This document shows, in pieces, positions 1-36,760 of a stretch of 36,760 nucleotides of DNA. The number at the start of each line of letters is the position of its first letter. Positions within the stretch are counted from its first letter, which is position 1. The DNA is taken from the NCBI GenBank assembly GCA_030706785.1, contig JAUZNW010000014.1, forward strand, positions 1 through 36,760. The letters run 5' to 3'. A model generated the notes under the pieces. The model was given only the letters and a program-made list of their open reading frames with translations, made no database searches and was not told the origin of the DNA. The DNA is from Bacteroidota bacterium. Lineage in GTDB: Bacteria; Bacteroidota; Bacteroidia; Bacteroidales; VadinHA17. A program made the translations under genes and the position numbers.

Positions 1-1362
1 CTCAGGAGATGCAAAATTACCACATGCAGCCTGAACGAAGAGTGAAGCCCCCAGTACTGTTGTTTCCTTCTGATCGATGATCTTAACCGGAACACCGGTA
101 TATTGAGCCCTGAGTTTGTTCCATAACCTGTTCTTAGAACCACCGCCCACGCACAGAATATTTGTTGTTTTAAAGCCGCCGGCTTTCTCAAGTGCGTTTT
201 TACCCTCATTGAGCCTTGCTGACAATGCTTCAAGCGCTGCCCTGAAGATCTCGTCACGGGAGGACCCGAGGGTTAATCCGAGTATCTGGCCCTCCGGCTG
301 CCCTTTCAGTTCCTCATAGAATTTCGGATTCACCCTAACGCCGTTACATCCCGGAGGAACCCTTTCTGCCCCCGATATCATCTTTTCAAAAACATTTTCT
401 TTAATGTCGCTGTAAAGATTTTTCCGTATCCATTCAATAATTCCTGAGGCAATCCACTGATTGCCAATGTTATATAACCCTGGTTTTACATCAAGCTCTG
501 TTGTAATCCCATTTTCAAGCTGTTCTTTTCCGGTCTTAAACTCCCCTGCGCGAACCATAAGTATTTCCCAGGTTCCTGAGCTCAGTACCGGCTGATTTAT
601 CTCTGCCCCCGAACCGAAGATGGCAAACTGGGTGTCGTGTCCCGTAGCAACTACTGGCGTATTTTCAGGAATTGAAGTCTCTTCGCTTGCTTTTTCGGTT
701 ATTCTTCCGGTAATTGTTCCCGGTTCTGCGACAGACCCCATTAATTCGGGGGATATTCCCATTCTGCCTATTATTTTTTCTGAAAACCTCCTTGTAACAA
801 GGCTGGTCATCATTGATGTTCCGGCCATTGTTGCATCATTCACCATTTCACCGGTAAGCAGGTATTGGAAGATCGATGGCATGAAGACAAACCTGTGAGC
901 TTTTCCTATTATTTCAGGCCTGTTCTCTTTGAACCATATGAGCTTGTTGATCGTGTTGAACTGGAAAGGCAGAACCCCATTCTCTTTGTAGAGTTCATCA
1001 AGGGGAATATACTTGTCGATGTCAGACATTATGGGTTTGGTCCTGTCACACTGCCATGAAATAACCGGATAGAGCATTTTCCCATCTTTATCAAAGAGTG
1101 TACCGTCAACACCAAAAGTCGTCACAGTTACACCGATGATATTTTTAGATTGGATCAGGGATATAGTCCTGCGGGCTGCAAGGCACATTTTCTCCCAGAT
1201 TTTGCCGACGTCCCAGATCCTGTAACAGGGGAAGAAGGGATCGGGATATGTGTTGTTTGCGATTGATTCAGAAGCAAGTATTTCCCCTTTGGAGTTGATT
1301 GTGATCACACGGATGTTTGTTGCACCGCAATCAAACACAATTACCGCATCCCTTTCAGTCAT
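1..1362 (-). CDS. fucK: L-fuculokinase (FGGY family), C-terminus cut by window edge
   Basis: Phosphorylates L-fuculose to L-fuculose-1-phosphate in cytoplasmic L-fucose breakdown. The minus-strand reading frame from the ATG at 1362 is open for 454 codons to the window edge. It shows the FGGY N-terminal phosphate-binding segment VIVFDCGATNIRVI near residues 7-20, then VTTFGVDGTLFDKDG, the segment ATGHDTQFAIFGSGAE with the likely catalytic Asp243, and SSGTWEILMVR. These match E. coli FucK closely as I remember it, better than rhamnulokinase or xylulokinase. E. coli FucK is about 470-480 residues, so roughly 20-30 residues are missing. The start lies 2 bp after the stop of the small membrane protein gene, so it is very probably co-transcribed with fucI. 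The fucose transporter and aldolase are not in view. Confidence 0.93.
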   Translation of the reverse strand, partial: MTERDAVIVFDCGATNIRVITINSKGEILASESIANNTYPDPFFPCYRIWDVGKIWEKMCLAARRTISLIQSKNIIGVTVTTFGVDGTLFDKDGKMLYPVISWQCDRTKPIMSDIDKYIPLDELYKENGVLPFQFNTINKLIWFKENRPEIIGKAHRFVFMPSIFQYLLTGEMVNDATMAGTSMMTSLVTRRFSEKIIGRMGISPELMGSVAEPGTITGRITEKASEETSIPENTPVVATGHDTQFAIFGSGAEINQPVLSSGTWEILMVRAGEFKTGKEQLENGITTELDVKPGLYNIGNQWIASGIIEWIRKNLYSDIKENVFEKMISGAERVPPGCNGVRVNPKFYEELKGQPEGQILGLTLGSSRDEIFRAALEALSARLNEGKNALEKAGGFKTTNILCVGGGSKNRLWNKLRAQYTGVPVKIIDQKETTVLGASLFVQAACGNFASPE

Positions 1363-1364
1363 TT

Positions 1365-1811
1365 TTATGATCCTTTGAGGAATGACATTGATGCTCCCGC
1401 GGCAAGCAGCGCTGCAAAATAAATTGACAATACAACGATCACCAGAACACCTGTATAGGTAAAATAGATCCTCAGGTTCCTGAATGCTTTGTCAAGCTTC
1501 CTGCTGTCATGATTCTGAATGGCATCACGTGTATTTCTCGAAAAGCGGAACAGGAAAAATATCGGGAAGAAGTAAATGGCGGCTCCGACGAGTATGGCAA
1601 CAATAAACATTGACTCGGGAATTCCGAGATTTGCTTCCCTGGTCTTGAATGCAGTAAGGAATGTGCTGGTTGCCAGTCCGGCTATAATAAGCAAACCAAG
1701 GAAGATATAGCCAAGTACCGAAAGGAACATTGTCCATTTCCAGGTCGCATTAAGATTCTTCAGAGATTCAGGACCTATTTCGATCTTCTTTTCTTCTGGA
1801 GGGTTTTCCAT
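1365..1811 (-). CDS. Small multi-spanning membrane protein, DUF5362-like
   Basis: This 148-residue protein has no known function. The first 25 residues are polar and cytoplasmic-looking (MENPPEEKKIEIGPESL). Hydrophobic segments follow at about 28-50, 68-88 and 115-140, with a basic stretch (FRFSRNTRDAIQNHDSRKLDKAFRN) between the second and third. That is a three- or four-helix inner-membrane protein with no signal peptide and no catalytic motif I can see. The length and layout resemble the Bacteroidetes family DUF5362, but this assignment is from memory and moderate. It sits between fucI (58 bp upstream) and fucK (2 bp downstream) on the same strand. It is too small to be the usual fucose permease FucP, which has 12 membrane segments. 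Confidence 0.8.
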   Translation of the reverse strand: MENPPEEKKIEIGPESLKNLNATWKWTMFLSVLGYIFLGLLIIAGLATSTFLTAFKTREANLGIPESMFIVAILVGAAIYFFPIFFLFRFSRNTRDAIQNHDSRKLDKAFRNLRIYFTYTGVLVIVVLSIYFAALLAAGASMSFLKGS

Positions 1812-1869
1812 ATTCTTATGATATTTATGTTTATTTCAGATTGGACAATGCACCTCAACTCCCAGGAAA

Positions 1870-3672
1870 TTATTTGTATAAAGCTCCGTATGTCAGACAT
1901 GCACGGTAATCGGAACCTTCTGCATCCATGCCGAAGGCACTCCAGGCACTTGGTCTGAAGATTCCCTTTTCTTCAAGATTATGCATACATACAGGTATCC
2001 TGAGCATTGAAGCAAGAGTTACAAGGTCAGCCCCGATATGTCCGTAGCTTGAGGCAGAGTGGTTGGCGCCCCAGTTGGCCATAACGGAGTATACATCGGT
2101 GAAGGCGCCTTTATCGGTGAGCCTGGGTGCGAACCATGTTGTCGGCCAGCCCGGATCTGTCCTGTCAGTAAGTATTTTGTTCATCTTCCCCGGGAGCCCG
2201 ACTGTCCATCCTTCCGCCAGCTGCAGAACAGGACCTATTCCCTTAACAAGGTTTACCCTTGAGATTGTAATGGGCATCACATCCATTGTTGTGAACTGAG
2301 ATGAAAAACCGCCTCCCCTGAAATAGCCCGTATTGGCAGGCGACCACTGGGTGGCTTTCAGGCAATCAGTCGCATCCTTTGATGTGATCTCCCAGAAGGG
2401 CTTTATGCAGGCTTCTCCCTTCTTCCTTTGTTTGCCCGAAAAATCAAGAGCTGATGCCCCTGAATTGATCAGGTGAATGATCCCGTTCTCAGCAAGCCCT
2501 GCCGGTTTGCTTCCTGTAACCCTTTTAATAGCGGCAGCACTCCAGAAAGTGCGGATATCCGAAAACATCTGGGCAGTATTTGTAAGCAGATAGCCGAACA
2601 GCATTGGCACTCCGTTCATGGCATCATTTTCAGTTGCCACAAGATAAGGCGGCCTTATTCCGTTCCAGTCAAAAGAAGAGCAAAGAATTGCTTCAAGAAA
2701 GTCACCATTGGGCATATGGTCAGTCCATTGACGCTGTCCCTGGAAGCCTGACAGGATTGCATTATGTCCGAGTGCCTCCTCGCCGAAACCGAGTTTTTTA
2801 AGCTTTGGATTCCCCACCATCAGGTCTCGTGCGATGAGAGCCATCTTTACTACTATCTCCCATTCCTTGTCTTTCCTCGCCCGGCTTGACGGCTTTGCAT
2901 TATAGTCTTTCCCTTCCTTGCAGTATTTCTTTGTCCAGGTAAACGCCTTCCTTAATTCTTCCTTATCATAAATCTCCTCATTAAGCCTTCTTGTAAACTC
3001 GCTCATATCTATGTATTCATTCCTCATTCCAAGATATTCCTGAAAGAAGTCCTCCCTTACTATCGATCCTGCTATTCCCATCGATACAGAGCCCATCGAC
3101 AGATATGATTTGCCTTTCATGAATGCCAGGGCAAGTCCTGCCCTGATGAATCTGAGGATCTTTTCACTGACATCTTCAGGGATATTCAGATCACCGACAT
3201 CCTGGACATCCCGCCCGTATATGCCGAATGCCGGTAATCCTTTCATTGTGTGGCCTGCAAGAGCTGCTGCAAGATAAACAGCCCCCGGTCGTTCAGTGCC
3301 ATTAAAGCCCCAGATTGCTTTTGGGGTGAAGGGGTCCATATCAATTGTTTCACTGCCATAACACCAGCAGGGAGTAACCGTGAGACTGACAGCAACACCG
3401 GACTTTCTGAATTTCTCGGCACATGCTGCAGCTTCAGCCACTCCTCCTATGCAGGTATCTGAAATAATGCACTCCACTGACTTTCCGTCGGGATATTTCA
3501 GATTCTTGGATATAAGCTTTGCTGCTGCCTTTGCCATTCCCATTGTTTGATCTTCAAGAGATTCCCTGACACCTCTCTCGCGACCGTCAATAACGGGACG
3601 AATGCCGATCCTGGGGAAATCGCCTATAACCGTCTGGTAATTATGGTTTATCTTAAGTTCACTATCAGCCAT
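1870..3672 (-). CDS. fucI: L-fucose isomerase
   Basis: Converts L-fucose to L-fuculose (and D-arabinose to D-ribulose), the first step of cytoplasmic fucose catabolism; the family is Mn2+-dependent. The 600 residues match E. coli FucI (591) along the whole length: [20 protein letters not shown] near 21-40, [15 protein letters not shown] near 100-114, and [10 protein letters not shown]. The expected metal ligands are present: Glu348 in [10 protein letters not shown], Asp372 in FSDIRTFW and His538 in NWGANH. The ATG at 3672 leaves a short N-terminal extension of about 13 residues relative to E. coli. It is the first gene of a minus-strand operon that continues into the DUF5362-like gene and fucK. 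A TATATTTG box lies 42 bp upstream of the start codon. No regulator gene is visible next to it. Confidence 0.97.
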
Positions 3673-3713
3673 TGTATTTTATTTTGGTTATTAAGGAAGA
3701 ATTTGATGGTTAA

Positions 3714-3721
3714 CAAATATA
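3714..3721 (-). promoter_or_regulatory. Candidate -7 box for the fuc operon
   Basis: The minus strand reads TATATTTG, a full match to the Bacteroidetes -7 consensus TAnnTTTG, 42 bp upstream of the fucI ATG. No clear TTTG -33 element lies 19-21 bp further upstream, so this is half a promoter match. The region is A/T-rich. Confidence 0.45.
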
Positions 3722-3775
3722 AGTTTTTTTATTATCCATAATGATTTTCCTTATGTGTAACTCTGTACATATTTT

Positions 3776-3860
3776 ACCCCTGAATACCCGGGAGGCTTCG
3801 CTCAGAGAAGGCCTGGAGGGGAGGTTTCTTTTAGCCCTCTTCAGGGGGTTGGGGGTGAAA
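3776..3860. repeat. Intergenic C/G-run dyad repeat (copy 1)
   Basis: This lies between the divergent fucI and lipA genes. The left part begins with a CCCC run; the right part is a CCCTCTTCAGGGGG hairpin followed by TTGGGGGTGAAA. The right-hand block recurs nearly unchanged at about 14905-14930 and 30418-30442. It lies upstream of the lipA -7 box. The short reading frame across it (3741-3965) has no protein-like features. Confidence 0.7.
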
Positions 3861-3903
3861 CAATGCAGAACAGGCACGGAGGTCCAACCAGGTTATTATT
3901 TTG

Positions 3904-3911
3904 TACTTTTG
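3904..3911 (+). promoter_or_regulatory. Candidate -7 box for lipA-lipB-recJ
   Basis: TACTTTTG matches TAnnTTTG and lies 19 bp before the lipA ATG at 3931. This would give a very short leader of roughly 12-15 nt. No convincing -33 TTTG is seen at the right distance. Confidence 0.4.
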
Positions 3912-3930
3912 TCATTCGATTCACAATTTA

Positions 3931-4785
3931 ATGGAGAAAGGCAGAAGATTACCGGAATGGCTTAAGATGCAGCGTGCAAGCGGGGAGAATTATTCCAGGG
4001 TTAAGCATCTCGTTACGGAAAATCATCTGAATACGATCTGTACCAGCGGCAACTGCCCGAACATTGGAGAGTGCTGGAATGCGGGCACGGCAACATTCAT
4101 GATCCTCGGGAATATCTGTACCAGGGCATGTAAGTTCTGCGCAACAGCGACCGGAAAGCCGCTTCCACCGGATCCGGAAGAACCGCTGCGGCTTGCTGAA
4201 TCAATCAAAGCCCTCAGGCTTAAACATTGTGTCGTAACCTCCGTCGACCGTGATGATCTTCATGATAAAGGGTCCTCGTTCTGGGCTGAAACAGTTCGAA
4301 CCATAAAAAAGGTAAATCCTCATACAACCATTGAAACGCTTATACCTGATTTTGACGGAAAGGAAGAAAACATGCAGAGAGTGATCGATGAAGGTCCGGA
4401 TGTCATTTCTCACAATATCGAAACAGTGCGACGTCTTACGCCGCTCATCAGGACCAGGGCAAAATATGATACGAGCCTTAATGTACTAAAATATGTCTCA
4501 AAACAGGGCGTAAGAACAAAATCAGGATTTATGCTCGGTCTTGGGGAGAGTGAAGATGAAATAATACAGACGATTCACGATCTACTTAAATCAGGCTGTA
4601 CTATCCTGACGCTTGGGCAGTATCTTCAGCCCGACTTTAAACACATGAAACCCTTAAGCTATACACCTCCGGATAAATTTGAGGAATACAGGAAGATATC
4701 ACTGGCTGCCGGATTTGAATTTGCGGAGTGCCACCCTCTTGTCAGATCTTCCTTTCATGCTGAGAAACACGTTTTGGCTCGATAA
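3931..4785 (+). CDS. lipA: Lipoyl synthase
   Basis: Radical-SAM enzyme that inserts two sulfurs into octanoyl groups carried on lipoyl domains (pyruvate and 2-oxoglutarate dehydrogenases, glycine cleavage H protein). From the ATG at 3931 the protein has 284 residues. It carries the auxiliary-cluster cysteines C37-x4-C42-x5-C48 (CTSGNCPNIGEC), the radical-SAM CxxxCxxC at C63, C67 and C70 (CTRACKFC), the segment TSVDRDDL, and the C-terminal RSS motif at 272-274 that supplies the serine ligand. The frame is open upstream to a TTG at 3901, but the ATG gives the usual family N-terminus (RLPEWLKMQ) and fits the promoter. lipB starts 40 bp downstream, so the octanoyl transfer and sulfur insertion steps are adjacent. 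Confidence 0.97.
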   Translation: MEKGRRLPEWLKMQRASGENYSRVKHLVTENHLNTICTSGNCPNIGECWNAGTATFMILGNICTRACKFCATATGKPLPPDPEEPLRLAESIKALRLKHCVVTSVDRDDLHDKGSSFWAETVRTIKKVNPHTTIETLIPDFDGKEENMQRVIDEGPDVISHNIETVRRLTPLIRTRAKYDTSLNVLKYVSKQGVRTKSGFMLGLGESEDEIIQTIHDLLKSGCTILTLGQYLQPDFKHMKPLSYTPPDKFEEYRKISLAAGFEFAECHPLVRSSFHAEKHVLAR

Positions 4786-4825
4786 ATTTAACTATATTGC
4801 CGGGGATTATATAAGATAATTCCTC

Positions 4826-5521
4826 TTGAGCTATAGTGTTATATATCAGGATATTGGGTTAAAGGGATACAAGGAGGCATGGGACTATCAGGAAAGGATC
4901 TTCAGGAATCTTGTAGAAGATAAATTACACCGCCCCGGAGCGACAATTTCATATCCCGGAACCTTGATTTTTGTTGAACATTACAACGTCTTCACTCTTG
5001 GCAAAAGCGGATCAGAAAATAACCTGCTGACAGACCGGATTCAGCTCCAGGCAAAGAACGTCCACTTCTTCAGGACCGACCGGGGAGGAGATATCACATA
5101 TCACGGACCAGGTCAGATTGTTGGTTATCCGATATTTGACCTTGAAAGGATGAAAATCAGCCTGAGGGAATATATTTACCGGCTGGAGGAAACAATAATC
5201 AGGACTATTGCCGTTTTCGGACTCTCCGGAGCTAGGCTTACAGGCGCCACAGGCGTCTGGCTTGATCCCGGAATCCCTGGCAGGGCCAGGAAGATATGTG
5301 CAATCGGCGTGAAGGCAAGCCATTACATAACCATGCATGGATTTGCGTTCAATGTTAATACTGATCTGACATATTTTAACTATATTAATCCCTGCGGACT
5401 TACCGGCAAGGGTGTGACCTCCCTTGAGAAGGAACTGGGTCAGAAACAGGATTTTGAGAAAGTCAAGCAGCTGGTCAGAGATAATCTTAAGCAAGTATTT
5501 AACCTGACATGGACGAATTAA
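4826..5521 (+). CDS. lipB: Octanoyl-ACP:protein N-octanoyltransferase
   Basis: Moves octanoate from acyl carrier protein to the lysine of lipoyl domains, making the substrate for LipA. The 231 residues contain RGGDITYHGPGQIVGYP at about 86-102, the catalytic Lys156 in RKICAIGVKAS and the catalytic Cys190 in INPCGLTGKG. Start choice: the frame has a stop at 4817-4819 and no ATG before conserved sequence (IYQDIGLKGYKEAWDYQ), so the TTG at 4826 is the best start. That is an uncommon start codon and possibly a low-translation signal. The recJ ATG follows 7 bp after the stop. Confidence 0.95.
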   Translation: MSYSVIYQDIGLKGYKEAWDYQERIFRNLVEDKLHRPGATISYPGTLIFVEHYNVFTLGKSGSENNLLTDRIQLQAKNVHFFRTDRGGDITYHGPGQIVGYPIFDLERMKISLREYIYRLEETIIRTIAVFGLSGARLTGATGVWLDPGIPGRARKICAIGVKASHYITMHGFAFNVNTDLTYFNYINPCGLTGKGVTSLEKELGQKQDFEKVKQLVRDNLKQVFNLTWTN

Positions 5522-5528
5522 CCGGAGA

Positions 5529-7259
5529 ATGGAAAAGAAGTGGATTATAAGGGAGAAGGGTGATACTGCAGTTGTCAGGCAACTGGCCGGTGCACTTGGC
5601 ATATCCGAAGCACTGGCCAACCTGATGGTCCAAAGGGATATTACTACTGCGGAAGAGGCGAAAGCATTTTTTGAACCTGATCTTTCATACCTCCATGATC
5701 CTTTCCTGATGAAGGATATGAATGTCGCCGTCGAAAGGATCTCAACTGCCGTCAAGAAGAATGAAAAAATACTTGTCTATGGCGATTATGATGTCGATGG
5801 TACTACGGCAGTTGCCCTTGTATATTCATTTCTGAAGGAGCAGTATTCGAATGTGGAATATTATATACCCGACCGTTATAAGGAAGGTTATGGAGTTTCA
5901 TTCCAGGGAATCGATTTTGCATTCCAGCATAACTGCAGGATAATGATCACGCTCGACTGCGGGATCAAGGCTGTCGAAAAGGTCAAATATGCAAGGACCA
6001 AGGGGCTTGATGTAATAATCTGCGATCACCACTATCCTGGTGAAGAGATCCCGAAAGCACTGGCGGTCCTTGATCCCAAGCAGCCTTCATGCAATTATCC
6101 CTACAAGGAACTTTCAGGATGCGGAGTAGGATTTAAGCTTGTTCATGCTTATTCGAGAGTCCATGGGATCCCATTCTCAAAGATATCTCATTATCTCGAT
6201 CTGGTTGCGGTAAGCATTGCCTCGGATATTGTTCCACTGACAGGAGAGAACAGGGTGCTGGCATATTACGGCCTGAAGCAGCTGAACGAAGCCCCAAGGA
6301 CCGGATTGCGGGAGATAATCCATGAAGCAGATATATGCCGGGTACTCACGGTGGAAGATGTGGTTTTCAAGCTCGGGCCAAGGATAAATGCCGCCGGGAG
6401 GATGGAGACAGGAAGCAAAGCTGTTGAGCTTCTTATTTCGAACGATTCAAAGCATGCCATCGGGATAAGCAAGGAAATCAGCAATTTCAATATTGAAAGG
6501 AGGAATGTAGACCGCTCCATTACCACCGAAGCGATGAGGATGATCTCCGAGGACCAGAGGAGGGTAAACGCAAGGACAACAGTTCTGTTCAATCCTTCAT
6601 GGAAGAAAGGAGTTATCGGAATTGTTGCCTCCAGACTTATTGAGACTTACTACAGACCGACGGTTATCCTGACAGAATCAAACGGTTTCGCAACAGGATC
6701 AGCCCGTTCTGTACAGGGATATGATCTTTACCAGGCAATCGAGGCATGCAGTGATCTCCTTGAAAGCTTCGGAGGGCATATGTTTGCCGCGGGACTGACA
6801 ATGAAAAAGGAGAACATCAAGCCATTCATGGAACGGTTCGAACAGTATGTGAACAGCACCATAACCGAGGACCAGCTTACCCCAAGGGTGTTCGTCGATT
6901 CCGAGCTGGAGTTCTCTGAAGTCAGCGAGGAGTTCTTTAATTTCCTCAACAGGTTTCAGCCGTTCGGTCCTGAAAATATGTCGCCTGTTTTTGTTTCGAG
7001 GGATGTATTTGATTCAGGAACAGGAAGAATGGTTGGATCAAGCGGTGAACATCTTCGCCTTGACCTGACGCACGTTTCATCGGGACAAAAAATATTCCCG
7101 GCAATAGCCTTCGGTCAGGCTGACCATTTTGACTACATAAAGGGAGGTAACCCGATCGATATCTGCTATTCGGTAGAAATGAATGAATTCAGAGGCAACA
7201 GGAACCTTCAGCTCAATATAAAGGATATCAAAATAGCAGCTGACCGTAAACCCTATTAA
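5529..7259 (+). CDS. recJ: Single-stranded-DNA-specific exonuclease RecJ
   Basis: 5'-to-3' single-strand DNA exonuclease used in recombination and repair. The 576 residues show the DHH phosphoesterase motifs in order: YGDYDVDGTTA with DYDVDG at 86-91, ITLDCGI at about 140-146, CDHH at 165-168, and SIASDIVPL. The DHHA1 region has GRMETGSKAVELL and GGHMFAAGLTM, followed by a C-terminal OB-like segment. The length is typical. It is third in the lipA-lipB-recJ run, 7 bp after lipB, so probably co-transcribed. Its TAA overlaps the stop of the convergent helix-hairpin-helix gene by 4 bp, leaving no room for an intergenic terminator. Confidence 0.96.
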   Translation: MEKKWIIREKGDTAVVRQLAGALGISEALANLMVQRDITTAEEAKAFFEPDLSYLHDPFLMKDMNVAVERISTAVKKNEKILVYGDYDVDGTTAVALVYSFLKEQYSNVEYYIPDRYKEGYGVSFQGIDFAFQHNCRIMITLDCGIKAVEKVKYARTKGLDVIICDHHYPGEEIPKALAVLDPKQPSCNYPYKELSGCGVGFKLVHAYSRVHGIPFSKISHYLDLVAVSIASDIVPLTGENRVLAYYGLKQLNEAPRTGLREIIHEADICRVLTVEDVVFKLGPRINAAGRMETGSKAVELLISNDSKHAIGISKEISNFNIERRNVDRSITTEAMRMISEDQRRVNARTTVLFNPSWKKGVIGIVASRLIETYYRPTVILTESNGFATGSARSVQGYDLYQAIEACSDLLESFGGHMFAAGLTMKKENIKPFMERFEQYVNSTITEDQLTPRVFVDSELEFSEVSEEFFNFLNRFQPFGPENMSPVFVSRDVFDSGTGRMVGSSGEHLRLDLTHVSSGQKIFPAIAFGQADHFDYIKGGNPIDICYSVEMNEFRGNRNLQLNIKDIKIAADRKPY

Positions 7260-9223
7260 AACAATAATCTTAGCTGTGCTTTTAATTCCTGATTTTGCTC
7301 CGGTTTCCCGGAAGCTTTGATTTCTGTAATGCCATATTTGATCCTGAGATCCATAAATTTTCCTGCTTTGCAGGAAACCATAATGTAACTCCTTGAGCCT
7401 GATCCCGACAAAGCTGGGATGCTCATGCTGTAAAGCAGGTCATTTTCAAAAGCATAAAGCCTTGAGTTCCAGTCATCAGTCCTGAATATACAATATCTGT
7501 ACCATATTGTTACAGGGAAGGACCTGAATCTGTATTTTATATCCTGCAAAAGGAGCCATCCTTTGCTTCTGTCCTTATTAACAGCTTTATAATCAAGCCT
7601 TAAATAGAGTGAAAGGTTGTCAAGAACCAAATAGTTCAGGCTTCCTCTGAAAGCCCTTGAAATAATCTTCTCCTGTTTATAAATTCCCGGTAATTCAGGG
7701 TCGTTCAGCATTGTACTGCGGAAATTCCAGCGTATTTCGGCAGTCAGCCTTTCTCCGGGGAGGTATCTTATTTTAGCTTCCTGGATTGTTCCCAGCGAAG
7801 GAGCACAGCATCTGTATCTCATCCATGGATAATACCTGAGGTCACAGCCTGCACTTATGAACAAATGCTTTGCAGCTTCAAAGGTAAAATTGCCAAATAT
7901 ACCTTTGAGATTATTCCCTGATGAACTGCTGAAAGGGGAAGAGCCATGAAAGCTAATAAAGCCCGGATCAAAACTCCTCCAGAGAAGATTTATGGATAGC
8001 CTGTCAGCAGGACGGAAGGATAGTCCCTGAATAAATGCAATACTTTTACCGGGATTAGATGAAAGTTCGCCATAAAGGACAACCCGGCTGAAGACAGTTC
8101 TGTAACAGGCAGATATAATTGAATTGCTTCTTCCCTGAAAACCATAGACATCTTCGTTCTCAGTCCTGGGTATTATTACAGGTAGCGAAAATCGCGAGTT
8201 AGACCAGAGAAGTCCGACAGTGGATTTTTTAAGATCATATGTCAGGTTAATGCCAAAGGCTGATTCAGTGATTATGTCCTTTTTCGCTGATGATACCAGA
8301 GTATTATGCAGGCCGGCGCGGTAAAATGATTTTATGAAATACCCGGATGAATCACTTCCGCTGATAATTGTCGCATCGATCTTATTCGACGAAATGTAGC
8401 CGGATATCCCCGTTTTGTTCAGATGCAATTGCAATGCAGCTCCACGAAAGAAATTATTTTCATCTGTTGAGGTATATGGCCTTATCTCCTCATCGCCCGA
8501 CATATACCCCGGCGAGGTCAGGGATAATCCGGTACGGATGCTTGTATTGAGGTTCGTGCCCATTCCGAACCTGGCACCAAAATCCCCTATGATTACTTTC
8601 CTGATAATTCCTTCACCTGACCAGGAAAGGTTGCCGGAAATGAAATCCGGAAGAGGAGGCTTACCTGCAAGCAGCTTCTCTCCACTGTCTTTTTCAGAGG
8701 TAATGTTTACGGCCACTTTACCTGCCGACAGTTTGTATCTGGTTAGAAGTTTATACGGGCTTCCTGAAAATGATGTATCGGAGCGGGGAAACCTGGTAAT
8801 GAAACTGGCCAGCAGCCTGTTTTTTATTCTGACCGAATCACCGGAGGAACTTCTGGCTTTATCAATAGTTATAAAAGGTATCATTGTTTCAGCTAATTCC
8901 CTGTTGAATCCGGTGATATTGGCGATCTCATATGCCGAATATATAACTCCCGATGAGTGGATATAATCGGCAAGAGCTTTTATCTGGAAATCGGTCAGGA
9001 AGAAGAGGCGGGACAATTCTTTTTCATCAGCTGAATTAAGACGGACAGGTTTTTCGGTAAGATCATAAAGTTTTTCGACATATAATTCTGCAGATTCAGC
9101 ATTATTTTCGTCTTCTGCAAGCTCTTCAGCAATGGAGGTTATCGTTTCTGAAAGTTCAGCCTCTTGTGCCAGAACTTCTGCTGTAATTGATAATAACAAT
9201 ATTATTTTGAGAAGGATTTTCAC
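7256..9223 (-). CDS. Secreted helix-hairpin-helix protein with C-terminal beta-barrel-like region
   Basis: Function unknown. Of 655 residues, 1-19 form a signal peptide (MKILLKIILLLSITAEVLA). An acidic linker follows, then two helix-hairpin-helix-like units at about 58-120 (LNSADEKELSRLFFLTDFQIKALADYI and the repeat ending AYEIANITGF). That part resembles ComEA-type DNA-binding domains. From about 135 to the end the sequence is rich in alternating polar and hydrophobic strands, with many G, S and aromatic residues, and ends in LRLLF. The terminal Phe is typical of outer-membrane barrels. It follows the PorV-like gene by 50 bp on the same strand. Similar proteins are annotated in Bacteroidetes only as helix-hairpin-helix domain proteins. 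The domain reading is visible; the barrel is inferred from composition. Confidence 0.85.
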   Translation of the reverse strand: MKILLKIILLLSITAEVLAQEAELSETITSIAEELAEDENNAESAELYVEKLYDLTEKPVRLNSADEKELSRLFFLTDFQIKALADYIHSSGVIYSAYEIANITGFNRELAETMIPFITIDKARSSSGDSVRIKNRLLASFITRFPRSDTSFSGSPYKLLTRYKLSAGKVAVNITSEKDSGEKLLAGKPPLPDFISGNLSWSGEGIIRKVIIGDFGARFGMGTNLNTSIRTGLSLTSPGYMSGDEEIRPYTSTDENNFFRGAALQLHLNKTGISGYISSNKIDATIISGSDSSGYFIKSFYRAGLHNTLVSSAKKDIITESAFGINLTYDLKKSTVGLLWSNSRFSLPVIIPRTENEDVYGFQGRSNSIISACYRTVFSRVVLYGELSSNPGKSIAFIQGLSFRPADRLSINLLWRSFDPGFISFHGSSPFSSSSGNNLKGIFGNFTFEAAKHLFISAGCDLRYYPWMRYRCCAPSLGTIQEAKIRYLPGERLTAEIRWNFRSTMLNDPELPGIYKQEKIISRAFRGSLNYLVLDNLSLYLRLDYKAVNKDRSKGWLLLQDIKYRFRSFPVTIWYRYCIFRTDDWNSRLYAFENDLLYSMSIPALSGSGSRSYIMVSCKAGKFMDLRIKYGITEIKASGKPEQNQELKAQLRLLF

Positions 9224-9273
9224 TGGCTCTGTGTCCTCTCCGTAAGTTCTTTGAACTCACTGTGGTTAATTTC

Positions 9274-10101
9274 TTATTTTATTTTAAATATTATTGAAGC
9301 AGAAGAAGTTACTCCCAATAATTCATGAGTCGCAAAACCAAGATCGATCCGGATGAGTTTCATTACATACCCGATCCCTAAACTGAAGGAAGTATTCTCA
9401 CTGCTGAACCCTCCCCTGATCCTGAAATCCTTTATTGCCTCGTACTCGATTCCCATTCTGATTAATGGTTCCATTCCTGTTCTCATTTCCACCTCCGCTC
9501 CAGCGAAAAGGCTACGGCTCAGTAAGATACCTGCTCCGGCCCTGATAGATGACGGCAGGTAATTCTTCCTGATTGATCCCGGCACGGGATTATAAAGATG
9601 CATTCCCAACCGGATCTTATCGGTTAGCATTGAATAGATACCTACTTCGAAAGTAAGCGACTCTCTTTCATCATATTCCCCGTATGTCCTTTCAGCCAGG
9701 TAATCGATCTGGACCCCGGCAGATATCTTTTCTGAGAGCTTTAGTCCGCAGGCGATACCCGCTGTATGCCTTCTCAGATCATGATAGCCGAAGTGTCTGT
9801 AAAAAGCTCCCAGGCCTGCCTTTCCTGCGGGAACAATAACAGCGACGCTTCTGGTCGCAAGCTCACTGATACTGAACCGGTTCTCATAATTAATTCCGCA
9901 GGCAAAGGACTGATAATGTGGAAGCAATGCCTGGTTCTGAAATGCTGACCAGAAACCGGATTTCATGATGCATGAATGATTCATTCCCGTTTCAGCAGCA
10001 CCTGCAGGTAACAACCATGACTGCCCGGCAGAAGCGGTTGAAAAGAGAATAATAGCAAAACCCGAAACAGATATTTTGTGCAGCGAGAACAACTGTTTCA
10101 A
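9274..10101 (-). CDS. PorV/PorQ-like outer-membrane beta-barrel protein
   Basis: The 275 residues start with a signal peptide (MKQLFSLHKISVSGFAIILFSTASA). The rest is beta-strand-rich with repeated glycine and aromatic patterns, such as LGAFYRHFGYHD, FEVGIYSMLTDKIRLGMHLYNPVPG and IRGGFSSENTSFSLGIGYVMKLIRIDLGFATHELLG. This layout resembles the PorV/PorQ group of Bacteroidetes outer-membrane proteins, some of which act with type IX secretion. I see no residue-level evidence that this protein does. It is upstream of and co-directional with the helix-hairpin-helix barrel protein, suggesting a shared envelope role. A promoter-like sequence lies just upstream at 10111-10142. Confidence 0.75.
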   Translation of the reverse strand: MKQLFSLHKISVSGFAIILFSTASAGQSWLLPAGAAETGMNHSCIMKSGFWSAFQNQALLPHYQSFACGINYENRFSISELATRSVAVIVPAGKAGLGAFYRHFGYHDLRRHTAGIACGLKLSEKISAGVQIDYLAERTYGEYDERESLTFEVGIYSMLTDKIRLGMHLYNPVPGSIRKNYLPSSIRAGAGILLSRSLFAGAEVEMRTGMEPLIRMGIEYEAIKDFRIRGGFSSENTSFSLGIGYVMKLIRIDLGFATHELLGVTSSASIIFKIK

Positions 10102-10110
10102 ATTACCTTA

Positions 10111-10142
10111 CTAAGGTAGAAAAAATTTTTGTTTAACTCAAA
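10111..10142 (-). promoter_or_regulatory. Candidate promoter for the PorV-like / helix-hairpin-helix genes
   Basis: The minus strand reads TTTG (10139-10142), a 20-bp spacer, then TACCTTAG (10111-10118). This matches the Bacteroidetes TTTG-N19-21-TAnnTTTG promoter with one mismatch in the -7 box. The start codon is about 10 bp downstream of the -7 box, so the leader would be very short. Confidence 0.35.
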
Positions 10143-10177
10143 TCCGACAGATTATTTTTTATAAATCGGCATGGAAA

Positions 10178-10312
10178 AATCCTTTAACCCTGCCTACCGA
10201 CCGGCAGGCTGGCGAAAAGGACTCCAAGGAAAAGCAAAGAGCGTAAAACGAAAAAATCAATTCTTTGCGAACTTTGCGATTTTTCCTTTGTGCCCTCCGC
10301 GGTTAAAGGATT
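10178..10312. repeat. Imperfect palindromic element with 12-bp terminal inverted repeats
   Basis: The ends AATCCTTTAACC (10178-10189) and GGTTAAAGGATT (10301-10312) are perfect inverted repeats. Inside, the AAGGAAAAGCAAAGAGCG stretch near 10226-10243 pairs imperfectly with the TTTGCGAACTTTGCGATTTT stretch near 10264-10285. The left arm also contains a near-palindrome GCCTACCGACCGGCAGGC (10192-10209) with no partner on the right. No protein is encoded. Similar TTTGCG- and CTCCGCGGTTAA-type sequences are, as I recall, dispersed in Bacteroidetes genomes. Confidence 0.7.
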
Positions 10313-10321
10313 AAAAGAAGA

Positions 10322-10828
10322 TTAATTTGTCTTATAAGGGTACTTGACCTTCTTCAGCTCTTCGTTTGCTTCAACAATCTTCTTTTTCAGGGTCTCCTTG
10401 TATGCCACAACTGCTTTTATAACTTCAGGATTTCCGGCTCCGATTATCTGTGCTGCAAGTATTCCGGCATTCAGAGCTGCATTTACACCAACAGTTGCGA
10501 CAGGAGTTCCCGGGGGCATCTGCAGTATGGACAGGATTGAATCGAACCCTTCAAGTGATGCTTTTATCGGAACACCTATCACCGGAACCGGCGTCATCGA
10601 TGCTATTACTCCCGGCAAATGGGCAGCCATCCCTGCAGCTGCTATTATCACTTTAATGCCCCGGGAGGCAGCCCCTATCGCGAATTCACGCACCTCTTCG
10701 GGAGTACGGTGAGCCGACAGTGCATTTATTTCAAAAGGTATTTCCAGTTCATTGAGTATCTGAGCGGCCTTTTCCATTACTGACAGGTCAGAGGTGCTGC
10801 CCATAATGATGCTTACGAGAGGTTCCAT
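10322..10828 (-). CDS. purE: N5-carboxyaminoimidazole ribonucleotide mutase (PurE class I)
   Basis: Converts N5-CAIR to CAIR in de novo purine synthesis. The 168 residues carry the substrate loop MGSTSDL (9-15), SAHRTP (38-43) with the catalytic-type His40, and AAAGMAAHLPG near 64-74. These identify the class I bacterial mutase. It has a typical length and an ATG start. It stands alone, without the partner purK in view, and is divergent from hpt, so de novo synthesis and purine salvage share the 91-bp spacer 10829-10919. Confidence 0.96.
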   Translation of the reverse strand: MEPLVSIIMGSTSDLSVMEKAAQILNELEIPFEINALSAHRTPEEVREFAIGAASRGIKVIIAAAGMAAHLPGVIASMTPVPVIGVPIKASLEGFDSILSILQMPPGTPVATVGVNAALNAGILAAQIIGAGNPEVIKAVVAYKETLKKKIVEANEELKKVKYPYKTN

Positions 10829-10861
10829 CCGAAATATTTTAATTTAACATCCTGAGAAGGA

Positions 10862-10869
10862 CAAAAATA
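10862..10869 (-). promoter_or_regulatory. Candidate -7 box for purE
   Basis: The minus strand reads TATTTTTG, a full TAnnTTTG match, 34 bp upstream of the purE ATG in the purE-hpt divergent spacer. No clear -33 element is seen. I see no PurR-like operator. Confidence 0.4.
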
Positions 10870-10919
10870 AGCTATTATTTTCATATTTTCGCAGCGGCTC
10901 ATAATTCAAAACTCAGGTA

Positions 10920-11456
10920 ATGAAAGAGGTGCAGATCCTGGATAAAAAATTCAGGGAATTCATAACCGAACTGAAAATCCGGGAGAAGGTCCAGGAACTT
11001 GCATTGAAGATCAACACTGACCTTAAAGGGAGGGAGGTTCTGTTTATTGCTGTACTTAATGGTGCTTTCATGTTTGCTGCCGATCTTTTTAAAAGGATTG
11101 ACCTGAAAGCCTCAATAACGTTTATCAAGCTTTCATCGTACAGGGGAACCTGCTCTTCAGGATCTGTCAGGGAACTTATCGGCTGGAATGAAGAGCTTAA
11201 GGGCAGAACCGTAGTCATTGTCGAGGATATTGTTGATACAGGCGAAACCCTGGAGTATACCTTCAATTATATTTCGGGCAGAAATGTATCTGATATAAAG
11301 GTGGTTACGCTTCTTCTTAAACCTGCAGCCTACAGGAGAAACATAAAGCTCGATTACATCGGCTTCGAGATACCTAACGATTTCGTGGTTGGTTACGGAC
11401 TGGATTATGATGGTTTTGGCCGGAACCTTCCGTCGGTTTATAAAATAATGCTTTAA
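10920..11456 (+). CDS. hpt: Hypoxanthine phosphoribosyltransferase
   Basis: Purine salvage enzyme that joins hypoxanthine or guanine to PRPP to give IMP or GMP. The 178 residues include the PRPP-binding motif VVIVEDIVDTGETL (PRPP loop at 101-108), the flexible-loop segment SSYRGT at 72-77, and the C-terminal FEIPNDFVVGYGLDYDGFGRNLP, which carries the base-contacting region typical of bacterial Hpt. Length and start are normal. It lies 10 bp before adk and is divergent from purE. Confidence 0.96.
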   Translation: MKEVQILDKKFREFITELKIREKVQELALKINTDLKGREVLFIAVLNGAFMFAADLFKRIDLKASITFIKLSSYRGTCSSGSVRELIGWNEELKGRTVVIVEDIVDTGETLEYTFNYISGRNVSDIKVVTLLLKPAAYRRNIKLDYIGFEIPNDFVVGYGLDYDGFGRNLPSVYKIML

Positions 11457-11466
11457 AAACTCAAAC

Positions 11467-12042
11467 ATGGTTAATTTCTTGATTTTCGGTCCTCCGGGAT
11501 CAGGCAAGGGTACCCAGTCGGTCAGGCTCGCTGAAAAGTTCAATCTTATGCACCTTTCAACAGGTGATATGCTCAGGGCTCAAATAGCAGCGGAAACGGA
11601 GCTGGGGAAAAAGATGAGCTCAATAATATCTAAAGGTGAACTTGTTCCTGACGAGGTTGTTATCGAAATGATCGCGTCAAAGATCGACAGTACAAAAAAC
11701 AGGGCAGGATTTCTTTATGACGGTTTCCCGCGTACTGTGGCCCAAACTGTTGCACTGGAAAAAATGCTTAACAAAAGGGCAATGAAAATTGACAGCATGC
11801 TAGTGCTTGAAGTTGATCACGATGAGCTTGTAAAGAGACTGGTTTTGAGGGCTGATCAGTCCGGAAGGCCTGATGACTGCGATACAGCGGTGATAGAGAA
11901 CCGGATCAGGGTGTATCGGGAAAAGACAGAGCCTATTATTGAATACTGCCGGAAAAAAGGTATCTATCAACCTGTAAACGGAATGGGAACGATTGAGGAT
12001 ATCTTTAAAAGGCTGGCTGGTTATATGAAGAAATTCCTATGA
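11467..12042 (+). CDS. adk: Adenylate kinase, short-LID form
   Basis: Interconverts ATP + AMP and 2 ADP. The 191 residues contain the P-loop GPPGSGKGTQS (8-18), LSTGDMLRA for AMP binding, DGFPRT and RADQSGRPDD. The short segment after RADQSGRPDD, in place of the long LID with its zinc-type cysteines, marks the compact form. This explains the length relative to the 214-residue E. coli enzyme. It is 10 bp after hpt, so nucleotide salvage and phosphorylation genes are coupled. A C/G-run dyad follows before obg. Confidence 0.97.
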   Translation: MVNFLIFGPPGSGKGTQSVRLAEKFNLMHLSTGDMLRAQIAAETELGKKMSSIISKGELVPDEVVIEMIASKIDSTKNRAGFLYDGFPRTVAQTVALEKMLNKRAMKIDSMLVLEVDHDELVKRLVLRADQSGRPDDCDTAVIENRIRVYREKTEPIIEYCRKKGIYQPVNGMGTIEDIFKRLAGYMKKFL

Positions 12043-12052
12043 ATCTATTAAA

Positions 12053-12130
12053 TACCCCCCAACCCCCCCGGAGGGAGGGGGCCAATAAGTGGCACAAAAT
12101 TGACCCCCCTATCAGGGGGGATGGGGGGTA
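12053..12130. repeat. Intergenic C/G-run dyad repeat (copy 2), possible attenuator or terminator
   Basis: The left arm TACCCCCCAACCCCCC (12053-12068) pairs with the right arm GGGGGGATGGGGGGTA (12115-12130) with one mismatch. Two smaller hairpins lie within: CCCCCCCGGAGGGAGGGGG, and CCCCCCTATCAGGGGGG ending at 12120. It fills almost the whole adk-obg spacer and ends 16 bp before the obg start, so it could terminate or attenuate transcription. There is no U-tract. Confidence 0.75.
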
Positions 12131-12146
12131 GCAATCACATGTGGTT

Positions 12147-13139
12147 ATGTCCGAATCCAACTTTGTCGATTATGTAAAAATCTACTGCCGCGCAGGGAAA
12201 GGGGGAGCCGGTTCTGCACACCTGCGCAGGGAAAAATTCATTCCCAAGGGCGGACCTGACGGCGGAGACGGAGGCAACGGCGGACAAATAATCCTCAGAG
12301 GCAACAGACAGATGTGGACCCTCCTGCATCTCAGGTACCGCAGGCATATTTTTGCAGGTAATGGCGAGCCTGGAGGAGCACAGCAATCAACTGGTGCAGA
12401 CGGGAAAAGCGTGATCATTGATGTTCCGCTGGGTACCATAGCAAAAAGAGATAAAACAGATGAGATAATATTCGAGATCACCACGGATGGCGAGGAGAAG
12501 ATACTCGCAAGGGGCGGTCGCGGAGGCCAGGGGAATACTCATTTCAAATCATCCGTAAACCAGACACCACGATATGCCCAGCCTGGTGAACCCGGAGTTG
12601 AGGATACATTTATCCTTGAGTTAAAGATCCTTGCTGACGTCGGACTGGTTGGCTTTCCAAATGCAGGCAAATCGACTCTTCTTTCAGTTGTCTCAGCAGC
12701 AAAGCCAAAGATAGCTGACTATCCGTTCACAACGCTGAAACCAAATCTGGGGATCGTACCCTTCAGGGAAGGAAAGTCATTTGTGATGGCAGACATTCCC
12801 GGGATCATCGAGGGTGCCCATGAAGGCAAGGGATTGGGAATAAGGTTCCTCAGGCATATCGAAAGGAATTCGATGTTGCTGTTTGTGATCCCCTCCGACA
12901 GCCGTGATATAAAGGAAGAATACGGAATCCTGGTCAATGAACTGAAGATGTATAATCCTGAACTGCTCGACAAGAAAAGGTTGCTCGCAATTTCCAAATC
13001 GGACCTCCTCGACGAGGAGCTGAAAAAAGAGATAAGGATGGATTTGCCTGATATTTCCAGGGTTTTCATCTCATCTTTCACGAAGGAGGGGATCGGCGCA
13101 CTGAAGGACATGATCTGGAAAATTCTGAATATTTCCTGA
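12147..13139 (+). CDS. obgE: GTPase Obg/CgtA
   Basis: Ribosome-associated GTPase acting in 50S assembly and stress signalling. The 330 residues begin with the glycine-rich Obg fold ([41 protein letters not shown]). The G domain follows, with G1 GFPNAGKST near 166-174, G3 DIPGII and G4 ISKSD. The ATG at 12147 was chosen over an in-frame GTG at 12141 because [12 protein letters not shown] matches the usual Bacteroidetes N-terminus. The next gene begins 2 bp after the stop. Confidence 0.96.
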
Positions 13140-13141
13140 AT

Positions 13142-13717
13142 ATGACTCCTGAACAGCTAGACCAGCAGTTATTCCTTCTTATTAATTCCATGAACTCTCC
13201 GTTCTGGGATAAAGTGATGTATGCCATAAGCATGAAATTCATCTGGGCACCGTTGTATCTGGCGATCCTTATCTTCCTTGGCATCAGATACAAAAGGAAA
13301 TTTCTGATCATCATCCTTATCACAGCAGTTGCTATTACCCTTTCTGATCAGACATCAGTGCTGATCAAAAACCTGGTTGAGCGGCTACGGCCATGCCATG
13401 CACCTGTCCTGCAGGGTCTTGTACACCTTGTAAAAGGAGAATGCGGCGGGTTGTACGGATTCGTTTCTTCCCATGCCGCAAATTCATTTAATGTCGCGCT
13501 GTACAGCTTGATGTTAGTCAGGAAAAGATGGTTTTCAGTCTTTATGATCATCTGGGCTTCTGTCATAGGTTACAGCAGGATATACCTTGGAGTTCACTAT
13601 CCCGGAGATGTCATTTTCGGTGCTACTGCAGGTGCAATTATAGGCTGGTGCATGTATAAGTTTTTTGAGCTGACAGATAAATATATACTGCAGAAAAAGA
13701 GGTACTTCAGTAAATGA
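13142..13717 (+). CDS. PAP2-family membrane phosphatase
   Basis: Likely removes phosphate from a lipid phosphate or undecaprenyl diphosphate at the outer face of the inner membrane. The 191 residues carry the three PAP2 signature blocks: K76-x6-R83-P84 (KNLVERLRP), a variant second block GFVSSHAAN with His111 (SSH where PSGH is standard), and S145-R146-x5-H152-x3-D156 (SRIYLGVHYPGD). Five hydrophobic segments are visible. It starts 2 bp after obgE, so it is almost certainly in the same transcript. The substrate cannot be read from the sequence. Confidence 0.9.
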   Translation: MTPEQLDQQLFLLINSMNSPFWDKVMYAISMKFIWAPLYLAILIFLGIRYKRKFLIIILITAVAITLSDQTSVLIKNLVERLRPCHAPVLQGLVHLVKGECGGLYGFVSSHAANSFNVALYSLMLVRKRWFSVFMIIWASVIGYSRIYLGVHYPGDVIFGATAGAIIGWCMYKFFELTDKYILQKKRYFSK

Positions 13718-13721
13718 TTTT

Positions 13722-13823
13722 TACACCCCCCTGCCCCCGGAGGCGGGGGGGTAATATTGTGATCATTTACAATATTTGAAATAAACTAAGATTGACACCC
13801 CCCTCCGGGGGGAAGAGGTGTGT
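13722..13823. repeat. Intergenic C/G-run dyad repeat (copy 3)
   Basis: Two G/C hairpins, CCCCCCTGCCCCCGGAGG with a GGGGGGG run and ACACCCCCCTCCGGGGGG, flank an A/T-rich centre. The outer left TACACC and right GGTGTGT also pair. It follows the PAP2 stop directly and precedes the lipoate ligase, so it may also end the obg-PAP2 transcript. Confidence 0.7.
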
Positions 13824-13848
13824 GGTGACAGGCAGCAGATAATTAATT

Positions 13849-14811
13849 ATGCACTGCATTTCTTTAGATACAACCGATCCCTGTTTCAACCTGGCAGTTG
13901 ACGAATATCTGCTTAGGAAGAGCCAGGAGGAGTATCTAATCCTTGGTATTAATGACAGGTCAGTTATTGTGGGAAAGCACCAGGTAGCACACAGGGAGAC
14001 AGATACAAAATTTGTTTTGGAGAATAATATACCGGTAATCCGCCGGATATCCGGAGGCGGGACCGTGTTTCATGACTCCGGGAACCTTAATTTTTCATTT
14101 ATCCTGAACAGTGAACCGGGAAAACAGATCGATTTTGCGAAATACACACTTCCTGTTATTAATTTTCTGAACTCAGTCGGTGTGAACGCCAAACTTGAAA
14201 ATAAAAGCGATATCAGGGTAAACGGATTAAAAATATCGGGCAACTCGGAACATGTTTTTCACAACAGGGTCCTTCACCATGGCACACTTCTGTTCAACAC
14301 CGACCTTACACTGTTGAAAAGATCCATAAGGAGCGAACCCGGCAGGTATGAAACAAGGGCTGTTACCTCGAATCCTTCGCAGGTTGAAAATATAATCAAC
14401 GTATTAAATTACGTAACTAATTACGTGATTGATATAAATGAATTCAGATCTCTTATGATGGACTGGTTCCTGAAAAATTATTCCGGCGCTGAATATGGCT
14501 GCCTGTCGGATGAGGATAAAAGCGAAGCCGGAGGCCTGGCAGATTCAAAATACAGGACATGGGAATGGAACTATGCTTACGGACCTGAATATTATTTCAA
14601 TAACAGCTTTTTAATTAAGGGCGATAACTGTTGCTGCCGGCTGCATGTTAAAGACAGTGTGGTCTGGGAATGTAATATCAGCGGATCAAGAGAGCTCGGA
14701 TTGACGTTTAAGGATCTTATAGGCTGCAGGCACATGGTCGAGGACTTTCAAAAAGTACTTGACAGGAAAGGTATCCTGGAAGAGGGATTTGATATATATA
14801 ATTTATTTTAA
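13849..14811 (+). CDS. lplA: Lipoate-protein ligase A family protein
   Basis: Activates free lipoate with ATP and attaches it to lipoyl domains, a scavenging route alongside LipB/LipA. The 320 residues show the family pattern RRISGGGTVFHDSGNLNFSF (65-84), the catalytic-type Lys128 in VNGLKISGNSEH, HHGTLLFN near 143-150, and the C-terminal accessory-domain phrase YRTWEWNYAYGPEYYF. The ATG at 13849 follows an AATTAATT stretch with no Shine-Dalgarno. It is flanked on both sides by C/G-run repeats, so it is probably a separate transcript. A transferase acting on octanoate, or a ligase specific for glycine-cleavage H protein, cannot be excluded. Confidence 0.9.
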   Translation: MHCISLDTTDPCFNLAVDEYLLRKSQEEYLILGINDRSVIVGKHQVAHRETDTKFVLENNIPVIRRISGGGTVFHDSGNLNFSFILNSEPGKQIDFAKYTLPVINFLNSVGVNAKLENKSDIRVNGLKISGNSEHVFHNRVLHHGTLLFNTDLTLLKRSIRSEPGRYETRAVTSNPSQVENIINVLNYVTNYVIDINEFRSLMMDWFLKNYSGAEYGCLSDEDKSEAGGLADSKYRTWEWNYAYGPEYYFNNSFLIKGDNCCCRLHVKDSVVWECNISGSRELGLTFKDLIGCRHMVEDFQKVLDRKGILEEGFDIYNLF

Positions 14812-14820
14812 TTTTCTCTT

Positions 14821-14842
14821 AGTCCCGATAGATAACGGGACT
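14821..14842 (+). terminator. Small hairpin after the lipoate ligase gene
   Basis: AGTCCCG (14821-14827) and CGGGACT (14836-14842) form a perfect 7-bp stem with an 8-nt loop, 10 bp after the stop codon. There is no clear U-tract downstream, so the terminator reading is tentative. Confidence 0.35.
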
Positions 14843-14863
14843 CTATGGAACTCTTCTGGAGCT

Positions 14864-14930
14864 TACCCCCTGCCTCCCAGGGGGGGTCAAAGTACACAAA
14901 AAAGCCCCCCTTCAGGGGGTTGAGGGTTGA
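14864..14930. repeat. Intergenic C/G-run dyad repeat (copy 4)
   Basis: The left half (TACCCCCTGCCTCCCAGGGG) and right half (CCCCCCTTCAGGGGGTTGAG) face each other around an A-rich centre. The right half is nearly the same as copies 1 and 6. It occupies the spacer before the acyltransferase start at 14983. Confidence 0.7.
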
Positions 14931-14982
14931 ACTTCACAGAATTCCACAGAGAGAAGAAAAAGATAATTATTACTTTGGATTT

Positions 14983-15720
14983 ATGGATTTTCTGAAATCA
15001 ATTCTTATCTGGCTGCTCGGAATTACCTTTATTATTGTATGTTTTCCAATCACCTGCCTGATCTGGCTGGCAGCTATTCCATTCGACAGAAAAAGAAAAG
15101 CCATCCATTGGGCGCTTGTTTACCAGTCGTATTTTTTCGCAAAGCTGATGCCGGTCTGGGATTTGACAATCGAAGGAAGGGAAAAAGCAGTACCGAAGGA
15201 GACATATATAATTATATCAAATCACCAGTCAATACTGGATATCGTCTTTATCAACTGTCTTCGCTACAGGTATAAATGGATATCGAAGATTGAGATCATG
15301 AAAAAGCCATTGCTTGGCTGGTATCTCAGGATGGCCGGGTACATTACCGTAAACCGTGGCGACAAGGAAAGTAAGGAGGAGATGCTGGCAAAATCATATG
15401 ATTGCCTTCAGAAGGGAACTTCTATAATGTTGTTCCCCGAAGGGACAAGGTCGCTTGATGGTGAAATAGGATTCTTCAAACGAGGCGCTTTCCAGCTCGC
15501 TATAAGCACAAAAAAGCCGATTCTGCCCATTCTGCTCGATGGTACAGGAAAGTCGCTTCCGAAGCATGGATTTATTCTCCATGGAAGCCAGAAAATAAAG
15601 ATCAGGGTCTTTGATCCGGTACCGGTTGAGTCATTTAATGCCAATGACCCCGATACTCTTGCCCTTAATTTCAATACCTTTATGACTGAAGCCCTGAAGA
15701 AAATGAGGGCAGGAAAGTAA
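14983..15720 (+). CDS. plsC: 1-acyl-sn-glycerol-3-phosphate acyltransferase (PlsC family)
   Basis: Adds the second acyl chain to lysophosphatidate to give phosphatidate, at the cytoplasmic face of the inner membrane. From the ATG at 14983 the protein has 245 residues. It has an N-terminal hydrophobic anchor at about 5-33, the catalytic HQSILD (HX4D, 81-86), WYLRMAGYITVNRG near 113-125, and FPEGTRS at 151-157. The frame is open upstream to 14845, but that extra 46-residue stretch is translated repeat sequence (copy 4), so the internal ATG is preferred. The next gene starts 2 bp downstream. Other glycerolipid or aminolipid acyltransferases share these motifs. Confidence 0.9.
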   Translation: MDFLKSILIWLLGITFIIVCFPITCLIWLAAIPFDRKRKAIHWALVYQSYFFAKLMPVWDLTIEGREKAVPKETYIIISNHQSILDIVFINCLRYRYKWISKIEIMKKPLLGWYLRMAGYITVNRGDKESKEEMLAKSYDCLQKGTSIMLFPEGTRSLDGEIGFFKRGAFQLAISTKKPILPILLDGTGKSLPKHGFILHGSQKIKIRVFDPVPVESFNANDPDTLALNFNTFMTEALKKMRAGK

Positions 15721-15722
15721 GA

Positions 15723-16499
15723 ATGTCTCACAGTGCATCATACAGAATGATCCTTAGCAGGATGGGTTATTATGATTACCAGCGCGGATTGATATTTCAC
15801 CACCTCAGTGAACAGGAAAGCTGGAAAAATCATATGGACAATTGCAGAAGGTTCATTATAAAGGCTATGGATATGTATAAACCTGCTGTTGTCACTGTCC
15901 TTGGAAGTGGCTGGCTGCTGGATATTCCCCTTAAGGAAATTGCTGAACTGGCAGAGGAAGTAAATCTAATTGATATTATCCACCCTCCTGAAGTGCGGTC
16001 GCAGGTTGCAGGAATGAAAAATGTTATTATCCGTGAAGAAGATGTTTCGGGTGGAGTCATAACAGCTGTCTGGGAAAAGGCAAGGGGCAGGATCTTCTTT
16101 AATAAGCTGAAGTCCCTCGGAGAAATAAACTTCAGTGAGTACAATCCCGGATTTGAACCAGGACTCGTAATTTCCATCAATATCCTTACCCAGCTTGAGT
16201 CGCTTCCTGTCAGATTCCTTAAAGGAAGGTCGAATGCCGGAGAGGGGGATTTTTTAAATTTAAGGCAGGAACTCCAGCAGAAGCATATTTCTTTTCTGAA
16301 AAAACATAAATCGGTTCTTATAACTGATGTTTCAGAAGTGATTACCAGGAGCTCAGGTGTGACCGAGGAAGCCGCTTCGGTACTGGTTGATCTGCCTGAG
16401 GGGAGATACAGGGAATCATGGACCTGGCAGTTTGACAGCACCAGCTCGGATTACTACAATAAGAAATCTGTTTTCAGGGTATCCGCAATTATAATTTAG
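15723..16499 (+). CDS. Uncharacterised protein with a possible Rossmann-like segment
   Basis: I do not recognise a named family for these 258 residues. The segment VVTVLGSGWLLDIPLKEIAELAEEVNLIDI (57-85) reads as beta-strand, glycine loop, helix, then strand ending in an acid. That is the start of a nucleotide- or SAM-binding Rossmann fold, suggesting but not proving a methyltransferase-like protein. There is no signal peptide or membrane segment. It is 2 bp after the acyltransferase and 1 bp before the MutS-like gene, so the three are tightly coupled in one operon. Confidence 0.75.
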   Translation: MSHSASYRMILSRMGYYDYQRGLIFHHLSEQESWKNHMDNCRRFIIKAMDMYKPAVVTVLGSGWLLDIPLKEIAELAEEVNLIDIIHPPEVRSQVAGMKNVIIREEDVSGGVITAVWEKARGRIFFNKLKSLGEINFSEYNPGFEPGLVISINILTQLESLPVRFLKGRSNAGEGDFLNLRQELQQKHISFLKKHKSVLITDVSEVITRSSGVTEEAASVLVDLPEGRYRESWTWQFDSTSSDYYNKKSVFRVSAIII

Positions 16500-16500
16500 A

Positions 16501-18300
16501 ATGAACCTTGATGAAGTAAGAAAAACCTACTCAGAACGAAGGGAAAGGAACAAAGCCCTGGTTGAACAGCTTAAAAAACAGCAGCTTCTCCTATCCCTGC
16601 TGAGACTGGCCCTCTTTGTAGGAGGTGTGATCCTTTCAGTGATTGTTTTCAGATATTCGGTCCTGGCCGGTGTTATTGAAGTTCTGCTCATTACTGCTGC
16701 CTTCATCTTCCTGGTGCTGAAGTTTTCCGATTGTTCTGATAGAATTTCATTCACACAAAATCTTTTCACTTTAAATGACAACGAGATAAATGCGCTGGAC
16801 GGTGATTATTCAGCCTTTGCCGACGGTTCCGAATGGGCAGATAACCGGCACGATTTCTCAGGAGATATTGACCTGTTCGGGGAAGATTCACTTTTCAGAT
16901 ACCTCAACCGGACTGTTACAGGTCCGGGAAAGAAATTGCTGGCAGAATGGCTTATGGATCCCTTTTCGCTATGCAAGGAAATAACAGCCAGGCAGGAGGC
17001 TCTCAGGGAACTCTTGGATAAGCTGGACTGGCGGCAGACCTTCCTGGCATACGGGCTTGATAAGCCCCTGAGCATACAGGAAATAACAGGCCTTGAGGAG
17101 TGGCTGAATCAAAAGGATGATTTCTTTTCAGCAAGGGTGATGAAACCTGTTTCCTTCATTTTCCCTGCTGCAGCAATCATATCGCTTTTACTTGCTTTTA
17201 CAGGGATCCTTCCATACAGGGTATTCCTCATTGTATTTGCGTTTAACATCTCCCTGATCGGAATTTTGCTGACAAGGATCAACAAGGTTCATTCCATGGT
17301 TACCCGGAAGGAGATTTTCCTTTCATCAGTCGAAAACCTTATAAGATCATTTAAGAACGAACAATTTAAATCATCAATACTTAATGCGATTCAGGGAAAG
17401 ATCTATTCAGATCAAAATTCTGCGGCAAATAAGATCAGAAAGCTTAAGAACCTGATAAGGGCATTCGACAGCAGGCTTAACTTATTTGTAGGGTTCATCC
17501 TTAACGGATTGCTGCTGTGGGATTTCCACTGCATCATCCGGCTTGAAGAATGGAGAGCATCAGCAGCTTCAGACCTTCCTGTGTGGCTGAACCTTATTGG
17601 TGAAATCGATGCATTTAACAGTCTTGCCGGTTATGCCTGGAACAATCCGGAAAATACCTATCCCTTGATCAACGAAGGTAAGCCGGTGCTGGATGCCATA
17701 AAGCTGGGACATCCTCTTCTTGACAGAAAGACAAGGGTGGACAATAACTTTACAATTGATCATAGCGGTCTTGTAGTCATTATAACAGGAGCCAATATGG
17801 CGGGCAAAAGCACCTTCCTGAGGACCGTTTCCGTCAACCTGGTCCTGGCCATGATCGGGGCGCCGGTTTGTGCGGAAAGGATGAGTTTCACGCCGATCAG
17901 GCTTTTCACAAGCATGAGGACTACCGATTCGCTGAGCCGTAATGAGTCTTATTTTTATGCCGAGTTGAAAAGACTGAAATCACTTAAAGAGAGGCTTGAA
18001 AAGGAAGAAAGTTTGTTTTTTATCCTTGATGAGATCCTGAAGGGTACCAATTCATCCGATAAAAGTACAGGATCAAAGCTATTCATGAAGCAGCTTATTG
18101 AACTTGGGGCTACTGGCCTGATAGCTACACATGACATCTCCCTTGGTGAAATGGAGGAAGAGTTCCCGGAAAATGTTGTGAACAAGTGTTTTGAGATCGA
18201 GATCAACGGGGAAAACATAAGCTTTGATTACATTCTCCGGGACGGTATAACCCGCAAGATGAATGCAGTGGTTCTCATGAAACAGATGGGTATCGCATGA
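16501..18300 (+). CDS. MutS-family ATPase with N-terminal and central membrane segments
   Basis: The C-terminal part is a MutS ATPase domain: Walker A TGANMAGKST at 429-438, the segment MRTTDSLSRNESYFYAEL at 472-489, Walker B LFFILDEI at 505-512, and ATHD at 542-545. The N-terminal part lacks the mismatch-recognition domain of MutS. It has paired hydrophobic segments at about 31-50 and 55-73, and again at 215-233 and 240-258, so the protein is probably anchored in the inner membrane. The length is 599 residues against about 850-870 for MutS. It is therefore a MutS-related paralogue of unknown role, not the mismatch repair protein. Such proteins are, to my knowledge, common in Bacteroidetes. 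It starts 1 bp after the unknown gene upstream. Confidence 0.88.
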   Translation: MNLDEVRKTYSERRERNKALVEQLKKQQLLLSLLRLALFVGGVILSVIVFRYSVLAGVIEVLLITAAFIFLVLKFSDCSDRISFTQNLFTLNDNEINALDGDYSAFADGSEWADNRHDFSGDIDLFGEDSLFRYLNRTVTGPGKKLLAEWLMDPFSLCKEITARQEALRELLDKLDWRQTFLAYGLDKPLSIQEITGLEEWLNQKDDFFSARVMKPVSFIFPAAAIISLLLAFTGILPYRVFLIVFAFNISLIGILLTRINKVHSMVTRKEIFLSSVENLIRSFKNEQFKSSILNAIQGKIYSDQNSAANKIRKLKNLIRAFDSRLNLFVGFILNGLLLWDFHCIIRLEEWRASAASDLPVWLNLIGEIDAFNSLAGYAWNNPENTYPLINEGKPVLDAIKLGHPLLDRKTRVDNNFTIDHSGLVVIITGANMAGKSTFLRTVSVNLVLAMIGAPVCAERMSFTPIRLFTSMRTTDSLSRNESYFYAELKRLKSLKERLEKEESLFFILDEILKGTNSSDKSTGSKLFMKQLIELGATGLIATHDISLGEMEEEFPENVVNKCFEIEINGENISFDYILRDGITRKMNAVVLMKQMGIA

Positions 18301-18446
18301 CTGTTCAGTTATTAACATTTTGACGACCGAAACAGGGGTTAATTAACCGGATAAATATTTCAAATCCATTCAATTCGCCGATTCTGCGCGGTTAATAAGT
18401 GAGGCCATTGTTGAAAAATTGACAAAATCAGGCTCTCATAAATAAC

Positions 18447-18454
18447 TATATTTG
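18447..18454 (+). promoter_or_regulatory. Candidate -7 box for parE-parC-aroK
   Basis: TATATTTG is a full TAnnTTTG match 17 bp before the parE ATG. A TTG at 18419-18421 lies 25 bp upstream, longer than the usual 19-21 bp spacer. The 170-bp spacer 18301-18470 also holds a 12-bp palindrome GGTTAATTAACC (18337-18348). Confidence 0.4.
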
Positions 18455-18470
18455 CGCAAAATTCTGCAAA

Positions 18471-20318
18471 ATGTCAGTTGTTGGTTATTCTGAAGAACAT
18501 ATAAAAACCCTTGAATGGCGGGAGCATATAAGGCTTAGGCCTGGTATGTACATCGGGAAGCTGGGTGACGGCTCCTCACAGGATGACGGGGTGTATGTTC
18601 TGCTCAAGGAGGTTATGGACAACGCCGTTGATGAATACATGATGGGATTCGGGAAGAAAATCGACGTTGCCATTAACGGTAATGAAGTCAGGGTACGCGA
18701 TTACGGCAGGGGAATCCCGCTTGGTAAAGTGACTGAAGCAGTTTCCCGGATGAACACCGGAGCCAAATATGATTCCAGGGCTTTCAAGAAGTCTGTTGGA
18801 CTAAACGGCGTCGGTGTCAAGGCGGTGAATGCCCTCTCTTCAAAATTTGTCATACGGTCCCTACGTGACGGCCAGATTAAAGTAAGCGAGTTCGGGCACG
18901 GCTTGCTCTTGAAGGATCATCCGATCAAAACTACTCAGGAGGAAAATGGAGTTGAGGTAATATTCCAGCCCGACGAGGCAATGTTTGGAAATTATTACTT
19001 CATTTCCGAATACGTGGATTCGATGCTGAAAAACTATGTGTACCTCAACTCAGGGCTCATTATAAATTTCAACGGGACAAAATTCCTTTCAAGGAACGGA
19101 CTGGTGGACCTTCTTAACGAAAACATGAGCAAGGAAGGACTTTATCCTATCGTTCATCTGAAAGGTGATGATATTGAGATCGCTTTTACTCACGGATTGC
19201 AGTATGGTGAGGATTACTACAGCTTTGTCAACGGGCAGAATACGACGCAGGGAGGAATACATCTGCTTGCTTTCAGGGAGGCTTATGTAAAGACAATACG
19301 GGATTTTTACAAAAAGGATTTTGATCCGTCAGATATCAGGTCTTCAATCATTGCTGCGATCAGCATAAAGGTCGAGGAACCGATCTTTGAATCGCAGACA
19401 AAGACAAAGCTCGGATCGAAGGATATGGGACCGGAAGGGCCTTCCGTAAGGAACTTCATTAACGAGTTCGTCAAGAAGCAGCTTGATGACTACCTCCACA
19501 AGAATCCGGAAACCGCAAGAATTATCCTGGAGAAGATAAAGGATGCAGAGAAAGAGAGAAAAGCAATTTCTTCCATTCAGAAACTTGCCAGGGACAAGGC
19601 AAAGAAAGTAAGTCTGCATAACAAAAAGCTACGTGACTGCCGTATTCATTACAACTCAAATGACGCCAGAAAGCTGGATTCAACCATATTCATAACCGAG
19701 GGTGATTCTGCAAGCGGATCAATCACAAAATCGAGAGATGTAGAAACACAGGCAGTATTCAGCCTCAGGGGGAAGCCTCTCAACTCCTTCGGGCTGACAA
19801 AGAAAATAGTTTATGAGAACGAGGAGTTCAACCTGCTTCAGTCGGCACTGAATGTTGAGGACGGGATTGATGATCTTCGCTATAACAACATCGTTATTGC
19901 AACTGATGCTGACGTTGACGGAATGCATATTCGTTTGCTCCTGCTCACTTTCTTCCTGCAATTCTTCCCCGAGCTGGTAAAGAAAGGGCATGTGTTTATT
20001 CTGCAGACGCCGCTTTTCAGGGTCAGGAATAAAAAAGAGACACGCTATTGCTACACTCCTGAAGAGAAGGCAAAAGCCATTAAAGCTCTCGGTCCGAACC
20101 CGGAAATAACAAGGTTCAAGGGACTGGGTGAGATCTCGCCTGACGAATTCAAGTATTTCATCGGCAAGGATATGAGGCTTGAACCTGTCAGAATGAAGAA
20201 AGACGATGCAGTTAACGGATATCTCGAATTCTACATGGGGAAAAATACTCCCGACCGGCAGGATTTCATTATCGAGAACCTGAGGATGGATGAAGACCTG
20301 GTTGAGCAGACAAGGTAG
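18471..20318 (+). CDS. parE: DNA topoisomerase IV subunit B
   Basis: ATPase subunit of topoisomerase IV, which decatenates sister chromosomes. The 615 residues contain the GHKL ATP site ([10 protein letters not shown] at about 47-56, [21 protein letters not shown]), the transducer region, and a TOPRIM domain with TEGDSASGS near 409-417 and [10 protein letters not shown] near 479-488. The short length, the N-terminus [15 protein letters not shown], and adjacency to a ParC-type partner favour ParE over GyrB. parC starts 27 bp downstream. Confidence 0.93.
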
Positions 20319-20345
20319 TGTGATTCTTGGATTTAGAGTTAAAGT

Positions 20346-22949
20346 ATGGAAGATCAGGAACTTGAAATAGATAAGCCTGAAGGAGTTCCGCAAGGTCCTG
20401 TGGCCCTGCATTCAGTGACAGCCCTTTCGGGGATGTACCAGGACTGGTTCCTCGACTACGCATCTTATGTGATACTTGAACGTGCAGTACCTCACCTTGA
20501 TGATGGTCTGAAGCCGGTTCAGAGGCGTATTCTTCATTCCATGAAGAGAATGGACGATGGCCGCTTCAACAAAGTGGCCAATATAATCGGCCATACAATG
20601 CAGTTTCACCCGCATGGCGACACCTCGATTGGTGATGCACTCGTACAGCTTGGACAGAAGGATCTCCTTATTGATACGCAGGGCAACTGGGGGAATATAC
20701 TCACAGGAGACGGGGCTGCTGCTCCCAGGTACATCGAGGCGCGGCTTTCAAAGTTAGCGCACGATGTGGTGTTCAATCCGAAAACAACAGAATGGAAGTC
20801 GTCGTACGACGGCAGGAACAAGGAACCGGTGACGTTGCCGGTGAAGTTCCCGCTTCTCCTTGCAATGGGTGTTGAAGGAATTGCAGTTGGACTTGCTTCG
20901 AAAATATTGCCTCATAATTTCAATGAGATAATAGATGCCTCGATCGATCACCTCCTCGGTAAGGATTTTGTCCTTTATCCCGATTTCCCGACGGGAGGCA
21001 TGATAGATGTATCAAAATACAATGACGGGCAGCGGGGTGGAATTGTCAAGGTACGGGCCAGGATAGAGAAGATCGATAAAAAAGCCCTGGTCATTACAGA
21101 GATACCATATGGCAAAACAACATCATCGCTGATAGAATCGATTATCAAGGCCAATGAGAAAGGCAAGATAAAGATCAGAAAGATCGATGACAACACTTCT
21201 GCCAATGTTGAGATATTAATTCAGCTCATGCCGGGAGTTTCACCCGACAAGACCATCGATGCACTTTATGCACTTACAGATTGCGAATACTCAATCTCAC
21301 CAAATACCTGTGTTATAGCCGGTAACAAGCCCTCTTTCATGGGGGTAAGCGATATACTGAAGCATTCTGTCGCCAATACAGTTAAGCTCCTGAAGACCGA
21401 GCTGGAAATACGGCAGAATGAGCTGAGGGATGAGTGGCATCTGTCAACGCTTGAGAAGATATTCATCGAGGAGAGGATCTACCGGGATATCGAAACATGC
21501 AAAACCTGGGAATCGGTGATAGAAACGATCGCTAAAGGTCTTAAGCCATTCAGAAATAGATTATTGCGCGACATTACAAGGGAAGACATCATTCAGCTCA
21601 CTGAGATTAAGATCAAAAGGATATCGGCATATGATTCGGCAAAAGCTGATGATCATATAAAGGAAATTGAAGTTGAGCTGGAGGAGGTAAAAAATCATCT
21701 CCGGAACATTATACCTTTCACTATCAATTACTTCAAGCAAATTAAGAAAAAATACGGCAAAGGAAAGGAAAGGAAGACTGAAATAAGATCATTTGACACC
21801 ATACTTGCCACAAAAGTCGTGGCAAATAATGCCAAGCTTTTTATCAATTATAAGGAAGGTTTTATCGGTACCGGGCTGAAAAAGGACGAGTTTGTCTGCG
21901 ATTGCTCCGATATTGATGATATCATTGTTATAAGAAAGGATGGAGGATACCTTATCACCAAAGTTGCGGAAAAAGTTTTTGTCGGCACCGATATAATCTA
22001 TGCCCAGGTATTCCTGAAGAATGACGAGCGGACAATATACAATATTGTATACCAGGATGGAAGGGATGGTCCTTTACTGGTGAAGAGATGCGCAATAAGC
22101 GGACTGACCCGTGACAAGGAATATAACCTCACCAGGGGCACCCAGGGATCCAGAATTATCTACTTCAGCGCAAATCCAAACGGGGAAGCCGAGGTGATCA
22201 GGATCCACCACAAGCCGAAGGCCAGGATGAAGAAATTGATTTTTGAGTTCGATTTCGGCACGCTTGCAATAAAGGGAAAGTCATCAATGGGAAATATCCT
22301 GACAAAAAATGCAGTGCACAAGATAACATTGAAGGAGAAGGGTCTGTCAACGCTTGGCGGGAGAAAGATATGGTTCGACGACGCAGTCTTCAGGCTGAAT
22401 GTCGACGGACGGGGTCTCTACCTTGGAGAATTCAGCGCTGACGACAAGATACTTGTCATCACGAAGAACGGATTTTTCAGGCTTACAGGATTTGACCTTT
22501 CAAATCATTTCGAAGACAATATCCTCCTTATAGAAAAATATCACTCCGGAAAAGTCTATTCGGCCATTTACTGGGATGCAGAGCAGAAGTATTATTATGT
22601 GAAAAGATTCACAATAGAAGAATCGGAAAAGCCCCTTTGTTTCATAAATGAGAATCCGGAGTCAAAACTGATAAGCCTTACCGAGGTTGAATACCCGCGG
22701 TTTGAGATCAGTTTCGGAGGCAAGAACAAGGGGCGGGAAAATGAAATAATCGAGGTGGCTGAATTCATAGGGGTAAAGAGCTATAAAGCAAAGGGTAAAA
22801 GGCTCAGCAGCTATATGGTGGAAAATATCCAGGAGATTGACCCTGTTGTGAAAAAGGAATCAGCTGCAGCAAAAGAACAGGATGAAGATGAGTCACATCA
22901 GCCTCCTGAACTGCACGATGACTCGGCACAGATGAAGCTCGAGCTGTAA
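20346..22949 (+). CDS. parC: DNA topoisomerase IV subunit A
   Basis: DNA-cleaving subunit of topoisomerase IV. Of 867 residues, the breakage domain has YASYVILERAVPHLDDGLKP near 38-57, HPHGDTSIGDALVQLG at 88-103, and the catalytic tyrosine Tyr129 in APRYIEARL. A coiled-coil tower region and a beta-propeller-like C-terminal domain follow. The GyrA-box QRRGGxG is not seen, which supports ParC. The residue aligned with E. coli ParC Ser80 is Thr93, and that aligned with Glu84 is Asp97, by motif position. The tail after about residue 835 is acidic and probably disordered (QDEDESHQPPELHDD). The stop TAA overlaps the aroK ATG by one base. Confidence 0.93.
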   Translation: MEDQELEIDKPEGVPQGPVALHSVTALSGMYQDWFLDYASYVILERAVPHLDDGLKPVQRRILHSMKRMDDGRFNKVANIIGHTMQFHPHGDTSIGDALVQLGQKDLLIDTQGNWGNILTGDGAAAPRYIEARLSKLAHDVVFNPKTTEWKSSYDGRNKEPVTLPVKFPLLLAMGVEGIAVGLASKILPHNFNEIIDASIDHLLGKDFVLYPDFPTGGMIDVSKYNDGQRGGIVKVRARIEKIDKKALVITEIPYGKTTSSLIESIIKANEKGKIKIRKIDDNTSANVEILIQLMPGVSPDKTIDALYALTDCEYSISPNTCVIAGNKPSFMGVSDILKHSVANTVKLLKTELEIRQNELRDEWHLSTLEKIFIEERIYRDIETCKTWESVIETIAKGLKPFRNRLLRDITREDIIQLTEIKIKRISAYDSAKADDHIKEIEVELEEVKNHLRNIIPFTINYFKQIKKKYGKGKERKTEIRSFDTILATKVVANNAKLFINYKEGFIGTGLKKDEFVCDCSDIDDIIVIRKDGGYLITKVAEKVFVGTDIIYAQVFLKNDERTIYNIVYQDGRDGPLLVKRCAISGLTRDKEYNLTRGTQGSRIIYFSANPNGEAEVIRIHHKPKARMKKLIFEFDFGTLAIKGKSSMGNILTKNAVHKITLKEKGLSTLGGRKIWFDDAVFRLNVDGRGLYLGEFSADDKILVITKNGFFRLTGFDLSNHFEDNILLIEKYHSGKVYSAIYWDAEQKYYYVKRFTIEESEKPLCFINENPESKLISLTEVEYPRFEISFGGKNKGRENEIIEVAEFIGVKSYKAKGKRLSSYMVENIQEIDPVVKKESAAAKEQDEDESHQPPELHDDSAQMKLEL

Positions 22950-23467
22950 TGAACAGGCGAACAAAAATATTCCTGATCGGATTCATGGGGAGCGGAAAAT
23001 CCACGACAGGAAGAAAGCTTGCCTCATGCCTCAGCTGGTCATTTATTGATCTTGATAAAAGAATTGAAGAAAAGGCCGGGATGAAAATTCCTGATATTTT
23101 TTCAGAAAGAGGTGAATCCTGGTTCAGAGGAATTGAATCTGAAGCTCTCAGAAATGTGAATTCCGAAACAAAAACTGTGATTTCAACCGGGGGCGGCACC
23201 CCCTGTTTTGGGAACAACATGGAGTTCATGCTTGAGAACGGGTTAACTATATACCTCAGGCTTACACCTGAACAGCTCGAAAAGCGGCTTGGAGGGTCAT
23301 CAACAATCAGACCGCTTTTAACAGATGTGAACAGAGACGATCTGGGGAAATACATACAGAATAAGCTGGGGGAGAGAGAAAGATGGTATCAGAGGGCTGA
23401 CATCACCGTTGACGGATATGAAACTGATATTCCCGGATTGTGTTCGCTTGTTAGAAAATGGATATGA
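22949..23467 (+). CDS. aroK: Shikimate kinase
   Basis: Phosphorylates shikimate at the 3-position using ATP, in aromatic amino acid synthesis. The 172 residues contain the P-loop GFMGSGKSTTG (11-21), the shikimate-binding acidic pair in FIDLDKRIE (Asp34 and Asp36), the segment FSERGESWFRGIE, and STGGGTPC. Length is typical. Its ATG overlaps the parC stop (TAATG), so translational coupling to parC is likely. A large hairpin follows the stop. Confidence 0.96.
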   Translation: MNRRTKIFLIGFMGSGKSTTGRKLASCLSWSFIDLDKRIEEKAGMKIPDIFSERGESWFRGIESEALRNVNSETKTVISTGGGTPCFGNNMEFMLENGLTIYLRLTPEQLEKRLGGSSTIRPLLTDVNRDDLGKYIQNKLGERERWYQRADITVDGYETDIPGLCSLVRKWI

Positions 23468-23481
23468 AAATAAATCGGCGT

Positions 23482-23552
23482 TTGCTTGTTGCTGGTTAGT
23501 TTTTGATAAGTTATATATATATTTTCAAAAACAAGCAACCAGCAACAAGCAA
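23482..23552. repeat. Large hairpin with a 16-bp perfect stem between aroK and the HEAT-like gene
   Basis: TTGCTTGTTGCTGGTT (23482-23497) and AACCAGCAACAAGCAA (23537-23552) are perfect inverted repeats. An inner GTTTTTGA/TCAAAAAC pair extends the stem around an A/T loop. It begins 15 bp after the aroK stop and could act as a bidirectional terminator. The repeated GCAAC units (AGCAACAAGCAACTAGCAAC) suggest a dispersed repeat. Confidence 0.75.
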
Positions 23553-23626
23553 CTAGCAACATCAGGTAATGTGAATGACATTAAAAGTTTAAATTTAAGA
23601 TAGTCAACAAACCAAGCCTTTATACT

Positions 23627-25405
23627 ATGGGCAGAACTCCAGTTTCAATCCCCCTGCAGGCAGTTGAAGCCTCAGCTGAACCGGCAGAATGGGGAAATCT
23701 GAAAAACAGGTTTTCAGCCAAAGCACTTTTCCGTTCAGATCTCTACTTTCTTGAGACAGGTGATCTTTCAGTGCTCGATACCATAAGCAACAAATGGTTT
23801 TTTGAGGAATTGTTTTCATATGCCCTCATTAAGCACGATGGCAACTTAATACCAGCGTTGAAAAAGATAGCAGGTGCCGCACGGTTTGATGAGAGTGTCC
23901 GTCAGCGGGCTTCCGAAATCGTTGAAATTATCGAGGAGGAAACTGCTGAAGGAAAAGAACGGGTAAGGCCTGGTGCAATCGTTTCAGAGGAGGACAAGAT
24001 TGAAAATGCGAGGAAAATGCTTGCCGGTGCAAGATATCCGCATACATCTGATATCCTGAAACTTCTGAGGGATAAATCAATGGAGGCAAAGCGACTTGCA
24101 CTGTTCCTTGTCGGAAAATTCAAAATGACTGATATGGTGCAGGAGGTTTGTGACTGCCTGAATATACCCGGATTAAGAGAAGATGCATTTTCTGTGCTGG
24201 CCACCTTCGGAAATGCCGTAAGTAAACAGATTACGAGTTTCTACCTTGTTTCATCAGGCAATACGGATATTAGCAAGACCATATTGAGGCTGTTTTCAAA
24301 GACATGCCCCTATGAAAATATGCCTTTTATCGTTGAGCGGCTCTGGTCAGGTTCAAGGCAGCTGAGGGAGCATTCCCTGAAAACACTTATCGGCTGCAAT
24401 TACAGGGCAGGTGAAAGCCACAAGGAGCGGCTGCACAGGCTGGTGTACGAGACGTTCAGCAATCTGGCCTGGATTATGTCGGCTAAGATGTGCCTTTATG
24501 GGAACAATGACCATCTCATTGGCGAATTTGAAAGGGAGTACAGGCGCTGGAGATCATTCCTTTTCAACCTGCTTATCCTGACCTACGGTTCTGCGAATAC
24601 CACCGTTATCCGGAAGGAGCTTGGGAGCAGGAAGAATGGCTTGAAGAATATACCCGGGCTTGCGGATATACTCTTTGGTGAAACCCTGAAATCACAACAG
24701 GATTTCGAGCCTGATCAGGCTGCCGATAAAAAATATCGGAAGAAGCTTGAAGGTTATTTTCATTACGGGATCTTATCATACGAAGAATTTCCCGAAGAAG
24801 TGATCAATTGTGATTATAATCTTTTGAGCGTCTGGACCAAAGCCTGTACAATAAGGGAATTAAACACCATTAATAACGGAAACCTTGAGGAATCGGTAAT
24901 TGCTCTTCTTTTCAGCCCTGAGGAGATACTTCAGGAGGAAGCGGCAAAATTGATCAGCAGGAGCAACAGGGAGATTTACCTCCGGGTATCGGACCGTCTG
25001 CACGACCAGGTAAAGAGAAGGATCGACGGGATAATAGCCAGTGAAACTGACTCCAGGGAGCTTATTTATGAGAAAACCAGGTTTCTGGCTTCCCTCTTTC
25101 CGCAGATCCCGGTGGAAGAATTGCTGTACCTGTCATCCAGGATGTCCTTCCTGCGAAACGATAAGTCCGGAATATTCTCCCAGCCTTCAGGCACAGTCCT
25201 CTGGTCTTTTTCTGATGGCAGCAATGATTTCCGGACATTTGTAAACTTCAATGAAAGTACAGACATGAGCAGTGTGATCAGGGATTTGAGGACCTCGTTC
25301 TCATTCTGCTACCTTCTTCCGCTGAATGCCGTCAGGGAGTTCCACTTCATTTACCCGGAAAGTTCCTGGGAGATCTTTAAATATATTGATGATAACGAGG
25401 AATAA
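23627..25405 (+). CDS. Soluble HEAT-like helical repeat protein, partner of the STAND-WD40 gene
   Basis: Function unknown. The 592 residues have no signal peptide or membrane segment. Most of the sequence is paired amphipathic helices, for example RYPHTSDILKLLRDKSMEAKRLALFLVGKFK, REDAFSVLATFGNAVSKQI and RLWSGSRQLREHSLKTLIGC, consistent with HEAT-like repeats over about 60-400. The stretch FEREYRRWRSFLFNLLILTYG and the following helix resemble the HEAT region that follows the transporter domain in Bacteroidetes ATP/ADP-antiporter-like proteins. Here no transporter domain is present. The C-terminal 90 residues differ and look like a mixed alpha/beta segment. The ATG at 23627 is the first in a frame with a stop at 23582. 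The STAND-WD40 gene follows after 13 bp. Confidence 0.75.
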   Translation: MGRTPVSIPLQAVEASAEPAEWGNLKNRFSAKALFRSDLYFLETGDLSVLDTISNKWFFEELFSYALIKHDGNLIPALKKIAGAARFDESVRQRASEIVEIIEEETAEGKERVRPGAIVSEEDKIENARKMLAGARYPHTSDILKLLRDKSMEAKRLALFLVGKFKMTDMVQEVCDCLNIPGLREDAFSVLATFGNAVSKQITSFYLVSSGNTDISKTILRLFSKTCPYENMPFIVERLWSGSRQLREHSLKTLIGCNYRAGESHKERLHRLVYETFSNLAWIMSAKMCLYGNNDHLIGEFEREYRRWRSFLFNLLILTYGSANTTVIRKELGSRKNGLKNIPGLADILFGETLKSQQDFEPDQAADKKYRKKLEGYFHYGILSYEEFPEEVINCDYNLLSVWTKACTIRELNTINNGNLEESVIALLFSPEEILQEEAAKLISRSNREIYLRVSDRLHDQVKRRIDGIIASETDSRELIYEKTRFLASLFPQIPVEELLYLSSRMSFLRNDKSGIFSQPSGTVLWSFSDGSNDFRTFVNFNESTDMSSVIRDLRTSFSFCYLLPLNAVREFHFIYPESSWEIFKYIDDNEE

Positions 25406-25418
25406 TTATTGAACATTT

Positions 25419-28400
25419 ATGGCGCCAGTTACTACCAGAGATGAGGATCTCAATCCATTTCCAGGGCTGAGGCCGTTTTCATCAGGCGAGAGCGAGTATT
25501 TCTTCGGACGTGAAGCAGAAAGCAAGGAGGTTACCTCAAGGGCATCAAGAAACAGATTTCTTGCGATCATAGGGGTTTCAGGAAGCGGCAAAACGTCGCT
25601 TTTACAGGGCGGACTTGTGCCGGGGATAAAGAATTTATCCCTGAACGGTCCTCCTGCATGGGTAATCTGCAATATGACTCCAGGGAATGATCCGTTTTCT
25701 TCTCTTGCAGATTCATTCGCAGAGAGTCTTTATAGCGAGGACCAGAGGGAAAAAGCAAGGAATGAGATCCCGAGGCTGCTCAGAAAAGGACAGGATGGCA
25801 TTGATGAGGCTATAGAAGCTGCAATTTCAAAATTTCCCAGGAAAATACTCCTTATCATTGACCAGTTTGAAGAATTGTTCAGATATGGATCACCCGGACG
25901 GGGAAAAGGTACAGGGGACGAAACAGCAGCATTTATTAACCTTCTGACACATACTGTTACAAAAGGTAATCAGGACTTCCATCTCGTAGTTGCGATCAGG
26001 TCAGACCTGCTTTCCGAATGTGCCCGCTACAGGAGCCTTACTGCTCTTCTTAACGACAGCAACTACTTTATTTCGGGAATGCACAAAGAAAGCATCAGGA
26101 GTGCCATCGAAGGCCCGCTAAAACGCAAGGGCGTCAGGATTGATCCTGAACTGGTCGAACTGCTGGTGAGTGAGATAAATGAACGAACAAACCAGCTTCC
26201 GGTCCTGCAACACGTACTTATGCGTCTCTGGACGCGGTGGAAGGAAATGAATGAGACTGCCCGTCCGGTTGGTTTCAGCGACTTCAATGCGATAGGGACC
26301 GTAAAGGACTCGGTCTCCCGTGATGCGGATGAGATTTACAGAAGCCTGAGCAACGAGGGCAAGGATATATGTGAGAAGCTTTTTAAAGCCATAACAGGTA
26401 AAGGATCTGATAATAAAGGCATTCGTTATCCATCCGACATCAGATCCCTGAAATTGATAATAAGGTGCAGTGAGGAAGAACTGATTTCAGTCATCGAAAA
26501 ATTCCGCCATCCTTCCATCTCGTTCCTGACACCCTATTCCGGACCTCTGGATGATAATTCAATAATTGATCTGTCGCACGAGAGCCTTATCCCGCTATGG
26601 GACCGGCTGAAAAAGTGGGTTGATGAGGAGACTTCTTCAGTACAGATGTATCTTGAGCTATCGGAATCATCTGCATTGTATCAGCAGGGCAGGAAAGGCC
26701 TTCTTAAGTCGCCCGATCTGGAACTGGCGGTCAAATGGCGTGAGGAAAACAAGCCGACTGTGTGGTGGGCGCAAAAATATAATCCAGCCTGGGAGAGAGC
26801 CATGGTGTATCTCAGGTCCAGCGAGAAAAAGTTTCTTGAGGGGGAAGAAAGAAAAGCCAGGATCAACAGATGGAGGTTAAGAAGGGTAAGGACCTTTGCA
26901 TCAGTATTTGCAGGGGTTGCAGTTCTTGCCGGCCTGACAATGTTCGGAGCCTTTATTTCAAAATTCAATTCCGACAGCCGGCGAAAAGCAGCTGAAGTTC
27001 AGAAAGATATAATAGCAGCCCAGAAAACGGTCGCAGAGGAGTATGCAACGGCAGCTCTTAAGAAATCTATTGAAGCTGATTCAAATGTCGTTACCGCTGC
27101 AATGAGGGAAGCACACGAAAGATCGATGAGGGAAAGTGCCGAAATGCGGTTCCTGACAGCTGAAAAGAATGCGCATGAAGCAAGGAAAATTTCAGATTCG
27201 GTAATGCAAAACAATCTGTTGGCTGTTGAACAGAAGAACGAAGCACAGAGGATGAGGATGATCTCCGTCGCAAAATCAATGTCGCTCCGTTCGCTCCAGT
27301 CAGAGGGACAAAAGGACCTTCAGGCCCTTCTTGCTTACCAGGCTTACCTTTTCAACAAAAAGAGCAGGGGATTTTACAACGATGCGGATATTTATATGGG
27401 ATTATATACCCTTGCAAAGGATTACGGTAATGAAAAATACAGGACCTGCGCAGGACATGAAGGTCAGATTTTGAGCATGGCTTTTGTCCCGGGCAGGAAT
27501 GAATTTTACACTTCCGGATCCGACGGAAAGGTTATTAAATGGGATCCTGAGGATAAAGCACAGAGCTTCAAGGTTGTCTATTCGAATTCTGATATTATCG
27601 ATGTGCTTGCAGTAAGCCCTAAAGCCGACTGGCTGGCGTGCGGGACAGAGGGAGCTGTAATTAAAATGATTCCTATTGCGGGAAATGCAAGTGAATATGA
27701 ACTGAAAGGGCATACGGCAAAGATAAAGTCACTGATCTTCTCTTTTGACGGCAGTTATCTTTATTCTGCAGGGCTTGACGGGAGAGTGCTTAAATGGGAC
27801 CTTAAGGCAAAGGCCTCAACAAACCTTGCTTCCGGAATGATGCAGATCAATTCGATAGACATATCGTCGAACGGTAAATATATTGCCGGTTTAGGTGACC
27901 AGGGGAAAGCGCTGATATGGAATCCTGAGCAGCCGGCTGAAGCATTCAGGCTGGAATCAGCTGAAAGAACTATAAGGAGCATAAGGTTTAAGCCTGACGA
28001 AGACCAGCTGGCAGTCGGATATGATGACGGAAAGGTGGAAATATGGGATATCAGTACAAGGAAGAAGATTACGGAATTCATGGCTCATTCGGGCGAAGTC
28101 AATGATATCAGGTTCAATTTAAAGCTCCCCCAGATAGCTACCTCCGGAAATGACGGGAAACTGAAGCTCTGGGATCTGCAGGATACCTCGAATCCACCTG
28201 TAACCTTTAATGACAATGGCGGTATGGTTATCGCCTTCGGGTTCAGCCCCGACGGTCAGATGATCGCATCTGCCACTGTTGAAAGCAAACCCCTGATTAT
28301 TCAGCGTCCGACACTTGCTGATTCTTTTGTTGCAGACGGATGTGCCTATGTAACACGGAATTTCACGCCTGAAGAATGGACAGCTTATGTCGGGAAGGAT

Positions 28401-28463
28401 ATAACCTATGAAAAAACCTGTCCGGGTGCAGACTTGAAAATCAAAATCAGGGAGATAAGGTGA
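25419..28463 (+). CDS. nSTAND1 NTPase with transmembrane segment and C-terminal WD40 propeller
   Basis: Predicted signal-transduction or sensing ATPase of 1014 residues. The N-terminus has the nSTAND1 signature NPFPGLRPF and YFFGRE at 12-31, Walker A GVSGSGKTS (52-60), and Walker B ILLIIDQFEEL (143-153). A winged-helix-like region follows to about 400. A hydrophobic segment at about 490-510 (ASVFAGVAVLAGLTMFGAFI) and a charged coiled-coil at about 515-625 link it to about seven WD40 blades from 675 to 965 (GSDGKVIKWD, AGLDGRVLKWD, GYDDGKVEIWD, GNDGKLKLWD). The C-terminal tail RNFTPEEWTAYVGKDITYEKTCP is typical of bacterial STAND-WD40 proteins. A single membrane pass would separate the NTPase and propeller, but sidedness is not clear. 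It is 13 bp after the HEAT-like gene. Confidence 0.9.
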   Translation: MAPVTTRDEDLNPFPGLRPFSSGESEYFFGREAESKEVTSRASRNRFLAIIGVSGSGKTSLLQGGLVPGIKNLSLNGPPAWVICNMTPGNDPFSSLADSFAESLYSEDQREKARNEIPRLLRKGQDGIDEAIEAAISKFPRKILLIIDQFEELFRYGSPGRGKGTGDETAAFINLLTHTVTKGNQDFHLVVAIRSDLLSECARYRSLTALLNDSNYFISGMHKESIRSAIEGPLKRKGVRIDPELVELLVSEINERTNQLPVLQHVLMRLWTRWKEMNETARPVGFSDFNAIGTVKDSVSRDADEIYRSLSNEGKDICEKLFKAITGKGSDNKGIRYPSDIRSLKLIIRCSEEELISVIEKFRHPSISFLTPYSGPLDDNSIIDLSHESLIPLWDRLKKWVDEETSSVQMYLELSESSALYQQGRKGLLKSPDLELAVKWREENKPTVWWAQKYNPAWERAMVYLRSSEKKFLEGEERKARINRWRLRRVRTFASVFAGVAVLAGLTMFGAFISKFNSDSRRKAAEVQKDIIAAQKTVAEEYATAALKKSIEADSNVVTAAMREAHERSMRESAEMRFLTAEKNAHEARKISDSVMQNNLLAVEQKNEAQRMRMISVAKSMSLRSLQSEGQKDLQALLAYQAYLFNKKSRGFYNDADIYMGLYTLAKDYGNEKYRTCAGHEGQILSMAFVPGRNEFYTSGSDGKVIKWDPEDKAQSFKVVYSNSDIIDVLAVSPKADWLACGTEGAVIKMIPIAGNASEYELKGHTAKIKSLIFSFDGSYLYSAGLDGRVLKWDLKAKASTNLASGMMQINSIDISSNGKYIAGLGDQGKALIWNPEQPAEAFRLESAERTIRSIRFKPDEDQLAVGYDDGKVEIWDISTRKKITEFMAHSGEVNDIRFNLKLPQIATSGNDGKLKLWDLQDTSNPPVTFNDNGGMVIAFGFSPDGQMIASATVESKPLIIQRPTLADSFVADGCAYVTRNFTPEEWTAYVGKDITYEKTCPGADLKIKIREIR

Positions 28464-28525
28464 TTGCAACCTGTTAAAATGTTTTTAAACTACCACAGAT
28501 TTACAGGGAGACGAGAGTCACTCAG

Positions 28526-28683
28526 CCACACGTACTCACCACCTTTTATCCCCCTCTCTTCCCGCAAGGCGGGATTACCTTACTTCGTTCGTCAAAATTC
28601 TTGAGGAGGGGGAAATAATTAATAATCAGGCCATTACTCCCCTTATTTGCTACAGCTGAGAAGGGGTTGGGGGATAAGTACAT
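28526..28683. repeat. Intergenic C/G-run dyad repeat (copy 5) containing a block shared with 31588-31627
   Basis: The left half has CACGTACTCA, TATCCCCCTC and TCTTCCCGCAAGGCGGGA. The right half has GAAGGGGTTGGGGGATAAGT, so the ends are inverted. The block at about 28558-28594, read on the minus strand, closely matches the plus strand near 31588-31627 (GAACGAAGT or AAACGAAGT, then CTTTGCGGGAAGA-like sequence). This fills much of the 386-bp gap between the STAND-WD40 gene and gpmI. I see no gene in that gap. Confidence 0.7.
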
Positions 28684-28769
28684 GTAACCCTATGCGGACC
28701 TGTGTAACTTCCATTGCTGTAAATGGACTTCTTTAATCCTTACATTAATCCCTGTATCCAAAAAATGCC

Positions 28770-28777
28770 TATTTTTG
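28770..28777 (+). promoter_or_regulatory. Candidate -7 box for gpmI
   Basis: TATTTTTG matches TAnnTTTG, 73 bp upstream of the chosen start at 28850 and 43 bp upstream of the alternative ATG at 28820. No -33 element is obvious. Confidence 0.35.
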
Positions 28778-28849
28778 AGGCCGCAAATTTTATTTCGCTG
28801 AACAAGGGCATGTTATTCTATGTTTAACAATGATCGCAATAACTCAAAC

Positions 28850-30370
28850 ATGAAAAACCGGAAAACTCTGTTGATGATCCTTGATGGCTGGGGAATAGGT
28901 GACGGATCTGTCGCTGATGTCATAAGCCAGGTACCAACTCCAAATATGACCTCATTTAAACAAAAGTATCCGAATAACCGGCTTCATGCCTCAGGTGAGG
29001 ATGTTGGACTGCCTGACGGACAAATGGGTAACTCTGAGGTAGGGCATCTGAACATCGGCGCAGGCCGGATAATTTACCAGGACCTTGTAAAGATCAACCT
29101 GGAATGCAAAACAGGCCAGATAAAGCAGAATAAAGTCCTGACTGATGCATTTTCATATGCCAGAGATAACGGCAAGCAGGTACATTTCTTCGGCCTGCTC
29201 TCCGACGGAGGGGTTCATTCACTCGACAAGCATCTCTATACACTCTGCGATATGACGGAGGATTACGGCCTGAAAAAAGTATTTATCCACGGGTTCGGTG
29301 ACGGAAGGGATACGGATCCCAGAAGCGGGGTGATATATATGCGGAATCTTCTTGACCATCTGAAGGTATCGAACGGGAAGGTTGCCTCATTCGTGGGCAG
29401 GTATTATGCAATGGACAGAGATAAAAGATGGGAGAGGATCAAGGAGGCTTATGATCTGATTGTCTCTGGAAAGGGTAATCCCACCACAGACATAATAAGG
29501 GCAATGCAGGCCTCATACAATAATGAAGTTACCGATGAATTCATGAAACCGATCGTTGTGGTTGATGAAAACGGCAATCCTGTCGGAACCCTGAAGGAGG
29601 GTGACGTTGTGGTCTATTTTAACTTCAGGAACGACAGGGCAAAGGAACTCACTATTGTCCTTACCCAGAAGGATATGCCTGAGTTCAGTATGAAAACGAT
29701 CCCGCTGTACTATTGTACTATGACACCATATGATGCAACTTTCCAGGGACTTCATATAATTTATCCAAAAGAGAATGCAGATAATACAATAGGTGAAGTA
29801 CTGTCGAATGCAGGTAAAACACAGTTAAGGATTGCGGAAACTGAGAAATATGCTCATGTAACATTCTTCTTTTCAGGCGGGCGTGAGGAAGTATTTAAGA
29901 ATGAAGACAGGATACTAATACCATCCCCCAAGGTTCCGACTTATGACCTTCAGCCTGAGATGAGCGCATATGGAGTAAAGGATGCGGTGATCAAGGCGAT
30001 AAACACTGAAAAATACGATTTCATCTGTCTTAATTTTGCCAACGGTGATATGGTGGGTCATACGGGTGTATATGAGGCTATTAAGAAAGCAGTTGCAACT
30101 GTTGACGAATGTGCAGGAGCTGTTGCAAATGCAGCCAGGAGCAAGGGCTATGATGTGCTTATCATTGCAGATCACGGCAATGCTGATAAAGCACTGAATG
30201 AGGATGGAACACCAAACACCGCTCATTCATTGAATCCTGTACCATGTATACTCCTGACTGATGATTACAAATCGATAGAGGAGGGCATCCTTGCTGATGT
30301 TGCTCCGACTCTTCTGACAATAATGGGTATTGATATCCCGAAGGAGATGACCGGGAAAGTATTAGTGTAA
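28850..30370 (+). CDS. gpmI: 2,3-bisphosphoglycerate-independent phosphoglycerate mutase
   Basis: Interconverts 3- and 2-phosphoglycerate in glycolysis, using two Mn2+ ions and a phosphoserine. From the ATG at 28850 the protein is 506 residues. It shows LMILDGWG with metal-ligand Asp12, GNSEVGH with nucleophile Ser62, [37 protein letters not shown], and the C-terminal metal sites [12 protein letters not shown] and IADHGNADK. It matches Bacteroides GpmI nearly end to end as I remember it. An upstream in-frame ATG at 28820 would add ten residues ([10 protein letters not shown]). The internal start is preferred because it gives the family N-terminus and puts the serine at the standard position 62. 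Confidence 0.96.
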
Positions 30371-30442
30371 CCCCCAAGCAGCTTCTTAGGGGGCTAATTG
30401 ATTTTCGATTTTAAAATCCCCCTTCAGGGGGGCTGGGGGGTG
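30371..30442. repeat. Intergenic C/G-run dyad repeat (copy 6), likely terminator of gpmI
   Basis: It starts directly after the gpmI TAA. CCCCCAAG pairs with CTTAGGGGG (30371-30393) with one bulge, and CCCCCTTCAGGGGGG (30418-30432) forms a second hairpin. The outer ACCCCCAAGC and GCTGGGGGGT also pair with one mismatch. This gives the same outer-plus-inner design as copy 2. Confidence 0.75.
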
Positions 30443-30471
30443 AAAAAAAGAGAGAAGACATAAATTTCATT

Positions 30472-31044
30472 ATGCTCCGGATCGGCAACACAATTTTCAG
30501 CGACGACATTCTTGAAAAGAAATTCAAATGCAACCTGCAGAAGTGCCTGGGTAACTGCTGCCGCTATGGAGATTCGGGAGCTCCGTTGAGTGCGGAGGAG
30601 GCAGATATCATTGATGACATATTTCCTGTAATAAAACCTTTTCTTCGTTCAGAAGGCATTGATGCAATAGGAGAGCAGGGAACTAGCACAAGGGATTTTG
30701 AGAATGATATTGTCACTCCCCTGGTCGGGAATGCCGAATGTGCCTATGCCATAATAAAGGACAACATATTCATGTGCGGGATTGAGAAAGCATTCCTGGA
30801 TGGGAGGATTTCATTTCAGAAACCGGTGTCATGCCATCTTTTTCCCGCCAGAATAAAAAAATTCAGAGGCTTCGCTGCAGTCAATTACCAGGAACTTTCG
30901 ATCTGTTATTCTGCACTGGAATGCGGAGGCGATGATGGTGTTTACGTGTATGAATTCCTCAAGGCACCCTTTATCAGGGTATTAGGTGAGGAGACTTACA
31001 GGGAATTATGCATTGCGGCAGAGGAATTAAGAAGAAGAAAATGA
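30472..31044 (+). CDS. DUF3109 family cysteine-rich protein
   Basis: Unknown function. The 190 residues start LRIGNTIFSDDILEKKFKCNLQKCLGNCCRYGDSGAPL, which is the hallmark of DUF3109 proteins of Bacteroidetes. Nine cysteines are visible: C20, C25, C29, C30, C90, C102, C121, C145 and C151. The C-x4-C-x3-CC cluster plus the spaced later cysteines suggests metal or Fe-S binding, but the metal is not known to me. There is no signal peptide or membrane segment. It is isolated between gpmI with its repeat and the long palindromic spacer, so it is probably its own transcript. Confidence 0.88.
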   Translation: MLRIGNTIFSDDILEKKFKCNLQKCLGNCCRYGDSGAPLSAEEADIIDDIFPVIKPFLRSEGIDAIGEQGTSTRDFENDIVTPLVGNAECAYAIIKDNIFMCGIEKAFLDGRISFQKPVSCHLFPARIKKFRGFAAVNYQELSICYSALECGGDDGVYVYEFLKAPFIRVLGEETYRELCIAAEELRRRK

Positions 31045-31188
31045 AGGATTCACATGTACTCACTCCCTTCCTTCGCTCCGCTTAGGATGCACCCTTTCTA
31101 CTTGCGTACTAATCTTCAACCACATCTTCTGGTAAAGCTAAAACTGACTCAGGAAATTCCTTTTTTTAACTTAATTTACTCTTGTCTT

Positions 31189-31255
31189 AAAGACAGGGAG
31201 ATCCTTCATTTCGCCAATCCCTCGCAGGCTCAGGATCGGCTCATTCAGGATGACA
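31189..31255 (-). repeat. Inverted copy of the TGTCATCC...GGATCTCCCTG repeat
   Basis: Read on the minus strand it starts TGTCATCCTGAATGAGCC and ends GGATCTCCCTGTCTTT. The ends match the plus-strand copy at 31376-31424, while the middle (GATCCTGAGCCTGCGAGGG) differs. The two copies bracket the 25-bp inverted repeat. Confidence 0.6.
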
Positions 31256-31272
31256 ATATCAGGTGGAAATAA

Positions 31273-31356
31273 ATGAAGGGGAAGAAGCGGCGGGCCAATA
31301 AACTGAGTCAATCAAATTATAAATCATGCAATGGCCCGCCGCTTCTTCCCCTTCAT
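31273..31356. repeat. Perfect 25-bp inverted repeat with 34-nt loop
   Basis: The 25 bases at 31273-31297 (starting ATGAAGGGGAAGAAGCGG) are exactly complementary to 31332-31356 (ending CGCTTCTTCCCCTTCAT). This is the innermost and best preserved pair of the nested palindrome. The stem would be very stable in RNA or extruded DNA. Confidence 0.9.
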
Positions 31357-31375
31357 AATTTAAAAAAAATTAAAG

Positions 31376-31424
31376 TGTCATCCCGATCCCGATTTATCGG
31401 GAGAGGGATCTCCCTGGCTTTGCA
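31376..31424 (+). repeat. Dispersed-type repeat TGTCATCC...GGATCTCCCTGGCTTT
   Basis: It begins TGTCATCCCGATCCCG and includes the small palindrome CCCGATTTATCGGG. It ends GGATCTCCCTGGCTTT. An inverted copy with a different middle lies at 31189-31255. Sequences starting TGTCATCC and ending GGATCTC are, from memory, common dispersed intergenic repeats in Bacteroidetes. Confidence 0.6.
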
Positions 31425-31728
31425 GAAGTTAAAGTTATACGATCAGAAAATGGATTTTTCCATTATCAAATAGTTCTACTAAGCCTTAATGAATCATGAA
31501 AATAGATGTGTATAAAGATTAGTACTTGCGAAAAGAGGAGGAATTACTTAATAACCAAATTTATACGCACCTTTTCTGCGACAGCTTGACAAACGAAGTG
31601 AGGAAATTCCGCTTTGCGGGAAGAGAAGGGGCTGGGGGATGAGTACGTGGAAATCTCAGGGTCTCTAAAGTGAAATGCTACAAATAGGGGCTGATCATAT
31701 ACTGCAAGCATAAAAAAAATCCTGTTAT

Positions 31729-31758
31729 TTTGTTTTTTTAAAAAAACCGGTATCTTTG
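31729..31758 (+). promoter_or_regulatory. Bacteroidetes-type promoter for susC
   Basis: TTTG (31729-31732), an 18-bp spacer, then TATCTTTG (31751-31758) fits the TTTG-N19-TAnnTTTG promoter almost exactly. The susC ATG lies 31 bp after the -7 box. This is the clearest promoter in the window. Confidence 0.65.
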
Positions 31759-31789
31759 GCAGGTTAAAACAAACCTAAAACTAACTCTT

Positions 31790-34700
31790 ATGAAGAAACA
31801 ATTACTGTTGTTTGTTTTGTTTGTTTTTGTTGGCGCTTCATCGCTGCTGGCACAGACAAAAGTCATTACGGGTACAGTTACCTCAGCAGTCCAGGGGGAA
31901 GGAGCAATTCCCGGGGTAACTGTTCAGGTTAAAGGGACCACAATAGGAGCCCTTACCGATGTAAATGGAAAATACACAGTCAATGTACCACAAAACGCAA
32001 CCACACTGATCTTCTCCTACGTGGGTATGAAATCCCAGGAAATTCAGATCAGTGGCCGTTCAACAGTCGACGTGGTCATGGAATCCAACGTTCTCGGACT
32101 TTCTGAGGTTGTGGTTACTGCGCTGGGTATTTCAAGGGAGAAAAAAGCTCTCGGGTATGCAGTACAGGACCTTGGAGGGGACAAGCTTGAAAAAGCGAAG
32201 GTTTCCAATATTGTCAATGCTTTCCAGGGTAAGCTTGCCGGGGTTCAGATCACAAACTCCGATGGCGGAGTTGCATCCGGTGTAAGAATTCTTATACGTG
32301 GAGTCAATTCACTCGCTGCAGGTGGCAACAACCAGCCTTTGTTTGTGGTTGATGGCGTGCCCATTAACAACTCAACCACCGATGCTGGGGCGTACGGAGG
32401 ACGTGATTACGGAAACGCTGCAAGCGACCTGAACCCATCTGATGTTGAGAATATAAGTGTTCTGAAAGGAGGTAGTGCAACCGCACTTTACGGTTCAAGA
32501 GCCGTTAACGGTGTTGTGCTCATTACCACAAAATCAGGTAAATCACAGCTTGGCAGAAAAGGCCTCGGGATAACACTGGAGGAAAACGTAATGTTTGATA
32601 AACCCCTTGTGATCCCGAAATTTCAGAATCTCTATGGACAGGGATCAGCAATGGATGGTGCTTACGGCAGGGATGGAGCCTATGGATTTGCATGGGTCGA
32701 CGGGAACTACGGCGGGATTAACGACGGCGTTGATGAAAGCTGGGGTCCTGCACTTGACTACAAGGTAAAAGCCGAGGATATACAGCCTGGTGGCAAGCTG
32801 TACTGGACACAGGATCCTCTGAATGAAGCTGGAGTCGATATTCCACCGATTCCCCAGACTGTTGGCCAGACACTTGTTCTTCCTCAGTTTGACAGTCCTT
32901 ATGACCCCGAGACCGATGTAAGAACTCCAACCCCATGGATCTCTCATCCGAATAACATAAAAAGCTATTTTAACACTGGTATCAGGCGTACAACTACGCT
33001 GTCAGTCACCGGTGCAAAGCAGGGAGCAGATTTCAGGCTGTCATTGTCCAACCAGGCAATCACCGGTATCTTCCCGAATACTGACCTTACAAGGAACAAT
33101 GTTACATTTAACGGCAACATTGCACTTTCAGATAAAATCACCTTCGGAGGTTCAGCTTCCTATATCAGCAATAAGAGTAATAATATCGCTGAGAACGGGT
33201 ATAACGGTGGTAACCCGATGCAATCACTTGCAGAATGGTTTGGCCGTCAGATCGATATGGAATCGCTTAGAAAATACTGGAATACCACTGATCCAAAAAC
33301 CGGAATGCCGTACAACTGGAACCACAGTTACCACAACAATCCTTTCTGGAACATGCATAAAAATACCAACTCCAGGGACAGGGACAGGTTGATCGGTGCC
33401 GTGAACATGACCTGGGAGCTTACCAGCTGGCTGAGATTCAAGGCTATGGCAGGTACCGACTTCTACATTGAGGATCTGGTTGAGCGTATTGCCCAGGGCG
33501 ACGTTGGTTTTTCAATAGGACCATATGGGCAGTTCTCAAGCTATTCAAACCGCAGGTCTCAGATAAATGCCAATGCCAGGTTGGAGTTTAACAAATCCTT
33601 CGGCAACTTCGGGGTTAATGCAGCCATCGGTTCCGAGTACAACCATGGGAATTATCAGTACAGAAACACATTTGTTTCCAAGATGATTGTTCCTGATCTT
33701 TATACTACAGCTAATGCCGCAGTTGCAGCAACAACAAGCCTCTACGAGAGTCATTCTGAGCTCCAGAGCGTTTTCGGATCAGCCAACCTGAGCTTCAAGA
33801 ACTACATTTTCCTTGACCTCACGGGAAGAAATGACTGGTCATCGACACTGCCGCTCAACAATAACTCCTATTTCTACCCGTCAGCAGCACTGTCATTCAT
33901 TGTGACTGACGCTCTTGGTATCAAGTCGAACTTCCTCTCTTTCTTAAAACTCAGGGGAAGCTATGCTGAAGTAGGTGGAACAGCTGATCCATACTCACTC
34001 CAGGGGACCTACGGTTCAACTGATCCGTTCAACGGGCAGGCATCGCTTGGTTATACCAACACAATTCCCCCGCTTGGACTGAAACCTCAGAGGAAACGTT
34101 CAAAGGAAGTCGGTATGGAAGCCAGGTTCTTCCAGAACAGGCTCGGATTTGACGTCAGCGTATACAAGGAGAACACTGTAAACCAGATCATGAACATCGC
34201 AGTCTCAAATACGACAGGATTCTCCAACAAGACGATCAATGCCGGGAACCTGCAGAATGCCGGTGTCGAAGTTCAGATCAACGCAACCCCTGTACAAACA
34301 AATAACTTTTCATGGGATATTACAGTCAACTGGTCGGCAAATAAGAACAAGGTCGTTTCATTGTACCAGGATATGAAATACCTCCAGTTGTATACTCTTA
34401 GCTGGGACGCCTATGCATATGCCTTCCCCGGAAAAGATTACGGAACAATCTATGGATTTGCACTTGTGCGTGAAAATGCAAAACCCGTATATTATGATGA
34501 AGCTCATACCCAGCTTGCATACTGGACATACTCAGGCAGACCGCTCGTAAGTACTTCAGGCAGGTATATACGTTCAAACGCCAGAACTCCGCTGGGTAAT
34601 ATTTATCCTGACTGGTTCGGAGGTGTTAACAACTCGTTCACCTATAAGAACTTCAATCTGAGCTTCCTTGTCGACTTCAAGAAGGGAGGAAAGATCTTCT

Positions 34701-35221
34701 CGGTTACCCATATGTTCGGCATGGATACGGGAGTTCTTGCTGAAACAGCAACTACCAATGCAAACGGCAAAAACATAAGGGATGCCCTTGCTGACGGCGG
34801 TGGGGTTCTTCAATCCGGCGTTTATGGTAAAGTTAATGCTGATGGCACTGTATCCTTAACTGATAAAAGCGGAGTTGTGACCACGACACCTGTAGAAAAC
34901 TCAACCTATATGACTGCAAACCTTTGGGGTTATGATTTTTACAACAGAAGGAATGAACAGAGCGTCTTCGATGCCAGCTTTATCAAACTGAGGGAGGTTT
35001 CAGCAGGCTACACATTTAATAAAGTGGGCTTCCTGAATAAAATTGGTATCAGGGATCTTAACCTTTCACTTGTAGGCCGTAACCTGTGGATAATCCTGAA
35101 GCATACTCCGCATATTGATCCGGAAATAAGCTCCAGTGCTGGTAATACAAGTGTTGGTGCTGAAACTAACGCAATACCTTCTACCAGATCATTAGGCTTC
35201 AATGTCAGGGTTAATTTCTAA
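31790..35221 (+). CDS. SusC/RagA-type TonB-dependent outer-membrane receptor
   Basis: Imports a ligand, commonly an oligosaccharide, across the outer membrane with a SusD-type lipoprotein lid and TonB energy. The 1143 residues start with a signal peptide at 1-21 (ending SSLLAQ). A carboxypeptidase-regulatory-like domain at about 24-106 (ITGTVTSAVQGEGAIPGVTVQVKG, TDVNGKYTVNVP) follows. The plug has SEVVVTALGISREKKALGYAVQ at about 105-126, IRGVNSLAAGGNNQPLFVVDGVPI, and LKGGSATALYGSRAVNGVVLITTKSG. The rest is a 22-strand-type barrel ending in Phe (FNVRVNF). No sigma or anti-sigma pair and no hybrid sensor is visible upstream. The SusD gene starts 7 bp downstream. The substrate cannot be read from the sequence; no glycoside hydrolase is in view. 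Confidence 0.95.
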   Translation: MKKQLLLFVLFVFVGASSLLAQTKVITGTVTSAVQGEGAIPGVTVQVKGTTIGALTDVNGKYTVNVPQNATTLIFSYVGMKSQEIQISGRSTVDVVMESNVLGLSEVVVTALGISREKKALGYAVQDLGGDKLEKAKVSNIVNAFQGKLAGVQITNSDGGVASGVRILIRGVNSLAAGGNNQPLFVVDGVPINNSTTDAGAYGGRDYGNAASDLNPSDVENISVLKGGSATALYGSRAVNGVVLITTKSGKSQLGRKGLGITLEENVMFDKPLVIPKFQNLYGQGSAMDGAYGRDGAYGFAWVDGNYGGINDGVDESWGPALDYKVKAEDIQPGGKLYWTQDPLNEAGVDIPPIPQTVGQTLVLPQFDSPYDPETDVRTPTPWISHPNNIKSYFNTGIRRTTTLSVTGAKQGADFRLSLSNQAITGIFPNTDLTRNNVTFNGNIALSDKITFGGSASYISNKSNNIAENGYNGGNPMQSLAEWFGRQIDMESLRKYWNTTDPKTGMPYNWNHSYHNNPFWNMHKNTNSRDRDRLIGAVNMTWELTSWLRFKAMAGTDFYIEDLVERIAQGDVGFSIGPYGQFSSYSNRRSQINANARLEFNKSFGNFGVNAAIGSEYNHGNYQYRNTFVSKMIVPDLYTTANAAVAATTSLYESHSELQSVFGSANLSFKNYIFLDLTGRNDWSSTLPLNNNSYFYPSAALSFIVTDALGIKSNFLSFLKLRGSYAEVGGTADPYSLQGTYGSTDPFNGQASLGYTNTIPPLGLKPQRKRSKEVGMEARFFQNRLGFDVSVYKENTVNQIMNIAVSNTTGFSNKTINAGNLQNAGVEVQINATPVQTNNFSWDITVNWSANKNKVVSLYQDMKYLQLYTLSWDAYAYAFPGKDYGTIYGFALVRENAKPVYYDEAHTQLAYWTYSGRPLVSTSGRYIRSNARTPLGNIYPDWFGGVNNSFTYKNFNLSFLVDFKKGGKIFSVTHMFGMDTGVLAETATTNANGKNIRDALADGGGVLQSGVYGKVNADGTVSLTDKSGVVTTTPVENSTYMTANLWGYDFYNRRNEQSVFDASFIKLREVSAGYTFNKVGFLNKIGIRDLNLSLVGRNLWIILKHTPHIDPEISSSAGNTSVGAETNAIPSTRSLGFNVRVNF

Positions 35222-35228
35222 TCATATA

Positions 35229-36760
35229 ATGCGTAAGAACATGAAAAACTTTATAAAATATACGAAAATAATTCTTGGATTGTTCCTGGCAGCAGGTCTG
35301 GTTTCGTCCTGTACTAAGAAGTATGAGGAAATAAATACGAACCCTAACAATCCGGTTGATGTTCCTGCAATAAATATTTTTACCAATGCAGTGCAGGCAG
35401 GGATTAGCCGTCAGATGGGCGGATGGATGCAGCATACATATGTCGGTTGCTGGTGCCAGCAATGGTGCAAAGTCCAGTACATCGATGAGGACAGGTATAT
35501 GCCGCGTGATATGTCAGGTGAATTCCAGGCAGTTTACATAAGTGAGCTTAAAAACCTTACAATTGTAATAAATAAGGCCCACGATTCTGGCGACAAATCA
35601 CTTGAAGGAGCAGCAAAGGTAATGAGAGCCTGGGCTTTCATGTACCTGACCGATTGCTGGGGTGACATACCATATTCAGAAGCCTTGCAGGGCTTCAGTG
35701 TGGACGGAACACTAACCCCAAAATATGACAAGCAGGCCGACATTTATGCTGATCTACTTACTCAGCTTGAAGATGCTAACCAGCTCCTTTCAAGTTCAAC
35801 AATCAATTTTGGTTCAGGTGACATTATTTACGGTGGTGATCCTGTTAAATGGAGGAAATTTGCAAACTCCCTTAAGCTGAGGCTGCTAACACGCTGTGCA
35901 GGAACCCCGTGGACCTTTATCTACACCATGGCCGGCACACAGCCACCTGTTACAACTACACCAGGCGCTGCTGCACTTGCAACTGCTGATGCCCAGATTG
36001 CGACAATCCTTGGAAACTCAACACAGTATCCGATCTTTGATTCAAATGACGATAATGCAATGCTTGTATATCCAGGGCTGCCTTACAGAAATCCAATCTA
36101 CAATACATTGCTTTCAAGACAGGACCAGGCAATCTCAGAAACAATGGTGAACTGGCTTAAATCAAGGAGTGACCCAAGGCTTTACATCTATGCCATGCCA
36201 ACACCTGTTTCTCAGACAACACCTCCTCTTAACTGGGTGGGATTTCAGAACGGGAGGGGCGTTACAGCAGCTCCTTTCCCAAGCATTTCAATGCTCGGCA
36301 CTAAAATTGCATGTACTGAGACTGCTCCGGTTTACGTCATGACTTATGATGAGGTTCTCTTCCATGTTGCCGAATACCAGATGCGAAAAGGAGCCGATGC
36401 AGCTGCAAAGGCGGCTTATGAGGCTGGTATCGCGGCTTCAATGGAGAGGTGGGGTCTTGCAGATGGCAGCACAGCATATCCGACATGGGGAAGAGGAACG
36501 ATTACGACCAGCACTACAGGCTATCCAGTCGATTATGCAGCCTATCTTGCCGGACCGCTTGTAGCATGGGGTGGAACAGATGCCCAGAAATACCAGAAGA
36601 TCTGTGAACAGAGATGGGCAGCTATCTTCGGAGAAGGAATACAGGCCTATGCTGAAGTCAGAAGGACGGGATTCCCTGAGAGGGCCTTTGAATATGAACT
36701 CGAGGCAACATACTACCCCGGTCTCGGTCTTCCTATCAGGCTTACCTATCCTTTGAGCGA
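35229..36760 (+). CDS. SusD/RagB-type lipoprotein, C-terminus cut by window edge
   Basis: Surface ligand-binding partner of the SusC receptor. The frame from the ATG at 35229 is open for 510 codons to the edge. Residues 1-28 form a lipoprotein signal ending LVSSC, with lipidated Cys28, followed by TKKYEEINTNPNNPVDVPA. That N-terminus, with EGAAKVMRAWAFMYLTDCWGDIPYSEAL near 120-147 and PVKWRKFANSLKLRLLTRCAG, marks the SusD-like group 2 (TPR-like helices). Late motifs VYVMTYDEVLFHVAEYQ and QRWAAIFGEGIQAYAEVRRTGFP are present. An ATG at 35241 is an alternative start. Usual lengths suggest only about 10-50 residues are missing. Confidence 0.93.
   Translation, partial: MRKNMKNFIKYTKIILGLFLAAGLVSSCTKKYEEINTNPNNPVDVPAINIFTNAVQAGISRQMGGWMQHTYVGCWCQQWCKVQYIDEDRYMPRDMSGEFQAVYISELKNLTIVINKAHDSGDKSLEGAAKVMRAWAFMYLTDCWGDIPYSEALQGFSVDGTLTPKYDKQADIYADLLTQLEDANQLLSSSTINFGSGDIIYGGDPVKWRKFANSLKLRLLTRCAGTPWTFIYTMAGTQPPVTTTPGAAALATADAQIATILGNSTQYPIFDSNDDNAMLVYPGLPYRNPIYNTLLSRQDQAISETMVNWLKSRSDPRLYIYAMPTPVSQTTPPLNWVGFQNGRGVTAAPFPSISMLGTKIACTETAPVYVMTYDEVLFHVAEYQMRKGADAAAKAAYEAGIAASMERWGLADGSTAYPTWGRGTITTSTTGYPVDYAAYLAGPLVAWGGTDAQKYQKICEQRWAAIFGEGIQAYAEVRRTGFPERAFEYELEATYYPGLGLPIRLTYPLS

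Follow-up and report, generated by a model that had tools for sequence, protein, structure and literature searches.

Nearly concentric palindromes upstream of a susC gene: a palindromic Tn5/IS50-type MITE probably inserted into the hairpin of an older repeat

The window of our analysis, a stretch of 36,760 nucleotides from a Bacteroidota bacterium (Bacteroidales, VadinHA17; contig JAUZNW010000014.1), contains a 684-nt spacer between a DUF3109 gene and susC, and both the DUF3109 domain and the TonB-receptor domains of the susC product were confirmed there. Six of ten fetched relatives (L090, L091, L093, L094, L095 and L097) likewise possess DUF3109 directly before a susC-type gene, with a DUF3109 that is 66-69% identical. 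A first-pass annotation had described the spacer as inverted repeats nested around nearly one centre, and every one of its pairs was recovered together with its midpoint (Table 1). The outermost pair lies 36 nt off-centre, as that annotation had stated, because the middle element is placed towards the left end, and not in the centre, of the outer repeat.

The inverted pairs are real and exceed chance expectation. Compared with 500 dinucleotide shuffles, the spacer holds 35 exact inverted 8-mer pairs (shuffled mean 5.5, maximum 19) and a longest exact arm of 25 bp (mean 8.9, maximum 13); three layers share a midpoint, against a shuffled mean of 1.05, and at least one shuffle also reached three. 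Folded as single-stranded DNA the spacer gives -110.4 kcal/mol versus -69.5 (sd 5.1) for 20 shuffles (z -8.0). Rfam yielded no match at the gathering score of any family in the window, and in E-value mode the spacer produced 17 sub-threshold hits only, nearly all of them to microRNA hairpin families. Preservation does fall from the inside outward, as had been noticed at first sight; constraint on hairpin arms fits this inward rise at least as well as age does.

Table 1. Inverted pairs and repeat features of the spacer and of the region before susC (positions of the window)
Feature	Position	Strand	Remarks
25-bp inverted pair	31273-31297/31332-31356		100% identity, midpoint 31314.5
11-bp inverted pair	31245-31255/31376-31386		91%, midpoint 31315.5; contains GGATGACA/TGTCATCC
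22-bp inverted pair	31106-31127/31504-31525		86%, midpoint 31315.5
19-bp inverted pair	31189-31207/31403-31421		89%, midpoint 31305
21-bp inverted pair	31047-31067/31635-31655		76%, midpoint 31351
Outer palindromic repeat, ends CATGTACTCA / TGAGTACGTG	31053..31649	no strand	GTACTCACC-type; split by the insertion
Target duplication, left copy TACTTGCGTA	31099..31108	+	exact 8-bp part TACTTGCG
Middle element, Tn5/IS50-type MITE, 414 bp	31109..31522	no strand	ends, duplication, relatives; no ORF reaches 100 aa
Left terminal inverted repeat CTAATCTTCAACCACATCT	31109..31127	+	IS50-subgroup end consensus, 7/7 conserved positions
Cassette, REP-hairpin-REP	31197-31413		inside the middle element
Left REP-like unit GGAGATCC...AGGATGACA	31197..31255	+	recurs in own genome and relatives
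Cassette core, covariance model R1	31245..31386	both strands	104.6 and 101.2 bits; window sequence is part of the model
Central hairpin, 25-bp perfect arms, 34-nt loop	31273..31356	no strand	covariation over 30 cassettes
Right REP-like unit TGTCATCCCGA...GGATCTCC	31376..31413	-	recurs in own genome and relatives
Right terminal inverted repeat CTAATCTTTATACACATCT	31504..31522	-	7/7 conserved positions
Target duplication, right copy TACTTGCGAA	31523..31532	+	9/10 match to left copy
Presumed susC promoter-like box TATCTTTG	31751..31758	+	about 100 bp beyond outer repeat

The outermost layer belongs to a family of palindromic repeats with further copies in the genome of the window. A search of this genome with the whole spacer gave 33 matches, and the two parts of the outer repeat matched 14 other contigs and one more place in the window. 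Comparison of the copies outlines a palindrome whose ends resemble CATGTACTCACC / GGTGAGTACATG; the end motifs of nine measured copies span 96 (two copies), 138, 156, 173 (four copies) and 243 bp; this count includes the second copy in the window, two copies (L022, L018) permit other spans, and a tenth (L016) gave none. That second copy is insert-free and lies at 28529-28684, between the ORFs 25419-28463 and 28820-30370. Insert-free copies (L017, L022 and L014) have a single loop at the place of insertion, which in L017 reads CTTTCTGCTTCGCAAAGAG. With one whole copy as query, the family was found in 20 of 58 genomes of the genus, including our own; the matches in other genomes cover mostly just 30-60 of the 185 bases of the query. 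A DUF559 nuclease was considered as partner of this repeat and discarded, the outer motif being present in none of 30 fetched DUF559 loci; one copy of our genome outside these loci (C136, L024) runs into a DUF559 gene.

The middle element has terminal inverted repeats of 19 bp each and shows the features of a MITE: it is short and non-coding, has terminal inverted repeats and a target duplication, occurs in multiple copies and shares its ends with an insertion sequence. Its multiple copies are found mainly across the genus, the own genome possessing isolated ends and two long relatives. One of these (C24) is 79% identical over 360 aligned positions and has no recognisable right end; the other (C269, L011) is 235 bp long, with both ends, a 9-bp duplication (8/9 matching) and REP units, yet without the central hairpin. 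Used as a DNA query, the middle element found matches in 11 of 98 relatives, including the own genome, most of them over the REP parts only. Judged from these comparisons, the two layers, the ends and the duplication may be regarded as demonstrated.

The layers recur elsewhere separately, in the own genome as well as in relatives, as a layer-by-layer search revealed. The first-pass proposal that each element had inserted inside the last holds for one of its steps: insertion of the middle into the outer element is supported by matching ends, the target duplication and insert-free outer copies. As a history of this spacer it is not supported further inwards, where the 22-bp pair, the TGTCATCC pair and the 25-bp hairpin belong together as a single composite unit that recurs in the same order in the C24 copy of the own genome and in several relatives. 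The other proposal, a single large palindrome that arose in one event and decayed from the outside, was abandoned, because the parts are separate repeat families. Preservation does drop outward and the outer repeat's two parts are able to pair together, both of which such a palindrome would display; yet the outer repeat, the middle element and the cassette are each found without the others at other places, and a target duplication sits between outer and middle, so that we regard this origin as highly improbable.

The end sequence of the middle element occurs, with at most two mismatches, in 39 of the 58 genus genomes, including our own, whereas its reversed control never exceeded one match per strand in any genome. 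From the window and 139 of 241 loci we obtained 48 distinct elements that possess both ends (up to two mismatches in one and up to four in the other), 112-1025 bp in length. Duplications matching at 77% or more flank 30 of these, 12 exactly, and measure 8 bp once, 9 bp in 16, 10 bp in ten and 11 bp in three cases; the remaining 18 elements have no duplication of this quality and were left out of the target tests. The last 12 bases of the ends are those of the Tn5 mosaic end, which would be expected if they were library adapters contaminating the assemblies. We rejected this as extremely improbable: the ends stand in inverted pairs inside contigs, with target duplications, they differ between genomes and flank shared internal sequence, and their first half is unlike that of the mosaic end. 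At all seven conserved positions, 79 of the 96 ends fit the published consensus of the IS50 subgroup, CW------Y---CA-A--W- (PMC2266710). A genus-wide family of Tn5-type elements thus bounded by IS50-like ends appears well established.

A candidate for the transposase was found in one relative. The Tn5 DNA-binding domain was matched by Pfam search in one of the 58 genomes (G050), where the short contig with the gene terminates in an exact copy of the right end. The 492-aa protein encoded there (L121) matches Pfam Tnp_DNA_bind and DDE_Tnp_1, resembles Tn5 transposase structures at an E-value of 9.7e-26 and has the Y-2-R-3-E-6-K spacing, the published signature of the IS4 family (PMC2266710). The ends of L121 are 1857 bp apart, its left end, CTAATCTTTCATCACATTT, lying 3 nt from a run of N; we consider it a Tn5-homologous candidate transposase with MITE-type ends. 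A protein search revealed one more fragment, damaged, in G023, beside a similar end and a GTGAGTAC motif, and neither the domain search nor the protein search detected a transposase in the own genome. Multi-copy elements are often missing from such assemblies, and this absence is therefore weak evidence.

Some Tn5-ended elements contain genes of another kind. A Y1_Tnp (RAYT-type) gene is present in six of the 48 (L101, L208, L241, L085, L238 and L230), with an internal stop in L085. By eye, additional inverted repeats seem stacked round the Y1_Tnp gene in L208, L241 and L085, and L212 has similar stacked repeats that enclose a REP-hairpin-REP cassette in place of such a gene. Stand-alone nuclease genes were also seen between Tn5-type ends, of GIY-YIG type in L103 and of DUF559 type in L081 and L239.

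Many of the 48 elements have flanks that resemble the halves of short hairpins, for example CCCCTCCTTCAAAAGGAGGGG. The rebuilt 56-nt empty sites of the 30 elements with duplications fold, with RNA parameters, at a mean of -15.6 kcal/mol, whereas 56-mers from their neighbourhood average -7.7 (Wilcoxon p 3.8e-6). Relative to mononucleotide shuffles (-9.4) their mean z is -2.5, with z at or below -1 in 25 of 30 and at or below -2 in 16 of 30 sites. The target site of the window itself folds weakly (-8.2, z -0.5), and the sites of L104, L231 and L236 fold no better than their own shuffles. When the right flanks were swapped among the 30 sites, pairing was 5.87 of 10 positions in the true combinations versus 5.38 in the swapped ones, an excess of 2.4 sd that was surpassed by the best of 2000 swaps (6.10) and is small because the sites share C-rich left and G-rich right sides. 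Across the Tn5-type family the targets nonetheless appear to be mostly palindromic. A preference of this sort is not new in kind, since both Tn5 and an IS4-family element, ISRm22, have been reported to use palindromic targets (PMC1525189). The window also contains an unoccupied short palindrome of a C-run and a G-run, CCCCCTTCAGGGGGG, at 30416-30442, of the kind targeted by Tn5-type elements, and a self-complementary stretch with GCAAC/GTTGC repeats at 23482-23552, downstream of the ORF 22949-23467.

Nesting of the kind seen in the window recurs elsewhere in the genus. Three of the 48 elements (the window, L111 in G017 and L214 in G011) have a GTACTCAC motif no more than 130 nt from one end, compared with none of 143 control windows; outside the 48, the motif was also found nearby in L301 (G037) and L334 (G023). 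L111 has the motif without a target duplication. The clearest parallel is L214, where a cassette-bearing element lies between ATGTACTCACCCC and GGGGGCGAGTACAT, its target is a hairpin and its 9-bp duplication is exact; its assignment to the outer family is by end motifs only, as the search with a whole outer copy did not list it. G011 contains a three-layer nest similar to that of the window.

The innermost layer, a cassette of two inverted REP-like units round a hairpin, is likewise widespread. The covariance model detected it in 41 of the 58 genus genomes, including our own, with up to 56 matches (both strands counted), and in a sample of the phylum it matched the own genome and, weakly, six of 295 others. 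From 63 stretches between inverted cores we retained 51 non-redundant cassettes with a long arm and a fold of -35 kcal/mol or lower. Their arms average 22.6 bp and are perfect in 42, a perfection that is partly circular under this strong-hairpin filter, which leaves spacing and sequence changes unaffected. The loops measure 28-38 nt in 40 cassettes, 3-5 nt in ten and 48 nt in one, and the left spacer between hairpin and core 16-24 nt; the right spacer measures 15-26 nt, apart from a single one of 4 nt. Among 30 aligned cassettes both sides have changed in 20 of the 23 stem pairs. Over the whole structure, double-change cells number 152 versus 39 in shuffled alignments and the covariation score is 0.455 versus 0.163, values that are inflated by related rows; a weaker measure, the number of further pair types, gave 44 versus 40.5, and 26 of 500 shuffles equalled it. 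Cassette geometry and stem covariation can, on this sequence evidence, be taken as demonstrated. Within genomes the arms have a mean similarity of 0.904, compared with 0.713 for the spacers and 0.702 for the loops, and they are more conserved than loop and spacers in all 13 genomes with at least two cassettes.

What maintains the stem can have several explanations. It may be retained for a function, either recognition by a protein or shielding of the element and its neighbours from read-through. It may also be that the arms reflect recognition by a protein or passive upkeep of the palindrome by arm-to-arm copying, two readings that are inseparable here. Alternatively, the cassette could be a structured RNA, such as a transcription attenuator, that is under selection because of what it does to genes nearby, with mobility being secondary. 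The strong covariation of the stem, the conservation of the arms in 13 of 13 genomes and the position of the window's cassette between a gene end and a promoter are all consistent with this idea, yet no Rfam family reached its gathering score, and the element is nearly symmetric, with a model that matches both strands; pairing at the DNA level and at the RNA level is not separable for that very reason, and we consider selection as RNA to be quite unlikely.

The relation of the cassette to the Tn5-type ends was followed in 40 cassettes found by the model, 37 from among the genus matches listed and three from the own genome. In 17 of them a Tn5-like end (at most four mismatches) is found no more than about 170 nt away, ten of these having one on both sides, whereas 23 have none on either side; a few of the 40 are near contig ends, where such an end could be missing. 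Middle elements without cassette exist as well (L113 and L042, with Tn5-type ends present). As cassettes occur with and without these ends, and the ends without cassettes, the cassette is a module that Tn5-type elements can carry but that is present without them too. On the one hand, this could mean that three or more insertions succeeded each other, the outer repeat being entered by a Tn5-type MITE, the MITE by a REPIN-like element, and the latter by a hairpin element. The cassette-free middle elements, the REP units without hairpin in L011 and the 23 cassettes without Tn5-like ends nearby all agree with such a succession. On the other hand, the hairpin is found at a similar spacing between the REP cores in 51 cassettes (an argument that the selection of strong hairpins makes partly circular), L011 is explained equally well by deletion of a palindrome, and no duplication was seen by eye round cassette or hairpin, nor was a hairpin standing by itself noticed among the loci inspected. 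A succession of this length seems somewhat unlikely to us.

Regular partners of the cassette were sought among mobile and nuclease genes. The GIY-YIG nuclease was dismissed in this role, cassette-type REPs being present in two of 30 fetched GIY-YIG loci (L135, L145). In at least four places (G019:C157, G025:C10, G006:C87 and G037:C36) a GIY-YIG domain starts within about 300 nt of a cassette core, with the gene start facing the core and reading away from it; this closeness comes from a comparison of coordinates by eye among the matches listed, and the value for chance, estimated roughly by hand, is about 0.2. RAYT was rejected likewise: Y1_Tnp is matched in 49 of the 58 genomes, and one of 30 fetched Y1_Tnp loci contains a cassette-type REP pair (L309), while the L313 locus has a single core motif. 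Among the open-access literature matches, consisting of listings and some passages, we found no earlier description of the cassette and nothing relevant for its REP-like strings, and a phrase search of the open-access literature for nested MITEs in Bacteroidetes gave no paper.

Neither the outer nor the middle part of the spacer gave a blastn match in any of the ten fetched relatives, and the spacers of the six syntenic ones contain no Tn5-like end at five mismatches or fewer. In L093 the DUF3109 stop is followed directly by a REP-hairpin-REP cassette (2901-3100) that lacks Tn5-like ends, from which it seems that the same spacer was entered independently. In L283 and L292, too, cassettes seem by eye to follow immediately on an upstream reading frame, as though they had entered just past its stop. 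The 8-mer TATCTTTG, which we take to be a promoter-like box, stands about 40 nt before the susC-type start in four of the six syntenic relatives (L091, L093, L095 and L097) and is absent from L090 and L094. Given this presence and its distance from the outer repeat in the window, the insertions seem to have spared the promoter.

Our preferred reading of the locus, to which as a whole we assign a probability of about 0.8, is that a palindrome-favouring, cassette-bearing MITE of IS50 type was cut and pasted into a hairpin of an older repeat. The 414-bp non-coding element would have relied on a transposase supplied in trans. Its point of entry would have been a small hairpin in the left end region of the older, GTACTCACC-type repeat, where a 10-bp target duplication was produced, and it would have carried in its centre the REPIN-like cassette, two inverted REP-like units round a perfect hairpin, of 25 bp here. 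Because the family favours the middles of palindromes and is itself palindromic, nearly concentric nested palindromes would result, so that palindrome preference is the probable cause of the nesting. This is a simple account of near-concentric palindromes: a palindromic element that favours palindrome centres makes Russian dolls. The genus-wide cassette with its covarying 23-bp stem may in addition serve as a concrete case for how REP-like DNA spreads and for how perfect DNA hairpins persist. A more far-reaching conjecture, which we offer tentatively and hold to be unlikely in its entirety, is a mobile element with two engines, in which a palindrome-seeking Tn5-type MITE carries a REPIN-like element of single-strand type. 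Its central stem would be a lineage-specific address recognised by a protein of the host or the element, rewritten by paired changes between lineages and near-uniform within a genome, and the element would nest in the hairpins of other repeats and so build layered palindromes across the genus.

The cassette invites comparison with REPINs or BIMEs, which are hairpin-forming inverted REP doublets moved by RAYT/TnpAREP, with compensatory changes and many copies (PMC3116915). It likewise consists of two inverted REP-like units round a spacer, forms a hairpin, shows compensatory changes and is present in many copies. It differs in having a separate perfect stem of about 23 bp between the REPs and in often sitting inside Tn5-type ends, and the same REP stands beside a RAYT gene in just one of the 30 Y1_Tnp loci. 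The published REP tag is GT[AG]G at the 5' foot of the hairpin (PMC6006769), whereas in 40 cassettes (80 outer sides) GT[AG]G was found at none of the 60 unit ends recognised by pattern, GGAG standing at 35 and other sequences at 25. This lack is not decisive, as the Bacteroidetes genes of subclass 2.6 have atypical flanking structures without the tag (PMC6006769). We class the cassette as REPIN-like, not as a REPIN. TIRYT genes, or TIRtrons, are tyrosine transposase genes between long terminal inverted repeats, some of which share GGGGWSAS while others are mutually unrelated (PMC3733652). The six Tn5-ended elements with a Y1_Tnp gene between inverted repeats are alike in arrangement; unlike TIRtrons, they have IS50-type ends that produce target duplications, a comparison with the published repeats that was made by their description only. 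Porphyromonas gingivalis belongs to the same phylum as the genome of the window. Its MITEs (BrickBuilt, MITE239 and others) are intergenic and modular, with long stem-loops, and one MITE has been reported within a BrickBuilt element (PMC4596501), so that intergenic position, modularity, long stem-loops and the nesting of a MITE in another element are shared with our case. The ends of BrickBuilt differ, resembling those of the IS5 family, and the passages of that account available to us describe no cassette of the window's kind (PMC4596501).

Among known systems the middle element is close to the IS50 subgroup of the IS4 family (Tn5) and its MITE derivatives: the end consensus is shared at seven of seven positions, one relative has a transposase homologous to that of Tn5 between ends of this kind, with YREK spacing, and the duplication is of about one helix turn. 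For the IS50 subgroup, duplications of 8-9 bp and IS lengths of 1350-1550 bp are tabulated (PMC2266710). The duplication of the window, 10 bp with one mismatch, is longer; 17 of the 30 family duplications measure 8-9 bp, and 10-11 bp are common beside them (13/30). The sole whole IS, L121, likewise exceeds the tabulated length at 1857 bp. Furthermore, our family leans to hairpin targets, and many of its copies have a structured cassette. Insertion into palindromic repeats is a habit shared with the IS elements that enter REP palindromes, namely ISRm22 (IS4 family), IS621 and its relatives (IS110 family) and IS1397 (PMC1525189). In contrast to these, the family of the window hits several dissimilar palindromes, including those of another repeat family, and the inserted element is in our case itself a non-coding palindrome.
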